In this document: piece by piece, positions 1-64,000 of the stretch
Numbering within the stretch: position 1 is the stretch's first letter
Layout: the number at the start of each line of letters is the position of its first letter
NCBI RefSeq assembly: GCF_030815855.1
Contig: NZ_JAUSXG010000001.1
Location: 1,054,001 to 1,118,000, forward strand
Length of the DNA: 64,000 nucleotides
DNA from: Variovorax paradoxus
GTDB lineage: Bacteria; Pseudomonadota; Gammaproteobacteria; Burkholderiales; Burkholderiaceae_C
Direction of reading: 5' to 3'
Position numbers and translations under genes: made by a program
The notes under the pieces: model-generated
Told to the model about the DNA's origin: nothing
Databases searched by the model: none
Seen by the model: only the letters and a program-made list of their open reading frames with translations

Positions 1-2
1 TG

Positions 3-626
3 CCGCCGTCCTTTGTCTACCACGCCGATCGCCTCGACGAGTTTCTGGCGCTGTTGCCGAGAGACGGCCGGTCCGCCCTTGCGCTGGCGCGGCAGCACAA
101 CGAGAAACTGGACGACGACCGCGCGTTTCTGAAGGTGCCCGCGAAACTCCAGATCCGGCATGCGATGGAAGTGCGGCATGCGAGCTTCGAAAATCCGGAT
201 TTCATCGCGATGCTGCGCCGGCATGGTGTCGCGCTGGTCGTCGCCGACACGGCGGGGCGCTGGCCGCTGCTCGAAGACTTGTGCGCCGATTTCGTCTACA
301 TGCGGCTGCATGGCGACAAGGAGCTCTATGCGAGCGGCTACAGCGACGAAGCGCTCGACCGTTGGGCAGAGCGCATCGATGCCTGGCGCCACGGGCGGCA
401 GGTGAAGAACGCAAGGCTGGCCGATCCCTCGCGTCTGCAGACACGCAAAAAGGGGCGCGACGTGTACTGCTACTTCGACAACGACGTGAAGGTGCACGCG
501 CCCTACGATGCCGCGCACCTCGCAGCCCGGCTCGGCGTGGCCACCGGTCTCGGATCCGACGACAACTTCGATCCGCCGCCCGGCGTGGCCGTGCGCAAAC
601 GTGCGAGGGCGCAGGGCCGCAAGTAG
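3..626 (+). CDS. DUF72 (YecE-like) protein, 5' end outside window
   Basis: This is the C-terminal two thirds of a DUF72 family protein of unknown biochemical role. The frame is open from the first bases of the window, so the start lies upstream. Family hallmarks are the EVRH segment followed by an F-x-N-P-x-F-type stretch, then a VADTAG strand, then FVYMRLHG, and near the C-terminus a DVYCYFDND strand. The fold is expected to be a TIM barrel related to sugar-phosphate isomerases (family knowledge). The basic tail (RKRARAQGRK) is probably disordered. It converges on the ABC transporter operon with a 22-bp gap. The TTG at 54 is an internal codon rather than the true start. Confidence 0.85.
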   Translation, partial: PPSFVYHADRLDEFLALLPRDGRSALALARQHNEKLDDDRAFLKVPAKLQIRHAMEVRHASFENPDFIAMLRRHGVALVVADTAGRWPLLEDLCADFVYMRLHGDKELYASGYSDEALDRWAERIDAWRHGRQVKNARLADPSRLQTRKKGRDVYCYFDNDVKVHAPYDAAHLAARLGVATGLGSDDNFDPPPGVAVRKRARAQGRK

Positions 627-648
627 CCGCGGAGCGGCGCCTGCCGCC

Positions 649-1416
649 TCAGTCGTGCAGTGACGAGAGAAACTGCTTCAACTCGGCCGTCTGTGGATTG
701 CCGAACAACTCCGCCGGCGGCCCCATTTCGTGCACGCGGCCCTGGTGCATGAAGATCAGGCGGTCGCTCACCTTGCGTGCAAAGCTCATTTCGTGCGTGA
801 CCATCAGGAGCGTCATGCCTTCGTCGGCCAGCGACTCCACCACGCGCAGCACGTCGCCCACCAGTTCGGGGTCGAGCGCGGAAGTGATTTCGTCGCACAG
901 CAGCACCGCCGGCTCCATCGCCAACGCGCGCGCAATGGCCACGCGCTGCTGCTGGCCGCCCGAAAGCTGGTCGGGCATGGCGTCGAACTTCTCGGCCAGG
1001 CCCACGCGCTCGAGCAGCTTGCGCGCTTGCGACGCCGCCTCCAGGCTGCTGCGCTTCTTCACCAGCGTGGGTGCGAGCATCACGTTCCTGCCGACCGTGA
1101 GATGCGGAAACAGGTTGAAGCTCTGGAAGATCATGCCCACGCGCTGGCGCAGCTCGCGCATGGCCATCGCGCTTTCGTGCAGCAGCGGCTTGCCGTCCAC
1201 CGTGAGCGAGCCTTCCTGGAACGCCTCGAGCCCGTTGATGCAGCGCAGCAGCGTGCTCTTGCCCGAGCCGCTCTTGCCGATGATGGCGATGACCTCGCCG
1301 CGTTTCACTTCGAGATCGATGCCCTTGAGCACCTCGTTGGCGCCGTACGATTTGCGCAGCGCCGTCACGCGCACGATCGGCGCGGCGGAAGTCTGGGGTT
1401 CAAGCACGGCGGCCAT
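649..1416 (-). CDS. polar amino-acid ABC transporter, ATP-binding protein
   Basis: This is the 255-residue cytoplasmic ATPase that powers import of a polar amino acid or related solute. Walker A is GKSGSGKST (residues 47-55), the Q-loop glutamine is about Q98, the signature LSGGQQQR is at 151-158, Walker B ends in D175-E176, and the switch histidine is H208. The order and spacing match the GlnQ/HisP/ArtP group. The start overlaps the end of the upstream permease gene by 17 nt, so the two are probably translationally coupled. It is the last gene of a five-gene operon (regulator, binding protein, permease, permease, ATPase). The substrate cannot be read from sequence. Confidence 0.95.
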   Translation of the reverse strand: MAAVLEPQTSAAPIVRVTALRKSYGANEVLKGIDLEVKRGEVIAIIGKSGSGKSTLLRCINGLEAFQEGSLTVDGKPLLHESAMAMRELRQRVGMIFQSFNLFPHLTVGRNVMLAPTLVKKRSSLEAASQARKLLERVGLAEKFDAMPDQLSGGQQQRVAIARALAMEPAVLLCDEITSALDPELVGDVLRVVESLADEGMTLLMVTHEMSFARKVSDRLIFMHQGRVHEMGPPAELFGNPQTAELKQFLSSLHD

Positions 1417-2053
1417 GGGATTTCCTCTCGAGGTTCTTGGCGTACAGGCTTACCGGGAAGCACAGCACGAAGTAAAGCAGCGCCACGCAGCTGAACACCA
1501 CGAAGGGCTGGAAGGTGGCGTTCGAAATCATGCTGCCGGCCTTGGTGAGTTCGACAAAGCCGATCACGGAGGCGAGCGCGGTGCCCTTGATCACCTGCAC
1601 CAGGAAGCCCACCGTCGGCGCAATCGCGATCTTCACGGCCTGCGGCAGGACCACGTGGCGCATCTGCTCACTGAAGCTCAGGGCCAGGCTGCCCGATGCC
1701 TCCCACTGCCCTTTGGGAATGGAGGCCACGCAGCCGCGCCAGATCTCGGTGAGGAATGCGCTGGTATAGAGCGTGAGCGCCACGCTCGCGGCGGTCCACG
1801 CCGACACGTCGATGCCGAACAGCGCGATGCCGAAGTACGCGAGAAACAGCTGCATCAGCAGCGGCGTACCCTGGAACAGCTGCACGTAGAAGCCCACGGC
1901 GCGGTTCATGACGCTGCCGCCGCGCAGGCGCAGGAACAACAGCAAGCCGCCCACCAGCCCTCCGCCGACGAAGGCGATGAGCGAGAGCACGACAGTCCAG
2001 CGCAGCGCCATCAGCAGGTTGCGCAGGATGTCCCAGAGAGAAAAATCGACCAT
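1400..2053 (-). CDS. polar amino-acid ABC transporter, permease
   Basis: This is a 217-residue inner-membrane permease of the HisM/GlnP type, with about five hydrophobic helices. The EAA loop that contacts the ATPase is visible as IPKGQWEASGSLALS followed by VVLPQA. Its length is typical for the family. It lies 15 nt downstream of a second permease gene and overlaps the ATPase gene by 17 nt. The two permeases probably form a heterodimeric channel, as is usual in operons with two permease genes. Confidence 0.94.
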   Translation of the reverse strand: MVDFSLWDILRNLLMALRWTVVLSLIAFVGGGLVGGLLLFLRLRGGSVMNRAVGFYVQLFQGTPLLMQLFLAYFGIALFGIDVSAWTAASVALTLYTSAFLTEIWRGCVASIPKGQWEASGSLALSFSEQMRHVVLPQAVKIAIAPTVGFLVQVIKGTALASVIGFVELTKAGSMISNATFQPFVVFSCVALLYFVLCFPVSLYAKNLERKSHGRRA

Positions 2054-2068
2054 GGGGTGTTCCCGCGT

Positions 2069-2725
2069 TCAGCGGCCGAAGAAGAACTTCGGCCCGGCCC
2101 AATTGAGCAATCTGCGCAGCCCCACCGCCAGCGCCAGGTAGATCAGCGTGGCAATGATGAAAGCCTCGAAGGCGCGGAAGTTGCGGCTCTGGATGAGGTT
2201 GGCCGCGTAGCTCAGCTCCTCGGTGGAGATCTGCCCGCACACCGCCGAGCCCAGCATCACGATGATGATCTGGCTCACCATCGCGGGCCATACCTTCTTG
2301 AGCGCCGGCGGCAGCACCACGCGGGTGAACACCTGCACCTTGTTCAGTGCCAGGCTCACGGCCGCCTCGATCTGCCCCTTGGGCGTGGCCTCGATGCCGG
2401 CCCGGATGATCTCGGTGGCGTAGGCCCCGAGGTTCATCACCATCGCGATGACCGACGCCGTCTCGGGCGTGAGCTTGACGCCGGCCGCGGGCAGCCCGAA
2501 GAAGATGAAGAACAGCTGCACGATGAACGGCGTGTTGCGGATCAGCTCCACGTAGCTGCCGACGATCCAGCGAAGCCATGCCGGCCCGCTGGCGCGCGCC
2601 CAGGCGCAGGCCACGCCGACGGCCATGCCGATGAGGGTGGCAATGGCTGTCAGCCCCACCGTCCACGCGACGCCCTTGGCGAGCAGACGCCAGTCGACGA
2701 GAACTGCACCGAAGTCGAATTCCAT
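2069..2725 (-). CDS. polar amino-acid ABC transporter, permease
   Basis: This is the 218-residue partner permease. The EAA loop reads TPKGQIEAAVSLALN followed by VVLPPA. About five transmembrane segments start with the hydrophobic WTVGLTAIATLIGMAVG stretch. It begins 31 nt after the binding-protein gene and is followed after 15 nt by the other permease, which fits one transcript. The start at 2725 gives a short cytoplasmic N-terminus as expected for this family. Confidence 0.94.
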   Translation of the reverse strand: MEFDFGAVLVDWRLLAKGVAWTVGLTAIATLIGMAVGVACAWARASGPAWLRWIVGSYVELIRNTPFIVQLFFIFFGLPAAGVKLTPETASVIAMVMNLGAYATEIIRAGIEATPKGQIEAAVSLALNKVQVFTRVVLPPALKKVWPAMVSQIIIVMLGSAVCGQISTEELSYAANLIQSRNFRAFEAFIIATLIYLALAVGLRRLLNWAGPKFFFGR

Positions 2726-2756
2726 GGCGCGCCTTTATGCGAGGTTCGGCAGACGG

Positions 2757-3575
2757 TCAGACGGGCAGGTCGCCGGCCGCCTTGCCGAGCCACTTCTTCG
2801 ACATGGCGTCCAGCGTGCCGTCCTTCTTGGCGGCGGCAATGATCTCGTTGACCTTGGTCTTCAATGCGGTTTCGCCCTTGGCAACGCCGATGAAGCACGG
2901 GCTGTCCTTGAGCAGCAGCTTGAATTCGGCGCTCACCTTCGGATTCTTGGCGAGCATGTCGCCGGCGACCGCCGCGCTGGTCGCGAGGGTTTGCGTCTGG
3001 CCGGCCACGAAGGCCGCGATGGTCGCGTTGTTGTCCTCGAAGCGGCGGTAGTCGACGTTCGGCGGGGCTACCTTGTTCAGTTCCTGGTCTTCCATCGCGC
3101 CGCGCGTCACGGCGACGGTCTTGCCGGCCATGTCGGCAAAGCTGGTGAGCTTCATGCTCTTGGCGGCGTACACGGCCTGGAAGAAAGGCGCGTAGGCGGC
3201 GGAGAAATCGATCACCTTCTCGCGCTCGGCATTCTTGCCGAGCGTGGAGATCACGAGGTCGGCCTTGCGGGTCTGGAGATAGGGGATGCGGTTGGCGCTG
3301 GTCACGGGCACCAGCTCGACCTTGACGCCCAGCTTGGCGGCAATAAGCTCGGCCATTTCGACGTCGAGGCCTTGCGGCTTCATGTTCCTGTCGACCGAGC
3401 CGTAGGGCGGGTAGTCGGTCGGCACGGCGATTTTGATGGTCTTGGCCTTCAGCACGTTGTCCAGAGCGTTCTGGGCCTGGGCGGTGCCGGCTGCGGCCAG
3501 CATGGCAACGGAAGCCAACGCGAGCGTGAGGTGGCGTTTGGACGAAGAAAACGCAGAAAACGAAGAGAGGGTCAT
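2757..3575 (-). CDS. periplasmic amino-acid-binding protein of ABC transporter (SBP family 3)
   Basis: This is the 272-residue solute receptor of the import system. The N-terminus is a Sec signal peptide with cleavage predicted after AGTAQAQ. The mature part starts a typical SBP_bac_3 strand (TIKIAVPTDYPPYGSV) and contains GLDVEMAELIAAKLGVKVE and the hinge motif with the R of RIPYLQTRKADLVIS. The start is fixed by a Shine-Dalgarno AGGAG at 3583-3587 and by an ATGA overlap (3572-3575) with the stop of the upstream GntR gene. A longer in-frame opening exists upstream but lies inside the regulator gene and was not used. Confidence 0.93.
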   Translation of the reverse strand: MTLSSFSAFSSSKRHLTLALASVAMLAAAGTAQAQNALDNVLKAKTIKIAVPTDYPPYGSVDRNMKPQGLDVEMAELIAAKLGVKVELVPVTSANRIPYLQTRKADLVISTLGKNAEREKVIDFSAAYAPFFQAVYAAKSMKLTSFADMAGKTVAVTRGAMEDQELNKVAPPNVDYRRFEDNNATIAAFVAGQTQTLATSAAVAGDMLAKNPKVSAEFKLLLKDSPCFIGVAKGETALKTKVNEIIAAAKKDGTLDAMSKKWLGKAAGDLPV

Positions 3576-4333
3576 AGCAGGGCTCCTAGGTAAGTCGATG
3601 AATCGGTGTTGTCTTGCGAAGAAGCGGCCGCCTTGCGCCGCTTGGGCTTGGCCGCGGTGTTCTGTTGCAGCGGTGCCAGCGCATCGCGCAGCTGCGCGAG
3701 CGGGTCGGTTGGCGCCTGCACGCGCAACGCCGACTGCACGGTGCCGATGTGCGCGGCCATCAGCGCTTCGGCGGCGGCGTGATCGCCCCGCTCGAGTGCG
3801 GCGACGATCTGCACGTGGTCTTCGCACGACTGCACCGCGTCATGGGTGCTTTGATAGAGCATGGCGATCAGCGTGGTGCGTGCCGTGAAGTCGCGCAGCG
3901 TGTCGGCCAGCAGCGTGTTGCCCAGGCATTCGGCCAGGCACACATGGAAGTCGCCGAGCAGAAAGCTGCGGTTGCCGACGTCGTTTTCTTTCAGGGCCGT
4001 TTTTTCACGCTGAAGGTGCGCTTTCAGCTGGCGCAGCGCGGCCTTGTCGATCTTGCTGGTACTCCGGATGAGACCCAGCTCGATGACGCGGCGCGCCTCG
4101 AAGGCTTCGCGGGCTTCTTCCTGCGAAGGCTCGATCACGAACCAGCCGCGCCGCGCGCTCACCGTGACGATGCCGCGCGCCGCCAGCCGGGTGAGGGCTT
4201 CGCGCACGATGGTGCGGCTGCAGTCGAAGAGCATGGCCAGCTGCTGTTCGCCCAGGCGCGAACCCGGGGCGAGCTTCTGCGCCATCACCGCTTCGACGAT
4301 GCGTGCACTGATTTCGGATGCGGATGTAGACAT
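3572..4333 (-). CDS. GntR-family (FCD subfamily) transcriptional regulator
   Basis: This is a 253-residue regulator. The N-terminal winged helix contains SRLGEQQLAMLFDCSRTIVREALTRLAARG, the typical GntR DNA-binding helix with its VREAL core. A C-terminal FCD ligand domain follows with metal-binding-type histidines in FHVCLAE, about residues 137-143, and at the DH of CEDHVQIV. A basic tail beyond the FCD domain runs into the overlap with the binding-protein gene. An ATG at 4363 is also in frame, but it would begin inside a perfect inverted repeat that looks like an operator, so the ATG at 4333 is preferred. It probably controls its own operon in response to the transported solute. Confidence 0.88.
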   Translation of the reverse strand: MSTSASEISARIVEAVMAQKLAPGSRLGEQQLAMLFDCSRTIVREALTRLAARGIVTVSARRGWFVIEPSQEEAREAFEARRVIELGLIRSTSKIDKAALRQLKAHLQREKTALKENDVGNRSFLLGDFHVCLAECLGNTLLADTLRDFTARTTLIAMLYQSTHDAVQSCEDHVQIVAALERGDHAAAEALMAAHIGTVQSALRVQAPTDPLAQLRDALAPLQQNTAAKPKRRKAAASSQDNTDSSTYLGALL

Positions 4334-4339
4334 TGGCCT

Positions 4340-4372
4340 GCATACCAGCAGCTTTTGTGCCAACTGGTATGC
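4340..4372. promoter_or_regulatory. candidate GntR operator: 9-bp inverted repeat
   Basis: GCATACCAG at 4340-4348 and CTGGTATGC at 4364-4372 are perfect inverted repeats separated by 15 bp. They lie directly upstream of the GntR start (4333). The half site resembles the TGGTAT/ATACCA core of FCD-type GntR operators. Autoregulation of the transporter operon is an inference. Confidence 0.55.
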
Positions 4373-4497
4373 AAGATATGTGCACCGAAATGGGCCGGTC
4401 TGCGTGTCGGTGGTGCACTCTCGCGCTGTCCGTCGTGTTTTTGGTGCTTTGATTTCGGCGCAGCTGTTCTTTCAGGCGCATTACACCCGCCGCCAGT

Positions 4498-5484
4498 TCA
4501 ATCCATCCGCGCGCCCGAAGCCTTCACCGCCTTGTCCCATCGGGGCGTCTCCGTGGCCAGGAAGCGCGCGAAGTCCTCGCTGCCCAGGTACGCCGGGTCG
4601 GCGCCCTGGCTCACCATGCGGTCGCGCACCTCAGGGCTGGTGAGCACCTGCCTGAAGGCCTCGCTGAGCTTGGCGACCACTTCCTTGGGTGTGTCCTTGG
4701 GAGCGAGAAAGCCGTAGAAGCCCACCACCTCGAAGCCCTTGACGCCCGATTCGATGACCGTCGGCACGTCGGGCAGGGCGGGGTTGCGTTCGCGGCTGGT
4801 CACGGCCAGTGCGCGCACCTTGCCTTGCTTGTGATAGTTGGCGGCCTGGGGGATCGACTCGGCCATGAACTGCACCTGGCCGCCCATCAGGTCCGTAAAG
4901 GCCGGGGCGCTGCCGCGGTACGGAATGTGCACCATGAAGATGCCCGTCGCGGTCTTGAACATCTCGGGCACCAGGTGGCTGATGCCGCCGTTCCCGGCCG
5001 ATCCATAGTTGACCTGGCCGGGCCGCGCCTTCGCGTAGTCGATGAACTGCTTGAGGTTCTGCACCGGCAACTGGGGCGTGACCAGCAGCGCCAGCGGCTG
5101 CATGGCCGTGCGCGCGATCGGCACGAAGTCGCGCTGTGTGTTGTAGGGCAGCTTGCTGTAAAGCGCGCCATTGATCACTGCCACGCCGGTGTTGGCCAGC
5201 ATGAGCGTGTAGCCGTCCGCCGGGCTCTTGGCGACCGCGTCGGCGCCCACCGAGCCGCCCGCGCCGGGCTTGTAGTCGACGATCAGCGGCTGGCCGAGCA
5301 CGGCCTGCAGCTTGTCGGTCAAGAGGCGCGCATGCTGGTCGAGCGGACCGCCGGCCGGGAAGCCGATGACGACCTTGATCGGCTTGTCGGGATAGGCGGC
5401 CATGGCGGAGCTGCCAACGCCGAATGACGCGAGCGACGCGATCGAAAAAGCCGCCAGGATGGCGGCGCGGACCGGATGAGCCAT
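4498..5484 (-). CDS. Bug-family (TctC-like) extracytoplasmic solute-binding protein
   Basis: This is a 328-residue periplasmic receptor of the tripartite tricarboxylate transporter type, an expanded family in Burkholderiales. After the signal peptide (cleavage near SSAMA) the mature protein starts YPDKPIKVVIGFPAGGPLDQ. It contains the typical GAGGSVGADAVAKSPADGYTL and the ligand-loop YGSAGNGGISHL. The ATG at 5484 is preferred over an in-frame one at 5508 because AGGAGA lies 7 nt upstream of it. No TctA/TctB membrane genes are adjacent, so it is an orphan receptor, common for this family. Its substrate is unknown. Confidence 0.92.
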   Translation of the reverse strand: MAHPVRAAILAAFSIASLASFGVGSSAMAAYPDKPIKVVIGFPAGGPLDQHARLLTDKLQAVLGQPLIVDYKPGAGGSVGADAVAKSPADGYTLMLANTGVAVINGALYSKLPYNTQRDFVPIARTAMQPLALLVTPQLPVQNLKQFIDYAKARPGQVNYGSAGNGGISHLVPEMFKTATGIFMVHIPYRGSAPAFTDLMGGQVQFMAESIPQAANYHKQGKVRALAVTSRERNPALPDVPTVIESGVKGFEVVGFYGFLAPKDTPKEVVAKLSEAFRQVLTSPEVRDRMVSQGADPAYLGSEDFARFLATETPRWDKAVKASGARMD

Positions 5485-5532
5485 GGAATCGTCTCCTCTT
5501 TTTTTCAAGTGGAGACGATCATAAGCAGCGGC

Positions 5533-5973
5533 TCAGCCGGTGAGCGTTGCCTTCAGCGTGATCTCCGGCACGCTGGCCAGCGCTTTCGACAACGGGCAGC
5601 CGGCCTTGGCGGCGGCCGCAATCTGCTGGAACTTGGCTTCTTCGAGATTCGGCACGGCGGCGTCGAGTTCGAGTGCGATGCGGTCGATCTTGAAGCCCTC
5701 GCCGTCCTTGGCCAGCCGCACGGCGGCCCTGGTGTCGATCGTCGTTGCGGTGAAGCCTTCTTTCTCGAGTGCGAAGGCAAAGGCCATCGTCAGACAGGCC
5801 GCGTGGGCCGCGCCGACGATTTCCTCCGGGTTGGTGCCGCGCTTGTCGTCCTCGAAACGGCTTGCGAAACCGTAGGGATAGTCCTTGAGGGCGCCGGTCT
5901 CGGTGCTGACGAGGCCCTTGCCGGTCTTGCCGGCGCCTTCCCAGTGAACACTTGCGCGCTTGTCTGCTGGCAT
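5533..5973 (-). CDS. OsmC-family peroxiredoxin
   Basis: This 146-residue cytoplasmic protein is of the OsmC/Ohr fold, which reduces organic hydroperoxides using two cysteines. The two conserved cysteines are C60 (in GAAHAACL) and C126 (in AGCPLSKA). The N-terminus (HWEGAGKTGKG) is that of the OsmC rather than the Ohr branch. The start is fixed by AAGGAG at 5980-5985; a longer opening upstream has no family similarity. It is divergent from the acyl-CoA ligase gene. Confidence 0.92.
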   Translation of the reverse strand: MPADKRASVHWEGAGKTGKGLVSTETGALKDYPYGFASRFEDDKRGTNPEEIVGAAHAACLTMAFAFALEKEGFTATTIDTRAAVRLAKDGEGFKIDRIALELDAAVPNLEEAKFQQIAAAAKAGCPLSKALASVPEITLKATLTG

Positions 5974-6086
5974 GGGAGCTCCTTCATTCGGGTGATGGGT
6001 GATGGGAACGCATGTATCGCGCGGAATGAGCGGCTTGTCTGTAGTCGCAAGGCGCATGCGCTGCAGATTGCCAAATTGGGAAGAAT

Positions 6087-6108
6087 GGGCGTCGCCAAGG
6101 CGACGCCC
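6087..6108. other. 10-bp perfect inverted repeat (hairpin) in divergent intergenic region
   Basis: GGGCGTCGCC and GGCGACGCCC are separated by AA, about 115 bp upstream of the osmC start and 89 bp upstream of the ligase start. There is no T-tract on either strand, so it does not look like a terminator. It could be an operator or an intergenic REP-type hairpin. Confidence 0.5.
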
Positions 6109-6196
6109 TCGGGGGCTTCCCCGATGGGAGCGGCGGCCGGTGCCGCTTAGGCTGCGGGCTGCCTTTTTCTTTCTTCTCCGTCCGTCTGCCTTGACC

Positions 6197-7903
6197 ATGC
6201 AACAACGCCCGCACCACAAGTTCTGGCCCAAGCGCCTTCCGCATTCGATCACCGTTCCCGCCACTTCGCTGTGGCACAACCTTGCGACCTCGGCGGCGCG
6301 CTATCCGGACAAGGCCGCGCTCGTGTTCTTCGGCCGCGTGACGAGCTACCGCGAATTCGCCGGTCAGGTCGAGCGCCTGGCGGGTACGCTGCATGCACTG
6401 GGCGTGAAGCGCGGCGACCGCGTGGTGCTGAACATGCAGAACTGCCCGCAGCTCGTGATCGCGCATTTCGCGATCTTGCGTGCCAATGCGGTGGTGGTGC
6501 CCGTCAACCCGATGAACCGGGCGGAAGAGCTCAAGCACTACATCGTCGACCCGGACGCCAAGGTGGCCATCACCACCGGCGACCTGGCCGGCGAACTGGC
6601 CAAGGCCAGCAATGCGCTGCCGCCGGAGCAGCAGCTCGACCACCTCATCGTGACCCAGTTCACCGATGCCTTCGATGCCGAGGCCAGCGGCGACGATGCG
6701 CCCGCGCCGGCATGGAAAGAGTGGCTCACCGCGCGCCATCCACTGCCCGAGCTGGCGCGCGGCAAGGCTCAGGCCTGGACCGATGCGCTGGCGGCCGGCC
6801 ACCCGGCGCCCGAGCACGTGGTGGGCGCCGACGACATGGCCCTGCTGCCCTACACCAGCGGCACCACCGGCCTGCCCAAAGGCTGCGTGCACCACCATTC
6901 CAGCCTCATGCACAACGCGGTGGCCGGCCAGCTCTGGGGCCCGGCGACGTCGGAAGCGGTGGTGCTGGCGGTGGTGCCCATGTTCCACATCACGGGCGTG
7001 GTGAGCATGATGCACACCTCCATCCTCGCGGGGGGCACGCTGGTCATCATGCCGCGCTGGGACCGCGAGGTGGCGGGGCGGCTCATCTCGCGCTGGAAGG
7101 TCACGAGCTGGACCAACATTCCCACCATGGTGATCGATCTCATGGCCAGCCCCAACTTCGCGAGCTACGACCTGTCGAGCCTCACGCACATCGGCGGCGG
7201 CGGCGCGGCCATGCCGCAGGCCGTGGCGCAGCGGCTGTTCGAGCAATACGGCCTCAAGTACCAGGAGGGCTACGGCCTCACCGAAACCGCCGCGCCGTCG
7301 CACACCAACCCGTCGGAAAACCCCAAGCAGCAGTGCCTGGGCATTCCGTTCATGAGCACGGACGCGCGCGTGGTCGATCCCGACACGCTGGCCGAAATGC
7401 CCATCGGCGAGTCGGGCGAGATCATCATCCACGGCCCCGAGGTGTTCCAGGGCTATTGGAAACGGCCCGATGCTACGAAGGCAGCTTTCGTCGAGTTCGA
7501 GGGCAAGCGCTTCTTCCGTTCGGGCGACATGGGTCGCATGGACGAGGACGGCTATTTCTTCATCACCGACCGGCTCAAGCGCATGATCAACGCGAGCGGC
7601 TTCAAGGTGTGGCCGGCCGAGGTGGAGCTCTTGATGTTCCGCCACCCGGCCATCCAGGAAGCGTGCGTGATCTCGACCAAGGACAGCTATCGCGGCGAAT
7701 CGGTCAAGGCCGTGGTGGTGCTGCGCGCCACGCACAAGGACACCACCGAGCAGGACATCATCGACTGGTGCCGCGAGAACATGGCGGTCTACAAGATTCC
7801 GCGCAAGGTGCAGTTCGTCGATGCATTGCCCAAGAGCGGCAGCGGCAAGGTGATGTGGCGGCTGCTGCAGGAAGACGAGAACGAGACCGAAACCGCCGCG
7901 TAA
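6197..7903 (+). CDS. acyl-CoA synthetase (AMP-dependent ligase), probably long-chain fatty acid
   Basis: This 568-residue adenylate-forming enzyme activates a carboxylic acid, most likely a fatty acid, to its CoA thioester. Motifs are the P-loop YTSGTTGLPKG (219-229), YGLTETAAPSH (A5), the SGDMGRMDEDGYFFITDRLKR core (A7-A8) and the catalytic lysine K551 in SGSGKVMWRLL. The ATG at 6197 begins MQQRPHHKFWPKRLPHS, typical for this subgroup. The frame is open further upstream but only across intergenic sequence with the hairpin at 6087-6108. Exact acyl specificity cannot be told. Confidence 0.92.
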   Translation: MQQRPHHKFWPKRLPHSITVPATSLWHNLATSAARYPDKAALVFFGRVTSYREFAGQVERLAGTLHALGVKRGDRVVLNMQNCPQLVIAHFAILRANAVVVPVNPMNRAEELKHYIVDPDAKVAITTGDLAGELAKASNALPPEQQLDHLIVTQFTDAFDAEASGDDAPAPAWKEWLTARHPLPELARGKAQAWTDALAAGHPAPEHVVGADDMALLPYTSGTTGLPKGCVHHHSSLMHNAVAGQLWGPATSEAVVLAVVPMFHITGVVSMMHTSILAGGTLVIMPRWDREVAGRLISRWKVTSWTNIPTMVIDLMASPNFASYDLSSLTHIGGGGAAMPQAVAQRLFEQYGLKYQEGYGLTETAAPSHTNPSENPKQQCLGIPFMSTDARVVDPDTLAEMPIGESGEIIIHGPEVFQGYWKRPDATKAAFVEFEGKRFFRSGDMGRMDEDGYFFITDRLKRMINASGFKVWPAEVELLMFRHPAIQEACVISTKDSYRGESVKAVVVLRATHKDTTEQDIIDWCRENMAVYKIPRKVQFVDALPKSGSGKVMWRLLQEDENETETAA

Positions 7904-7991
7904 CAGCGGGTTCGTGCCCGCGGGGCGAGGGTGCTTCGCACCGAGAATCCATGGCTTCCGCCGCCACGTTTTTCTCTTCCTCTCTCTGCTC

Positions 7992-8513
7992 ATGCGCTTG
8001 CGCTTACTGCCCGTCGTTTGTTGTCTCGCGCTTCTGCCGCTGCTGTCGCACGCCGACCCTCGAACCTGTCTCGTCGTCGGCATCAGTGACGGCGACACGC
8101 TCACCGCGCGTTGCGGCCGCTTCGGTTCCTACGAGGAAATCAAGGTGCGTATCGCCGCCATCGATGCACCTGAAAGATCGCAGCCTTACGGCCAGCGCAG
8201 CAGGCAGGCGCTGAGCCGCCTCTGCTATTTCGAGCAGGCCGTGATCACCGAGCGCGACACCGACCGCTATGGCCGCACGGTGGCCGACGTGAGTTGCAAC
8301 GGCCATGACGCGGGAACCCAGATGGTGGCCGAAGGCTGGGCCTGGGTGTACGACTTCAACGGCATTGCCACGCGGCGCGGCGGCGAACTGTTCAAGCTGC
8401 AGGACAGCGCGCGCGCACAGCGCCAAGGCCTATGGGCCGGCGCAAGGCCCACGCCACCGTGGGATTGGCGGCGGCGCCAGCGCGAGAATCAGGCGAACAA
8501 TTCGATGTTCTGA
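7992..8513 (+). CDS. secreted thermonuclease-family (SNase-like) nuclease
   Basis: This 173-residue protein has a signal peptide (cleavage near LLSHA) and a staphylococcal-nuclease fold domain. The family's catalytic residues are present: R53 in KVRIAAIDAPE, E61, and R95 in DRYGRTVADV, with the Ca2+-site aspartates in ISDGDTLTA. It probably acts in the periplasm or outside the cell on DNA and RNA. The ATG at 7992 is chosen because it places a normal signal peptide at the N-terminus; an in-frame start at 7914 would add 26 residues with no family match. Confidence 0.9.
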   Translation: MRLRLLPVVCCLALLPLLSHADPRTCLVVGISDGDTLTARCGRFGSYEEIKVRIAAIDAPERSQPYGQRSRQALSRLCYFEQAVITERDTDRYGRTVADVSCNGHDAGTQMVAEGWAWVYDFNGIATRRGGELFKLQDSARAQRQGLWAGARPTPPWDWRRRQRENQANNSMF

Positions 8514-8544
8514 GGCGCCGCGCGGGCGGCTGCCGACGCCTCAG
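8510..8544. terminator. possible bidirectional terminator hairpin
   Basis: CTGAGGCG (8510-8517) and CGCCTCAG (8537-8544) form a perfect 8-bp stem that contains the stop codons of both convergent genes. No clear T-tract follows, so intrinsic termination is uncertain. Confidence 0.35.
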
Positions 8545-8792
8545 CAGGCGCCGGTATAAAAACAGCGCAGCGAAGGCACGAAGACGCCCGCGAGAACACT
8601 GACCGCGCACACGATCAGCATCAGCAGCGCGAACATGCGCAGGCCCTCGGCGCTCCAGTGCGGCGCGAAGATGCTGACCAGGAAGCCCGAGGCGAAGGTG
8701 CCTTCGAGCCATGCCGCGCCGTCCCAGCGCAAGACCCACAGCCAGAACACCGCGTCCAGCGCATGCAGGGCGATCCACAGGGGCAATGACAT
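8541..8792 (-). CDS. small integral membrane protein, unknown function
   Basis: This is an 83-residue hydrophobic protein with about two transmembrane helices: one near the N-terminus (LPLWIALHALDAVFWLWVL) and one near residues 50-72 (LRMFALLMLIVCAVSVLAGVF). It ends in a Cys-containing tail (CFYTGAC). It lies 38 nt downstream of the NADH dehydrogenase-like gene in the same direction, so the two may be cotranscribed. I do not recognise a family. Confidence 0.65.
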   Translation of the reverse strand: MSLPLWIALHALDAVFWLWVLRWDGAAWLEGTFASGFLVSIFAPHWSAEGLRMFALLMLIVCAVSVLAGVFVPSLRCFYTGAC

Positions 8793-8830
8793 GTCTGTCC
8801 GGCAGCCGTCCGTCTTCGCAGTTTCTGCGG

Positions 8831-10177
8831 CTACGACTCGCTCTTGCCCCGTACGTCCGCCACCACGCGCGCATTGCGCTGGAAGCTCCAGTACGCGCTG
8901 GCCCAGTCCATCATCACGACGATGCGGTTGCGAAAGCCGATCAAGAAATACGCGTGAGCGAACAGCCAGAAGAGCCATGCGAGCCGGCCGCTGAAGCGCA
9001 GCGGCCCGAAGGGCGTACCCAGGTCCACCACCGCCGAGTTGCGGCCGATGGTCGCCAGGTTGCCGTAATCGCGGTAGCGAAAGGGCACGGTGGGGGCGCC
9101 CGCGATGCGGCGAAGAATGTTCGAAGCGGTGGCGCGGCCCATCTGCTTGGCGCCGGGCGAGACGCCGGGCACCGGCTTCGGCGGCTTGCCGGGCGCGTGG
9201 CTCATGGCCGCCGCAAGATCGCCGACCACGCTGATTTCGGGGTGGCCGGCCAGGCTCAGGTCGGGCTCGACCTTGATGCGGCCCGCGCGGTCGCATTCGG
9301 CGCCGGTCGCTTCGCCCAGCATGCGACCCAGCGGCGAGGCCGCAACGCCCGCCGCCCAAACCACGCAGCTGCTCTCGATGCGGTAGCTGGTGGCCGGCGC
9401 GCCGTCTGCGCCGCCGCCAGCCTGCACTTCGAGCCCGCCGGCGTCGATGGCGGTCACGCGGGCATTCAGCCGCACTTCGACGCCGAGTTTTTCCAGTTGC
9501 TCCAGCGCTTTCTGGCTCAGGCTTTCGGGCATGGCCTGCAGCACGCGCGGCCCGCCTTCGACCAGCAGCACCTGCGCGCTGCCCGGGTCGATGTGGCGGA
9601 ACTCGCCGGAGAGCGTGTGCTTGGCAATTTCGGCCAGGGTGCCGGCCATTTCGACGCCGGTCGGCCCGGCACCGATCACCACGAAGGTCAGCAGGGCGCG
9701 GCGGCGCTGCGGATCGGTCGCGGTTTCGGCCGCCTCGAAAGACATCAGCACGCGGCGGCGGATTTCGAAGGCGTCGGCCAGCGTCTTGAGGCCGGGCGCG
9801 AGGGGTGCCCATTCGTCATGCCCGAAATAGCTGTGCGTGGCGCCGGCCGCCACGATCAGGTGGTCGTAGCTCACGCGGCTGCCGTTGGCCAATTGAACCG
9901 CGCGCGCCGCCGGATCGATGGCACTCACTTCGCCGAGCAGCGTGGTGATGCGCGGCTGCTCGCGGAACAGCGCACGCACCGGCGCCGCAATCGACGGAGC
10001 CGCGAGCCCCGCGGTCGCCACTTGGTAGAGCAGGGGCTGGAACAGGTGGTGATTGGTTTTTTCGATCACCGTCACGTCGACGTCGGCGGTTTCGAGCTTG
10101 CGGGCGGCTTCGAGCCCGCCGAATCCGCAGCCGACGATGACGACATGGGGACGGGCGGAGGCGTTGTTCGTTTGCAT
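8831..10177 (-). CDS. NAD(P)/FAD-dependent oxidoreductase, type II NADH dehydrogenase-like
   Basis: This 448-residue flavoprotein probably passes electrons from NADH to quinone at the inner membrane without pumping protons. The first Rossmann motif GCGFGG (16-21) binds FAD, and the second, VVIGAGPTGVEMAGTLAE, binds NAD(P)H. The C-terminal region contains the LAWLFWLFAHAYFLIGFRNR amphipathic/hydrophobic stretch that anchors NDH-2 enzymes to the membrane. The ATG at 10177 places the dinucleotide fold close to the N-terminus. It is divergent from egtB. Confidence 0.9.
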   Translation of the reverse strand: MQTNNASARPHVVIVGCGFGGLEAARKLETADVDVTVIEKTNHHLFQPLLYQVATAGLAAPSIAAPVRALFREQPRITTLLGEVSAIDPAARAVQLANGSRVSYDHLIVAAGATHSYFGHDEWAPLAPGLKTLADAFEIRRRVLMSFEAAETATDPQRRRALLTFVVIGAGPTGVEMAGTLAEIAKHTLSGEFRHIDPGSAQVLLVEGGPRVLQAMPESLSQKALEQLEKLGVEVRLNARVTAIDAGGLEVQAGGGADGAPATSYRIESSCVVWAAGVAASPLGRMLGEATGAECDRAGRIKVEPDLSLAGHPEISVVGDLAAAMSHAPGKPPKPVPGVSPGAKQMGRATASNILRRIAGAPTVPFRYRDYGNLATIGRNSAVVDLGTPFGPLRFSGRLAWLFWLFAHAYFLIGFRNRIVVMMDWASAYWSFQRNARVVADVRGKSES

Positions 10178-10342
10178 CGAACGGATGATACGCAGCCGCC
10201 CTGCACGCCGCCGCATCTTGTGCCACAGTGGCTCCCCCACCGATTTGGCGCCCCCCGGCAGAGAGCCAGGGCGAGAACTTGTCCTACGCACTGCGGCAAT
10301 ACGAATCGGCTACAACTTGCGGTTGACCCGACTGGAGACACC

Positions 10343-11599
10343 ATGACGCTTTCCCGGCCGATCACCCAGGCGGCGAGCGCATTGCGCGACAAGTTTCGCG
10401 AAGTGCGGGCCGCCAGCCTGGCACTCGCCGCGCCGCTCTCCGCCGAAGACCAGTGCATCCAATCGATGCCTGATGCGAGCCCCACCAAATGGCATCTCGC
10501 GCACACGACGTGGTTCTTCGAGACCGTGCTGCTCCAGCCTCACGCCACGGGCTACCGGCCCTTCGACGTGCGTTTTCATTACCTCTTCAATTCGTACTAC
10601 GAGGCGTTGGGCCCGCGCCATCCGCGGCCGCAGCGCGGGCTGCTCACGCGCCCCTCGGTGGACGAAGTGCAGGCCTACCGCAGCCATGTCGACAAGGCGG
10701 TGCTGGCCTTGCTCGACGGCGAGATCGGCGACCAGGACTGGGCCGCCATCGAGCCCATCGTCACGCTGGGGCTGCATCACGAGCAGCAGCACCAGGAATT
10801 GCTGCTCACCGACATTCTTCATGCGTTGTCATGCAACCCGCTGCTGCCCGCCTACAAGCCGGCCGCTGGACCCGCGCTGCGGCTCGCCGCCGTGCCGCCG
10901 GCCATGCGATGGCTGCCGCAGCCCGGCGGCGTGGTCCAGGTAGGTCATGAAGGACTGCAGCACGGTTTTGCCTTCGACAACGAAACACCGCGCCACGCAG
11001 CGCTGCTGCAACCCTATGCCATTGCCGACAGGCTAGTGAATTGCGGCGACTATGCGCAGTTCATTGCCGATGGCGGCTACCGGCGGCCCGAGCTGTGGCT
11101 GTCCGACGGCTGGGCCGCGGTGCAGGCACAGGGCTGGCGGCATCCGGCCTATTGGCTGGCGGCGGACGATCCGCGACTGGGAGCCCAGCAGCAGCAGGGC
11201 GGCTGGCAGGTGTTCGGCCTGCATGGCGTGCGGCCGATGGAAGCCGATGCACCGGTGTCGCAACTGAGTTTCTACGAAGCCGCGGCGTACGCGGAATGGG
11301 CCGGCGCGCGGCTGCCCACCGAGTTCGAATGGGAGGCCGCGTTCGACGCGCCCGGCATCTCGCAGATGGCCGGCCATGTCTGGCAGTGGACGCGTTCCTC
11401 TTACGACCCGTACCCAGGGTTCAGGCCCATGCCCGGCATCGCGGCCGAATACAACGGCAAGTTCATGGTGGGTCAACTGGTGTTGCGCGGTGGCAGCGTG
11501 GCCACCCCGGCCGGGCATACGCGGCCCAGCTACCGCAACTTCTTTCCGCCGGCCGGGCGCTGGCAGTTCTCGGGGCTGAGGCTCGCGAAAGACGTCTGA
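10343..11599 (+). CDS. egtB: ergothioneine biosynthesis sulfoxide synthase EgtB
   Basis: This 418-residue non-haem iron enzyme forms the C-S bond between hercynine and a thiol (gamma-glutamylcysteine or cysteine). The N-terminal DinB-like domain carries the iron ligands: H51/H54 in TKWHLAHT and the H-x3-H-x-E motif H146-E152. The C-terminal FGE-sulfatase domain has FEWEAAF, GHVWQWTRSSYDPYPGF and the closing LRGGS...RNFFPP...GLRLAKD. The ATG at 10343 follows a GGAGA box. egtD begins 3 nt after the stop. No egtA, egtC or egtE neighbours are present, as is common in proteobacteria. Confidence 0.95.
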   Translation: MTLSRPITQAASALRDKFREVRAASLALAAPLSAEDQCIQSMPDASPTKWHLAHTTWFFETVLLQPHATGYRPFDVRFHYLFNSYYEALGPRHPRPQRGLLTRPSVDEVQAYRSHVDKAVLALLDGEIGDQDWAAIEPIVTLGLHHEQQHQELLLTDILHALSCNPLLPAYKPAAGPALRLAAVPPAMRWLPQPGGVVQVGHEGLQHGFAFDNETPRHAALLQPYAIADRLVNCGDYAQFIADGGYRRPELWLSDGWAAVQAQGWRHPAYWLAADDPRLGAQQQQGGWQVFGLHGVRPMEADAPVSQLSFYEAAAYAEWAGARLPTEFEWEAAFDAPGISQMAGHVWQWTRSSYDPYPGFRPMPGIAAEYNGKFMVGQLVLRGGSVATPAGHTRPSYRNFFPPAGRWQFSGLRLAKDV

Positions 11600-11602
11600 A
11601 TC

Positions 11603-12616
11603 ATGCGCAATCCAACATCGTCGTCCTCCTTCTCGTTCGCCGCCGCACAACCGCAGCGCCAACCCGAGGCGCCCGCTCCGGTCGCCGCCCGGTCGCCGCT
11701 CTCCGAATTCGGCCGTGAAATGCAGGCGGGTCTTGCGCGCAAGCCGCGCAGCATTTCACCCAAATTTTTCTACGACGCGGCAGGTTCGCAGCTGTTCGAC
11801 CGCATCTGCGAATTGCCTGAGTACTACCCCACGCGCACCGAGCTGCGCATCCTCGGCGAATGTGCCGGAGAGATCGCCGAGCAGATCGGTCCCGGCGCCG
11901 AGATCGTGGAGTTCGGTGCCGGCTCCCTGACCAAGGTGCGGCTGCTGCTGGATGCGCTCGAGGCGCCCAAGCGCTACCTGCCGATCGACATCTCGGGCGA
12001 GCATCTGGAGGCCGCCGCCGAGCGGCTGAAAGCCGACTACCCCCAACTCGTGGTGCAGCCGATTGCGGCGGACTACACGATGCCGCTGGTGCTGCCGGCG
12101 CCACTGCCCGGCGCAGGCAAGCGCGTAGGATTTTTCCCCGGCTCGACCATTGGAAATTTCGAGCCCGACGAGGCGCTGGCTTTTCTGCAGCTCGCGGCGC
12201 GGATGCTGCGCGGCGGCGGCTTGCTGATCGGCGTCGATCTGGTGAAGGAGCCAGCTCGCCTGCATTCGGCGTACAACGATGCGCAAGGCGTGACCGCGGC
12301 ATTCAACCTCAATCTTTTGCGGCGCGCAAACGCCGAGCTCGATGCGGATTTCGACCTTGATGGCTTTGCGCATGCGGCGTTCTACAACGCGCCGAAGCAG
12401 CGCATCGAGATGCACCTGGTGAGCCGCCGGGCCCAGACTGTTTCACTGGACGGTGAGCGGTTCGGGTTCGAGGAAGGGGAGACGATTCATACCGAGTACT
12501 CGCACAAGTTCACTGTGGATGGACTGCGGGCGCTGGCTGTGAAGGCGGGGTTTCGGCCTTTGGCGGTTTGGACGGATCCTGAGAGGTTGTTTAGTGTGCA
12601 TTGGTTGGGGGCTTGA
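11603..12616 (+). CDS. egtD: L-histidine N-alpha-methyltransferase EgtD
   Basis: This 337-residue SAM-dependent enzyme trimethylates histidine to hercynine, the substrate for EgtB. Features are SPKFFYDAAGSQLFDRICELPEYYPTR-type N-terminal family signatures, the SAM motif EFGAGSLTK (103-111), FFPGSTIGNF and the histidine-pocket segment around YNDAQGVTAAFNLNLL. About 30 residues at the N-terminus are low-complexity Ser/Pro/Ala and may be disordered. Only 3 nt separate it from egtB, so the two form a two-gene operon. The intergenic repeat that borders the IS110 pair begins just after its stop. Confidence 0.96.
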   Translation: MRNPTSSSSFSFAAAQPQRQPEAPAPVAARSPLSEFGREMQAGLARKPRSISPKFFYDAAGSQLFDRICELPEYYPTRTELRILGECAGEIAEQIGPGAEIVEFGAGSLTKVRLLLDALEAPKRYLPIDISGEHLEAAAERLKADYPQLVVQPIAADYTMPLVLPAPLPGAGKRVGFFPGSTIGNFEPDEALAFLQLAARMLRGGGLLIGVDLVKEPARLHSAYNDAQGVTAAFNLNLLRRANAELDADFDLDGFAHAAFYNAPKQRIEMHLVSRRAQTVSLDGERFGFEEGETIHTEYSHKFTVDGLRALAVKAGFRPLAVWTDPERLFSVHWLGA

Positions 12617-12638
12617 GTTTTGTTGGCTTAGTTTGTTT

Positions 12639-12904
12639 CCCGAGGCCGGGTCTCGCCCCGGCGGGCGACCTACTTTTCTTTGCTTCGCCAAAGAAACGTA
12701 GGCAAAAGAAAGGCGACCCCACTGTCTGCGACCCCTGCGCTTCGCTACGGGGCAACCTGCGGTGCTCGGGTTTCGCGGGGTCTCGCAGAACTCGCTTCGC
12801 TTGTATGGTTGAGGCGCTGGGGTGGAGGGACTCGTTGCGCATTCGGCCGCGGCAGCGGACCGACGGTTTTGAGATTTCTCCCGCCCCACCTTCCAACGTC
12901 GATT
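12639..12904. repeat. intergenic repeat, left arm of the large palindrome
   Basis: This is the gene-free DNA between egtD and the first IS110 copy. It recurs inverted at 15321-15585, identical except for a small cluster of differences at 12670-12674 (two substitutions and one extra T). It contains several stems: GCCGGG/CCCGGC around 12644-12660, and TTTCTTTG/CAAAGAAA (12675-12696) with a CTTCGC loop. The latter could also terminate egtBD transcription. No coding capacity is supported. It resembles intergenic repeats I recall from Comamonadaceae genomes, but I cannot confirm this here. Confidence 0.75.
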
Positions 12905-13018
12905 AGGAACTGAGCGGAGCTCCGTTTTTGGACGGTGCGACCGCCGATCTAGACGCAAGCAAACGTGGTCGGTGGGCTGCACCCCAGCTTGGCAAATTGT
13001 CCAACCGGAGGTGTCGTC
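12905..13018 (+). ncRNA. candidate IS110 bridge-RNA region / non-coding end, copy 1
   Basis: IS110-group elements carry a non-coding end that is transcribed as a bridge RNA pairing donor and target DNA (family knowledge). The only non-coding element DNA of useful length here is the segment upstream of the transposase. It contains the palindrome CGGAGCTCCG (about 12914-12925) followed by T5, and a C-rich segment before the ribosome-binding site. RNA boundaries and loops were not determined. Confidence 0.35.
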
Positions 13019-13984
13019 ATGCAAGAGCCAACCCTGTTTATCGGCGTGGATGTTTCCAAGGCCGAATTGGTCATTTCTCTGGGGTCTGGGCACCGGCCTC
13101 GCAGCGTGGTCAACAATGCCGCGGGCATTGCCGATTGGCTGCGGGAAGTGCCGCCCCATGCCCTGGTCGCCATGGAATCCACCGGGCGGTACCACGGTCT
13201 GTTGGCGCACCTTGCAAGCCAGGCTGGCCTGAAGGTGTTCGTGCTCAATGCACGCGACGTGCACTTCTACGCCCAAGCCTTGGGAATGCGGGCCAAGACA
13301 GATGGCGTTGACGCCCAGCTCATCGCTCGCTATCTGGCGGAACACCACGGTCATCTGCATCCCTGGCAGCCGGCCAGCGCAGTGCAGCAACGACTGCAAG
13401 ATCTGCTCACGCGCCGAGCGCAATTGGCGGCGCAGCGCTCGGCCTTCAAGCAGATCGTGACGGGTGTGGACGCCAGCGATATCGACACCGGCGAGTTGCA
13501 AAGGGCCTTCGATACCCTTCTGAAGGCAATGGATAGCAGGATGCAGGAGTTGGTTACCAGCGATCCGCGGCTGTCCGCTGGCTGCCAGAGATTGCTCACG
13601 ATCACCGGTGTAGGACCGCAGACCTCGGTGTTGCTGGCGACGCTGTTCAGTCGCTTCAACTTCGGCAATACCGATGCCTTGGTGGCCTATTGCGGACTCG
13701 ATCCAAGACCCAACGATTCGGGTGCCCGGCATGGGCGACGTCGCTTGAGCAAAAAGGGGCCGTCGCTGTTGCGCCGACAGATCTATCTGGTGGGCTTTGC
13801 TGCAAGTCGTAGCAAGGCGCTCAGGCCGTTGTATGAGGCCATTCGGGCCAAGGGCTTTGCAACCACTGCGGCCTTCATCATTCTCGGGCGCAAGCTGCTG
13901 CGCGTGGCGTTTGCTGTTTGGAAAGGTACGCAGTCGTTCGATCCGGCCCGGTTGATGCCGAAGAATGACTTGCAAAAAACATAG
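13019..13984 (+). CDS. IS110-family transposase, copy 1
   Basis: This 321-residue DEDD-type recombinase has an N-terminal RuvC-like domain with D11 (GVDVSKAE), E53 (AMESTGRYH) and D95/D98 (TDGVDAQL). A coiled middle region follows, then a C-terminal Tnp domain with the helix-hairpin-helix LLTITGVGPQTSVLLATL (192-209) and the likely catalytic serine S234 in PNDSG. The start is fixed by GGAGGT at 13007-13012, 6 nt upstream of the ATG; the in-frame opening at 12965 adds 18 non-conserved residues. The gene looks intact and therefore potentially active. Confidence 0.95.
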   Translation: MQEPTLFIGVDVSKAELVISLGSGHRPRSVVNNAAGIADWLREVPPHALVAMESTGRYHGLLAHLASQAGLKVFVLNARDVHFYAQALGMRAKTDGVDAQLIARYLAEHHGHLHPWQPASAVQQRLQDLLTRRAQLAAQRSAFKQIVTGVDASDIDTGELQRAFDTLLKAMDSRMQELVTSDPRLSAGCQRLLTITGVGPQTSVLLATLFSRFNFGNTDALVAYCGLDPRPNDSGARHGRRRLSKKGPSLLRRQIYLVGFAASRSKALRPLYEAIRAKGFATTAAFIILGRKLLRVAFAVWKGTQSFDPARLMPKNDLQKT

Positions 13985-14020
13985 AACCTCAGACAGCTGC
14001 GAGCCCTGATCCGCGAAACC

Positions 14021-14204
14021 CTGCGCTCCTCGGCGCATACAGAGGGGCTTGGAAACCGAACGGGCCTTTGCTTCGCTCGGCCACGAAGCCACCGCGGCGC
14101 TGCGCGCCGCGGTGGTTGGTATTGGGGCGGGCTGTTGGGCTTGGGGCCGAGCGAAGCGATGGCCTGCCCGCACCCACCCCTTCTGTATGCGCCGAGGAGC
14201 GCAG
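14021..14204. repeat. 184-bp MITE-like palindromic element between the IS copies
   Basis: Perfect 23-bp terminal inverted repeats lie at 14021-14043 and 14182-14204 (outer bases CTGCGCTCCTCGG). Internal pairs are GCTTCGCTCGGCC (14070-14082) with its complement at 14145-14157, and a 12-bp hairpin CCACCGCGGCGC-TGC-GCGCCGCGGTGG (14089-14115). It has no coding capacity. Its terminal repeats share the exact symmetry centre of the flanking IS pair. It could be a non-autonomous element or the core of a larger intergenic repeat into which the IS copies inserted. Confidence 0.65.
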
Positions 14205-14240
14205 ATGGAGGCGGGATCAGGGCCGCAGCTGTTTGAGGTT

Positions 14241-15206
14241 CTATGTTTTTTGCAAGTCATTCTTCGGCATCAACCGGGCCGGATCGAACGACTGCGTACC
14301 TTTCCAAACAGCAAACGCCACGCGCAGCAGCTTGCGCCCGAGAATGATGAAGGCCGCAGTGGTTGCAAAGCCCTTGGCCCGAATGGCCTCATACAACGGC
14401 CTGAGCGCCTTGCTACGACTTGCAGCAAAGCCCACCAGATAGATCTGTCGGCGCAACAGCGACGGCCCCTTTTTGCTCAAGCGACGTCGCCCATGCCGGG
14501 CACCCGAATCGTTGGGTCTTGGATCGAGTCCGCAATAGGCCACCAAGGCATCGGTATTGCCGAAGTTGAAGCGACTGAACAGCGTCGCCAGCAACACCGA
14601 GGTCTGCGGTCCTACACCGGTGATCGTGAGCAATCTCTGGCAGCCAGCGGACAGCCGCGGATCGCTGGTAACCAACTCCTGCATCCTGCTATCCATTGCC
14701 TTCAGAAGGGTATCGAAGGCCCTTTGCAACTCGCCGGTGTCGATATCGCTGGCGTCCACACCCGTCACGATCTGCTTGAAGGCCGAGCGCTGCGCCGCCA
14801 ATTGCGCTCGGCGCGTGAGCAGATCTTGCAGTCGTTGCTGCACTGCGCTGGCCGGCTGCCAGGGATGCAGATGACCGTGGTGTTCCGCCAGATAGCGAGC
14901 GATGAGCTGGGCGTCAACGCCATCTGTCTTGGCCCGCATTCCCAAGGCTTGGGCGTAGAAGTGCACGTCGCGTGCATTGAGCACGAACACCTTCAGGCCA
15001 GCCTGGCTTGCAAGGTGCGCCAACAGACCGTGGTACCGCCCGGTGGATTCCATGGCGACCAGGGCATGGGGCGGCACTTCCCGCAGCCAATCGGCAATGC
15101 CCGCGGCATTGTTGACCACGCTGCGAGGCCGGTGCCCAGACCCCAGAGAAATGACCAATTCGGCCTTGGAAACATCCACGCCGATAAACAGGGTTGGCTC
15201 TTGCAT
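14241..15206 (-). CDS. IS110-family transposase, copy 2
   Basis: This 321-residue protein is identical to copy 1 in every position, including the DEDD residues and the C-terminal PNDSG serine, and has the same ribosome-binding site. Complete identity suggests either very recent duplication or ongoing gene conversion between the palindrome arms. It is intact. Confidence 0.95.
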   Translation of the reverse strand: MQEPTLFIGVDVSKAELVISLGSGHRPRSVVNNAAGIADWLREVPPHALVAMESTGRYHGLLAHLASQAGLKVFVLNARDVHFYAQALGMRAKTDGVDAQLIARYLAEHHGHLHPWQPASAVQQRLQDLLTRRAQLAAQRSAFKQIVTGVDASDIDTGELQRAFDTLLKAMDSRMQELVTSDPRLSAGCQRLLTITGVGPQTSVLLATLFSRFNFGNTDALVAYCGLDPRPNDSGARHGRRRLSKKGPSLLRRQIYLVGFAASRSKALRPLYEAIRAKGFATTAAFIILGRKLLRVAFAVWKGTQSFDPARLMPKNDLQKT

Positions 15207-15320
15207 GACGACACCTCCGGTTGGACAATTTGCCAAGCTGGGGTGCAGCCCACCGACCACGTTTGCTTGCGTCTAGATCGGCGGTCGCACCGTCCAAAAA
15301 CGGAGCTCCGCTCAGTTCCT
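15207..15320 (-). ncRNA. candidate IS110 bridge-RNA region / non-coding end, copy 2
   Basis: This is the inverted duplicate of 12905-13018, with the same CGGAGCTCCG palindrome and T-tract. As the only substantial non-coding part of the element, it is the best place for a bridge RNA. No RNA structure was computed. Confidence 0.35.
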
Positions 15321-15585
15321 AATCGACGTTGGAAGGTGGGGCGGGAGAAATCTCAAAACCGTCGGTCCGCTGCCGCGGCCGAATGCGCAACGAGTCCCTC
15401 CACCCCAGCGCCTCAACCATACAAGCGAAGCGAGTTCTGCGAGACCCCGCGAAACCCGAGCACCGCAGGTTGCCCCGTAGCGAAGCGCAGGGGTCGCAGA
15501 CAGTGGGGTCGCCTTTCTTTTGCCTACGTTTCTTTGGCGAAGCAAAGAAAGTGAGTCGCCCGCCGGGGCGAGACCCGGCCTCGGG
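15321..15585. repeat. intergenic repeat, right arm of the large palindrome
   Basis: This is the inverted copy of 12639-12904, identical except near 15548-15555 where a small indel and two substitutions occur. It is gene-free; open frames here are shadows of the repeat. A weaker similarity continues outward for about 14 more bases on each side. The DUF427 gene promoter must lie in the last ~80 bp before 15669. Confidence 0.75.
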
Positions 15586-15668
15586 AAAGAAACAAAGCCC
15601 CCATCTCCAGGCAGAAAATCCGGTTCAAAAGCAAAGGGCACAATATCCCTTCCCTTGGAGAGCAAGAC

Positions 15669-15953
15669 ATGAAAGCAACCTGGAACGGCGTCACCATCGC
15701 CGAAAGCGACGACACCGTGCTCGTCGAAGGTAACCACTATTTCCCAGTGAGCGCGCTCAACCGCGACTACGTCACCTTCAGCAACCACAAGACCACCTGT
15801 CCCTGGAAGGGCACCGCCAGCTACTACTCGCTGCTGGTCAACGGCGAGCTCCACGCGGATGCCGCCTGGTACTACGCCGACCCGAAGCCCGAAGCCGAGG
15901 AAATCCGCGATCGCGTGGCGTTCTGGAAGGACGTGAAAGTCACCGCGTCGTGA
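15669..15953 (+). CDS. DUF427 domain protein
   Basis: This 94-residue single-domain protein of the DUF427 family is a small beta-rich cytoplasmic protein of unknown biochemical function. Conserved features are KATWNGVTIAESDDTVLVEGNHYFP near the N-terminus, the STTCPWKG-type motif (here KTTCPWKGTASYYSL), and AAWYYADPKPEAEEIRDRVAFW. GGAGAGCAAG upstream serves as ribosome-binding site. Its stop overlaps the GTG start of the next gene (GTGA, 15950-15953), so the two are probably translationally coupled. Confidence 0.93.
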   Translation: MKATWNGVTIAESDDTVLVEGNHYFPVSALNRDYVTFSNHKTTCPWKGTASYYSLLVNGELHADAAWYYADPKPEAEEIRDRVAFWKDVKVTAS

Positions 15954-16699
15954 CCACGGCCGCGTTCGCGCCCCCGTTCATTCAGCCCGCCGAACTACCG
16001 GCCGCGCTGCGCGAACAAGGCTATGCAGTGCTGAGCCCGCAGGGCGTGAGCGACTGGCTCGGCGTGCCGCTCGGCCAGCTCGAGGCGCTGCACGCCGACT
16101 GGAACGATCTTCCGCCCGACGAATACCTGAAGGACGGTGGCCGCTACCGCACGCGGCGCCACGCGTGCTTCACGGTGGCGGGTGAGGCGATTGCGCAGGT
16201 GCCGCATCGCGCGCACTGGCAGCCGGTCGAATACAACGCACTGCATGGCGGCATGCAGCGCTGGTTCGCGCCCATGCACGAGGCCACGGTGGCGCAGCCG
16301 GTGTGGCAGCGCCTGCTGCAACGCCTGGGCGAAGCGGCGAGCGGCATGCGCGGCACCACGGCGCAGCCGTGGTTCGTCGAGGCGCATCAGTTCCGCATCG
16401 ATACCGCGGGCGGCATCGGCCGGCCCACGCCCGAAGGCGCGCACCGCGACGGTGTCGACCTGGTGGCGGTCGCGCTGGTCGGACGCAGCGGCGTCAAGGG
16501 TGGCGAAACGCGCGTGTTCGAAGCCAACGGACGGCGCGGCGAACGCTTCACCATGACCGAGCCCTGGACGCTGCTGCTGCTCGACGACGCGCGCGTGATC
16601 CACGAATCCACGCCCATCCAGCCGCTCGAAGAAGGCGCCGCCGGCTGGCGCGACACCCTGGTCGTCACCTGCCGCGCTCAGGGTTTCCAGGGGGATTGA
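15950..16699 (+). CDS. 2-oxoglutarate/Fe(II)-dependent dioxygenase family protein
   Basis: This 249-residue protein has a plausible Fe(II) facial triad: H165-x-D167 (GAHRDGVDLV) and H218 (DARVIHES). It resembles the stand-alone 2OG-Fe dioxygenase family of small proteobacterial proteins. The substrate is unknown. The GTG start at 15950 overlaps the DUF427 stop by 4 nt. Pairing of DUF427 with this dioxygenase in one transcript suggests a joint role, which is inference. Confidence 0.8.
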   Translation: MTTAAFAPPFIQPAELPAALREQGYAVLSPQGVSDWLGVPLGQLEALHADWNDLPPDEYLKDGGRYRTRRHACFTVAGEAIAQVPHRAHWQPVEYNALHGGMQRWFAPMHEATVAQPVWQRLLQRLGEAASGMRGTTAQPWFVEAHQFRIDTAGGIGRPTPEGAHRDGVDLVAVALVGRSGVKGGETRVFEANGRRGERFTMTEPWTLLLLDDARVIHESTPIQPLEEGAAGWRDTLVVTCRAQGFQGD

Positions 16700-16808
16700 C
16701 CCCGCTGGCTTGAGTCCTACAGTCACGCCGCGGCCGAGGGGTTAAATTCGAGGCCCGGTTCGGTTGCGAGCCGCGCCTGTCCGCGAACGAATGAAAGTGA
16801 GGTCCGCC

Positions 16809-17252
16809 ATGTTCAATCACATCCTGGTTCCGATCGACGGCTCCGAAACTTCCATGCTCGCGGTCAGCAAGGCCAGCGGCCTGGCGCTGGCCTTCGGCAG
16901 CCGCATCACGTTGATTCACGTGATCGACAACTATCCCTTCATCGGCGTGGGCGCGGACTATGCGCTCGGCCAGAACGAATACCTGGCCGCGGCCACCGCG
17001 AGCGCGAATGCGGCGCTCGCGCGCGGCGTGGCCGCGCTCGCGGCCGAGGGCCTGCACAGCGACCAGCGCGTGATCGACGGCCACGTGGTGCACGAGGGCA
17101 TCGTCGACACTGCCATCGCCATCGCGGCCGACCTGATCGTGATGGGCTCCCACGGCCGCAGCGGCATCGAGAAGCTGCTGCTCGGAAGCGTGACGCAGCG
17201 CGTGCTGCAGGACGCGACCATGCCGGTGCTGGTGGTCAAGGGCGGGCTGTAA
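16809..17252 (+). CDS. universal stress protein (UspA family)
   Basis: This is a 147-residue single-domain Usp. The N-terminal strand MFNHILVPIDGSE and the ATP-binding signature VMGSHGRSGIEKLLLGSVTQ place it in the ATP-binding branch. It is cytoplasmic and usually induced by starvation or oxidative stress (family knowledge). The ATG at 16809 follows GTGAGG; upstream codons in frame have no family match. The last 17 bases overlap the convergent pseudouridine synthase gene. Confidence 0.94.
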   Translation: MFNHILVPIDGSETSMLAVSKASGLALAFGSRITLIHVIDNYPFIGVGADYALGQNEYLAAATASANAALARGVAALAAEGLHSDQRVIDGHVVHEGIVDTAIAIAADLIVMGSHGRSGIEKLLLGSVTQRVLQDATMPVLVVKGGL

Positions 17253-17955
17253 GTAGCGAAGAAGAGGAAGAAGAGCAAGAAGGCGCGGAAAGATCCGAAA
17301 GGGCAAAGTCCGGCGGGCTTTGAAAGCGGAGCATTTGCCGAGTCGCCGGATGCACGAAGCCCAGTTCGCTCGCATGCAGCAGCAGGCGCGGGGCACGCGC
17401 CTGGACCTCGGCGCTGCCGTAAAGCGCATCCCCCAGAATCGGATGGCCGATCGAGAGCAGGTGCACGCGCAGTTGATGCGACCGGCCCGTGAGCGGCTCC
17501 AGCAGCACATGCGTGGCAGCGGCTTCTGCGTCCGATGCTGAAGACAGCGCCCGCCACCGCGTGAGACTGGGCTTGCCGGCCGGATCCACTTTCTGCAACG
17601 GTCGCCGCGGCCAATCGGCCATCAGCGGCGTGTCGATGACCGACCATTCGTCTTGCACCGGCATGGTGCCGTCCACGATGGCCTCGTAGCGCTTGTGCAC
17701 CAGGCGGTTCGCAAAGGCGTCGCCGAGTGTCCGCTGCATGGCGGCGCCGCGCGCCATCAGCACGAGCCCGCTGGTGGCCATGTCGAGCCGGTGAACGATC
17801 AGCGCATCAGGCCATTGCCGCATGGCGCGTGCGCTCAGGCAGTCCTGCTTGTCTTCGCCGCGGCCGGGCACGCACAAGAGGCCTGCGGGCTTGTTCAGCA
17901 CCAGCAGGTGGGCGTCTTCGTGAACGAGGTCGATAAAAAGGTCGGTGTCGGGCAT
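17236..17955 (-). CDS. RluA-family pseudouridine synthase
   Basis: This 239-residue RNA-modifying enzyme has the catalytic motif HRLD (H55-D58) in LIVHRLDMATSGL. It also has NKPAGLLCVPGRG near the N-terminus, the substrate-loop GRSHQLRVHLLSIGHPILGDALYG, and LLLHASELGF. The exact RNA target (23S rRNA or tRNA) cannot be told. The C-terminus ends in a serine-rich low-complexity tail. Either ATG 17955 or ATG 18006 could start the protein. The former is chosen because family members begin close to the DLVHEDAHLLVLNKP strand; neither has a strong ribosome-binding site. Confidence 0.9.
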   Translation of the reverse strand: MPDTDLFIDLVHEDAHLLVLNKPAGLLCVPGRGEDKQDCLSARAMRQWPDALIVHRLDMATSGLVLMARGAAMQRTLGDAFANRLVHKRYEAIVDGTMPVQDEWSVIDTPLMADWPRRPLQKVDPAGKPSLTRWRALSSASDAEAAATHVLLEPLTGRSHQLRVHLLSIGHPILGDALYGSAEVQARAPRLLLHASELGFVHPATRQMLRFQSPPDFALSDLSAPSCSSSSSSLLTARP

Positions 17956-18041
17956 GGCTGCCGCAGAGTGTAGAGAGAAGGAAGGAGAAGGAGAGCCCGC
18001 GCTCATGCCAAGCTCATGACGCCTCGGCTATCCTCGAATGA

Positions 18042-19343
18042 ATGTCCGGCCCCGCTTCTCCACCAGCTTCTCCTGCTCCGGTTTCCGCCTCCGTTCCGCC
18101 GCCCCCGAGCTTTTCCGAACTCAGGCGAGAGCGCCCCTTCATGCAGTTGTGGATGGCGCGGCTCTTCGGTACCGCGGCGTCGCAGATGCTGCTGGTGGCC
18201 ATTGGCTGGCACATGTACGAGCTCACCAGCAGCGCCTGGGACCTCGGCCTGGTCGGCCTCTACCAGTTCGTTCCCGCCTTGTTGCTGGCGCTGCTGGCCG
18301 GCCACGTGGTCGACCGCCGCCATCGGGGGCGCATCGTGGCGGCCTGCTTCGCGGTGCAGGGGGTGGTCGCGCTGGTGCTGCTGCTCGCGGTGGTGCAGCG
18401 TTATGACACGCGCGGCCTGCTGCTGGGCCTGTCGCTGGTGCTCGGCGCCGTGCGCGCCTTCCAGATGCCGGCGCAGCAGGCGCTGACGCCGCTTCTGGTG
18501 CCGGCCACCATGCTGCCTCGTGCCATGGCCTTCAGCTCGGCCGGCATGCAGGGCGCCATCATCGGCGGGCCGGCGCTCGGCGGCCTGTTGTTCGTGGCGG
18601 GCATGGCGGTGGTCTACGGCGCCAGCGTGCTGTGCTTTGCCATCGCCTGCGTGCTCGTGCTGCGGCTGCGCTATGCCCACACGCCGGCCGCGCGCGAGCC
18701 CGTCACGCTGGCCACCGTGTTCGCGGGTGTCGACTTCATCTGGAAGCGCAAGCCCGTGCTCGGTGCCGTATCGCTCGATCTTTTTGCGGTGCTGTTGGGC
18801 GGCGCCGTGGCGCTGCTGCCCATCTACGCCAAGGACATCCTGCATACCGGGCCCTGGGGGCTCGGGCTGTTGCGCGGGGCGCCGGCGGTGGGCGCGCTCG
18901 TGATGTCGATTGCGCTTACGCGCCGACCCATCGAACGCCACATCGGCCGCACCCTGCTGATCGCCGTCGGGCTCTTCGGGTTGTGCATGGTGGTGTTCGG
19001 CTTTTCGCGCAGCTTCATGGTTTCGCTGATCGCGCTCGCGGTGTCCGGCGGGGCCGACATGGTCAACGTAGTGATCCGCCAGACGCTGGTCCAGCTCGAA
19101 ACGCCGGATGCCATGCGCGGCCGGGTGAGCGCGGTCAATTCGATCTTCATCGGCGCCAGCAACCAGCTGGGGGAGTTCGAATCGGGCGCGACGGCGGCGC
19201 TGCTGGGGCCGGTGGGCTCGGTGGTGCTGGGCGGCGTGGGAACCATGATGGTGGCGCTGGGCTGGTTCAAGCTGTTCCCCTCGCTGGCCCAGCGGGACCG
19301 GCTGGTGGTCGCGATGCCCGCTGTGGCCGTCAAGCAGGGCTAG
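18042..19343 (+). CDS. MFS transporter, EntS-like exporter group
   Basis: This 433-residue inner-membrane protein has about 12 hydrophobic segments and the MFS loop GHVVDRRHRGR between helices 2 and 3. The RERPFMQLWMARLFGTAASQM N-terminus and overall pattern match the MFS_3/EntS group of exporters. A proline/alanine-rich cytoplasmic leader of about 25 residues precedes the first helix. It stands alone between the divergent RluA gene and the convergent ferredoxin gene. The substrate is unknown. Confidence 0.9.
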   Translation: MSGPASPPASPAPVSASVPPPPSFSELRRERPFMQLWMARLFGTAASQMLLVAIGWHMYELTSSAWDLGLVGLYQFVPALLLALLAGHVVDRRHRGRIVAACFAVQGVVALVLLLAVVQRYDTRGLLLGLSLVLGAVRAFQMPAQQALTPLLVPATMLPRAMAFSSAGMQGAIIGGPALGGLLFVAGMAVVYGASVLCFAIACVLVLRLRYAHTPAAREPVTLATVFAGVDFIWKRKPVLGAVSLDLFAVLLGGAVALLPIYAKDILHTGPWGLGLLRGAPAVGALVMSIALTRRPIERHIGRTLLIAVGLFGLCMVVFGFSRSFMVSLIALAVSGGADMVNVVIRQTLVQLETPDAMRGRVSAVNSIFIGASNQLGEFESGATAALLGPVGSVVLGGVGTMMVALGWFKLFPSLAQRDRLVVAMPAVAVKQG

Positions 19344-19376
19344 ACGGGGCAAGACAGAACGGACAGGCGCGGGTTT

Positions 19377-19658
19377 TCAGAAGACCGAGAAGGCCTTCGG
19401 TGCATCGATCGCGAGCTCGCTTTGCGCCTCTGCCACGCAAGGCAATATCCAGCCCTCTGCCTTTTCTTCGGCGCTGAGGCCGGGCCATTCGACGATGTGG
19501 CGGATCGAGCCCGAGAGCAGCTGGCAGATGCAGGTGCGGCAGGTGCCGTTGCGGCAGGAGCTCGGCATTTCGATGCCGGCCGCCTCGGCGGCTTTCAGGA
19601 GCGTGGTGCCGGCCTCGGCCTCGAAGCCGAGGCCCGAGGGTTCGAGCCGGACTTTCAC
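19377..19658 (-). CDS. 2Fe-2S plant-type ferredoxin
   Basis: This is a 93-residue electron carrier. The cluster cysteines are C35, C40, C43 and C74 in the order CRNGTCRTC...LPC, the plant-type arrangement. The GTG at 19658 is chosen as start because it overlaps the stop of the upstream VF530 gene as GTGA (19655-19658) and puts the first beta strand (VKVRLEPSG) at the N-terminus. A longer frame from 19742 would overlap that gene by 88 nt. It is the third of three genes joined by GTGA overlaps. Confidence 0.88.
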
Positions 19659-19936
19659 CGCGGGGTTTGCTGTTGCTGCTGCTGACGGCGCTGGTCGCGC
19701 AGCATGAAGAGATAAAGGCTTTCGACCTTCTCGCGTGCCCACGGCGTCTTGCGCAGGAACTTGAGGCTGGAGCCCACGCTCGGCTCGAACGTGAAGCAGC
19801 GGAGGGGAACAAGCTCGCCGAGCTGTTCCCAGCCGTAATGCTCGGCCAGCGCCGTGACGATGGCTTCCAGCGTGAGCCCGTGCAACGGGTTCCGGGGCTG
19901 GGCCGGCTTGGCGGGCGCTGGCGCTTCGTCGGTCAC
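19655..19936 (-). CDS. VF530-family (DUF2132) DNA-binding protein
   Basis: This is a 93-residue protein. [59 protein letters not shown] is the VF530 signature, a small helical domain reported to bind DNA non-specifically (family knowledge). It begins at a GTG (19936) that overlaps the stop of the upstream 49-residue protein and ends in a glutamine-rich tail overlapping the ferredoxin start. Both overlaps are the 4-nt GTGA type. Confidence 0.9.
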
Positions 19937-20082
19937 TTGTTCTTGAGCTTGCCGCGCGGGATCACCGCGGTGGTGATCGTGCGGACCGGCTCGATGCCGC
20001 CGGTGCCCACCGGCTTGGGCGGAGAAGTGTCCTTCTTCGGTTTCTTGGCTTCCTTGTTCGCGCGTTGTTGACCCTTGGCCAT
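19933..20082 (-). CDS. small lysine-rich protein, unknown function (49 aa)
   Basis: This short gene encodes 49 residues starting [19 protein letters not shown] and ending [10 protein letters not shown]. It is strongly basic, without cysteines or membrane segments, and likely cytoplasmic. AGGAG lies at 20088-20092, 5 nt upstream of the ATG. The stop overlaps the GTG start of the VF530 gene by 4 nt, which supports real translation. I recall similar small basic proteins in Burkholderiales but no function. A nucleic-acid or ribosome partner is a guess from composition. Confidence 0.75.
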
Positions 20083-20175
20083 ATCTACTCCTGTTGATGC
20101 TGTGTTTGCCGCGTATGTAGCAAGCAGTTTAGCGGTGCGGCGACAATACCCGGTTCCATCAGATTTTCCGCATTC

Positions 20176-20694
20176 ATGTCAGATTACGAAGTTCGCCCCG
20201 CCACGATGCGCGACGCCAAGGCCGTCGCCGAAGTCCATACCCTGGCCGCCCAGGCGGCCTACCAGGGCATCCTGCCCGACGAAGAGCTGCGCACGCTGGC
20301 GCCGGCCACCCGTGAAGCCAAGTGGCGCGAAGCCATCGAGTTCAGCGAGCCGCAGGTGCAGGTGGCGGTACTGGACGGCGAAATCGTCGGCTTCGTCGGT
20401 TTCGACCGCTCGCGCGATCCCAAGACGCCGTCCACCACGGGCGAGATCTGGGCCCTCTACGTCAAGCCCGAGCATTGGGGCAAGGGCCTCGGCGTCGCGC
20501 TCTGGGATGCCGCACGCGAAGGCCTCGAGGAAGAGGGCTGCACCACGGTCACCGTGTGGGTGCCCATTCGCAATGACCGCGCCATGCGCTTCATCGAGCT
20601 GGCCGGCTTCAAGCGCGAAATGAAGACCGCCAAGACCACCGCACTGGGCACCGTGCGGGTCGAAGAAATCCGCCTCAAGCGCAGCGTCGTCTGA
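20176..20694 (+). CDS. GNAT-family N-acetyltransferase
   Basis: This 172-residue acetyl-CoA-dependent transferase starts with the typical YEVRPATMRDAKAVAEVH strand-helix. Motif A is IWALYVKPEHWGKGLGVALWDAA, with the pyrophosphate-binding loop as a W-G-K-G-L-G variant of Q/R-x-x-G-x-G/A, followed by AMRFIELAGFKRE. The substrate (amino group of a small molecule or protein) is unknown. It is a single gene, divergent from the small basic-protein operon. Confidence 0.9.
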   Translation: MSDYEVRPATMRDAKAVAEVHTLAAQAAYQGILPDEELRTLAPATREAKWREAIEFSEPQVQVAVLDGEIVGFVGFDRSRDPKTPSTTGEIWALYVKPEHWGKGLGVALWDAAREGLEEEGCTTVTVWVPIRNDRAMRFIELAGFKREMKTAKTTALGTVRVEEIRLKRSVV

Positions 20695-20779
20695 CGCGTC
20701 CGCCGCGTACGGTTATTGCCGGCGCGGACCGGGCTTGCGGCTAAGCTCGCCGATTCTTTTTTCCACACCGACCCTTGCC

Positions 20780-21688
20780 ATGGCCACCAGCCTGCTTCTG
20801 CTGCTCGACGACATCGCGACTGTTCTGGACGACGTCTCGGTCCTCACCAAGGTCGCCGCGAAGAAAACGGCCGGTGTTCTCGGAGACGACCTCGCACTCA
20901 ACGCGCAGCAGGTTTCGGGCGTCAAGGCCGAGCGCGAACTGCCGGTGGTCTGGGCCGTGTGCAAGGGCTCGTTCGTCAACAAGCTCATCCTGGTGCCCGC
21001 GGCGCTGGCCATCGGCAGCTGGCTGCCCTGGCTGGTCACGCCGCTGCTCATGGTGGGCGGCGCGTTTCTTTGCTTCGAAGGCTTCGAGAAGCTCGCGCAC
21101 AAGTTCCTGCACAAACAGGAACACGAGGCCGACACCGCGCGCCACGAGCGCGCCGTGGCCGATGAGGCGGTCGATGTGGTCGCGGTCGAAAAGGACAAGA
21201 TCAAGGGCGCGGTGCGCACCGACTTCATTCTTTCGGCCGAAATCATCGCCATCACGCTGGGCACCGTGCAGGGCCAGCCTTTTCTCACGCAGCTCACCGT
21301 GCTCGCGGGCATCGCGTTGATCATGACCATCGGCGTCTACGGCCTGGTGGCCGGCATCGTGAAGCTCGACGACGCGGGCCTGTACCTGAGCCAGCAAGCC
21401 GGCAAGGCCGCGCAGGCCCTGGGGCGCGGCATTCTCGCGGCGGCGCCCTGGCTCATGAAGGGGCTGTCGGTGGCGGGCACCGCGGCCATGTTCCTCGTAG
21501 GCGGCGGCATCCTGGTGCACGGCGTACCGGCCTTCGGCCATGCCGTCGAAGACTGGGCCAAGGCCACGGGCGGCGTGTTCGGCGCCCTCGGGTCCATGGG
21601 CGTGAATGCGGGCGTGGGCCTTGTGGCCGGCGCCATCGTGCTGGCGGCGGTCGAGCTCGTCGGCAAGCTCCGGGGCAAGAAGGCCTGA
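20780..21688 (+). CDS. DUF808 family membrane protein (YedI-like)
   Basis: This 302-residue inner-membrane protein of the DUF808 family has unknown function. The N-terminus SLLLLLDDIATVLDDVSVLTKVAAKKTAGVLGDDLALNAQ is the family signature, and several glycine-rich transmembrane segments follow (LVTPLLMVGGAFLCFEG; AMFLVGGGILVHG; VGLVAGAIVLAAVELV). The ATG at 20780 is the conserved family start; 15 upstream in-frame residues were excluded. Confidence 0.93.
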   Translation: MATSLLLLLDDIATVLDDVSVLTKVAAKKTAGVLGDDLALNAQQVSGVKAERELPVVWAVCKGSFVNKLILVPAALAIGSWLPWLVTPLLMVGGAFLCFEGFEKLAHKFLHKQEHEADTARHERAVADEAVDVVAVEKDKIKGAVRTDFILSAEIIAITLGTVQGQPFLTQLTVLAGIALIMTIGVYGLVAGIVKLDDAGLYLSQQAGKAAQALGRGILAAAPWLMKGLSVAGTAAMFLVGGGILVHGVPAFGHAVEDWAKATGGVFGALGSMGVNAGVGLVAGAIVLAAVELVGKLRGKKA

Positions 21689-21737
21689 GCCTTCTCGCCG
21701 GCCGGCCGCATCGGCCCGCCTTTTTCCTGTTCGCGAC

Positions 21738-21950
21738 CTATTCGCGCGATTTGCCGCGCTGGAACAGGCCGACCCCGACCAGCGCCGCACCCAGCACCAG
21801 TGCGAACCACCCGACCAGGTAGGCACCGGCCACCATGTCGAACCATCGCGTGCCCTGCAGGAAGCGCGGTGCCAGCAGAACGGCGGCGCCGATCACCAGG
21901 CAGAGGATGCCGCGCTCGAGCGCGCGGAGTTGTCGTTTGGGTTGCGCCAT
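21738..21950 (-). CDS. small integral membrane protein, unknown function
   Basis: This 70-residue protein has two transmembrane helices (LERGILCLVIGAAVLLAPRFL and MVAGAYLVGWFALVLGAALVGVGLF) and a basic C-terminus (QRGKSRE). It sits 30 nt downstream of the beta-propeller lipoprotein gene in the same direction and may share its transcript. I do not recognise a named family. Confidence 0.7.
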   Translation of the reverse strand: MAQPKRQLRALERGILCLVIGAAVLLAPRFLQGTRWFDMVAGAYLVGWFALVLGAALVGVGLFQRGKSRE

Positions 21951-21980
21951 GGCTGTGTCGATCAGGTCGGTTTTGCGTTG

Positions 21981-23171
21981 TCAGTGCGTCATTGTCCCGC
22001 GCATCGCCGCCGGATGCCCCTGCAGCGGAAACGACTTGCCCGTCGGCACCAGCGTGTCGCCGTCCACGCGCAGGATGGTGATGTCCTGGTCGATGAAGTT
22101 GCCCACGTAGAGGTATTGGCCATCGGCGCTCCACACGGCGCCTTCGGGCAGGCCTCGCACCACCACTTCATTGGCGCGCGTCACCTTCTTGCCGTCGATC
22201 TTCAGCAGCACCACGGAACCATTGCGGTTGTAGAAGTACGCGTTCTTGGCCGCGTTGCTGCCGCGCAGCAGCACGGCGACCGCATGCCGGCCGGTGGGGC
22301 TCACGGCGAGGCCTTCGGGGCCGTCGCCGACCACCACCTTGTCGATCACGCGCGGCGGCGTGGCCTCGAGGTCGATCACGCTCACGGTGTCGATCTGCCC
22401 GTCCGATGCGCCGGAGTTGCCGTTGTCGGCCGTGAGCGCGAGCTTGCCGTCGGGCGTCACGTCGACGTTGTAGGGCCAGAGGCCGGCTGCGAGGTCGACC
22501 TTGTTGTAGCTGACCTTTTCGCCGTTCACTTCGAGCAGCGCGATCTTGTGAGTGGGGAACTTGGCCGCCAGCGCGCGCTTGCCGTCGGGCGTGAAGCGCA
22601 CGTGCGCCACCGAATCGTTCATGGGCACAGTGTCGATCAGCGTGACCCTCTTGCCCGCGATGCGCAGCACGCTGACCGAGTTGTCGGCGCGGTTGGCCAC
22701 CAGCGCGAGGTTGCCCGCGCGGTTGATCGACAGGCCCGAAGGCTGCTTGCCCACGGTGAGCGTGTCGATCAGCTTGGGCGGCGTGGTGGTCAGGTCGATC
22801 ACGAAGAGGCGGTTGTCGGGCACCTGCTTTCGCGCGCCGTTTTCTTCGATCACGTTGAGCGAGTTGGCGACCAGCGCCAGCGTTTCGCCGGGCGTGATCG
22901 CAAGATTGGTCGGCGGGCCGGCGATGGTGTTGTCGAGCTGCAGCGTACCGACGAGCTTCGGTGCGAGCGGGTCGGTGCCGATGTCGAGCAGCTGCACCGT
23001 GTCGCGTCCCATCGGGCCGAGGATCACGGCACCGGCATCGCTCCACGACTGCTTTTCGTCGTTGGCGACCACCATCAGCTGGCGCTGCGGCACGGTAGGT
23101 GTCAGGCTGGTGCAGCCCGCAAGAGCGGCCAAGGCAAGGGCGGCCAATGCGGCAGGGCGGCGGAATTTCAT
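21981..23171 (-). CDS. YncE-like beta-propeller lipoprotein
   Basis: This is a 396-residue exported lipoprotein. The signal ends in the lipobox LAGC with the lipidated cysteine at C20. The mature part consists of repeated propeller blades such as VTPDGKLALTADNGNSG, SPTGRHAVAVLL and SADGQYLYVGNF, i.e. the YVTN/cytochrome-D1-like fold. No haem-binding motif or catalytic residues are obvious. It probably binds a ligand or protein in the periplasm. An upstream extension of the frame to 23690 overlaps other genes antisense and was rejected. Confidence 0.88.
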   Translation of the reverse strand: MKFRRPAALAALALAALAGCTSLTPTVPQRQLMVVANDEKQSWSDAGAVILGPMGRDTVQLLDIGTDPLAPKLVGTLQLDNTIAGPPTNLAITPGETLALVANSLNVIEENGARKQVPDNRLFVIDLTTTPPKLIDTLTVGKQPSGLSINRAGNLALVANRADNSVSVLRIAGKRVTLIDTVPMNDSVAHVRFTPDGKRALAAKFPTHKIALLEVNGEKVSYNKVDLAAGLWPYNVDVTPDGKLALTADNGNSGASDGQIDTVSVIDLEATPPRVIDKVVVGDGPEGLAVSPTGRHAVAVLLRGSNAAKNAYFYNRNGSVVLLKIDGKKVTRANEVVVRGLPEGAVWSADGQYLYVGNFIDQDITILRVDGDTLVPTGKSFPLQGHPAAMRGTMTH

Positions 23172-23276
23172 GAGTCGGTCTCCGTGTTGTAGGTCTTTGT
23201 ACTGCGGGCTGCGCACGCCCGCCGCAGCGCATGGTAGCGGCACAATCGAACAATCCAACACCCACGAGCAGCCTGC

Positions 23277-23549
23277 ATGACCATCGAGATATCCAAGGAA
23301 GCGCGCCAACAGGCGATCACGTCGATCGAGCGCTACTTCAGCGAGAACATGGAAGAGAAGATCGGCAACATCGCAGCCGGTGCGCTGCTCGGCTTCTTCC
23401 TCGAGGAGGTCGGCCCGATCGTCTACAACAAGGCCGTGGTCGACGTGCAGGAGCGCCTTCAGTCCCGCATTTCGGAAGTCGATCTCGAAGTGCACGAGGA
23501 CGAATTCCAGTACTGGCGCAAGTTCGACCGGCAGAAAAAAGGCAAGTAG
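23277..23549 (+). CDS. DUF2164 domain protein
   Basis: This 90-residue cytoplasmic protein has EISKEARQQAITSIERYFSENMEEKIGNIAAGALLGFFLEEVGPIVYNKAVVDVQERL, the full DUF2164 signature. It is charged and helical, with no known function. It is divergent from the lipoprotein gene; the next gene starts 52 nt downstream. Confidence 0.93.
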   Translation: MTIEISKEARQQAITSIERYFSENMEEKIGNIAAGALLGFFLEEVGPIVYNKAVVDVQERLQSRISEVDLEVHEDEFQYWRKFDRQKKGK

Positions 23550-23601
23550 GCCTGGCGGCCGCGATGCAAACATGCGTCCAGACGTTGCAAAATCCAGGGC
23601 C

Positions 23602-24042
23602 ATGCAACACCATCGCCCGACCACCCGTTTCGCGCCTTCTCTTTCTTCTTCTGTCTCGCGGCTGCGCGCCTTCGTCGCCGTGCCGCTCATGCTGGCCGCA
23701 TCGATCGCCGGCGCACAGCAGGACCCTTCGGCATTCCCTCTCGATTCTGTCGGCTACCTGAACGAGGAGTTGCCTCGCATGGAGGCGGCCATCGCCGCGA
23801 AGGACCGCAGTTTCTTCCAGGGCGCGATGGCCCGCACGGTGCAGTTTTCCGAGCGCTGGGGTTTCAAGGCGCAGGCCAATCCCGACTTGGCGAAGTACCC
23901 GATGTGTACCGAGGCCGTGATGGACTACGTGGTCGTCGGCATGTGCAAGCTCACTCCCTCGGGCGACGGATGCGAGCCCGGCCTGGCGACGCGCTTCGAG
24001 GCGAATGTGCAGCGCTGCCGCGAGGTCGCGGCGCGAAAATAA
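23602..24042 (+). CDS. exported protein of unknown function
   Basis: This 146-residue protein has a Sec signal peptide ([20 protein letters not shown]). The mature part is small, with three cysteines (in [28 protein letters not shown]) that could form disulfides in the periplasm. The ATG at 23602 is chosen, but another in-frame ATG at 23572 is possible. I do not recognise a family. Confidence 0.68.
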
Positions 24043-24069
24043 AGCCCCGTCTTTCGACCAAAAGAATGT

Positions 24070-24088
24070 CCTCGCCGGTAAGGCGAGG
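24070..24088 (+). promoter_or_regulatory. leader hairpin next to the crotonase ribosome-binding site
   Basis: CCTCGCC-GGTAA-GGCGAGG is a perfect 7-bp stem with a 5-nt loop ending 2 nt before the GGAG box (24090-24093) of the following gene. It may modulate translation or simply end upstream transcription; there is no T-tract. Confidence 0.35.
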
Positions 24089-24098
24089 CGGAGACACC

Positions 24099-24896
24099 AT
24101 GGACTACACCCGCTACCAGACCCTCGCCATCACGCGCCGCGGCGTCGATGGTGCGGTGCTCGATATCCAGATGCGCGCGCTCAACGGCAAGCTGCCGACG
24201 GCAGGCCATGACGGCCACCGCGAGCTCGCCGAGATCTGGCGCGACGTGTCGGCCGACGACACGGTTCGCTGTGCGGTGCTGCGCGGGGAAGGGTTGGGCT
24301 TCTCGGGCGGCGGCGATCTTGCGATGGTGCAGGACATGACCACCGACGACGCGGTGCGCCAGCGCGTGTGGAAAGAAGCGCGCGACCTCGTCTACAACAT
24401 CATCAATTGCGACAAGCCCATCGTGAGCGCGATGCACGGCCCGGCCGTGGGCGCGGGGCTGGTGGCGGGGTTGCTCGCAGACATTTCCATCGCCGCCAAG
24501 GGCGCGAAGATCGTCGACGGCCACACGCGGCTCGGCGTGGCGGCGGGCGACCATGCGGCCATCGTCTGGCCGCTCCTGTGCAGCATGGCCAAGGCCAAGT
24601 ACCACCTGCTGCTGTGCGAACCGGTGAGCGGGGAAGAGGCCGAGCGCATCGGCCTGGTGTCGCTCGCGGTGGACGAGGCCGACCTGCTGCCGCGCGCCTA
24701 CGAAATTGCCGACCGGCTCGCGGCCGGCAGCCAGAGTGCGATCCGCCTGACCAAATACGCACTCAACAACTGGCTGCGCCAGGCCGGGCCGACGTTCGAC
24801 GCCTCGCTGGCAATGGAGTTCATGGGCTTCGCGGGCCCCGACGTGCGCGAAGGCGTGGCTTCGCTGCGCGAACGGCGCGCGCCGAACTTCGGCTGA
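24099..24896 (+). CDS. enoyl-CoA hydratase/isomerase family protein
   Basis: This is a 265-residue crotonase-fold enzyme. The first oxyanion-hole segment is [15 protein letters not shown] and the second is [21 protein letters not shown]. The catalytic-glutamate positions of classical enoyl-CoA hydratases are not clearly kept (the region reads [21 protein letters not shown]), so the reaction may be another CoA-ester reaction. GGAG precedes the ATG by 5 nt. There is no pathway neighbour. Confidence 0.88.
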
Positions 24897-24912
24897 AGTC
24901 CGGCCTGCTGGA

Positions 24913-26016
24913 TCAGGCCTTCTTCAGGCCTTGCAGGGTCTGCAGCAGCACCACGCGCGTCTGTCCCAGCACCATGCCCTTCCATTCGTCGTTGTCGCAG
25001 TAGAAAGCGTCGCGCAGTTGCCGGCGGATCTCGCGCTTCTGCGCTTCGGGCGCCGCGGGATGGCGGCGCAGCCAGGTGTCGGCACGCAGGCGGGTCAGCA
25101 CTTCGCCCTCGGGCAGGGTGCCGAACTCCAGGCCCATGGGCGCGATGCTCGCTTTGGGGCACTCGTCATAGGCGATGGAGACCACCGGCCCCGACACATC
25201 GGCCGAGGCCGAGTCGCCGGCAAAAGGCGCGAACACGTCGGCACCCCACCAGGCGTGCGCCTGGGCGAGGTCGGCCGGCGCATTGCGGCCCGGGTAGATC
25301 TTCTCGCCGTGGCCGTAGGGGCCAAGGCCGGTGTGGATGTCGATCCAGCCGATGTGCGTGGCCGACGCGGCGTAGCTGCGCAGGATCGATCGCATCGTGC
25401 GGTTGCTCCACGAGGGCGCGGTACCGCCATAGAAGAGGCCGTCGGGCGAGCTGTACTGGCCTCGGGTGACGGCCGCGCGGAAAGCGCGCATGCCGTGCTT
25501 CTCGACATAGGCGGCCATGGCGGCCTCGTCGGCGGGCGCCGGCGGCCAGGTGGCGGGCAGCACGAGCGGCTCGACCTCGGCGTATTCCGCGTTCACCGGC
25601 AGCGGCGCGCCGAAGTCGATGTGGTTGCGGTTCAGGTCGATGTTGTCTTCGTTGGTGCGATGCAGGTGCGAGAAACCGTGCGGATTGACGGCGTGCACCA
25701 GCAGCAGCGCCACACCCGCCTGTTCGAGCCGGCCCAGCAGGTCGGGGTCGTTCAGCGTGGCAAGCTGCGCGCCCGAACCGCAGAAGCCCTCGGGGCCGTG
25801 CGTGCCCGAGGTGACGAGCAGCAGCTTCTTCGCGTCCTTGGCGCCGATCAGCGCCACGTCGGTGGCCAGTTCCTCGCCGAGCGCGCCGCGGTGCGTCGGC
25901 AGCACGAAGGATTCGACCGCGGCGCCGCGCCTCGCCGCGGCATCGAGGAACTTGGCGCGCGCTTCGGCGTACGTGCCGGAGAAATGGCGGGTGGCGGCGG
26001 TGGATTGGGCTTGCAT
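24913..26016 (-). CDS. DUF2817 (M14-like) zinc carboxypeptidase-family protein
   Basis: This 367-residue protein has metal-ligand candidates H73 and E76 in SGTHGPEG and a further histidine in [12 protein letters not shown]. The arrangement is that of M14-type peptidases and the DUF2817 family. There is no signal peptide, so it is probably cytoplasmic and may cleave an imported amide or peptide-like compound. CAGGAG lies 8 nt upstream of the ATG at 26016. It follows the MHS transporter gene by 37 nt, and the two are probably cotranscribed under the divergent LysR regulator. Confidence 0.85.
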
Positions 26017-26053
26017 GAGGCTCCTGTGCGTGGATGTCGTGGGGTATTGCTCG

Positions 26054-27379
26054 TCAGGCGGCTGCCGCGTGGGCGCCAGCCGCATCGATGTCGCGGCCCG
26101 TGTGGTCGCGCAGCCAGAGCAGGCCGAGCAGCGACACCAACGTCATCGCCACGAGGTACCAGGCCGGCGCGAGCTTGCTGCCGGTGGCGTTGAGCAGCCA
26201 GGTGCTGATGAAGGGCGCGAAGCCGCCGAACAGTGCCACGCCCACGCTGTAGACCAGCGACATGCCGCTTGCTCGCACCGCCTTCGGGAACATCTCCGGC
26301 AGCATCGTGATGCCCGGCACCGTCTGCGCCACGAGGCCGATGCTCAAGACGCCGAGCACGATGAACAGCACCGCGGGCGTGGGCGAGGCGTTGAGCCACA
26401 GGAAGCCGGGGTAGATCAGGAGGGCCAGCGCAATGCGGCTCCAGACAATCAGCGGCTTGCGTCCGACGACGTCCGACAGCCTGCCCACGAACGGCGCCAG
26501 CGCGAACGAGATCAGTCCGGTGAGCGCGGCGCCGAACAGCGCCACCGAGGGCGTGAGCCCGAGTTCGCGCACGGCATAGGTCGGCATGTAGAAGGTCACC
26601 ACATAGGCGGCCGTGGTGCCGCCGACCAGCGAGAGAATGGCCGCCAGCACGGTCCTGCCGTGCTGCGTGCAGACGATCTTCAGGCTGTTTTCGCGCGGCG
26701 CGGCCGCGGCCTCGGGCGAGATGTGCAGCGACTCCTCGAGGTGGCGGCGGATGTACATGCCCACGGGCGCGATCAGCATGCCCAGCACGAACGGCACGCG
26801 CCAGCCCCAACTCTGCATGGCCTCCGGCGTGAGCGAGAAGGTCAGGCCGCCCACCACCACGGCGCCGAGCATCACGCCCAGGCCCTGGCTCGCGAACTGC
26901 CAGCTGGCCATGTAGCCGCGGTTGGCCGGCGTGGCGTGCTCGACCAGCAGGGTGGTCGATGCGCCCACCTCGCCGCCGGCCGAGAAGCCCTGGATCAGCC
27001 GCGCCAGCACGATGACGAGGGGCGCGGCCACGCCGATGGCCGCATAGGTGGGCGTGCAGGCGATCAGCGCGCAGCCCAGCGCCATCAGGAAGATGGTGAG
27101 CGTCATGGCCTTCTTGCGGCCCGCGCGGTCGGCGTACGCGCCGATCACGATGCCGCCCAGTGGCCGCATGATGAACCCCACGCCGAAGCTCGCCACCGTG
27201 AGCAGCAGTTGGCCGTAAGAGTCGAAGGTCGGGAAGAACAGCTTGCCGATCACCAGCGCAAGAAAGCCGTAGACGGTGAAATCGAAGAACTCCAGGCCAT
27301 TGCCGATGGTGGTGGCGACGATGGTGCGGCGCCGGCTGGCTCGCGTGGTTCCGGGGCTCGCGGGGGAAGGGGTGCTCAT
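26054..27379 (-). CDS. MFS transporter, metabolite:H+ symporter (MHS) type
   Basis: This 441-residue inner-membrane symporter has about 12 helices. The helix-1 signature TIGNGLEFFDFTVYGFLA and the loop GAYADRAGRKKAMTL are typical of the MHS group that imports organic acids and osmolytes. The second half repeats the loop as GRLSDVVGRKPL. Together with the downstream DUF2817 peptidase it looks like an uptake-and-hydrolysis unit for an unknown compound. It is divergent from the LysR gene with 133 bp between starts. Confidence 0.92.
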   Translation of the reverse strand: MSTPSPASPGTTRASRRRTIVATTIGNGLEFFDFTVYGFLALVIGKLFFPTFDSYGQLLLTVASFGVGFIMRPLGGIVIGAYADRAGRKKAMTLTIFLMALGCALIACTPTYAAIGVAAPLVIVLARLIQGFSAGGEVGASTTLLVEHATPANRGYMASWQFASQGLGVMLGAVVVGGLTFSLTPEAMQSWGWRVPFVLGMLIAPVGMYIRRHLEESLHISPEAAAAPRENSLKIVCTQHGRTVLAAILSLVGGTTAAYVVTFYMPTYAVRELGLTPSVALFGAALTGLISFALAPFVGRLSDVVGRKPLIVWSRIALALLIYPGFLWLNASPTPAVLFIVLGVLSIGLVAQTVPGITMLPEMFPKAVRASGMSLVYSVGVALFGGFAPFISTWLLNATGSKLAPAWYLVAMTLVSLLGLLWLRDHTGRDIDAAGAHAAAA

Positions 27380-27479
27380 GTCTCTCCAGTGTCTTTGTTG
27401 CGGTTGTGGCCGGGGAAAGTGCTCGATCGGCGTCGGATGCTAAAGAGTGGGTGCGCTGCTGAAAAGACAATAATTGGGC

Positions 27480-27505
27480 GATGACGATAACTTTTGGTTG
27501 TCATC
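27480..27505. promoter_or_regulatory. candidate LysR operator in divergent promoter
   Basis: GATGAC (27480-27485) and GTCATC (27500-27505) form an inverted repeat. Nested inside is a GATAAC-N5-GTTGTC near-palindrome. It ends 7 bp before the LysR start, consistent with an autoregulatory site. This is inferred from position and symmetry only. Confidence 0.45.
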
Positions 27506-27512
27506 CATTGCC

Positions 27513-28418
27513 ATGAAACCCAATCAGTTGCACGCCTTCGTGGCAGTGGTCGAGCAGATGAGCATCCGCGCTGCGGCGCGCGTGCTGGGGCTTTCGCAGC
27601 CCGCAGTGACCAAGATCGTTCGCGAGCTCGAGCGCGAGGTAGGCGCGCCGCTGGTGGAGCGCAGCGTCAAGGGCGTGCAGCTCACCCAATACGGCGAGGC
27701 CTTTGCGCCGCGCGCGCGGCTGCTCTTGGCGGACATGCGGCGCGCACGCGACGAAATCGCGCAGATCAGAGACGGCGTCAGGGGCACAGTATCGATGGCC
27801 GTGAGCGCCTCATTCGCCCTCACGGTGCTGCCCGTCGCGTTCAAGGACTTCCACACCCGCCTGCCCGCGGTCCATGTGCAGTTCAGCGAGGCCGTGCTGC
27901 CGATGATGATGTCGCGGCTGCGCGAGGGCTACCTGGATTTCGCCGTCGCCCATGTGGTGCCCGGCACGCTCGACCCCGATTTCGAAGCGCTCGAGCTCTT
28001 TCCGGTGCAGCTGGTGATCGGCATGCGCGAGCGGCACCCGATGCGCGCGAGCCGGTCGCTGCGCGAGCTGTACACGGCCGAATGGATATTGCCCGGCGAC
28101 GGCGACCACTTCAGCGGCCGCGACACGATCTCGCCGCTGCTGCCGCTCGGCCTGCCGCCGCCGGCGCGCGTGATCCAGGGGCAGTCGGTCACGGTGGCGC
28201 TGGCACTGGTGGGCACCATGGACCTGATCGGCATGTTCGTGGAGCCGCTGGTGCGCCTGGCCTTCAAGCGCCACGGCATCCGCCGGGTCGAGGTGGAGGA
28301 GCGGCTGCCCACGCTCAGCGTGTGCGTCATACGCAGGCGCGGCCAGCTGTTGACGCCGGCCGCGCAGCACTTCGTGGAATGCATCCAGCGCGCCTGCGCG
28401 GCTGCGATGAATACCTGA
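27513..28418 (+). CDS. LysR-family transcriptional regulator
   Basis: This is a 301-residue regulator. The N-terminal helix-turn-helix is MKPNQLHAFVAVVEQMSIRAAARVLGLSQPAVTKIVRELEREVG, and a periplasmic-binding-like effector domain follows. It is transcribed divergently from the MHS transporter/peptidase pair, the usual layout for a LysR activator and its target. The stop is immediately followed by the stop of the convergent GST gene. Confidence 0.94.
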   Translation: MKPNQLHAFVAVVEQMSIRAAARVLGLSQPAVTKIVRELEREVGAPLVERSVKGVQLTQYGEAFAPRARLLLADMRRARDEIAQIRDGVRGTVSMAVSASFALTVLPVAFKDFHTRLPAVHVQFSEAVLPMMMSRLREGYLDFAVAHVVPGTLDPDFEALELFPVQLVIGMRERHPMRASRSLRELYTAEWILPGDGDHFSGRDTISPLLPLGLPPPARVIQGQSVTVALALVGTMDLIGMFVEPLVRLAFKRHGIRRVEVEERLPTLSVCVIRRRGQLLTPAAQHFVECIQRACAAAMNT

Positions 28419-29081
28419 TCAGGCCGGCGGGTAGGCGGCGCCCGCGCCGCCCGAGGCCCAGGGCGCGTACTTCCGCATTGCGCGATCGAACAGCGGCGAG
28501 GCGGTCCAGCCCGCGAGCCAAGCACGCAGCAGCGGCCAGGGTTGGTCGTCGAACCAGGCGGCCTCGACCATTGCGAACTGCCGCACGAAGGGCATGACGG
28601 CGGCATCGGCCAGCGCCGCCCGCGCGCCGAAGAGTTGCTGCCCGGAGCCACCGGCGAGCCGAGCTTCCAGTTGCAGCAGGAATTGCGCGCCCAGCTCGCG
28701 CGCGTCGGCGGATGCGTCCACGAACCGGCCCGGGTATTTGTAGCGGTCGAGCTGCGGCTTGAAGCCGTTGTCGCACGCGGCCACGAGCGCGAGCATGTCG
28801 TCGAGCGTGCCCGCAGCCGGGTCCAGCCAGCGCAGCGGGTCGTTGCGGCGCAGGGCCCACAGCATGATGTCGAGGCTTTGTTCCAGCACCGCGCCGTCGG
28901 GCAGCACCAGCACGGGCACGGTGCCTTTGGGCGAGGCGGCCAGCATCTCGGCCGGCTTGTCCTTCAGAACCACCTCGCGCAGTTCGCAATGCTCGCCGCT
29001 CGCGGCCAATGCGAGGCGAGCGCGCATGGCGTAGGGGCAGCGGCGGAAGCTGTAGAGAACGGGAAGGCTCGGGTCTGTCAT
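28419..29081 (-). CDS. glutathione S-transferase family protein
   Basis: This is a 220-residue protein. The N-terminal thioredoxin-fold domain has the active-site region YSFRRCPYAMRARLAL with a CPYA motif, then KGTVPVLVLPDGAVLEQSLDIMLWAL (cis-proline loop and GSH-binding E-Q-S). An all-alpha C-terminal domain follows. The CPYA cysteine suggests glutaredoxin-like (omega/GrxB-type) chemistry. The ATG at 29081 is chosen; upstream codons lie in the promoter region shared with the zinc GTPase gene. Confidence 0.9.
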   Translation of the reverse strand: MTDPSLPVLYSFRRCPYAMRARLALAASGEHCELREVVLKDKPAEMLAASPKGTVPVLVLPDGAVLEQSLDIMLWALRRNDPLRWLDPAAGTLDDMLALVAACDNGFKPQLDRYKYPGRFVDASADARELGAQFLLQLEARLAGGSGQQLFGARAALADAAVMPFVRQFAMVEAAWFDDQPWPLLRAWLAGWTASPLFDRAMRKYAPWASGGAGAAYPPA

Positions 29082-29134
29082 GCAGCGCAAGAGTCTATGC
29101 CGACGCTTCGTACCGCGGAGGGCAGGCAAATTCA

Positions 29135-29153
29135 AATGCAACACGGTTGCGTT
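29135..29153 (+). promoter_or_regulatory. Zur-box-like palindrome 1
   Basis: The core GCAAC-ACG-GTTGC (29138-29150) is a perfect palindrome, flanked by AA/TT. It lies over the expected -35 region of the COG0523 GTPase gene. Identification as a Zur site is inference from the regulated gene, the adjacent Fur-family gene and the presence of a second similar site. Confidence 0.6.
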
Positions 29154-29159
29154 GGTTCA

Positions 29160-29180
29160 TATAATGCAATTCTGTTGCAT
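29160..29180 (+). promoter_or_regulatory. -10 box and Zur-box-like palindrome 2
   Basis: A perfect -10 hexamer TATAAT lies at 29160-29165. Overlapping it is ATGCAA-TTCTG-TTGCAT (29164-29180), a palindrome of the same type as the site centred 28 bp upstream. Binding here would block RNA polymerase, so zinc-replete repression is expected. Confidence 0.6.
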
Positions 29181-29194
29181 ATAAAACCATATCC

Positions 29195-30388
29195 ATGACC
29201 GACCGCCTTCCCGTCACCGTGCTGTCCGGCTTCCTCGGCGCCGGCAAGACCACGTTGCTCAATCACATCCTGCACAACCGCGAGGGACGCCGCGTGGCGG
29301 TCATCGTCAATGACATGAGCGAGGTCAACATCGACGCGGCGCTGGTGCGCGACGGCGGCGCCGAGCTCTCGCGCACCGACGAGAAGCTGGTCGAAATGAG
29401 CAACGGCTGCATCTGCTGCACGCTGCGCGAAGACCTGCTCGTCGAAGTCGGGCGGCTCGCGAAGGAAGGGCGCTTCGACCAGTTGGTGATCGAATCGACC
29501 GGCATCTCCGAGCCGCTGCCCGTGGCCGAAACCTTCACCTTCGCCGGCGAGGACGGCAAGAGCCTGGCCGACGTGGCGCGCCTCGACACCATGGTGACGG
29601 TGGTCGATGCGTTCAACTTCCTACGCGACTACGGCTCGGCCGACAGCCTGGGCCAGCGCGGCCAGTCGCTCGGCGACGAGGACACGCGCACCGTGGTCGA
29701 CCTGCTGATCGAGCAGATCGAGTTCTGCGACGTGCTGGTGGTCAACAAGACCGACCTCGTCACGGCCGAAGAGCGGGAGCGCCTGATGGCCATTCTGCGC
29801 AGCCTCAATCCGCGTGCGCGCATCGAGACCTCGGAGTTCGGCCGCGTGGCGCTCGACCGCGTGCTGGACACAGGCCTGTTCGATTTCGAGCAGGCCGAGC
29901 GCGCGCCGGGTTGGTTGGCCGAGCTGCGCGGCGAGCACCCGCCCGAAAGCGAGACCTACGGCATTCGCAGCTTCGTCTATCGCGCGCGGCTGCCGTTCCA
30001 TCCGCAGCGCTTCTGGGACCTGGTGCAAAGCGAGTGGGAGGGCGTGGTGCGCTCCAAGGGATTCTTCTGGCTCGCGAGCCGCGCCACGCGCGCCGGTTCG
30101 TGGTCGCAAGCGGGTGGTGCCTGCCGTTATGGCGTCGCGGGCCTGTGGTGGGCCGCGGTGCCGCGCGAGCATTGGCCGGCCGACGAAGAAGCGCAGGAAA
30201 CCATCCGCAAGAACTGGGACCCGGCCACTGGCGACGCGCGGCAGGAATTGGTGCTGATCGGCATCGGCATGGACGAGGCCGGCCTGCGCGCGCGGCTCGA
30301 TGCCTGCCTGCTGACCGACAGCGAAATGCGCTATGGCGCTTCGTGGTGGGCCAATCTTCCCGACCCTTTTCCTTCCTGGAACGTGTAG
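29195..30388 (+). CDS. zigA: COG0523/CobW-type GTP-binding zinc chaperone
   Basis: This 397-residue G3E GTPase probably delivers zinc to target enzymes when zinc is scarce. Motifs are the P-loop GFLGAGKTT (12-20), the metal-binding C71-x-C73-C74 in GCICCTL, ESTG (99-102), NKTD (183-186) and a CobW C-terminal domain. It lacks a long His-rich loop. The promoter carries two palindromes overlapping the -10 and -35 regions, and a convergent Zur-like gene follows. The symbol follows usage for this subgroup; exact orthology is not proven. Confidence 0.88.
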
Positions 30389-30422
30389 GCCGCAGTCGCC
30401 CGGCTGCTGGATCGCCCGGCGC

Positions 30423-30890
30423 TCAGCCCCTGCATTCCCCGCAGGTGCCGTGCAGGGTGAGCGCGGTGTGGCGCGTGTCGATGCCCTGTTTGCGGAGCTC
30501 CCGGCCCAGCCGGCTCATCACCTTGGGCAGCTCCGGGTCGGAAGGCAGGGCCAGCACCTTGTGGCACTGGTCGCATTCGAAGATATTGCCCGAAGCGGCT
30601 TCGACGTGGCGCGAGAAGCGGTTCACGCGGTCCGCGCCCACGCGGCGGTCGCACAGGCCGGCTTCGACCAAGCGGTCGAGCACGCGGTAGACCGTCACGC
30701 GGTCGGGCGTTTCACCCGTCGCGGTGGTGTAGGCGGCCACCACGTCGTCGTGCGTCAGGGGCTGGGAGGCGTGTTCCAGCAATTCGAGCACGGTTTGCGC
30801 GGCACGCGTCACGCGCAGGCCGGTGCTGCGCAGCAGGGCTTCGCTGCCGGATGCCTTGGCGGCAGGGGAGGGCTTCGGGTGTGGGCTCAT
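30423..30890 (-). CDS. zur: Fur-family transcriptional regulator, Zur-like
   Basis: This 155-residue metalloregulator has an N-terminal winged helix (TGLRVTRAAQTVLELLEHASQPLTHDDVVAAY, TPDRVTVYRVLDRLVEAGL). The structural zinc site comprises C106-x2-C109 (CDQC) and C150-x2-C153 (CGEC). The neighbouring COG0523 GTPase with palindromic promoter sites argues for Zur rather than Fur or PerR. A GTTGCAT half-site lies in its own upstream region near 30916-30922, hinting at autoregulation. It converges on the GTPase gene with 34 bp between stops. Confidence 0.82.
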   Translation of the reverse strand: MSPHPKPSPAAKASGSEALLRSTGLRVTRAAQTVLELLEHASQPLTHDDVVAAYTTATGETPDRVTVYRVLDRLVEAGLCDRRVGADRVNRFSRHVEAASGNIFECDQCHKVLALPSDPELPKVMSRLGRELRKQGIDTRHTALTLHGTCGECRG

Positions 30891-30999
30891 GAATTTTGCG
30901 TGGAACCGCCATTGTGTTGCATTCGGTGAGACGGCGCCGCGCGCGGCCCGAATGCGCTAAGGTCTGGTTTTCGCGTTTTTTGAATACCTTCTACCGACC

Positions 31000-31665
31000 A
31001 TGTCCCGTTCCCCGATCGAAATCGAAACCGCTCCCCATCCCACCGCCACGGTGATCGTGATGCACGGCCTCGGCGCCGACGGAAACGACTTCGTGCCGAT
31101 TGCCAATGAACTCGACCTGTCGAGCGTGGGCCCGGTGCGCTTCGTGTTCCCGAATGCGCCGGTGATCCCGGTCACCATCAACGGCGGCTACCAGATGCCG
31201 GCCTGGTACGACATTGCCGTGGCCGACCTGGCCGCGCGCGAGGACGAGGCGGGCCTGCGCCGTTCGCAGGCCACCATCGAGACCCTCATCGCCCACGAGA
31301 AAAGCCGCGGCATCAAGGCCGACCGTATCGTGGTGGCCGGTTTCTCGCAGGGCTGCGCCATGGCGCTCATGACCGGCCTGCGCCACACAGAGCGGCTGGC
31401 CGGCATCGTCGGCCTCTCGGGCTACCTGCCGATTGCAGCCACCACGGCGGCCGAGCGGCACGCCGCCAACCACGAGACCCCGGTTTTCCTGGCCCACGGC
31501 CGGCAAGACCCGGTGGTGCCGCTCGACAGGGCGCTGCAGTCACGCGATGCGCTCTCCGCGCTGGGCTATACCGTCGAGTGGCACGAGTACACGATGGCGC
31601 ATTCGGTCTGCATGGAAGAAATTGCCGACCTGAACCGATTTCTTCTGCGCGTGCTGGCGCCATAG
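31000..31665 (+). CDS. carboxylesterase/phospholipase family alpha/beta hydrolase
   Basis: This 221-residue serine hydrolase has the catalytic triad S116 (GFSQG), D170 (AHGRQDPVV) and H201 (TMAHSV). It is cytoplasmic with no signal peptide. The oxyanion segment is MHGLGADGND. Family members hydrolyse short acyl esters or lysophospholipids; the substrate here is unknown. It shares a divergent promoter region with the Zur-like gene. Confidence 0.92.
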   Translation: MSRSPIEIETAPHPTATVIVMHGLGADGNDFVPIANELDLSSVGPVRFVFPNAPVIPVTINGGYQMPAWYDIAVADLAAREDEAGLRRSQATIETLIAHEKSRGIKADRIVVAGFSQGCAMALMTGLRHTERLAGIVGLSGYLPIAATTAAERHAANHETPVFLAHGRQDPVVPLDRALQSRDALSALGYTVEWHEYTMAHSVCMEEIADLNRFLLRVLAP

Positions 31666-31721
31666 CGCCTTTCATGCCCTTCGGCGCCTTCACGCACGCA
31701 CCCGCGAAAGGAGACGACAAA

Positions 31722-32033
31722 ATGATTCTGGTCATCGGACACGCCCTGGCGAAAGCCGAAACCCTGCAGGCGATGCTGGCCATCAGCACCGAGCATGTGC
31801 TGCGTTCGCGCAGCGAACCTGGCTGCATCTCGCACGAGGTCAGCGCCGACGTGGAGCAGCCGCTGCGGCTCACCTTCGTGGAGCGCTGGAGCGACATGGC
31901 GGCGCTGAAGGCGCATTTCCGCGTCGAGGCCTCGCGCGCCTTTGCCAAGGCCCTGGCCGCCATGGCGGACGGCATGCCGCAGATATCCGTCTACCAGTCC
32001 GACGAGATCGACCTCGCGGCGGCACGCGCCTGA
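31722..32033 (+). CDS. antibiotic-biosynthesis-monooxygenase (ABM) domain protein, putative quinol monooxygenase
   Basis: This 103-residue cofactor-free monooxygenase-like protein is of the dimeric ferredoxin-like fold. Typical features are the ETLQAMLAISTEHVLRSRSEPGCISHEVSAD and FVERWSDMAALKAHF segments. AAAGGAG (31708-31714) positions the ATG at 31722. It lies 56 bp after the esterase gene and may share its transcript. Confidence 0.85.
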   Translation: MILVIGHALAKAETLQAMLAISTEHVLRSRSEPGCISHEVSADVEQPLRLTFVERWSDMAALKAHFRVEASRAFAKALAAMADGMPQISVYQSDEIDLAAARA

Positions 32034-32079
32034 TCGTTCGTGCCGGACGAGCCCTGAAAGCACGAGAACCGTGAACTCA

Positions 32080-32096
32080 GCTATCAAAACAATAGC
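32080..32096. repeat. short GCTAT...ATAGC hairpin repeat
   Basis: GCTATCAAAACAATAGC is a small stem with an A-rich loop in the 162-bp gap before gshA. A similar unit occurs at 37569-37585. It matches a type of short intergenic repeat I recall from Comamonadaceae, unverified here. Confidence 0.45.
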
Positions 32097-32195
32097 GCCG
32101 CGCAGCATAGCGGCTACCGGGATTCCCTGCACCAGCAGTGCCCGCGCGGCCGTGCTACCTTCCAGCCCCTCAGAAGATTGACGGGTCATAAGAAT

Positions 32196-33752
32196 ATGAG
32201 CAGCAGATTGCAGGAGAGGTTGGGTGCGCTCTCGACCGCGCGGTTGAAGGGGATGCGGCGCGGCATCGAGAAGGAAAGCCTGCGTGCGCTGCCGGACGGC
32301 AAACTCGCGCTCACGCCACACCCGATCGCGCTCGGGTCGGCGCTGACCCATCCGCACATCACGACCGACTTCAGCGAATCGCAGCTCGAACTCATCACGG
32401 GTGTGCATGGCAATGTCGAATCGGCGCTCGAAGAGCTGACCCGCGTCCACCAGTTCACCTACCGCGTGCTCGACACGCTGGGCGACGAGAGGCTGTGGGT
32501 CTCGAGCATGCCCTGCGGCCTGCCGACCGACGAAACCATTCCCATCGGCCGCTACGGCTCCTCGAACGTGGGGCGCGCCAAGAGCGTCTACCGCATGGGC
32601 CTGAGCCACCGCTACGGGCGGCGCATGCAAACCATTTCGGGCATTCACTACAACTGGTCGCTGCCCGACGTGTCGAGCGAACAGTATTTCGCGCTCATCC
32701 GCAACTTCCGTCGCCACGCCTTCCTGCTGCTGTACCTGTTCGGCGCCTCGCCGGCGCTGTGTTCGAGCTTTGTCGCGGGCCGCCCGCACGAGCTGCAGCC
32801 GCTCGGCGACGGCAGCATGTTCATGCCGCACGGTACGTCGCTGCGCATGGGCCGGCTCGGCTACCAGAGCGACGCCCAGGCTTCGCTGGCCGTGAGCTAC
32901 AACAGCCTCGAGGGCTATGGCGCGTCGCTGCAGGACGCGCTCACGCGCCCATGGCCGGCGTACGAGGCCATCGGCATCCGCAATCTCGGCGGCGACTACA
33001 ACCAGCTGGCCACCAGCCTGCTGCAGATCGAGAACGAGTTCTACGGCACCATCCGCCCCAAGCGCGTGATCAACCCCGGCGAGCGTCCGCTGCACGCGCT
33101 GCGCGAGCGCGGCGTCGAATACGTCGAGGTGCGGCTGATGGACCTCGACCCCTTCGAGCCGGTGGGGATCAATGCGCAGACCATGCGCTTCATCGACGTG
33201 TTCCTGCTGCAGTGCCTGCTCAGCGACAGCCCGGCCGACACGCCACAGGAAATTGCCGAGCTGGCCCACAACCAGCACCTCACCGCTGCGCGCGGACGCG
33301 AGCCGGGACTGAACCTGCTGCGCGGCGGGCGTGAGATGGCGCTGGCCGACTGGGGCATCGAACTGGTCGAGCAATGCCTGCCCATTGCCGCCGCGCTCGA
33401 TGCCGCGAACGGCGGCACGCAGCACGCCGAAGCGGTGCAAGCCGCGCTGTCCGCCCTGCAGAATCCGGACAGCCTGCCTTCCGCACGCGTGCTGGCCGCC
33501 GTCGAAGAACGCCACGGCAACTCGTTCATCGGCTTCGTGCGCGCGCAGTCCGAGCAGACACGCGCCAAGCTCCTCGCGCTGCCGTTCTCGGACGAAGATC
33601 AGGCCGCGTTCGAGCGCATGACCGAGGAATCGATCCAGGAGCAGAAGCGCATCGAGGCCGCCGACACCATGCCCTTCGAGATCTACCGCGAGCAATACGT
33701 GTCGCCCGCGCGCCTGGGCATCGGCCATGGCCGCATGGCCGTCGCGGCCTGA
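32196..33752 (+). CDS. gshA: glutamate-cysteine ligase GshA
   Basis: This 518-residue enzyme of the proteobacterial GshA class ligates glutamate and cysteine with ATP, the first step of glutathione synthesis in the cytoplasm. Family signatures are RGIEKESLRAL, TTDFSESQLELITGVH, WVSSMPCGLP, YRMGLSHRYGRRMQTISGIHYNWS and GVEYVEVRLMDLDPFEPVGI. The ATG at 32196 is chosen over an in-frame TTG at 32178. Its product is also a possible thiol donor for EgtB. Confidence 0.96.
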   Translation: MSSRLQERLGALSTARLKGMRRGIEKESLRALPDGKLALTPHPIALGSALTHPHITTDFSESQLELITGVHGNVESALEELTRVHQFTYRVLDTLGDERLWVSSMPCGLPTDETIPIGRYGSSNVGRAKSVYRMGLSHRYGRRMQTISGIHYNWSLPDVSSEQYFALIRNFRRHAFLLLYLFGASPALCSSFVAGRPHELQPLGDGSMFMPHGTSLRMGRLGYQSDAQASLAVSYNSLEGYGASLQDALTRPWPAYEAIGIRNLGGDYNQLATSLLQIENEFYGTIRPKRVINPGERPLHALRERGVEYVEVRLMDLDPFEPVGINAQTMRFIDVFLLQCLLSDSPADTPQEIAELAHNQHLTAARGREPGLNLLRGGREMALADWGIELVEQCLPIAAALDAANGGTQHAEAVQAALSALQNPDSLPSARVLAAVEERHGNSFIGFVRAQSEQTRAKLLALPFSDEDQAAFERMTEESIQEQKRIEAADTMPFEIYREQYVSPARLGIGHGRMAVAA

Positions 33753-33871
33753 ACTTGAATTTGTCCTGTCCTACAGGTCTCACTGTCACATAGCCCGCCT
33801 GACGACAGTCGCGGGGGCCGATGACCTACAGGCATTGGCCTGCATGACCCACTGCGGGCGCCGGCGCCGCG

Positions 33872-33930
33872 CAGACCATGGACGGCATGCACCCCGCAAG
33901 CTTCAGATTCCTGTTCCGGCCCATGGTCTG
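33872..33930. promoter_or_regulatory. 10-bp inverted repeat upstream of response regulator
   Basis: CAGACCATGG (33872-33881) and CCATGGTCTG (33921-33930) are perfect inverted repeats separated by 39 bp, ending 15 bp before the receiver gene start. It could form a leader stem or bind a dimeric regulator. Confidence 0.4.
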
Positions 33931-33945
33931 GCCGGAGATTCCGGC

Positions 33946-34326
33946 ATGACTTTCAAGGCCTATCTGGTCGAGGACAGTGCCCTCATCCGTGAAAACCTCA
34001 TCGGGTTCCTCCACGACGTGGCGGACGCGGACGTGGTGGCCTGCGCCAGCAGCGAGGAAGAGGCCGTGCGCTGGCTGCATCAGCATCGCGACGACTGGGA
34101 CCTGACCATCGTCGATCTTTTCCTGGAGCGCGGCAACGGCCTGGGCGTGGTCCGGGCCTGCCGCGACCGCATGCCGGAACAAAAGGTCGTGGTGCTGAGC
34201 AACTACGCCACGTCCGACATGCGCCAACGCTCGGCGCAACTGGGTGCCGATGCTTTTTTCGACAAGTCGGCCGAGCTCGACCAACTGGTGGCCTACTGCG
34301 AAACCTTGCGTCACGCGCGCGACTGA
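33946..34326 (+). CDS. single-domain response regulator (CheY-like receiver)
   Basis: This is a 126-residue receiver domain without an output domain. The acidic pocket is E9-D10, the phosphoacceptor is D57 (TIVDLFL), with S85 and K107 completing the site. It probably acts by protein-protein contact or as a phosphate sink. No kinase gene is adjacent. The ATG at 33946 is the only start that gives a complete first beta strand (FKAYLVEDS). Confidence 0.9.
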   Translation: MTFKAYLVEDSALIRENLIGFLHDVADADVVACASSEEEAVRWLHQHRDDWDLTIVDLFLERGNGLGVVRACRDRMPEQKVVVLSNYATSDMRQRSAQLGADAFFDKSAELDQLVAYCETLRHARD

Positions 34327-34437
34327 GCCGGCGCCGGGGCAGCTGGGGCGGCGCGCTTTTCTGGGGTAAAACGCCACGCGGCCGCCATGGCTGCCAGCAA
34401 ATACCCCCGTCTCCAAGGAAAGCAGCGAGAGCGACAC

Positions 34438-35367
34438 ATGAGCAACAGCAACACCCCCATCGACTTCAACGGCCGAGTGGCCATCGTCACCGGCGCGGGC
34501 GGCGGCCTGGGCCGCCAGCACGCGCTCGCCCTCGCGGCGCGCGGTGCCAAGGTGGTGGTGAATGATCTGGGCGGCGCAAGCGACGGCTCCGGTGCGTCGG
34601 TGAGCGCCGCGCAGGCCGTGGTGGACGAAATCAAGGCCGCCGGGGGCGAAGCCATCGCCAACGGCGCCTCGGTCACGGATTTCGAGGCGGTGCAGGCCAT
34701 GGTGCAGCAGGCGGTCGACGCCTGGGGCCGGGTCGACATCCTCGTCAACAACGCCGGCATCCTGCGCGACAAGAGCTTTGCCAAGATGGAACTCGCCGAT
34801 TTCAAGCTGGTGGTCGATGTGCACCTGATGGGCGCGGTGAACTGCACCAAGGCCGTCTGGGCGCTCATGAACGAGCAGAAATACGGCCGCATCGTGATGA
34901 CCACTTCGTCTTCCGGGCTCTACGGCAATTTCGGCCAGAGCAACTACGGCGCCGCCAAGCTCGCGCTGGTGGGCTTGATGCAGACGCTGAGCATCGAAGG
35001 CGCGAAGAACGACATCCGCGTCAATTGCCTGGCGCCCACCGCAGCCACGCGGATGACCGAGGGGCTGATGCCGCAGGAAGTGCTCGAAGCCCTCAAGCCC
35101 GAGGCCGTGGTGCCCGCCATGCTGGTGCTGGCCTCCGCCGACGCGCCGAACCGCACCATTCTTTGCGCGGGCGCCGGCACCTTCGAAGCCGCGCACATCA
35201 CCCTCACGCAGGGCGCCTGGCTCGGCATCGGCGCGGACACGCCCGAACAGCTGGCCGCGCGGCTCGCCGAAGTGACCTCGCGCGAGGGCGAGATCGTGCC
35301 GCAGAGCGGTACCGCCCAAGGCAGCAACGAGGTCGGCAAGGCCATGGCGAACGCAAGGAAGGGCTGA
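34438..35367 (+). CDS. short-chain dehydrogenase/reductase, 3-hydroxyacyl-CoA dehydrogenase-like
   Basis: This 309-residue SDR has the nucleotide-binding motif TGAGGGLG (from T18), NNAG (104-107), and catalytic S157/S158, Y170 and K174 (YGAAK). The GLGRQHALALAARGAKVVVNDLGG N-terminus and the long C-terminal extension resemble the dehydrogenase part of peroxisomal multifunctional enzyme type 2, suggesting a hydroxyacyl-CoA substrate. The ATG at 34438 is chosen over in-frame codons upstream. Confidence 0.9.
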   Translation: MSNSNTPIDFNGRVAIVTGAGGGLGRQHALALAARGAKVVVNDLGGASDGSGASVSAAQAVVDEIKAAGGEAIANGASVTDFEAVQAMVQQAVDAWGRVDILVNNAGILRDKSFAKMELADFKLVVDVHLMGAVNCTKAVWALMNEQKYGRIVMTTSSSGLYGNFGQSNYGAAKLALVGLMQTLSIEGAKNDIRVNCLAPTAATRMTEGLMPQEVLEALKPEAVVPAMLVLASADAPNRTILCAGAGTFEAAHITLTQGAWLGIGADTPEQLAARLAEVTSREGEIVPQSGTAQGSNEVGKAMANARKG

Positions 35368-35468
35368 CGCGTGATCCGTGTCCATGGCGCTTGACCTAGA
35401 GCGCACTGGAGCATTTCCAATGAATTCACCGGGGCTTCCGGTTCATTCATTCGCAAGGAAATGCCGCC

Positions 35469-35774
35469 ATGAACACGACGACAGACAACAAGGCGCTGGT
35501 GCAGCGCATCCATGCCGCACTGGACGAGGGCAACGGCCAGCTCTTCATCGACAGCCTGGCCGACGACGCCGCCTGGACGCTGGAAGGAACCACGCCATGG
35601 TCGCGCACCTACGCGGGCAAGGCGGCCATCCGCGAAGAACTGATCAAGCCGCTGTTCGCGCAGTTCGCGGGCCCTTACCGGAGCAAGACCGAGCGCATCA
35701 TTGCCGAGGGCGACCGGGTGGTGGTGCTGTTCAGCGGCGATGTGCCCACCAAGGCCGGCAAGCGCCGCCGTTGA
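35469..35774 (+). pseudogene. SnoaL-like (NTF2-fold) protein, C-terminally truncated
   Basis: This 101-residue frame begins like SnoaL/NTF2-type proteins (ALVQRIHAALDEGNGQLFIDSLADDAAWTLEG, KAAIREELIKPLF). It stops at TKAGKRRR, where homologs usually continue through a TKAGK(P)YNN-type strand and about 30 more residues that close the cone fold. The downstream +1 frame carries an unrelated basic tail (GAKAPVRKPRRPR). This suggests a deletion or frameshift that removed the C-terminus. It may be non-functional. Confidence 0.65.
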
Positions 35775-35851
35775 TTCCGGCCGAGACGCCCGGCGCCAAG
35801 GCGCCCGTGCGGAAACCGCGCAGGCCGCGCTAGCCGCCGGTGGCGCCCACG

Positions 35852-36211
35852 CTACTCTGCGATAAACCCCGTGTCCTTGCGGATCGAGTCGCGGTCGCGG
35901 TGGTTGTTCAGGCGGCCCAGCGTGTTGTCGAGCAGGCGCTTGAGCTTTTCGGCCGCGCCCCGAAAGGCCTCGTCGAGGCTGGTGGCGTGTTGCGTCACGG
36001 CCAGCGGCTGGTGGTGGGCAAGGCGTGCTTCCATCACGCAGCACTTGTTGCCCGCACCGGCCTTGTCGTGGTTTTCGTCGCTCAGATGCACTTCGACGCG
36101 GGTCACGTCGTCGACAAAGCGGCTCAGCTGTTGCTTGATTTCCGTATCGGCCCAGCGCTCCAGCGCGTCCTTGTTGTTGACGCCGTTGCTCGTGTTGACC
36201 TGAATCTGCAT
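35852..36211 (-). CDS. ribosome hibernation promoting factor / sigma-54 modulation family protein
   Basis: This 119-residue short HPF/YfiA-type protein binds the 30S subunit in resting cells. MQIQVNTSNGVNNKD, then RVEVHLSDENHDKAGAGNKCCVMEARL and the TSLDEAFRGAAEKLKRLL helix are the family pattern. It lacks the long-HPF dimerisation domain. The ATG at 36211 is the conserved start. It lies 97 bp downstream of the CBS-domain gene in the same direction. Confidence 0.9.
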   Translation of the reverse strand: MQIQVNTSNGVNNKDALERWADTEIKQQLSRFVDDVTRVEVHLSDENHDKAGAGNKCCVMEARLAHHQPLAVTQHATSLDEAFRGAAEKLKRLLDNTLGRLNNHRDRDSIRKDTGFIAE

Positions 36212-36308
36212 GCCATGTTCCTGCTGATGGATGAACGAGCCCCTACTGTGCGCCCTAAACGGCCCTGCTGCGCGTAGGGATGCAAGCCAACCCTGCAATA
36301 GCCGGGGC

Positions 36309-36737
36309 TCAGCTCTGGATATAGGTCGTAAGCTGCGCGATGGTCTCTTCGTGGTCCGAAATGATGTCGTCCATCAAGTCCTGGATGGAGATCATGCCCA
36401 CCACCTTGTTGCCGTCGACCACCGGCAGGTGGCGGAACTTGCGCTGGCTCATCAGCGCCATGCAGGCGCGCGTGCGGGTCTGCGGGGTGACGGTCATCAC
36501 GTCGGGCGTCATGATCTCGGAGACCTTCACTTCCTTGGAATTCTTGCCCTGCAGCGCCACCTTGCGGGTGTAGTCGCGCTCGGAGAGAAAGCCCACCAGC
36601 TTCTCGCCGTCCATCACCATGAGCGCGCCCACCTCGAAATGCGCCAGGGTGGCCAGCGCATCGAACACGCTGGTGTCCGGCGTGGTGCGCCAGGCCGCGG
36701 AATCGTGGCGCTTGAGCAGTTCGGAGACGGGTTTCAT
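36309..36737 (-). CDS. CBS-domain pair protein
   Basis: This 142-residue cytoplasmic protein consists of two CBS motifs (about residues 15-70 and 80-135), forming one Bateman module that usually binds adenine nucleotides. Visible motif ends are MDGEKLVGFLSERDY and VDGNKVVGMISIQDL. There is no attached enzyme domain, so a sensor or regulatory role is likely. Confidence 0.93.
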   Translation of the reverse strand: MKPVSELLKRHDSAAWRTTPDTSVFDALATLAHFEVGALMVMDGEKLVGFLSERDYTRKVALQGKNSKEVKVSEIMTPDVMTVTPQTRTRACMALMSQRKFRHLPVVDGNKVVGMISIQDLMDDIISDHEETIAQLTTYIQS

Positions 36738-36870
36738 CGCGGTAACTCCATCAAAAAGTTTTCAGTTCGACCGACGCGCCGATGCGCCGCATTCAGTCAA
36801 ATGATAGGGGCGGAACAGCCCCCCGCGATGCAAAACCTCTAAGGGATTGCGCGTGTCGCGCCAAGGCGAA

Positions 36871-37470
36871 CTAAGGTGTCGGTGCCAGCACGCGGCTGAG
36901 CGCCACCGGGTCGCCGAGCACGGTCTTGACCAAGCCCTTCTCGTCGAAGTTCACCTGGTACTCGGACCAGCTGTCGCGCCAGTAGCGCCACGTGGGCGCA
37001 TCGAGGCTGGGGTTCTCGCCGGCCACCGGGTAGCCGACAGCCATCAGCACCTGCTCGCGCGTCATGCCCGGCATCACCTTCACGGCAAGGATGGCGTCGC
37101 GGATCGCGGGCGGAAAGCTCGCCATCTTCTGCTTCGGGTCTTCGGTCACCACATAGCGCTTGGCGAAGTCGATCAGCGTGATGTTGCGGCTGTAGTCGTT
37201 CTTGATGCGCTGCGGCTTGCCGGCCAGGTCGAGATTGAACCAGCGGAAGTCGTAGGCCGTGACGCGGGCCGGTGTGCCCACGGCCACGATGCTCGTGCCC
37301 TGCTCGTCGTAGTTGATGTCGCTGATCGAATTGCCGTAGGTTCGCATGTTGCAGCACAGATAGCCGGTGATCAGCGGGCCCTGCGGAGGCGAGGGACGCT
37401 GGGCGTGGACGACGGTCGCGGAACCAACGGTGGCCGCCATCAGGGCGGCAGCGGCAAGGCGTTTGAGCAT
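36871..37470 (-). CDS. exported protein with BamE/SmpA-like segment, unknown function
   Basis: This 199-residue protein has a Sec signal peptide (AAAALMAATVGSATVVHAQ). The MPGMTREQVLMAVGYPVAGENPSLDAPTWRYW segment resembles the BamE/OmlA fold (a loop of PGMTxxQV...G.P). A CC pair follows the signal region (GYLCCNMRTYG), but no lipobox lies at the cleavage site. It probably acts in the periplasm. Confidence 0.75.
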   Translation of the reverse strand: MLKRLAAAALMAATVGSATVVHAQRPSPPQGPLITGYLCCNMRTYGNSISDINYDEQGTSIVAVGTPARVTAYDFRWFNLDLAGKPQRIKNDYSRNITLIDFAKRYVVTEDPKQKMASFPPAIRDAILAVKVMPGMTREQVLMAVGYPVAGENPSLDAPTWRYWRDSWSEYQVNFDEKGLVKTVLGDPVALSRVLAPTP

Positions 37471-37568
37471 GGATTTCCCTCGGGTGATTATTTGAATGCG
37501 ACTGCGGGTGCAGCGCGCGGATTCTAGGGGGCCGTGCGCTCCGAAGGCAGGCAAAATGAGCACGTGCA

Positions 37569-37585
37569 GCTATCGAAAGCGTAGC
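37569..37585. repeat. short GCTAT...GTAGC hairpin repeat
   Basis: GCTATCGAAAGCGTAGC is a diverged relative of the unit at 32080-32096, here in the 208-bp divergent region upstream of the GTPase gene. Confidence 0.4.
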
Positions 37586-37678
37586 GGTGTGATCTGGTGC
37601 GCATTCCCGGTCCACAATGCGCCCCCGGCCTTTGGGCCCACTCCCTCGCGAACAGCGCGAAAGAAAGAACATTCATCG

Positions 37679-38650
37679 ATGGCGATCCAGTGGTTCCCCG
37701 GGCACATGTACACGACCCAGAAGGCCATCACCGAGCGGGTGAAGGACATCGACGTGGTCATCGAGCTGCTCGACGCGCGGCTGCCCGGCTCCAGCGCCAA
37801 CCCGATGCTGGCCGAGCTCACGGCCGGGCGGCCCTCGCTGAAGGTGCTCAACAAGCAGGACCTGGCCGACCCGGCGCGCACCGCGCTCTGGCTCGCGCAC
37901 TACAACGCGCTGCCGGCCACGCGCGCCATTGCGCTCGACGCGAGCCTGACCACGCCCGCACAGGCCATCGTGCGCGCGTGCCATGAGCTCTCGCCCAACC
38001 GCGGCGGCATGGCCAAGCCGATGCGCGTGCTGATCTGCGGCATTCCCAACGTCGGCAAGTCGACCCTCATCAACACGCTGACCGGCAGCCGCAAGGCCAA
38101 GACCGGCGACGAAGCCGGCATCACCAAGCTGGAGCAGCGCATCACGCTGGCCGACGACTTCTACCTGTGGGACACGCCCGGCATGCTGTGGCCGCGCATC
38201 GTGGTGCCGAAGAGCGGCTACAACCTGGCCGCCAGCGGTGCTGTGGGGCGCAATGCCTTCGACGAGGAAGAAGTGGCACTGGAGCTGCTCAACTACCTGA
38301 AGGCGCACTACGCGGCGGGAATCGCCACCCGGTTCAAGCTGGTGGAGCACGACGCGGCGAGCATCGCTGCCATGAAGGACGAAGAAGTGCTCGACGCCAT
38401 CGGGCGCAAGCGCGGCGCGCTGCTGGGCAAGGGCCGCGTCAACCTGCAGAAGGCCGCCGAGATCGTGATGCACGAGTTTCGTGCCGGCAATCTCGGGCGC
38501 GTCACGCTCGAGACGCCCGAAGAGTTCGCGCAATGGCTGGCCGAAGGCCAGCGCATCGATGCGGAGCGTGCGGCCAAGAAGGCGGCGCGCGGCAAGAAGC
38601 GCAAGCCCGGCGCCGAGCCGCCCGAAGGCCAGGCGCCCGAGCCGCACTGA
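37679..38650 (+). CDS. ylqF: ribosome-biogenesis GTPase YlqF/RbgA
   Basis: This 323-residue circularly permuted GTPase is involved in 50S maturation. G4 (NKQD, 58-61) comes before G1 (GIPNVGKST, 121-129) and G3 (DTPG, 165-168), the permuted order typical of YlqF. The MAIQWFPGHM start is the family's conserved N-terminus. The C-terminus ends in a Lys/Pro-rich tail. The frame is open upstream, but only the ATG at 37679 gives this N-terminus. Confidence 0.94.
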   Translation: MAIQWFPGHMYTTQKAITERVKDIDVVIELLDARLPGSSANPMLAELTAGRPSLKVLNKQDLADPARTALWLAHYNALPATRAIALDASLTTPAQAIVRACHELSPNRGGMAKPMRVLICGIPNVGKSTLINTLTGSRKAKTGDEAGITKLEQRITLADDFYLWDTPGMLWPRIVVPKSGYNLAASGAVGRNAFDEEEVALELLNYLKAHYAAGIATRFKLVEHDAASIAAMKDEEVLDAIGRKRGALLGKGRVNLQKAAEIVMHEFRAGNLGRVTLETPEEFAQWLAEGQRIDAERAAKKAARGKKRKPGAEPPEGQAPEPH

Positions 38651-38671
38651 AGAGAAGAGAGAAGGGCGCGT

Positions 38672-40327
38672 TCAGCGCATCTGCAGGCGAGCGTCCTTCG
38701 GGTAGCTGATGGTGTAGTCGGCCGCCACGCGCGCGGTCTTGCCGGCGTCCAGGTCGAAGCTCCACATGGCCAGGCCCGGCTGCTTGTTCCAGGCCAGTTC
38801 GCCGGGCTGCGGCGCGAACTGCGCGGCCACGCGCACCTGCTCGTCGACCGAGACCGGCGCCGCCTCCAGCACCTGCACTGCGATCGGTGTGCGATGGCGG
38901 TTCTCCACCACATAGGCGCGTTGCACCTTGCGCTCGGCACGCGAGCCGACGAAGCCGCCCGTGCCCTGGCTGTCCTGCTCGGGCTCGGCCTGCACGCGCA
39001 CCAGCTCGTCGCGGCCGAAGGAAAGCGTGAGCTTCGCATCGCTGGGCGCATTCCAGCGGCCGCTGCCGACGAAGTTGCCGTCGCGGTACAGCTGCAGCGC
39101 GCCGGCCGGCCATACGCCTGCGGGTTGCGGGAGTTCGGCGACCAGGAAGGCGCTGGCGTCCACGCGCGGACTGGTGCGCGCGGCGAGCTTCGCCGTGTCT
39201 TCGTGCTGGCCCAGTGCCAGCGTCACGCGCTGGCCGTTGGAGGGCACGTCGATGTTTTGGGGCACCGCGAATTCGGTGGCAAAGCTGTTGTCGAACACGG
39301 CCACGTCGAAAAGCGGCTCTGCAGCCTCGGCCATCGCGCGCCGCCGGTCGGCGGATGCCATGGGCGCCGGCGCCGCCATCATCGCGGCCGGGGCCGGGCT
39401 CGCCGGCGCGCGCTGCGGCGGCTCGATGCCGATGCGCCACGCGCTTGGTGTGCGGCCCGTGGTTTCGCGGCGCAGCTGACCGGTGGAGAGCACCAGCTTC
39501 ACGCCGCGCCAGTCTTCGCCCGTGGCTTGCGCCACCAGCGCCTGGCGCTCGATGCGCACTTTGCGCGTGGCGGTGTCGAGCAGCGCGCGGTAGGTGGGCG
39601 TCCAGCCGGGGCCGTTGACCTGGTAGCTGAGCTTCACGTCGGCATCGGTGCCGGTGGCCAGCGTCACCGTCACGGCCATCACCTGCGCGCCGTCGCCTTG
39701 CGAGCGCTTGCGTTCGGCCAGCAGCGGGTTGAGCTGGCGGTCGATGTCGGTCTGCTTGCGCTGGATCTGGTGCTGCTTCAGCAGCGAGTCTTGCCCGGTG
39801 CGGCGCATCGCGTCCGTCACGGCGGCAAGGTTGCGCGCATCCATCGGCGCGCGCGCGCCTTGGGCCGATTCGCCGCCTCCACCCGAGAGGCCCTTGAGAT
39901 AACCCGTCACCATGCCGAGCGCCTCGTTCTCGGCCTGCAGTGCGGCCTTCTTGTCTTCGAGATCGCGAATGCGGCCGTCGAGCCCGCTGGTCGCGCAGCG
40001 CGCCGAAAGCTCGCGCGCCTCGCTGAGCACCGAGGTTTCGCCCACGCGCACCGAAGCGGCCGCCGACACCTGCAGGCTCTGCACGTCGAGCCCCGCGGGC
40101 AGGCAGGCGAAGGTGACCGATCGGCTGCCGGCCGCCACCCGCGCCACGCGTTCCACCGTCGCGCTGCCGGGGTAGACCTTGACTTGGGTGATGCGCGATG
40201 CATCCGCGCCGCCGGCGGCCACCACGGGCTGCGCATGCGCACCGGTGTTGAGGACCAGCCAGGCCGCGGCAACGACGGTGGCACGCAGGTTTGAGCGAAA
40301 AAAGGAAGAGGAAGAGATTGCTTTCAT
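38672..40327 (-). CDS. DUF4139 / mucoidy inhibitor MuiA family exported protein
   Basis: This is a 551-residue protein. A signal peptide (cleavage near GAHAQ) is followed by the DUF4140 N-terminal domain (TQVKVYPGSATVERVARV), a coiled-coil hinge (about 120-200) and the DUF4139 domain with PGWTPTYRALLD, the conserved start of that region. An Ala/Pro-rich linker (PAPAAMMAAPAPMA) lies within it. The function of the family is not established. It converges on the YlqF gene with 21 bp between stops. Confidence 0.9.
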   Translation of the reverse strand: MKAISSSSFFRSNLRATVVAAAWLVLNTGAHAQPVVAAGGADASRITQVKVYPGSATVERVARVAAGSRSVTFACLPAGLDVQSLQVSAAASVRVGETSVLSEARELSARCATSGLDGRIRDLEDKKAALQAENEALGMVTGYLKGLSGGGGESAQGARAPMDARNLAAVTDAMRRTGQDSLLKQHQIQRKQTDIDRQLNPLLAERKRSQGDGAQVMAVTVTLATGTDADVKLSYQVNGPGWTPTYRALLDTATRKVRIERQALVAQATGEDWRGVKLVLSTGQLRRETTGRTPSAWRIGIEPPQRAPASPAPAAMMAAPAPMASADRRRAMAEAAEPLFDVAVFDNSFATEFAVPQNIDVPSNGQRVTLALGQHEDTAKLAARTSPRVDASAFLVAELPQPAGVWPAGALQLYRDGNFVGSGRWNAPSDAKLTLSFGRDELVRVQAEPEQDSQGTGGFVGSRAERKVQRAYVVENRHRTPIAVQVLEAAPVSVDEQVRVAAQFAPQPGELAWNKQPGLAMWSFDLDAGKTARVAADYTISYPKDARLQMR

Positions 40328-40529
40328 CGGAGCCTCGGTAGTGGATCGTTCCCCCACTCATACGGCGGGGCTCGCCGACCGGGGTTAAAGCCGCCGAAAA
40401 AAAGTGCGCTGTCGCCAACGCAACTGCGCGGGCCTTGCGGGTCACGGGCGCGACGGCGCGCAACGGAGCCGCTTCGTAGAGTGGCTTTTCCGCTCTCGAC
40501 GCTTCATCCTTCTTCTCTGAAAGACAGCC

Positions 40530-40949
40530 ATGCTCGAAACCATTCAGGCCATCAACAAGACCGCCGCCTTCAACCGCTGGGCCGGCTTCGAGGTAACCCA
40601 GGCCGCCGCCGGAGAAGCCGAACTGCGCATGGAGTGGCGCGAGGAGGACATGGGCCAGTACGCCGGGTTCCTGCACGCGGGGCTCATCGGCGCGATGCTC
40701 GACACGGCCTGCGGCTTCGCAGCCGCCACGGTGGCGGGGCGGGTGCTGGCATCGCACTTTTCGGTGAACTGCCTCTCGCCCGCGCTGGGCCGCGCCTTCA
40801 TTGCGCGCGGCAAGGTGGTGAAGGCGGGGCGCAAGCAGGTGTTTGCGAGCGCCGAGCTCTATGGACAGGGCGAGGACGGCAACCTCAAGCTCGTGGCGAC
40901 CGGGAGCGCCATTCTTGTTCCGGTGGAAGAGACGCCGCCGGCGAAGTGA
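40530..40949 (+). CDS. PaaI-family hotdog-fold thioesterase
   Basis: This 139-residue hotdog-domain protein probably hydrolyses an acyl-CoA thioester. The catalytic region FLHAGLIGAMLDTACGFAA has the HGG-like helix with an aspartate, followed by SVNCLSPALGRAFIARGKVVKAG. Its last 65 bases overlap the convergent acyltransferase gene. Confidence 0.9.
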   Translation: MLETIQAINKTAAFNRWAGFEVTQAAAGEAELRMEWREEDMGQYAGFLHAGLIGAMLDTACGFAAATVAGRVLASHFSVNCLSPALGRAFIARGKVVKAGRKQVFASAELYGQGEDGNLKLVATGSAILVPVEETPPAK

Positions 40950-42123
40950 CTTCCGCTTTGCCTCCGGTGCGCCGGAGCTTCAGCCCGAACAGCGGCCGCA
41001 GCCAATTGAAGCGGCGAATCAGCCCGTCGGTGAGCGCCCAGCAGCCGAAGAGGGTCAGCGCGACCAGCAGCACCGGCTCCAGCACCGGCCCCAGTGCGAG
41101 CGGCGCCAGCAGCGCAATGCCCGCGATGATCAGCGTCTGGTGCAGCACGTACCACGGGTAGACCGACTCGTTGGCCCAGCGCAGCCACGGCCAGGGCCGG
41201 TCCAGATAGCGGTGGCCGTAACCGAGGATGGCGGCCACCGCCAGCCACAGGTACAGCACGCGCAGCGTGTCCGTCACCACGCCCGATGGCGGCCCCTTCG
41301 CGCCGAGCCGCAGCACGATGAACGTGGCGATTGCCACTGCCGCCAGTGCCAGCGACATCCGGCGCAAGCGCACCAGCTCGCGCCACACGCCGGTGTCCAC
41401 GCCCATCCAGTAGCCGTAGAGAAACACGGTGAAGAAGATGCTGTGCAGGTAGAAGTCGCGGACGAGGTTGTGCGTGGGCGGAAAGTGCCGGGCCAGCAGT
41501 ATCGTCCAGACCAGCAGCGGAAGCGCCGGCAGCCACAGCAGCTTCCAGCCGCGCAGCCCGTTGAAGCGGCGCTGCATCCATTGGCCGCCCGGCGACCTCC
41601 ACAGCGGCAGCGTGAGCGCAATCAGCGCGGTGTAGGCGAACAGATAGGGCAGGTACCAGAGGTGGTTCCAGGTGATGCCGAACTCCGCGCCGGCAAACGC
41701 CTGCTTCGGCCATGGATCGCTCATCGACAGATAGCGCAGCAGGAAGGCGCCGAAGCCCGGGGCGACCAGCCCGTTGGCCACTCCTTCGGCGTAGGCCTGG
41801 TAGGGCACGATCACCGCCATGCCGAACGCAAGCGGCAGCATCAGCCGGGCGCCGCGGCTGCGCAGCAAGCTCCAGGTGCCCTGGTTGCGGCTCAGGAAGC
41901 CCAGCGACACCCCCGAGATCAGAAACACCAGGTCCATGCGCCAGAGGTTGAGCACCCGCATCGGCCACTGCAGCCATTCGGCCGCATGCGGGCTCTTGAG
42001 GTGCCAGGGCCAGTCGGCCACGTAGTACATCGCCACGTGGTACAGGATGACCAGCAGGAAGGCCAGCGCGCGCAGCGCGTCGATGTCATGCCGGCGGTCA
42101 GGTTGCAGCGGGAGTGCATTCAT
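40885..42123 (-). CDS. acyltransferase-3 family membrane protein (OpgC-like)
   Basis: This 412-residue polytopic inner-membrane O-acyltransferase has about 10 helices. The N-terminal RRHDIDALRALAFLLVILYHVAMYYV carries the conserved R/H of the family, and LVFLISGVSLGFL and NHLWYLPYLF follow. Members acylate surface glycans such as osmoregulated periplasmic glucans. The C-terminal tail overlaps the convergent thioesterase gene. It is divergent from a membrane-anchored LytTR regulator, which may control it. Confidence 0.88.
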   Translation of the reverse strand: MNALPLQPDRRHDIDALRALAFLLVILYHVAMYYVADWPWHLKSPHAAEWLQWPMRVLNLWRMDLVFLISGVSLGFLSRNQGTWSLLRSRGARLMLPLAFGMAVIVPYQAYAEGVANGLVAPGFGAFLLRYLSMSDPWPKQAFAGAEFGITWNHLWYLPYLFAYTALIALTLPLWRSPGGQWMQRRFNGLRGWKLLWLPALPLLVWTILLARHFPPTHNLVRDFYLHSIFFTVFLYGYWMGVDTGVWRELVRLRRMSLALAAVAIATFIVLRLGAKGPPSGVVTDTLRVLYLWLAVAAILGYGHRYLDRPWPWLRWANESVYPWYVLHQTLIIAGIALLAPLALGPVLEPVLLVALTLFGCWALTDGLIRRFNWLRPLFGLKLRRTGGKAEVTSPAASLPPEQEWRSRSPRA

Positions 42124-42283
42124 CGAAAGCTCCTCGAAAACCCAGGGGGAGAAGGCGCGATGGTTGCGCCCATCCGCCTCGGGTGGCTTGCCCAAGGGAC
42201 GGATCGCGGGCTTTTTGTGACGAGCGGCGGCCTTGGGGGACGAAATTCGCCCGCTGGGCGCACGGATCGCGAGAATCCTGGGC

Positions 42284-43177
42284 ATGGGAGATTCCCGAAA
42301 GAACCTGTACGAGCGCTACGAGCCCATCCGCCATCGTGTGGAGGCGGGCTTCTGGATCGTCTTCATGGCGCTGCAGGCGGTGTTCAACACCACCGTGGCG
42401 CTGGTCGATGCGCGCGACCGGGCGGTGCCCCGCGGCGCCTGGGAAATCGTCACCTGGGAGGTGTCGAGCCACCTCGTGCTGCTGGCACTGGTGCCGGCCG
42501 TGGTGGCCATCCAGCGCCGGCTCTCGCCGCTGGCCCGCACCCAGTTGTTGCGCTATCTGGCGTGGCACCTGGCCGCCAGCGTCGTCTTCAGCGTGGTGCA
42601 CGTGGCGGCCATGTTTGCGCTGCGTGCCATGGTCTATGCCTCGGTCGGCGAGCGCTACGACTTCGCCGGCTGGACCGGCCGCTGGGGCTACGAATACCTG
42701 AAGGACGTGCGCGCCTACCTGTCGATGGTGTTCGGCATCTGGGTCTACGGCGTCTTCATGCTGCGGCTGCAGGGCGAAGCGCGCGTGCTCGATGCGCCCG
42801 AGGCGGCGGCGCCCGCCGAGCCCGACACCCATCCGCCCGCGCCGCCCGCGCGTCCTGAACGCTTTCTGGTGCGCAAGCTGCGGCGCGAATTCCTGATAGC
42901 GGCCGGCGACATCGACTGGCTTCAGGCCGAGGGCAACTACGTCGGCCTGCACGTCAACGGCCACGACTACCTGCTGCGCGCCACGCTCACCGATTTTCTG
43001 GCCCAGCTCGACCCCGCCCAATTCGTCCGCGTGCACCGCAGCCACGCGATCAACCTGGGGCGCATCCAGGAGATCGAGCCGCTCGACAGCGGCGACGCCC
43101 GGCTGCATATGCGCGATGGCACCACGGTGCCCTGCAGCCGCCGATTCCGCGAAGCCTTGCGTGCCGGCGCAGGCTGA
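42284..43177 (+). CDS. membrane-anchored LytTR-domain transcriptional regulator
   Basis: This is a 297-residue protein. The N-terminal half has about four hydrophobic helices (GFWIVFMALQAVFNTTVALV; VLLALVPAVVAI; LAWHLAASVVFSVVHVAAMFALR; YLSMVFGIWVYGVFML). A Pro/Ala linker leads to a C-terminal LytTR DNA-binding domain (IDWLQAEGNYVGLHV, FVRVHRSHAINL, CSRRFREAL). There is no receiver domain, so the membrane part probably senses the signal directly. Start codons lie 160 bp apart from the divergent acyltransferase gene. Confidence 0.88.
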   Translation: MGDSRKNLYERYEPIRHRVEAGFWIVFMALQAVFNTTVALVDARDRAVPRGAWEIVTWEVSSHLVLLALVPAVVAIQRRLSPLARTQLLRYLAWHLAASVVFSVVHVAAMFALRAMVYASVGERYDFAGWTGRWGYEYLKDVRAYLSMVFGIWVYGVFMLRLQGEARVLDAPEAAAPAEPDTHPPAPPARPERFLVRKLRREFLIAAGDIDWLQAEGNYVGLHVNGHDYLLRATLTDFLAQLDPAQFVRVHRSHAINLGRIQEIEPLDSGDARLHMRDGTTVPCSRRFREALRAGAG

Positions 43178-43266
43178 TCGCGCCACACTCGGCTTCGTCC
43201 TGTTCCGGTGCGGCTTTCGCACTGAGAAGGCTCATCGGCACCGATAACGCACCACTAGAGAGCTTT

Positions 43267-43284
43267 TAGGCACCATTTTTGCTT
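43267..43284 (+). promoter_or_regulatory. sigma-54 (-24/-12) promoter of amtB
   Basis: The sequence TAGGCACCATTTTTGCTT keeps GG at 43269-43270 and GC at 43281-43282 with exactly 10 bp between, and the TTGC element at -12. It lies 70 bp upstream of the amtB ATG. Nitrogen control by NtrC is expected, but no clear NtrC palindrome was identified. Confidence 0.65.
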
Positions 43285-43354
43285 CCTTGCGGCGCTGCCC
43301 CGGGCAATTCGGGTGCAATGCACCAATTCAAATCAAAAACTGCAAGAAGCTCCC

Positions 43355-44557
43355 ATGGACGCACTCAAACAGGGCGCAGACGCGCTGTTCATCCTTCTCG
43401 GCGCCATCATGGTGTTTGCCATGCATGCCGGTTTTGCTTTTCTCGAACTGGGCACCGTGCGCAAGAAGAACCAGGTCAATGCGCTGGTCAAGATATTGGT
43501 CGACTTCTCGGTCTCCACCATCGTGTACTTTCTTGTTGGCTACGGCGTGGCCTATGGCATCCACTTTTTCGTGGGCGCCACCGAACTCGCGGCCAAGAGC
43601 GGCTACGAGCTGGTGAAGTTCTTCTTCCTGCTGACTTTTGCCGCGGCCATTCCGGCCATCATCTCTGGCGGAATTGCGGAGCGCGCCAAGTTCTGGCCGC
43701 AACTCATTGCCACGGCGGTCATCGTCGGCCTCGTTTATCCGCTCTACGAAGGCATCGCCTGGAACAAGGCTTTCGGCATCCAGGCCTGGATTGCCTCGGC
43801 CACGGGCCACGAGTTCCATGACTTTGCCGGTTCGGTCGTGGTGCACGCGGTGGGCGGCTGGCTTTCGTTGCCGGCCGTGCTGCTGCTGGGCGCACGCCGC
43901 AACCGCTACCGCGGCGACGGCTCGCTGAGCGCGCATCCGCCGTCGAACATTCCTTTTCTGGCGCTGGGCGCGTGGATCCTGTGCGCGGGCTGGTTCGGCT
44001 TCAACGTGATGAGCGCGCAGACCATCGACAAGATCTCGGGCCTCGTGGCCGTGAACTCGCTCATGGCCATGGTGGGCGGCACGCTGGTGGCGCTGGCCAT
44101 GGGCAAGAACGACCCCGGCTTTGTCTACAACGGCCCGCTCGCCGGCCTCGTGGCGGTGTGTGCCGGCTCCGACCTGATGCATCCGCTGGGCGCGCTGGTG
44201 GTGGGCGGCGTGGCGGGCGCAATCTTCGTCGTCATGTTCACGCTCACGCAGAACAAATGGAAGATCGACGACGTGCTCGGCGTATGGCCGCTGCACGGCC
44301 TGTGCGGCACCTGGGGCGGCATTGCGGCCGGCATCTTCGGCACGCAGGCGCTGGGCGGCATCGGCGGGGTGAACGTGTGGGCTCAGCTCATCGGCACCTT
44401 GGTTGGCGTGGCATGGGCTGCACTTGCGGGGGCCGCGGTGTACGGCACCCTCAAGGCGACGATGGGGCTGCGGCTCACGCAGGAAGAGGAATACGACGGG
44501 GCCGACCTGTCGATTCACCACATTTCGGCGACGCCGGAGCGTGAGGTGAACTGGTAG
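43355..44557 (+). CDS. amtB: ammonium transporter AmtB
   Basis: This 400-residue trimeric inner-membrane ammonium channel has about 11 helices. D156 (HDFAGS), H164 (VVVHAVGG) and H314 (WPLHGLCG) match the conserved recruitment aspartate and twin pore histidines. There is no obvious cleavable signal peptide. No glnK gene is adjacent, unlike the common glnK-amtB pair. The promoter has a well-spaced sigma-54 site. Confidence 0.95.
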   Translation: MDALKQGADALFILLGAIMVFAMHAGFAFLELGTVRKKNQVNALVKILVDFSVSTIVYFLVGYGVAYGIHFFVGATELAAKSGYELVKFFFLLTFAAAIPAIISGGIAERAKFWPQLIATAVIVGLVYPLYEGIAWNKAFGIQAWIASATGHEFHDFAGSVVVHAVGGWLSLPAVLLLGARRNRYRGDGSLSAHPPSNIPFLALGAWILCAGWFGFNVMSAQTIDKISGLVAVNSLMAMVGGTLVALAMGKNDPGFVYNGPLAGLVAVCAGSDLMHPLGALVVGGVAGAIFVVMFTLTQNKWKIDDVLGVWPLHGLCGTWGGIAAGIFGTQALGGIGGVNVWAQLIGTLVGVAWAALAGAAVYGTLKATMGLRLTQEEEYDGADLSIHHISATPEREVNW

Positions 44558-44593
44558 CGAAGGGAGCGCCGCAACGACGCGACGCGAGTGAGC

Positions 44594-45772
44594 TCAGGCG
44601 GCGGATTCGCCTTGCAGACCGGATTCGTCCGCAACACCGTGCGTCCATCCGGGCACGGTCACGTAGTAGCGCAGGGCCTTTCCTTGGCCCGCCGTATGAA
44701 GCATGCCGTTGCGCACCAGGTCCGACAGGTCGCGCGTAGCCGTTGCCTTCGAGACACGCACCATCTTCAGGTACTTCTCGACGTTGAGCCCGCCAAGAAA
44801 GCCGCCGTCGCCAGCCTCGAGCAACCTGCACAACAACAGCCGCTGCCGCTCGTTGATTGCATGCCGCGCATGCCTGGACCAGAAGCGCGAGCGTTCCAGC
44901 GAAGACTGGATCACAAGGCTCGATGCGATGCATGCGTGCCCGAAGGCCTGCGCAAACCATTGCACGAAGGCGGTCACGTCCATGCCGCCGGACTGGCCCG
45001 CGGCCAGCGCGTCGTAGTAGCCCTTGCGGTCGACAAGCAGTTGCCTTGAGAGACTGAAAAGGCGCGTCGATGCACCCGTGTCTTGTGCCAGCGCCGTATC
45101 GGCTATCGCCCGGCCGACGCGGCCGTTGCCGTCTTCGAACGGGTGGATGGTTTCGAACCACAGATGAGCAATGGCAGCGCGCGCAATGCCGTCCATGCCG
45201 GCGTGCCGTGATTGCGCGAACCACGCTAGAAAGGCGTCCATCTCCTGTGCGACGGAAGAGGAGGGTGGCGCCGTGTAGTGCACGACCTCCCTGCCCGGCA
45301 GGCCGCTCACGATCTGCATGGGATCTGCATGGTCCCGGTACCGGCCGACAGCGATGCGCCGGATGCCCGTGGTGCCGCCGGGAAAGAGCGCCGACTGCCA
45401 GCGGCACAGCCGGTCTGCATCGAGCGGCTGGTCGAAATGGGTCGTGGCGTCGTGAATGACTTCGACCAGACCATCGACATGCCTGTCGGTCGGACCTGTG
45501 TCGCCGGTACCGAGGCGCCGCATCACCGAGGAGCGCACCGCCGCAAGCTCGAGCCGTTCGCCTTCGATGGCTGCGGTGGCCACGGCCTCCTGCATCCATA
45601 ACTCCTGCTCGGCTTCGACCAAGCCTTCCAGCCCGATGGCGCGCGCCATGCCGCTCACTTCTCCCTTGAGCTCGCGCGCGCGCAGCAGCGCGGGGCTCGC
45701 GGCGGCCGCGTCATAACGCAGTTGCGGCCAATCAGGCTGCTGCCAAGTGTAGAGCGGGGCGGAGATGGCCAT
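44594..45772 (-). CDS. Fic-family protein (DUF4172 + Fic + winged helix)
   Basis: This 392-residue probable AMP-transferase has the Fic core HPFEDGNGRVGR (210-221) intact. An N-terminal inhibitory motif of the class II type, T66-AAI-E70-G71, fits [S/T]xxxE[G/N], so the enzyme is probably self-inhibited. The N-terminal DUF4172 region begins YTWQQPDWPQLRY. A C-terminal winged-helix segment (VSKATATRDLSDLVRNGML) suggests DNA binding or autoregulation. The target is unknown. No antitoxin gene is adjacent. Confidence 0.92.
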   Translation of the reverse strand: MAISAPLYTWQQPDWPQLRYDAAAASPALLRARELKGEVSGMARAIGLEGLVEAEQELWMQEAVATAAIEGERLELAAVRSSVMRRLGTGDTGPTDRHVDGLVEVIHDATTHFDQPLDADRLCRWQSALFPGGTTGIRRIAVGRYRDHADPMQIVSGLPGREVVHYTAPPSSSVAQEMDAFLAWFAQSRHAGMDGIARAAIAHLWFETIHPFEDGNGRVGRAIADTALAQDTGASTRLFSLSRQLLVDRKGYYDALAAGQSGGMDVTAFVQWFAQAFGHACIASSLVIQSSLERSRFWSRHARHAINERQRLLLCRLLEAGDGGFLGGLNVEKYLKMVRVSKATATRDLSDLVRNGMLHTAGQGKALRYYVTVPGWTHGVADESGLQGESAA

Positions 45773-45917
45773 GCGCCGAATTTTAGATGAATCGGCTCAA
45801 AAAATGATTCGTAAATGTGAATTTGCGGCGCAGCGCGGTCGTTTGAGGCGCCAAACACACGGAACTGTCACCTGTAGCAAACTCGCCGGACCGCTTCGCT
45901 CAACACAGCCAACGCCA

Positions 45918-46853
45918 ATGACCCAACCGCCTCCCGCCCTCGAAGTCCTCCCCCGCGACCTCTCCGCCTACCGCAAGGGCAACGTCGGCATCGACTACGT
46001 GCACCGCTTCGAGTCCGGCAAGCCCGGCCCGCACGTGCTGATCAATGCGCTCACGCACGGCAACGAAATCTGCGGCATGACCGCCGCCACGCACCTGCTC
46101 GACACCAACGTGCGCCCGAAGATCGGCACGCTGACCGTGAGCTTCGCCAACGTGGAAGCGTACGAGTCTTTCGACAAGGCGCTGCCCTTCGACAGCCGCC
46201 AGCTGGTGCACAACCTCAACCGCATCTGGTCGCCCGAATGGCTCGACGGCACCGAAGACAGCCCCGAGCTGCGCCGTGCCCGCGTGCTGCGCCCGGTGGT
46301 GAGCGCGGCCGACCACATCCTGGACATTCACTCCACCAGCCAGCCGGTGATTCCGTTCTGGGTGTACCCCGCCTACGACCGCAATGCCGAAGCGGCGATG
46401 GCCATCGGCCGTCCGTCGGTGCATCTGGTGATGCCCGAGGGCCTGGGCTCCGGCACACCGCTGATCCAGCATGGCCGCCATGGCCTGCCTGAAGGCAAGG
46501 GCGTGGCGCTGGTGGCCGAGTGCGGCCAGCACTTCCTGCGTTCCGCCTCCGAGTTGGCCACCGCCATTGCGCTCGACTTTCTGGCGCACTTCGGCCTCAT
46601 CGACAAGGACCCGGCCGTGCCGCCGCCCGGCCCGCAGCGCCGCTTCGAGCTGCTGCAGACGCACGTCATCAAGTCGGAAGAGTTTGCCTTCGTGCGCCCG
46701 CTGATCGGCTTCGAGACTTTTGCCAAGGGCGAGCTGATTGCCACCAACGGACCGGACGAGATTCGCGCGCCGTGCGACGACTGCACGATCTTCATGCCCG
46801 CGCAGCGCGTGATCGTGGGGCGCGAGGCGGTGTATTTGACGAAGCCGGTCTGA
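45918..46853 (+). CDS. succinylglutamate desuccinylase/aspartoacylase family protein
   Basis: This is a 311-residue zinc-dependent amidohydrolase-like protein of the M14-related AstE/AspA family. Zinc ligands are H47 and E50 in THGNEICG, with the third histidine in ILDIHSTSQP. The C-terminal beta domain includes DDCTIFMPAQRVIVGREAVYL. The substrate is an N-acyl amino acid in family members; here it is unknown. It is divergent from the Fic gene with a 145-bp intergenic region. Confidence 0.88.
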   Translation: MTQPPPALEVLPRDLSAYRKGNVGIDYVHRFESGKPGPHVLINALTHGNEICGMTAATHLLDTNVRPKIGTLTVSFANVEAYESFDKALPFDSRQLVHNLNRIWSPEWLDGTEDSPELRRARVLRPVVSAADHILDIHSTSQPVIPFWVYPAYDRNAEAAMAIGRPSVHLVMPEGLGSGTPLIQHGRHGLPEGKGVALVAECGQHFLRSASELATAIALDFLAHFGLIDKDPAVPPPGPQRRFELLQTHVIKSEEFAFVRPLIGFETFAKGELIATNGPDEIRAPCDDCTIFMPAQRVIVGREAVYLTKPV

Positions 46854-46917
46854 GCTCGGTCGGCAGATCAGGCGGCGACGATTTCAGGAGTGAATGCGTC
46901 CCCGACGCTGGGCCATC

Positions 46918-47826
46918 TCAAGCCGCAATGAACAGCGCCGGGTCCACCATCGCCCGGTTCAACATCACCGACCAGTGCAGATGCGGCCCCGTCACGCGAC
47001 CGGTGGCGCCCACTGCCGCGAGCTGCTCGCCCGTCTTCAGCACATCGCCCACCCTCACATCGACCCGGCTCAGGTGGCAATACATCGTGAGCAGGCCACC
47101 GCCGTGGTCGAGCCACACGGTGCCGCCGTTGAAGAAATAGTCTCCCGTATCGATCACCCGGCCCGGCAGCGGCGCCAGCACGGGCGTGCCGGTACCGGCT
47201 GCGATGTCCATGCCGCTGTGCGGATTGCGCGACTGGCCATTGAACACACGGCGCAGGCCGAACGAGCTGGAGCGGCGGCCGGGCACGGGGACGCGCATCT
47301 GCAACGAGGCGTTCGGCCGCAGGTCGGTGAACGTGGCCATCACGGTGGCAAGGTGAGCGCGTTCGCGCTCGTAGCGCGCCTCGTCTTCGGGCGAGAGATC
47401 CACAGTGCGCGGCGGCACTGTCAGGCGCTGCTCGCGGTACTGTTTGGCACCTACCGTGTAGGCGATCTGCTTTTCGGTGCCGCTCTCGGTCCGCATCGCA
47501 ATGCTGGCGTCGCCGGGCGAGGTTGCGAGCGGAATGCCGACCAGCGCCGTCCACTCGATGGCGTCGCCCAGCACGAGCAAGGGCACGTCGCCTGCAAAGG
47601 CTTCGGGGCGCTTGGCGCTCGGGCCGAGCGACAGCCGTGCCACGCCGCCCGGCACCTGGGACGCATGTGGCCAGACGTCCGAATGCTGTTGTTGCTTGGA
47701 CTTTGCAGGAGCGGCCGCGGCGACGCGCGTTGCGGGCAGCGCCAGCAGGCCGAGCGCCCCCAGCAGTGCGCCACGGCGATTCAGGGCAGGCGAGAGAAAA
47801 CCGGGGGAAGAGGGTCGGATGTGCAT
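46918..47826 (-). CDS. M23 (LytM-like) peptidoglycan endopeptidase, exported
   Basis: This 302-residue protein has a twin-arginine-like or Sec signal (LNRRGALLGALGLLALPATRVAAAA; RR precedes the hydrophobic core). The M23 domain zinc ligands are H203 and D207 (HSGMDIAAG) and H284 (HLHW), with H251 and H282 completing the site. All are present, so it is probably an active murein hydrolase. It lies 43 nt downstream of the pseudouridine synthase gene. Confidence 0.92.
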   Translation of the reverse strand: MHIRPSSPGFLSPALNRRGALLGALGLLALPATRVAAAAPAKSKQQQHSDVWPHASQVPGGVARLSLGPSAKRPEAFAGDVPLLVLGDAIEWTALVGIPLATSPGDASIAMRTESGTEKQIAYTVGAKQYREQRLTVPPRTVDLSPEDEARYERERAHLATVMATFTDLRPNASLQMRVPVPGRRSSSFGLRRVFNGQSRNPHSGMDIAAGTGTPVLAPLPGRVIDTGDYFFNGGTVWLDHGGGLLTMYCHLSRVDVRVGDVLKTGEQLAAVGATGRVTGPHLHWSVMLNRAMVDPALFIAA

Positions 47827-47869
47827 GGAAAGGGAGATCGAAGGAAACAGGTGCTGCCGCGTGGCCGCG

Positions 47870-48418
47870 TTACTCGAGCCATATGCCGGGCGCCAATCCA
47901 TCGAGCGTGTGCGGTCCGATGGCGGCGCGGATCAGGCGCAGGGTGGGCAGCCCCACGGCGGCAGTCATGCGCCGGACCTGGCGGTTGCGGCCTTCGCTGA
48001 TCGCGAGTTCCAGCCACGCGGTGGGAATGCTCTTGCGTTCGCGAATGGGCGGTTGCCGCTCCCACACGTCGGGCGGTGGGTCGAGCAGGCGCGCGCGGGC
48101 AGGGCGCGTGAGGCCGTCGTTGAGCTGCACGCCGCCGCGCAGGGCGGCCAGCGCCGCCTCGGTGGGCACGCCTTCCACCTGCACCCAATAGGTCTTCTCC
48201 ATCTTGAAACGCGGATCGGCGATGCGCGCCTGGAGTTGGCCGTCGTTGGTGAGCAGCAGCAGGCCCTCGCTGTCGGCATCGAGACGGCCGGCCACATAGA
48301 CATCGGGAATGTCGATGAAGTCTTTCAGCCCGCGCCAGCGGCCTTCGGGCGTGAACTGGCTGAGGACGCCGTAGGGCTTGTTGAAACGGATCAGGCGGGA
48401 GGAACTCGGAGAATTCAT
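47870..48418 (-). CDS. RsuA/RluE-family pseudouridine synthase
   Basis: This 182-residue protein has no N-terminal S4 domain and starts directly at [19 protein letters not shown], as in RluE/RluF-short types. The catalytic aspartate is D47 in [17 protein letters not shown]. The C-terminal [25 protein letters not shown] is the RsuA-family signature. It probably modifies 23S rRNA. Upstream in-frame codons overlap the glnS end and were excluded. Confidence 0.9.
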
Positions 48419-48452
48419 GACCCCCGCAGGATATCGTGCAGCTGAGCAGTGG

Positions 48453-50268
48453 CTACTTGCCCCAGCTGTCCCGCATCCCCGCCGCGCGGTTGAACACGTG
48501 CTTGCCATCCGTACCGGCCTTCGCATCGCGCACGAAGTACCCATGCCGCTCGAACTGAAACGCCGCGCCGTCTTCGGCATTGGCCAGCGACGGCTCGACG
48601 AACGCAGTGCAGGTTTCCAGGCTCTGCCTGTTCAACTCGTCCAGCAGTTCCCCGCTGCCCGGGTTCGCCGCCGCAAACAGGCGCTCGTACAACCGCACCT
48701 TGGCCTGCACCGCATCGGCCACGGCCACCCAGGTGATGTTGCCCTTCACCTTGATGGCGTCCGCGCCCGGGGTGCCGCTCTTGGTGTCGGGCACCAGCGT
48801 GGCCTGCACTTCGAGCAGCTTGCCGGCGGCATCGCGTGTGGCGCCGGTGCATTCGATGGTGTGGCCGTACTTCAGGCGCACCCTGTTGCCGGGGAACAGG
48901 CGGAAGAAGCCCTTGGGTTGCACGTCTTCGTAGTCGGTGCTTTCGATCCACACCTCGCGGCCGATCTTGAAATGGCGCAGGCCGGCTTCGGGGTCGCGCG
49001 GGTTGACGGGGGCGGTGCAGTCGTCGAGCACGCCGTCGCCGTCCATCAAATCGCCCCAGTTGGTGATCACCAGCTTGACCGGGTCGAGCACGGCCATGGC
49101 GCGCGGGGCGATGGGGTCGAGCGTGTCGCGCAGCGCGGCCTCCAGGCTGGCGTAGTCGATCCAGCCGCCGGATTTCGTCGTGCCGCTGCGTTCGCAGAAC
49201 AGGCGCAGCGCCTCGGGCGTGTAGCCGCGGCGGCGCAGGCCGGCCAGGGTGGGCATGCGCGGGTCGTCCCAGCCGTCGACGTGCTTTTCTTCGACCAGCT
49301 GGCGCAGCTTGCGCTTGCTGGTCATCACGTGGGTGACGTTGAGGCGCGCAAATTCATACTGGCGCGGGTGCGGGCTGGCGATCAGGCCGCCTTCGGCCAG
49401 ACGGTCGAGCAGCCAGTCGTAGAAGGGGCGCTGGTCTTCGAACTCCAGCGTGCAGATGGAGTGGGTGATCTGCTCGAGCGCGTCTTCGATGGGGTGCGCA
49501 AAGGTGTACATCGGGTAGATGCACCACTTGTCGCCGGTGTTGTGGTGCGTTGCGCGCCGAATGCGGTACAGCGCGGGGTCGCGCATGTTGATATTGGGGC
49601 TCGCCATGTCGATCTTGGCGCGCAGGATGGCGGCGCCATCAGGCAGCTGGCCGTCTCGCATGGCGCGGAAGCGGGCCAAATTTTCTTCCACACTGCGGCT
49701 GCGGAAGGGGCTGTGGGTGCCGGGCGTGTTGAAGTCGCCGCGGTTGGCGCGAATTTCTTCGGCGCTTTGCTCGTCCACATAGGCCAGGCCGGCGCCGATC
49801 AGGTATTCGGCGGCGCGGTACATGAAGTCGAAGTAGTCGCTTGCGAAGTATTCGTGCGGCTGCAGGGTGCCTGGTGCGCTCGGGCGGTCGGCCAGGTAGG
49901 TTTCATAGCCGAGCCACTTGACCGCGTCGCGGATGGAGTCGACGTATTCCTGCTCTTCTTTTTCGGGGTTGGTGTCGTCGAAGCGCAGGTGGCACACCGC
50001 CGCCGTATTCCTTGGCCAGCTCGAAGTTGAGCCAGATGCTCTTGGCGTGGCCGATGTGCAGGTAACCGTTTGGCTCGGGCGGAAAGCGCATGCGCACCTT
50101 GGCCGGGTCGGCCATGCCTTGGGCATGATGGGCGGCGTCGCCGGGCGAGCCACCCCATTTGCGGCCAGAATAGGCCCCCTGCGCAAGGTCGTTTTCGATC
50201 ACGTGGCGCAGAAAATTACTCGGTGCGGCGGCCGTCTTGGGGCTGTCTTTGTCGGTCGGGGAGGTCAT
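48453..50268 (-). pseudogene. glnS: glutaminyl-tRNA synthetase glnS, reading with a one-base frameshift
   Basis: The two parts of one GlnRS lie in different frames. The N-terminal part (50268 to about 49998) has [17 protein letters not shown] with HIGH at 71-74. The C-terminal part (about 49997 to 48453) continues [18 protein letters not shown], contains the MSK-like VMTSKRKL and ends [10 protein letters not shown]. Normal sequence at the join is [12 protein letters not shown]; here one extra C in the CC at 49997-49998 shifts the frame. Because glnS is usually essential and single-copy, an assembly or sequencing error is as likely as a true mutation. A 20-residue insert precedes the HIGH region. 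Confidence 0.85.
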
Positions 50269-50401
50269 TGCGGCATTCTAGAGGGCACCCCCTGCCGGTT
50301 ACCTTTGGCAACGTTCTTCACATTGCGGCGGGCAACCGCTTTGCATTTGGCGCGTTCAATACCTACATGGGCCGAAACGCCCCAACAAGGAGTTCCAGAT
50401 C

Positions 50402-50761
50402 ATGAGCCTCACACGTTCAACCTTCTTCAAATGGGCCGCCGCGGGTGTCGTGGCAGCCGGTGCATTGTTTGCGGCCACTTCGGCCAGTGCCCGCGGCGAC
50501 GTGAGCTGGTCGGTCGGCGTGGGTCTTCCGGGCGTGTCCGTGGGCGTGGGCGCTCCGGCCTACTACCCGGCCCCGGTCTACGCAGCCCCCGCGCCGGTGT
50601 ACTACGACGCGCCGCCGCCGGTGTACTACCGCCCGCCGCCGCCGGTTTACTACCGTCCGGCCCCGGTGTACTACGCACCGCCGGCGTACTACGCACCGCG
50701 TTATTACGGCCCGCGTGGCTACTACCGCGGCCATGGGCACGGTCACGGCCACTGGCGTTAA
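50402..50761 (+). CDS. exported Tyr/Pro-rich repeat protein, unknown function
   Basis: This 119-residue protein has a signal peptide (WAAAGVVAAGALFAATSASA). The mature part begins RGDVSWSVGVGLPGVSVGVG and consists of about eight P-x-P-V-Y-Y/A-P-P-Y-Y type repeats, ending in a His/Gly-rich RGHGHGHGHWR tail. It is likely cell-surface or periplasmic, and the His tail could bind metal. An intrinsic terminator follows at 50802-50829. The proline/tyrosine repeats recall small envelope stress proteins, but I do not assign a function. Confidence 0.85.
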   Translation: MSLTRSTFFKWAAAGVVAAGALFAATSASARGDVSWSVGVGLPGVSVGVGAPAYYPAPVYAAPAPVYYDAPPPVYYRPPPPVYYRPAPVYYAPPAYYAPRYYGPRGYYRGHGHGHGHWR

Positions 50762-50801
50762 GTAGCGGAGCGGCGCCTTCGTTGGCGCCTGCCAGGCAAA
50801 G

Positions 50802-50829
50802 AAGCCGGTCCTGAAGGGCCGGCTTTTTT
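50802..50829 (+). terminator. intrinsic terminator
   Basis: A 10-bp stem AAGCCGGTCC/GGGCCGGCTT with a TGAA loop is followed by a run of T ending at 50829. It ends the Tyr/Pro-rich protein gene and faces the convergent two-component operon. Confidence 0.85.
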
Positions 50830-50855
50830 CATGGGCATTCGGGCGCCCGTAAATT

Positions 50856-51692
50856 TCACATGGCGCGAAACAGGTGGCCGTAAAGACGGCTGACGGGTAT
50901 TTTCTCGGGCCGGCCGCGCAGATCGAGATGCAGCTTGCCGGCCTCGTCGCGGTGCACGGCCTCCACGGCCGAGCTGCGCACCACCACGGCGCGATGCACC
51001 TGCCAGAAGACCTCCGGGTCGAGCTGGGTCAGCAACTGCTTCAGCGGCGTGCGAATCAGGTATTCGTGCGTGGCGGTGAGCACGCGAATGTATTTGTCGG
51101 CCGCCTCGAAATACAGCACTTCGTCGATCGGAACCATGCGCACGGTGCTGCCGGCGGCTTCGCTGGCGGCAATCATGCGCAGCGGGGCGCCGGGGGCGGA
51201 GGATGCCGACGCGCCGTTGCCGGCAGCGGCGGCCAGCACCTGGCGCCACTGCGCAAGGGTTTTCTCGAGCGCTTCGTCGGCTGCGGCCGATTTCGGTTGC
51301 TGCTGCCCGGCCAGCGCCTGCTGAAGCCGCAGCACGGTCTTGCGCAGGCGCTCGGGCTGCACGGGCTTGAGCACGTAGTCGATGGCCTGGGTCTCGAAGG
51401 CGCGGGCGGCGTATTCGTCGTAGGCGGTCACGAAAACCAGCTGCGGCATGGGCGCCTCGTCGGTGGGCCAGCGGTCGGCCAGTTCGGCGGCGGCGCCCAG
51501 GCCGTCGAGGCCGGGCATGCGGATGTCGAAGAACAACACCTGCGGCAGCAGCCGCAAGGCCTCGCGCACGGCGCTGCGGCCGTCGCCCGCGGTGGCAAGC
51601 AGCTGCAGTTCGGGCCACGCCGCGGCCAGTTCGGCCTTGAGGGCGTGGGCGAGCAAGGGCTCGTCTTCGGCGATGAGTGCGGTCGGGTTCAT
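50856..51692 (-). CDS. LytTR-type response regulator
   Basis: This 278-residue protein has an N-terminal receiver with D10/E11, phosphoacceptor D56 (LFFDIRMPGLDG) and K109. A linker of about 45 residues, partly Ala/Ser-rich, leads to a C-terminal LytTR DNA-binding domain (DEVLYFEAADKYIRVLT, FWQVHRAVVVRSSAVEAV). The ATG at 51692 overlaps the kinase stop as ATGA. It pairs with that kinase as an AlgR/LytR-like system. Confidence 0.93.
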   Translation of the reverse strand: MNPTALIAEDEPLLAHALKAELAAAWPELQLLATAGDGRSAVREALRLLPQVLFFDIRMPGLDGLGAAAELADRWPTDEAPMPQLVFVTAYDEYAARAFETQAIDYVLKPVQPERLRKTVLRLQQALAGQQQPKSAAADEALEKTLAQWRQVLAAAAGNGASASSAPGAPLRMIAASEAAGSTVRMVPIDEVLYFEAADKYIRVLTATHEYLIRTPLKQLLTQLDPEVFWQVHRAVVVRSSAVEAVHRDEAGKLHLDLRGRPEKIPVSRLYGHLFRAM

Positions 51693-52756
51693 GCGTGTGG
51701 CGGCAAGGGAAAGCTGAGTGTGGTGCGGGTTCCGCCGGCGGGCTCGGCGGCCAGGCTCATGCGGCCTTGGTCGCCGTACACCGTGGCCAGCCGCTCGCGC
51801 ACTTGTTCGAGCCCGAAGCCGCTGCCCTCCGAGGGCGGCGCGCCGTCGAGGCCGACGCCTGTGTCGCTCACTTCGATGACCAGCCGGCCGGCGTCCTGGC
51901 GTGCGCGCACGGCGATCTCGCCGCCTTCCACCTTGGGCTCCAGCCCGTGGCGGATGCTGTTTTCCACCAGCGGCTGCAAGAGCAGCGGCGGCACGGGCGT
52001 GTCGCGCAAATCTTCCGGCAGTTCGAGCGTGTAGCGCAGGCGCTCGCCCATGCGCACCGACATCAGTTCGAGGTAATCGGCCAACCGTTCGAACTCGGCC
52101 GACAGCGGATGCGCGAGCGCGCGCGAACCGCTGAGCGTCATGCGCAGGTAGTTGTTCAGGCGGTCCAGCATGGCCACGGCGCGCGGCGGGTCGGTCGTGA
52201 TCAGCACGCGCAGGTTGGCCAATGTGTTGAACAGCATGTGCGGCTCGAGTTGCGTTTCGAGCAGCTTGAGCCGTGCCTCGGTGGCGTTGCGCTGCGCCAG
52301 CTCGATCTGGCGCAGCATGTGCTTGCTCCTGCCGAGGCTGTAGAAGAAGAAGCACATACAGACGGTGGCCGTCACCGTGATGATGATCGTGGTCGCGAGC
52401 TTGCGCTCCCCGAAGCTGCCGAAGTCGAGCAGGGGCTGATGGGTCCAGGCGTCGCCGATGGCATTGCCCCCCAGAAAGCCGACTGTCACGCCGCCAGCCA
52501 CCAGCAGGTAGCCCCAGGGTCCGGATGGCCAGAGGATCTCCCTGTGGCCGCTGATCAGCAGCCGGCCCACGTCGATGAAGAGCCAGCTGATCAGCCCGAT
52601 GGACATCGAATACACCATCTGCGCGCTCCAGCTCCCGTGCTGGGTGATGGCCAGCGCTGCGGCAATGAAGCAGCAGAAGGCGACGGTCATCAGGCCATGC
52701 CGGAGCATGCTCCGGATGTTCTCCGCGCGAAAGCGGGGGAGCGCGCCGACGCTCAT
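51689..52756 (-). CDS. LytS/AlgZ-type sensor histidine kinase
   Basis: This 355-residue membrane kinase has about four hydrophobic helices in the first 145 residues. The His_kinase domain contains phosphoacceptor H173 (LEPHMLFNTLANL), then the N-box N266 (VENSIRHGLEP) and the G-box DTGVGLDG with GSGFGLEQVRERL. There is no periplasmic sensor domain of note, so it probably senses within the membrane. It has 4-nt ATGA overlaps with both the upstream 2TM gene and the downstream regulator gene. Confidence 0.93.
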   Translation of the reverse strand: MSVGALPRFRAENIRSMLRHGLMTVAFCCFIAAALAITQHGSWSAQMVYSMSIGLISWLFIDVGRLLISGHREILWPSGPWGYLLVAGGVTVGFLGGNAIGDAWTHQPLLDFGSFGERKLATTIIITVTATVCMCFFFYSLGRSKHMLRQIELAQRNATEARLKLLETQLEPHMLFNTLANLRVLITTDPPRAVAMLDRLNNYLRMTLSGSRALAHPLSAEFERLADYLELMSVRMGERLRYTLELPEDLRDTPVPPLLLQPLVENSIRHGLEPKVEGGEIAVRARQDAGRLVIEVSDTGVGLDGAPPSEGSGFGLEQVRERLATVYGDQGRMSLAAEPAGGTRTTLSFPLPPHA

Positions 52757-53052
52757 CCGCGCTCCCCGGCCCGCAGCGTGCGCCGTTCGCGCTCGACCAG
52801 CCGGTCATAGAAGCTGCCGCCGGGCGCAATGAACCAGATGACCGCGCCGTGGATCAGCAGGCCCAGGCCCCAGCCCATGAGCGGATACACCGCCCAGGTG
52901 TGGCCGCGCGATGCGGAGAGCGCGACCAGCCCGAGGTTGACCAGCACATAGACCAAGGCATGGATGTACCAGCCCATCTTGGCGCCGGCGCGGCGGCGGG
53001 CGAGCTTGTCGAGGTCGGAAAAGGCCGGGGTCGAAGAGGGATGGGCATTCAT
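52753..53052 (-). CDS. 2TM-domain membrane protein
   Basis: This 99-residue protein consists of a 2TM domain: a basic cytoplasmic start (DKLARRRAGAKMG) and two helices (WYIHALVYVLVNLGLVALS; YPLMGWGLGLLIHGAVIWFI). 2TM domains are often linked with LytTR/LytS systems. The stop overlaps the kinase start as ATGA, which points to a role with that kinase. Confidence 0.88.
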   Translation of the reverse strand: MNAHPSSTPAFSDLDKLARRRAGAKMGWYIHALVYVLVNLGLVALSASRGHTWAVYPLMGWGLGLLIHGAVIWFIAPGGSFYDRLVERERRTLRAGERG

Positions 53053-53079
53053 GACAGGTCTCCTCAGGATAAAAGTCGA

Positions 53080-53685
53080 TCAGGAATTGGAGGTGGCGCG
53101 CAGTACGAAATGCGGAACGATACCGCCGGTGCACCGCATGTAGGTCCGGTATTCGTCGCCGAAAGACTCGAGCAGCATCCGCTCCTCATGGGGCTTGCGG
53201 ATGGCGTAGAGCAGGCTGACCGCCACGAGTGCAGCCCAGCCGGCGATCCAGTTGTTCAGCATCAGGGCCTGGCCCAGGCCCATGGCGAAGAACGACGCAT
53301 ACATGGGATGCCGGATGCGGCGATAGACACCCTGCGTGACCAAGCGGTGGTTCCGGTTCAGTTCCAGAGTCACGGACCAGCTGGTGCCCAGGTCGGCATG
53401 CGATCGCCAGAACAGCCACAGCGCGCACCCCATGGCCAGCGTGCCGGCCCAAGTGAGGGCGATCGGCATCGTGTAGTTGGCTGCGTCGAGCCAAGGGGTC
53501 AGTATCAGGACGACTGGCAGGCCGATCTGGCAGGCTCCGACGAGGACGATCAGCAGGCGGTCGCGCATGTCGGCACGGCTGAGTGTTTTTTCTTCTGACG
53601 AAGCGCGGCGCTGGAACGCGGCGCGAATCGCGAGGTAGACGGCAGTACCGGCGGCAAACGCGATATGTGAAGACTGAAGGTTCAC
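53080..53685 (-). CDS. isoprenylcysteine carboxyl methyltransferase-family membrane protein
   Basis: This 201-residue inner-membrane protein has about five helices. The C-terminal HRLVTQGVYRRIRHPMYASF and EERMLLESFGDEYRTYM are the ICMT/PEMT methyltransferase-like signature (RHP...EE). The bacterial substrate is unknown, and membrane lipids are possible. It lies 27 nt upstream of the 2TM gene and is probably part of the same transcript. Confidence 0.88.
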   Translation of the reverse strand: MNLQSSHIAFAAGTAVYLAIRAAFQRRASSEEKTLSRADMRDRLLIVLVGACQIGLPVVLILTPWLDAANYTMPIALTWAGTLAMGCALWLFWRSHADLGTSWSVTLELNRNHRLVTQGVYRRIRHPMYASFFAMGLGQALMLNNWIAGWAALVAVSLLYAIRKPHEERMLLESFGDEYRTYMRCTGGIVPHFVLRATSNS

Positions 53686-53715
53686 GACTGGGCTTTCGAT
53701 TCGGAGTGCTGGCGC

Positions 53716-53805
53716 TTACGCCGCGGCAGCGCCGGGCGCTTCGGCGAGCGATGCGGCGAGCACGACCGAGACGGCAATCTTGAGGATCAGAAAGAGCACG
53801 GTCAT
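53716..53805 (-). CDS. possible 29-residue single-helix membrane peptide
   Basis: The short frame starts at an ATG preceded by AGGA and encodes one hydrophobic helix (VLFLILKIAVSVVLAASLA) with an Ala-rich end. It lies 30-31 nt from the genes on each side in the same direction, which fits the operon spacing. Its tiny size makes translation uncertain. It could also be a remnant. Confidence 0.4.
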   Translation of the reverse strand: MTVLFLILKIAVSVVLAASLAEAPGAAAA

Positions 53806-53836
53806 GGCGGTTCCTGGAGTGTGGCCGGCGGCGATC

Positions 53837-54358
53837 TTAGGCTGCGCGGGCGGCCACGGCCATGGCGTCGCTACGGATCGCCAGCTTCCACAGGCGCACG
53901 GCGCGGGCCGCGAAAATGCCGCTGAAGGCGCCATACAGCATGGGAACCGCCACGGCGAAGCTGGCCTGCTGGCGCAGCTCGGGGTGCATGGCCAGCGCGA
54001 CCCCCACCGCGTACTTGGTGAAGAAAATACCCATCATCAGCACCAGCGGCACCGCGCTGCCGGCCAGGTGAAATTCGCGTGCCGCCCTGTCGTAGCGGGT
54101 GCTTGCGGGCAAGGGGCTCTGCAGCACCAGCAGCACCAGCGCGGCGGCCGCCACGGCCCAGCCGAGCAGGGCACCGGGCGAATCGCCGAAGGCCGAGATC
54201 ACGCCGGCCAATGAGAGGCCGGTCATGGCGATGGGCATCACGGTCACCTTCGTCAGGCCGACGCTGCCGGCGAGCAGCTGCTTGCAGCCGAGCCACAGCA
54301 GCAGCACGAAAACGGCGAAAACCCACTTCGGGGTGTGAAGAATGATTTGCAGCAGCAT
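53837..54358 (-). CDS. integral membrane protein, unknown function
   Basis: This is a 173-residue protein with about five hydrophobic helices (LLQIILHTPKWVFAVFVLLLWLG; GLSLAGVISAF; LLGWAVAAAALVLLVLQ; VPLVLMMGIFFTKYAVGVALAM; FAVAVPMLYGAFSGIFAARAV). An AGGAG box precedes the ATG at 54358. It is first in a minus-strand run of genes that ends with the two-component pair. No named family is recognised with confidence. Confidence 0.75.
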   Translation of the reverse strand: MLLQIILHTPKWVFAVFVLLLWLGCKQLLAGSVGLTKVTVMPIAMTGLSLAGVISAFGDSPGALLGWAVAAAALVLLVLQSPLPASTRYDRAAREFHLAGSAVPLVLMMGIFFTKYAVGVALAMHPELRQQASFAVAVPMLYGAFSGIFAARAVRLWKLAIRSDAMAVAARAA

Positions 54359-54584
54359 GGTGTTTCTCCTGTGAAAAGACGATTCGATGGGCGGACTGTG
54401 CCGGCGCCCCGCCACAGCCGCCACGGCCCTGCGACGAAACGCCAGTCGGCGGCGCCAGACGCAGCGAACGGACGCGAAATGCAGCGCCGCGGCACAGCTT
54501 TACCGGCGCTTTACGGTTCATAAGACAGGAGCGCTACGATCCGGCGCTCCACTAGCGGCCGTACTTGCGCATTGCCACACACCC

Positions 54585-55919
54585 ATGGAATCTCCGAACT
54601 CCGAGCCTTCTTCCGGCGATTCGCCTGCTGTTCAACCGGTACACCCTGCCTCGTCTCCACCGCCCCGGCCGCCTTCGCGCCGCAGGATCTGGCTCGGCAG
54701 CCTGATCGCGCTGCTGTTGCTCCTGGTGTTGGGAGGCGGCGCCTGGTATCTCATCAACCGCAAGAGCAGTCCCGCCGGCGGGCCGGGTTTCGGCGGCGTG
54801 ACCGCCACGGTCGGGCATGCGGCGGCGCGCGAAATCGAGCTGCCGGTGACCATCGAAGCGCTCGGCACGGTCACGCCGCTGGCGACCATCACGCTCAAGG
54901 CGCAGGTCGGCGGCGTGCTGACCGAAGTGCTGTTCACCGAAGGGCAGACGGTCGCGAGGAACCAGCTGCTCGCGCGCATCGACCCCCGGCCCTACGAGCA
55001 GGCGCTGATGCAGGCCCGCGGCACGCGCCAGCGCGACGAGGCGCAGCTCGAAGCCGCGCGCGTCACGCTTGCGCGCTACCGCACGCTGCTTGGGCAGGAC
55101 TCCATTGCCCGGCAAGACGTCGACACCCAGGCCGCGCTGGTCCGGCAGCTGGAAGGCACCGTCACCACCGACCTGGCCGCCGAGGCCGCCGCCAAGCTGA
55201 ATCTCGACTACACCCGCATCACCTCGCCCGTGGCCGGCCGCATCGGCTTGCGCGCGGTGGATGCGGGCAACACCGTCACGGCCAATGCGACAACGGGCAT
55301 CGCGGTCATCACGCAGATGAACCCGATCGACGTGCAGTTCTCGGTGCCGCAAGACCGCGTGCCCGACATCCAGGCGCAGCTTGCCAAGGGCGAGCCGCTA
55401 CCGGTCACTGCCTTCGACCGTAACCGCGCGGCCACGCTCGATACGGGAACCTTCTCCACGCTCGACAACGTGGTCGATACCACCACCGGCACGGTGAAGG
55501 CCAAGGCCCGCTTCGGCAATGCGCAGACCACGCTGTTCCCGAGCCAGTTCGTCAACGTGCAGTTGCTGCTGCGCAAGGTGCGCGCGGTGGTGGTGCCGGT
55601 CACGGCGGTGCGCACCGGCCCCAATGGCGACTATGTGTATGTCATCAACGACGACCGCACCGTGTCGATGCGCCAGGTGAAGCGCGGCGAGGCCAATGCC
55701 GATGTGGTGGCCATCACTTCAGGCTTGAAGTCCGGCGAGAACGTCGTGACCGAGGGCGGCGACCGCATCAAGGATGGCGGGGTCGTGCAGCTGCAGGGCG
55801 ACCGGCCCGCGGCAGGCCCGCGCGGCGGCGCCTCGGGGCCGCGCGGTGCGGCTTCGGGTCCACGCGGCCAGCGCGGCGAAGGCGGTGGGGAGCGGCGGCG
55901 CCAGCGCGCTCCTGAATGA
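54585..55919 (+). CDS. mdtA: RND efflux periplasmic adaptor MdtA
   Basis: This 444-residue membrane-fusion protein links an RND pump to the outer-membrane channel. It has a Pro-rich cytoplasmic leader, one N-terminal membrane anchor (WLGSLIALLLLLVLGGGAWYLI), and a lipoyl/barrel-sandwich region (TLKAQVGGVLTEVLFTEGQTV). A helical hairpin and beta-barrel then include LDYTRITSPVAGRIGLR and QFVNVQLLL. The C-terminus is an unusual Gly-Pro-Arg-rich, collagen-like low-complexity tail of about 40 residues. It is the first gene of the mdtABC-OMF operon. Confidence 0.94.
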   Translation: MESPNSEPSSGDSPAVQPVHPASSPPPRPPSRRRIWLGSLIALLLLLVLGGGAWYLINRKSSPAGGPGFGGVTATVGHAAAREIELPVTIEALGTVTPLATITLKAQVGGVLTEVLFTEGQTVARNQLLARIDPRPYEQALMQARGTRQRDEAQLEAARVTLARYRTLLGQDSIARQDVDTQAALVRQLEGTVTTDLAAEAAAKLNLDYTRITSPVAGRIGLRAVDAGNTVTANATTGIAVITQMNPIDVQFSVPQDRVPDIQAQLAKGEPLPVTAFDRNRAATLDTGTFSTLDNVVDTTTGTVKAKARFGNAQTTLFPSQFVNVQLLLRKVRAVVVPVTAVRTGPNGDYVYVINDDRTVSMRQVKRGEANADVVAITSGLKSGENVVTEGGDRIKDGGVVQLQGDRPAAGPRGGASGPRGAASGPRGQRGEGGGERRRQRAPE

Positions 55920-55953
55920 CGAGCAACCCACGGAACCAGCGAGCGCGTTCGCG

Positions 55954-58900
55954 ATGAGTCCCTCCCGCCCTTTTATCGAACGGCCGGTGGCCACGGCGCT
56001 GCTGATGGTCGCCATCGTGCTGGCCGGCTTTGTGGGCCTCCGGCTGCTGCCGCTGGCCGCGCTGCCGCAGGTCGACTACCCGACCATCCAGGTGCAGACC
56101 CTCTACCCCGGCGCCAGCCCCGAGGTCATGAGCCGCACCGTCACCGCCCCGCTCGAGCGCCAGTTCGGCCAGATGGCCGGGCTCAACCGCATGAGTTCGG
56201 TGAGCTCGGCGGGCGTGTCGATCGTCACGCTGCAGTTCGCGCTCGACCAGACCCTGGACGTGGCCGAGCAGCAGGTGCAGGCGGCCATCAACGCCGGCGG
56301 CTCTCTGCTGCCGGCCGACCTGCCGGCGCCGCCCGTGTACGCCAAGGTGAACCCGGCCGACGCGCCCGTTCTCACGCTGGCGGTGAGCTCGGAGACCATG
56401 CCGCTCACCGAGGTGCAGAACCTCGTGAACACGCGGCTCGCGCAGAAGATCAGCCAGGTCGGCGGCGTGGGGCTGGTGTCGCTGTCGGGCGGGCAGCGGC
56501 CGGCCGTGCGCATCCAGGCCGACACCAACGCGCTGGCGGCGGTAGGCATCGGCCTGGACACGCTGCGCAGCGCCATCACCGCGGCCAACGCCAACAGCGC
56601 CAAGGGCAGCTTCGACGGACCGCGGCGGGCCTACACCATCAATGCCAACGACCAGCTCGTGACGGCGGACGATTACAAGAACCTCATCGTCGCGTGGAAG
56701 AACGGCGCGCCGGTGAAGATGACCGACGTGGCGCGCGTGGTCGACGGCGCCGAGAACACGCAGCTGGGCGCCTGGGCCGCGCTGCGCGTGGGCGAGCGGG
56801 AACCGGTGCTGTACCCGGCCATCATCCTGAACGTGCAGCGCCAGCCGGGCGCCAACGTGATCGGCACGGTCGATGCCATCAAGAAGCAGCTGCCCGAGCT
56901 GCAGGCCTCGCTGCCGGGTTCGCTCAAGGTCGAAGTGCTGAGCGACCGCACCACCGGCATCCGCGCTTCGGTCTCTCACGTGCAGCTCGAACTGGGGCTG
57001 GCGGTCGTGATGGTGGTGCTGGTGATCTTCTTCTTCTTGCACAGCGTGCGCGCCACCATCATCGCGAGCCTGGCGGTGCCGATCTCGCTCATCGGCACCT
57101 GCGGCCTGATGTACCTGCTGGGCTACAGCCTCAACAACCTGAGCCTGATGGCATTGACCATTGCCACCGGCTTCGTGGTCGACGATGCGATCGTGATGAT
57201 CGAGAACATCGCGCGCTACCTGGAGGAGGGCGATCCGCCGTTCAAGGCGGCCATCAAGGGCGCGACGCAAATCGGCTTCACGATCATTTCGCTGACCGTG
57301 TCGCTCATTGCGGTGCTGATTCCCCTCTTGTTCATGGGCGACGTGGTGGGCCGGTTGTTCCGCGAGTTCGCCGTCACATTGGCCATCACCATCCTGATTT
57401 CCGCGGTGGTGTCGCTCACGCTGGTGCCGATGATGTCGGCGCGCTGGCTCAAGCCGCAGGCCGAAGAAGGCGGGCGCTTCGGTGCCAGCGTGCAGCGCTT
57501 CTTCGACCGCGTGATCGGCCGCTACGACGTGTGGCTGCAATGGGTGTTGCGCCACCAGCCGCTGACCCTGGTCGTGGCGCTGGCGACGCTGGCACTCACC
57601 GTCCTGCTCTACGCCGTGATTCCCAAGGGACTGTTCCCGACGCAGGACACCGGGCAGCTGCAGGCGCGCATCGAGGCCGCGCAGGACGTGTCGTACACGC
57701 GCATGGCCGAGCTGCAGCAGCAGGCCGCCAACGCAATCCTGGCCGACCCCGAGGTCGCCAGCGTGAGCTCGGTGGTGGGCGTGGACGCGGCCAACAACAC
57801 GGCGCTGAACACCGGCAGCATGCTCATCAACATGCGCGCCGGCCGCGGCGACCAGGAAGCCACGATGCAGCGCCTGCGCGAGCGCGTGCGTGCCGTGGCG
57901 GGCGTCACGCTGTATCTGCAGCCCACGCAAGACCTGACCATCGACGCCGAAACCGGCCCGACCGAATTCCGCGTGTCGCTCGAAGGGGTGGACACCAGCA
58001 CCGTGGATGCCTGGGCGCAAAAGCTCGTGGAGCGCCTGCGCTCCGAACCGCTGGTGCGCAATGCCACCACCAACGCAGGCGCGAAGGGCCTTGCCGCCTA
58101 CGTGGACATCGACCGCAACACGGCCTCGCGTCTCTCCGTCACGGCCAGTTCGGTGGACGACACGCTCTACAGCGCGTTCGGCCAGCGCATCGTCTCGACC
58201 ATCTTCACCGAAACCAACCAGTACCGCGTGATCCTCGAGGCGCAGCGCGAAGCCCTGGCCTCGCCGCAACTGCTGGGCAACCTGCAATTGCGTACCGGCA
58301 GCGGCGCGCCGACCACGCTGTCGTCGATTGCCACGGTGCGCGAGCAGTCGGCGCCGCTGCAGGTGACGCACGTGGCGCAGTACCCTGCCGCCACGGTGGG
58401 CTTCGACACGGCCGAGAACGTGGCGCTCGGCAAGTCGGTGGCGGCCATTCGCGCGGCGGCCAAGGAAATCGGCATGCCGGCGAGCGTGACGATGAGCTTC
58501 CTGGGCGCGGCGGGGGCCTACGAAAAGTCGCTCTCCAACCAGCTGTGGCTCATTCTGGCGGCGGTGGTGTGCGTGTACATCGTGCTGGGCGTGCTGTATG
58601 AGAGCTACATCCATCCGCTGACGATTCTCTCGACGCTGCCCTCGGCGGGCGTGGGCGCGCTGCTGGCGCTCATGGTTACCGGCAATGACCTGGGCGTGAT
58701 CGGCATCATCGGCATCATCCTGCTGATCGGCATCGTGAAGAAGAACGCGATCATGATGATCGACTTTGCCATCGACGCCGAGCGGCGCGAGGGCAAGTCG
58801 CCGCGGGAAGCCATTCACCAGGCGGCATTGCTGCGCTTCCGGCCTATTCTGATGACCACGCTGGCGGCGCTGTTCGCAGCGCTGCCGCTGATGTTCGGCT

Positions 58901-59061
58901 GGGGCGAGGGCGCCGAGCTGCGCAGGCCGCTGGGCCTCGCGATCTTCGGCGGGCTGGTGGTGAGCCAGGTGCTCACGCTGTTCACCACGCCGGTGGTGTA
59001 CCTGGCGTTCGACCGCATGGGCCGCCGGTTCGGGCGCAAGCCGGAGGCCGTGGCGGAATGA
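55954..59061 (+). CDS. mdtB: RND efflux pump subunit MdtB
   Basis: This 1035-residue inner-membrane proton/drug antiporter has 12 helices and two large periplasmic loops. The N-terminal RPFIERPVATALLMVAIVLAG and TM4 motif GFVVDDAIVMIEN contain the proton-relay aspartates. GIVKKNAIMMIDFAI (TM10) provides the conserved lysine. It overlaps mdtC by ATGA (59058-59061). MdtB and MdtC form a mixed trimer in enterobacteria. The ATG at 55954 is the family start. Confidence 0.95.
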   Translation: MSPSRPFIERPVATALLMVAIVLAGFVGLRLLPLAALPQVDYPTIQVQTLYPGASPEVMSRTVTAPLERQFGQMAGLNRMSSVSSAGVSIVTLQFALDQTLDVAEQQVQAAINAGGSLLPADLPAPPVYAKVNPADAPVLTLAVSSETMPLTEVQNLVNTRLAQKISQVGGVGLVSLSGGQRPAVRIQADTNALAAVGIGLDTLRSAITAANANSAKGSFDGPRRAYTINANDQLVTADDYKNLIVAWKNGAPVKMTDVARVVDGAENTQLGAWAALRVGEREPVLYPAIILNVQRQPGANVIGTVDAIKKQLPELQASLPGSLKVEVLSDRTTGIRASVSHVQLELGLAVVMVVLVIFFFLHSVRATIIASLAVPISLIGTCGLMYLLGYSLNNLSLMALTIATGFVVDDAIVMIENIARYLEEGDPPFKAAIKGATQIGFTIISLTVSLIAVLIPLLFMGDVVGRLFREFAVTLAITILISAVVSLTLVPMMSARWLKPQAEEGGRFGASVQRFFDRVIGRYDVWLQWVLRHQPLTLVVALATLALTVLLYAVIPKGLFPTQDTGQLQARIEAAQDVSYTRMAELQQQAANAILADPEVASVSSVVGVDAANNTALNTGSMLINMRAGRGDQEATMQRLRERVRAVAGVTLYLQPTQDLTIDAETGPTEFRVSLEGVDTSTVDAWAQKLVERLRSEPLVRNATTNAGAKGLAAYVDIDRNTASRLSVTASSVDDTLYSAFGQRIVSTIFTETNQYRVILEAQREALASPQLLGNLQLRTGSGAPTTLSSIATVREQSAPLQVTHVAQYPAATVGFDTAENVALGKSVAAIRAAAKEIGMPASVTMSFLGAAGAYEKSLSNQLWLILAAVVCVYIVLGVLYESYIHPLTILSTLPSAGVGALLALMVTGNDLGVIGIIGIILLIGIVKKNAIMMIDFAIDAERREGKSPREAIHQAALLRFRPILMTTLAALFAALPLMFGWGEGAELRRPLGLAIFGGLVVSQVLTLFTTPVVYLAFDRMGRRFGRKPEAVAE

Positions 59062-62000
59062 ATCTCTCCCGGCCTTTTGTCGAGCGCCCGATTGCCACGG
59101 TCTTGCTGACCATCGGCATCGCGCTGGCCGGGATTGCGGCGTTCTTCGTGCTGCCCGTGTCGCCGCTTCCGCAGGTCGACTACCCGGCCATTTCGGTGAC
59201 CGCCAGCCTTGCGGGTGCGAGCCCGAGCACAATGGCGTCGAGCGTCGCAACGCCGCTGGAGCGTCGGCTCGGCGTGATCGCCGGTGTCAACGAACTCACC
59301 TCGACAAGCTCCAACGGTTCGACCCGCATCAGCCTGCAGTTCGACCTCAAGCGCAACATCGACAGCGCCGCGCGCGAGGTGCAGGCCGCCATCAACGCGG
59401 CGCGGGCCGACCTGCCGGCCACCCTGCGCAGCAACCCGAGCTACCGCAAGCGCAACCCGACGGCCGCGCCGGTCATGATCCTGGCGCTGACTTCCAAGAC
59501 GCGCACACCGGGCCAGATCTACGAGGCCGTCTCCAACATCGTGAGCCAGAAGCTCTCGCAGGTGGAAGGCGTGGGAGAGGTCGAGATCGGCGGCGGCTCG
59601 CTGCCGGCCGTGCGGGTGGAGCTGGAGCCTTTCTCGCTCAACCGCTTCGGCATCAGCAGCGAAGACGTGCGCGCCGCCATCCAGGCCAACAACGCCAACC
59701 GGCCCAAGGGCGCTATCGAGAACGACGACCGCCGGCTGCAGATCTACACGCCCTCGCCGGGCCGGCACGCCGTGGAGTACCGCGACATGGTGATCGCCTG
59801 GCGCAACGGCGCGGCCGTGCGGCTGGGCGACGTGGCGCGGGTGATCGACAGCGTGGAGAACACACGCACCCTGGGCCTTTTCAACGGCGAGCCGGCGGTG
59901 ATCGTGCTGGTCACGCAGGAGCCCGGCGCCAATATCATCGAAACCGTGGACGGCGTGCGCGACCTGATGCCCGAACTGCGCGCGCAGCTGCCGCAAGACA
60001 TCGAGGTGCAGGTGGCGTCCGACCGCACCAACTCCATCCGCGCCTCGCTGCGCGAGATCGAGGCCACGCTCATGATCTCCATTGCGCTGGTGGTGCTGGT
60101 GGTCGGCCTGTTCCTGCGCAAGGCGCGCGCCACCATCATTCCCGCCGTGGCCACTGTGGTGTCGCTGCTCGGCACCTTCGGCGTGATGCACCTGCTGGGC
60201 TACAGCCTCAACAACCTGAGCCTGATGGCGCTCACGGTGGCCACGGGCTTCGTGGTGGACGACGCCATCGTGGTGCTCGAGAACACCAGCCGCCACATCG
60301 AGGCCGGCATGGGCCGCATCGAGGCGGCCTTGCGCGGCGCGCGCGAGGTGGGATTCACTGTGCTGTCGATCAGCCTCTCGCTGGTGGCGGTGTTCATTCC
60401 GCTGCTGTTCATGGACGGGCAGATCGGCCGGCTGTTCCGCGAATTCGCGGTCACGCTGTCGGTGGCGGTGCTGATCTCGCTGGTCATATCGCTCACCACC
60501 ACGCCGATGCTGTGCGCCATGCTGCTCAAGCCCGAGGCACCCGACGCCAAGCCGCCGGGGCGCCTGGCGCGCATGTCGGAGGGCGTGTACCAGTGGAGCC
60601 TGCGCACCTATGCCCACAGCCTCGACTGGGCGCTCGCGAGCAAGGCCGTGGTCATGGTGGTGCTGCTGGCGGTGGTCGGCCTCAACGTGTACCTGTTCTC
60701 CGCCATTCCCAAGGGCTACTTCCCCGAGCAGGACAACGGGCAGCTCAACGCGGGCCTGCGCGCAGACCAGAGTATTTCATCGGTGGCGCTGAGCGAAAAG
60801 CTGCGCCAGGCGGTCGACATCATCCACAAGGACCCGGCGGTCGATTCCGTGGTGGGCTTCGCGGGCGGCAGCCGTTCGGGCGGTGGCTTCATGTTCGTCA
60901 ACCTCAAGCCGGTGTCGCAGCGCAGCGAGAAGACCGCGGCAGTCGTCAACCGGCTGCGGCCGCAACTCAACCAGCTGACCGGCCTGCGCGTGTTCCTGAG
61001 CCCGGTGCAAGACCTGCGCATGGGCGGGCGTTCGAGCAACTCCGCCTTCCAGTACACGTTGAAGGGCGACAACCTCGCCGACCTGCGCACCTGGACCGCG
61101 AAGCTGGCGGACCGGCTGCGCCAGGAAACCGCGCTGACCGACGTCGACAGCGACCAGGCAGACAACGGCGTGGAGACTTACGTCGACGTCAACCGCGAAA
61201 CCGCCGCGCGGCTCGGCGTGACTTCGAGCGCCGTCGACAACGCGCTCTACAACGCCTACGGGCAGCGCTCGGTCGCGACCATCTACGACGAGCTCAACCA
61301 GTATTCGGTGATCATGGAATGGGCGCCGCGCTACCAGCGAGCACCCGTGGTACTGAAGGACTTGTACGTGCCTTCGACGCTCACCAGCAGCACCACCGCG
61401 AGCGGCTCCACCACCGTGAGCTCGCTGGCCAACACCACCGACGCGAGCACCGGCACCTCGATCACCACATCGGCCAACCCCGGCCTGCGAACCGCGTCCA
61501 CCGGCCAGGCGCTGGCGGCGAACACCACGCTGATGGTGCCGCTCTCGGCGCTGGCCAAGGTGAGCGAGCGCGCAGTGCCGAGCTCCATCGACCACCAGGA
61601 CACCGAGCTCGCGAGCACCGTGTCGTTCAACCTTGGCGAGGGCGTCACGCTACAGGATGCACGGCGCATCGTTGCGCAGGCCGAGGCGGACATTGCCATG
61701 CCCGTGAACGTGCGCGGCAGCTTCCAGGGCACAGCGCTGGCGGCACAGCAGTCGCAGGGGCAGCAGCTGGCGCTCATCCTGGCGGCCATCGTCGTCATCT
61801 ACATCGTGCTGGGCGTGCTCTATGAAAGCCTGATCCACCCGATCACGGTGCTGACCACGCTGCCTTCGGCGGGCGTCGGTGCGGTGCTGGCGCTGCTGCT
61901 GTTCCGCATGGAGTTCTCGATCATTGCGCTCATCGGGCTCTTCCTTTTGATCGGCATCGTGAAGAAGAACGCGATCCTGATCATCGACTTTGCACTCGAA

Positions 62001-62300
62001 GCCGAGCGCGCGCGTGGCATCTCGGCCGTGGAAGCGGTGCGCGAGGCTTGCCTGCTGCGCTTCCGGCCGATTCTCATGACCACGCTGGCCGCGGCGCTCG
62101 GCGCGCTGCCGCTGGCCATCGGCTTCGGCCAGGGCTCCGAGCTGCGCCAGCCGCTGGGCGTGGCGATCATCGGCGGCCTCGTGGCGAGCCAGCTGCTCAC
62201 GCTGCTGACTACGCCCGTGGTCTACGTGTTGCTCGACAAGCTGCGCCGGCGCTCCGGCAACGAGCGGCATCTGAGCCGCGCCGCCAGTTCGCCGACATGA
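59058..62300 (+). CDS. mdtC: RND efflux pump subunit MdtC (with Ser/Thr-rich insert)
   Basis: This 1080-residue partner of MdtB starts NLSRPFVERPIATVLLTIGIALAG. GFVVDDAIVVLEN (TM4) and GIVKKNAILIIDFAL (TM10) are conserved. About 55 residues around 772-828 (nt 61370-61540) form a Ser/Thr/Ala-rich, low-complexity insert between YVPS and LMVPLSAL, where homologs normally have a short loop. It sits in the second periplasmic region. It overlaps the outer-membrane-factor gene start by ATGA (62297-62300). Confidence 0.95.
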   Translation: MNLSRPFVERPIATVLLTIGIALAGIAAFFVLPVSPLPQVDYPAISVTASLAGASPSTMASSVATPLERRLGVIAGVNELTSTSSNGSTRISLQFDLKRNIDSAAREVQAAINAARADLPATLRSNPSYRKRNPTAAPVMILALTSKTRTPGQIYEAVSNIVSQKLSQVEGVGEVEIGGGSLPAVRVELEPFSLNRFGISSEDVRAAIQANNANRPKGAIENDDRRLQIYTPSPGRHAVEYRDMVIAWRNGAAVRLGDVARVIDSVENTRTLGLFNGEPAVIVLVTQEPGANIIETVDGVRDLMPELRAQLPQDIEVQVASDRTNSIRASLREIEATLMISIALVVLVVGLFLRKARATIIPAVATVVSLLGTFGVMHLLGYSLNNLSLMALTVATGFVVDDAIVVLENTSRHIEAGMGRIEAALRGAREVGFTVLSISLSLVAVFIPLLFMDGQIGRLFREFAVTLSVAVLISLVISLTTTPMLCAMLLKPEAPDAKPPGRLARMSEGVYQWSLRTYAHSLDWALASKAVVMVVLLAVVGLNVYLFSAIPKGYFPEQDNGQLNAGLRADQSISSVALSEKLRQAVDIIHKDPAVDSVVGFAGGSRSGGGFMFVNLKPVSQRSEKTAAVVNRLRPQLNQLTGLRVFLSPVQDLRMGGRSSNSAFQYTLKGDNLADLRTWTAKLADRLRQETALTDVDSDQADNGVETYVDVNRETAARLGVTSSAVDNALYNAYGQRSVATIYDELNQYSVIMEWAPRYQRAPVVLKDLYVPSTLTSSTTASGSTTVSSLANTTDASTGTSITTSANPGLRTASTGQALAANTTLMVPLSALAKVSERAVPSSIDHQDTELASTVSFNLGEGVTLQDARRIVAQAEADIAMPVNVRGSFQGTALAAQQSQGQQLALILAAIVVIYIVLGVLYESLIHPITVLTTLPSAGVGAVLALLLFRMEFSIIALIGLFLLIGIVKKNAILIIDFALEAERARGISAVEAVREACLLRFRPILMTTLAAALGALPLAIGFGQGSELRQPLGVAIIGGLVASQLLTLLTTPVVYVLLDKLRRRSGNERHLSRAASSPT

Positions 62301-63796
62301 ACAGAAGAACGAACGAACCTGCCATGAAACAACGACAACGCACTCAATCGCATCTGCCCGGCAGGCTGTCCGCACTCGTGTTGGCCGCCATGGTGGCCGG
62401 CTGCGCTGTAGGTCCCGCCTACGAGGTACCCACCGCGGCCGCGCCCGCCGGATGGAAAGAGCAGAAGACCGCCGAAGGCTGGCTCCCGGCCGCGCCGGCC
62501 GATGCGCTCGACCGCGGCGAATGGTGGAAGCTCTTTGGTGACACCACGCTCGACGAGCTGGCCGCACGCGTGCAGGTGTCGAACCAGAACATCGCCGCGG
62601 CCGTCGCCAACTACGCGCAGGCTCAGGCCCTGGTGCGGGGCGAGCGCGCGGCGCTGTTCCCGACGGTGTCGCTCGACGGCAGCGCCAGGCGAAGCGGCAA
62701 CGCTGGCGGCACCAGCAACGCGGCCAGCACCTTCTCCGCGTCGCTCGGCGTCGACTGGGCACCGGATGTGTGGGGGCGGTTGCGCCAAGCCGTGAGCAGC
62801 GCGCAGGCCAACGCACAGGCCAGCGAGGCCGACCTGGCTTCGGCGCGGCTCTCGGCCGTCGGTGACCTGGCGATCAACTATTTTTCGCTGCGCGAAACCG
62901 ATGCCGAGATCGTGCTGCTCGACCAGACCATCGAGGGCTATCAGCGCGCCTACGAAATCACGAGCAACCGCTACAAGGCCGGCATTGCCGCGCAGACCGA
63001 CGTGCTGCAGGCGCAGACCCAGCTCGTGAGCGCGCAGGCGGAGCGCGTGGGGCTGCAGCGCACCCGCGCCACGCTGGAGCACGCCATTGCCATGCTGGTG
63101 GGCGTGGCGCCGGCCGACTTCAGCCTGCCGGCCGCGCAGTGGACGCCCACGGTGCCTGGCATTCCGACCGGCGTGCCCTCGACGCTGCTGCAGCGCCGGC
63201 CCGACATCGCCGCAGCCGAGCGCGCGGTGGCGGCCGCCAATGCGCAGATCGGCATTGCGCGTTCGGCGTACTTTCCGAACTTCGGTCTCAGCGCCTCCGT
63301 CGGTGGCAACGCGAGCCGCGTGAAAGACCTGTTCAATGCATCCAACACGCTGTGGGCGCTCGGCCTGTCGGTCGCGCAGGTGGTGTTCGACGCGGGCGCC
63401 ATCGGCGCGAGCGTCGATTCGGCCAAGGCCGGCCACGAAGCCAGCGTGGCGCGCTATCGCCAGACGGTGCTCGCTGCGTTCCAGGGGGTGGAAGACCAAT
63501 TGACGGCGGGCGCCGCGCTGGCGCAGCAGGAAGGCCTGCGGCGCGAGGCCTCGGCCGCCGCCGACAAGACCGAGCAGCAACTGCTCAATCGGTATCGCGC
63601 GGCCCAGGTGAGCTACACGGAAGTGGTCACGGCCCAGGCAGCCGCGCTCAGCGCACGGCGCACGCTGGTGCAGTTGCAGGTGAATCGCCAGACCGCCGCG
63701 GTGGCGCTGATTCAAGCCCTGGGCGGCGGTTGGCAAGCGGGAGGGGCGGGCGGCGACACGCCCTTGTCGGCCGCACAGCCTCCCCCTCTCCGCTGA
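62297..63796 (+). CDS. NodT-family outer-membrane efflux lipoprotein
   Basis: This is a 499-residue TolC-like channel partner of the MdtABC pump. The lipobox VAGC has the lipidated cysteine at C36 from this start (C27 from an in-frame ATG at 62324, which gives a more typical signal length). Two OEP repeats follow, and the WWKLFGDTTLDELAARV and LLQRRPDIAAAERAVAAANAQIG motifs are typical. The start overlaps the mdtC stop (ATGA). It completes the efflux operon. Confidence 0.94.
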   Translation: MNRRTNEPAMKQRQRTQSHLPGRLSALVLAAMVAGCAVGPAYEVPTAAAPAGWKEQKTAEGWLPAAPADALDRGEWWKLFGDTTLDELAARVQVSNQNIAAAVANYAQAQALVRGERAALFPTVSLDGSARRSGNAGGTSNAASTFSASLGVDWAPDVWGRLRQAVSSAQANAQASEADLASARLSAVGDLAINYFSLRETDAEIVLLDQTIEGYQRAYEITSNRYKAGIAAQTDVLQAQTQLVSAQAERVGLQRTRATLEHAIAMLVGVAPADFSLPAAQWTPTVPGIPTGVPSTLLQRRPDIAAAERAVAAANAQIGIARSAYFPNFGLSASVGGNASRVKDLFNASNTLWALGLSVAQVVFDAGAIGASVDSAKAGHEASVARYRQTVLAAFQGVEDQLTAGAALAQQEGLRREASAAADKTEQQLLNRYRAAQVSYTEVVTAQAAALSARRTLVQLQVNRQTAAVALIQALGGGWQAGGAGGDTPLSAAQPPPLR

Positions 63797-63818
63797 GCGG
63801 ATTGAATTGGCTGTGCGC

Positions 63819-63870
63819 GGGACGGACCTTGGCCCGTCCCGTCAGCCCCGCCGCGTACAGCGTGCGGGGC
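63819..63870 (+). terminator. hairpin pair after the efflux operon
   Basis: GGGACGG/CCGTCCC (63819-63840) and GCCCCGC/GCGGGGC (63845-63870) are two perfect 7-bp stems between the efflux operon and the convergent gene. There is no T-tract, so Rho-independent termination is uncertain. Confidence 0.4.
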
Positions 63871-63898
63871 GGCTCTTCACGATGCGATCAACCTGCCT

Positions 63899-64000
63899 TC
63901 AGTGCGCGTGACGGTCCATCGACCCGCCCAGGTAGTCCTTGTCGGTCACAAGCACCCAGAGCGCGAGCACCAGGATCGCCGCGGACACGAGCACTGCGTT
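63899..64000 (-). CDS. C-terminus of a membrane protein, cut by window end
   Basis: The last 33 codons of a minus-strand gene contain one transmembrane helix (AVLVSAAILVLALWVLV) followed by TDKDYLGGSMDRHAH and a stop. The start lies outside the window. The frame is supported by its hydrophobic pattern only. No family can be named. Confidence 0.55.
   Translation of the reverse strand, partial: NAVLVSAAILVLALWVLVTDKDYLGGSMDRHAH

Follow-up and report, generated by a model that had tools for sequence, protein, structure and literature searches.

Structure of the locus

The window, a stretch of 64,000 nucleotides from the Variovorax paradoxus genome, contains two IS110 copies in one palindrome between two genes (Table 1). 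The left neighbour is presumably egtD, a name assumed from the type of sequence and not from a family search, and the right neighbour is a gene that we take to belong to the DUF427 family. The arms were compared base by base around a common centre (paired coordinates sum to 28225). Positions 12675-13991 paired with 14234-15550 over 1317 nt without a single mismatch, which is far beyond chance and confirmed the near-perfect palindrome of two inverted IS110 copies proposed in the first-pass annotation. Both transposase frames were the same, as had also been claimed. The first differences between the arms appeared at 13992/14233 and 14002/14223 on the inner side and at 12674/15551 on the outer side; as an inverted repeat (I1) the arms extend over 12675-14001 and 14224-15550. 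The outer arms 12625-12676 and 15548-15599 paired at 92%, and the limits first given to the structure (12639..15585) have to be moved outward to 12625-15599. The inner segment, initially described as MITE ends, is the centre of a composite palindromic repeat and belongs neither to the IS nor to a MITE; the MITE reading was discarded because the same segment forms the repeat centre in IS-free copies. A search of 11500-17000 against Rfam gave no match up to an E-value of 1.

Table 1. Window coordinates of the two IS110 copies, the repeat that holds them and the neighbouring genes
Feature	Position	Strand	Basis
egtD-like methyltransferase gene (name assumed), left neighbour	11603..12616	+	ORF; matches in relatives
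Left outer arm of palindromic repeat, B type	12625..12799	+	Repeat comparison
IS110 copy 1, 1190 bp CT to CT	12800..13989	+	Ends from empty copies
Left-end non-coding region, predicted bridge RNA	12802..13018	+	Sequence and target-loop structure common to 5 related IS
Predicted left target guide CGTTGCGCA, copy 1	12833..12841	+	
Predicted right target guide GTTTTGAG, copy 1	12866..12873	+	
IS110 transposase/recombinase, 321 aa	13019..13984	+	ORF, Pfam, IS621 alignment
Repeat centre (B inner half, spacer, A inner half)	13990..14235	.	Comparison with other repeat copies
IS110 copy 2, identical to copy 1	14236..15425	-	
Second transposase gene	14241..15206	-	ORF, Pfam
Predicted right target guide, copy 2	15352..15359	-	Mirror of copy 1, identical sequence
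Predicted left target guide, copy 2	15384..15392	-	Mirror of copy 1, identical sequence
Right outer arm part with left-arm (B) sequence, putative copied tract	15426..15550	.	
Outermost right arm, still A type	15551..15599	.	
DUF427-like gene (name assumed), right neighbour	15669..15953	+	ORF; orthologs downstream of egtD

The IS110 element

The ends of the IS were determined from IS-free copies of the flanks elsewhere in the genome, in which the pieces that end at 12801 and start at 13988 have 2 bp, CT, in common; the element therefore measures 1190 bp from CT to CT, and each copy has the CT core on both sides. Since the flanks are joined at a single CT in the IS-free copies, the flanking repeats are not part of the IS, and its ends are ordinary. 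The genome contained four full-length copies, two in the window, one at 4261815, and one at 1725050. The first three were identical over 1190 bp, and the fourth differed at 3 positions; the ends of the copies outside the window were the same as here. A fifth genome match was distant and partial (28%). All four full-length copies occupied the same site of the same repeat, and 11 sites with the 17-nt target were still empty.

The transposases matched the Pfam domains DEDD_Tnp_IS110 and Transposase_20, and the recombinase aligned with IS621 (E 3e-27) and ISCro4 (1e-28). The five catalytic residues listed for IS621 in the accessible parts of PMC11208160 and PMC11208158 were conserved as D11, E53, D95, D98, and S234, read by eye from the IS621 alignment; the two domains and the D-E-D-D plus serine set are those of the IS110 group. 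The 217 nt from the left CT core to the ATG are non-coding, as at the left end of IS110-group elements, and 5 bp separate the stop codon from the right IS end. Judged from these sequence features, the IS is a member of the IS110 group of the IS110 family. A sigma70-like hexamer pair was rebuilt at the joined right and left ends in five of five IS (this one and four relatives), with 8-9 of 12 consensus bases and a spacing of 16-17, as a raw count of matching bases.

The host repeat

The repeat is a palindrome of about 600 bp with the order outer arm, target, inner half, spacer, inner half, target, and outer arm. Each arm carries the IS110 target CTCGCTTCG/CT/CARAC. The genome has seven long copies, including the one in the window, and four short copies of about 105 bp. 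One long copy (L029) has only one site; of the two-site copies outside the window, three are without IS and two have one IS. Two of the four short copies (L034 and L035) were without the exact CGCTCARAC target.

The arms are mostly of two types, B (outer sequence ...TTTCGCGGGGTCTCGCAG, inner sequence CAGCTGCGAGCCC) and A (outer sequence ...TCCGGCGGGGGTCCGCAG, inner sequence CAGCTGCGGCCC); the left arm of copy L027 is a mosaic. Matches to the repeat, some of them weak, were found in 57 of 61 genomes of the genus including this one, in a scan that scored 9 candidates per genome, so that copy numbers are lower bounds. The exact 28-nt target was present in at least 120 stretches; 79 of the 80 loci listed were titled Variovorax, and one was a MAG named Gammaproteobacteria. 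By comparison of its IS-free and IS-bearing copies, the palindrome is older than the IS.

Like REP, BIME, and REPIN elements, the repeat consists of multi-copy, inverted pairs of a unit in an intergenic position, the latter established from the egtD locus only; many overlapping reading frames were found beside the other copies in this genome. It differs from them in that its unit measures about 105 bp and is part of a composite of 600 bp. A single Y1_Tnp (PF01797) gene, L234 (G000:C1:4029703-4030038), was found in the genome. No repeat was detected in the locus fetched around it (best E 0.5), and a linked RAYT as mobiliser of the repeat was rejected because the repeat is absent from this one locus. 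In the titles and abstract openings listed by literature searches, and in the accessible part of PMC2817692, there was no description of this Variovorax repeat or of a doubly filled palindrome. A different IS110 (31% aa identity) was observed between two arms of the same palindromic repeat in another genome (L062 of G033, positions 859-2801); the locus of a second copy of that IS (L043) gave no repeat match.

Predicted bridge RNA and target guides

Four relatives of the IS, L200 (70% aa identity), L041 (59%), L201 (54%), and L189 (51%), had the same IS ends and left-end layout and other targets; the matched frames of L200 and L201 contain one TGA each. Candidate guides were chosen after the targets were seen. 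The right guide and target were UUUGAG/CTCAAA here, UCGCGAG/CTCGCGA in L041, CACGCGAG/CTGGCGTG with one mismatch in L200, UAUGAG/CTCATA in L201, and GUCUGAG/CTCAGAC in L189. The left guide, compared without L189 because its left flank is missing, fitted with 6.5 of 7 in L200, 5.5 here, and 5 in both L041 and L201. At this locus, an A of the left guide opposite the core T mispairs, as does one inner position.

The cognate pairing was the single best of 24 assignments for the four IS with complete target and both guides, and the single best of 120 for the five right guides. Individual guides were less specific: the right guide here ties with the L041 target, the right guide of L189 ties with the L201 target, and the left guide of L041 fits the L200 target better than its own (6.0 vs. 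5). Agreement between guides and targets of the kind expected in the IS110 group was thus found for the set of IS only. The guide score at this locus was 9.5 of 13 (5.5/7 left, 4/6 right); the left-arm target, in which G at 13992 makes a G.U pair with the guide, scored 9.0. With the palindrome excluded, 22 of 6260 CT sites in the window were equal or better, and the corresponding numbers for L041, L200, and L201 were 7, 1, and 5. Guides by themselves are weak predictors, and the site could not be picked out with those of this IS only.

In the consensus fold of the five left ends, the columns that hold the guides are unpaired and flanked by a stem and a hairpin, resembling a target-binding loop. 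A second (donor) loop was less clear, and the putative donor part of the left end showed up as a region conserved across the related IS. Two-sided changes in at least one sequence occurred at 14 of 54 pairs, with a small covariation term (-0.96). Folded alone, the left end was not clearly more stable than shuffled sequences (z -1.1; 24 of 200 shuffles fold as well), and in its minimum-energy structure the two guide strands are partly paired with each other. The IS has the anatomy of a bridge-RNA element, as far as left-end layout and guides allow one to say, and is probably RNA-guided.

Insertion of IS110 elements in REP sequences is established (PMC1525189, PMC11208160, PMC11208158, PMC8450116, each in its available part). 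The E. coli element IS621, of the IS110 family, uses a bridge RNA and inserts in REP elements, according to the available text of PMC11208160 and PMC11208158. The same portions of those papers provide the points of likeness, namely the five catalytic residues, the CT core, a non-coding left end with target guides, a promoter-like sequence rebuilt at the circle junction (here from the joined ends), and a palindromic repeat as target. The differences are the size of the target (REP of ~30-37 bp vs. a composite palindrome of ~600 bp), the occupation of both arms, and the A in the guide opposite the core T. All listed copies of ISPpu9, ISPpu10, ISPa11, and ISRm19 (7/7, 7/7, 6/6, and 4/4) were reported in a species-specific palindromic repeat, in the available parts of PMC1525189 and PMC8450116; these give a 2-bp direct repeat for ISPpu9 and ISPpu10 and describe ISPa11 without the usual direct repeats. 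These IS110-family elements resemble the present IS in that every copy sits in a palindromic repeat; host, repeat, and guide differ, and a doubly filled palindrome is not among the cases described in those parts.

The orthologous egtD-DUF427 loci

Matches to egtD were found in 60 of 61 genomes of the genus including this one, and 30 egtD loci were read, one of which was that of the genome itself (L204). A DUF427 gene could be placed downstream of egtD in 18 of the 29 loci of relatives, with an identity of 90-98% in 17 and 87% in one. The gap between the two genes, about 3.05 kb in the window, was short in five of the 18 loci (71, 107, 154, 184, and 222 bp), intermediate in one (391 bp), and long in 12 (654, 689, 700, 715, 742, 743, 772, 773, 781, 916, 923, and 971 bp). 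Eleven of the 12 long-gap loci were aligned and contained the palindrome with both arms; the twelfth, L225, had a facing pair of sites. In L208, whose EgtD is 92.9% identical, both sites were empty, the left arm was B, and the right arm was A. The search for repeat arms without an IS, suggested as a check in the first-pass annotation, thus succeeded both at orthologous egtD loci and among the copies of the same genome.

The orientation of the centre was tested for 14 palindromes downstream of egtD by its best alignment. The sense was that of the window in L205 (one half only), L208, L215, and L222, and reversed in L210, L212, L213, and L232; the calls for L232 (170 vs. 120 bits) and L222 (156 vs. 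87 bits) were less clear. For the remaining six, only end units or one half matched. The occurrence of IS-free orthologs in both orientations fits the predicted tendency of the structure to invert. In the aligned loci the repeat starts directly behind egtD, so that a single ancestral element that inverted would explain the orthologous palindromes more simply than repeated insertion.

Left-arm sequence in the right outer arm

The inner and outermost sequences of the right arm are of A type, and 15426-15550 is of B type. The right outer arm was of A type in six of six other copies of the same genome (L026-L031, with the B arm turned left) and in the ortholog L208. Arm identity was compared outward from the site in a set of 59 arm pairs (stricter site definition, duplicates kept) and over 120 bp in a set of 60 (duplicates and pairs less than 140 bp from the locus end dropped); the single-site copy L029 was excluded. 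Among these pairs, which are neither random nor independent, most of them having been taken from among the loci listed for the exact 28-nt match, the arms in the window were identical over 125 bp, followed by 29 and 25, with a median of 16. Over 120 bp, the pair in the window also ranked first (117/121), followed by that of L217 (112/120). Because 15426-15550 is of left-arm type and the 125-bp identity stands out, we infer that copying from left to right homogenised the arms.

B-like sequence in both outer arms was also present, without IS, in five of the 11 aligned orthologs (L217-L220, L232). Arms of B type on both sides are therefore not unique to the window, and only the length of their identity is; for the same reason, arms were probably copied or exchanged without an IS as well. 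The B arm shares TTTCTTTGGCGAAGCAAAGAAA, a small hairpin, exactly with three of the six A arms of the same genome (L026, L028, and L030). The 12 bp next to the IS are common to both inner halves, with one mismatch (13992/14233).

Origin of the doubly occupied palindrome

We favour, with moderate confidence, guided insertion of the IS in both arms of an old palindrome, followed by copying between the arms. The bridge RNA transcribed from the IS left end would recognise a short site around the CT core in each arm, and the predicted RNA together with the recombinase would use the CTCGCTTCGCTCAAAC site, by analogy with IS621. As the repeat is a palindrome and its sites face each other, two such insertions, presumably independent, would give two IS copies tail to tail. 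Once both IS were in place, their perfect identity would let one arm act as template for the other, and identical facing copies may favour copying into the flank. Copying would have continued beyond the IS through 125 bp of the right outer arm and stopped within 22 nt that can be common to both arm types. If four insertions fall by chance on 15 sites, of which 12 belong to two-site palindromes, one or more palindromes will be hit twice in 33% of cases, and the second insertion needs no special cause. The empty sites support the model of the first-pass annotation in which each arm of a palindromic intergenic repeat offered the same target and both were hit.

Two insertions are favoured over a single one in the left arm that was later transferred to the right arm. 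In that case one copying event inside the palindrome, by template switch or gene conversion, would have carried the IS and 125 bp of the left outer arm across and doubled the IS without a second transposition. This less probable scenario, which deserves tentative consideration, covers the second IS and the B-type right outer arm with one event, and it offers the 12 bp shared by the inner halves and the TTTCTTTGGCGAAGCAAAGAAA hairpin as candidate switch points. The two IS are identical to each other and also to the copy at 4261815, so that their identity fits either scenario. The repeat centre occurs in both orientations in orthologs. Template switching at short inverted repeats in yeast homogenises arms and inverts spacers, according to the available part of PMC8604942; arms made identical and a centre in both orientations are found here too, whereas the tract covers 125 bp or more, perhaps 1.3 kb. 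A difficulty of the single-insertion scenario is that the copied tract would have to be 1.3 kb long and to stop no more than 2-12 bp from the inner IS end. Moreover, two other palindromes have the IS in the A arm alone, so A-arm insertion happens without such copying. It is possible, though we hold it only tentatively, that the palindrome acts as a copying device, by which an IS entering one arm is written into the other intramolecularly with its flanks; if true, the IS would double without transposition, and flanking sequence would travel along.

An error of assembly or polishing, in which the right arm was built from left-arm reads, could be suspected from the identity of the 1.3-kb arms and the four copies of the IS, but is improbable: the genome is one contig of 5,951,079 bases listed as 100% complete, the arms differ in their inner and outermost flanks, which agree with the A and B types seen at other loci, and the right inner flank is of A type, like that of the two IS-bearing arms elsewhere in the genome. 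Inverted duplication of an IS-bearing unit, raised in the first-pass annotation and suggested by the long identical arms, is very improbable as the source of the palindrome, which predates the IS, occurs without it in the same genome and in orthologs, and has matches in 57 of 61 genomes of the genus; a related process nevertheless accounts for the 125 bp of left-arm sequence in the right outer arm.

The locus holds a known kind of element in an unusually clear case. The IS, probably guided by RNA, uses a repeat that is spread through the genus, and a single genome offers this repeat empty, filled in one arm, and filled in both; in this natural, readable example, target choice, arm choice, and palindrome-driven arm copying can be tested at one locus. 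The locus also warns that the flanks of an inverted IS pair may be identical without being ancestral.

Distribution of the IS

Relatives of the transposase were present in six of 399 genomes of the family at E<=1e-60 and in seven of 399 genomes of the order at E<=1e-40, this genome included in both counts. In 60 other genomes, 36 of them of the genus, the best transposase match was 59% identical. Among the best 120 of 3249 rows of a protein search, a relative named Variovorax paradoxus matched at 73%. No transposase relatives were found in the plasmid collection (E<=1e-60) or in viral contigs. The element is thus rare, and the repeat that it uses is common (matches in 57 of 61 genomes of the genus). 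In another genus, the 51% identical IS of L189 (G207) was located beside sequence about 70-80% related to the repeat, and two 72-bp units in tandem, similar to the inner half of the repeat, lie to the right of that IS.
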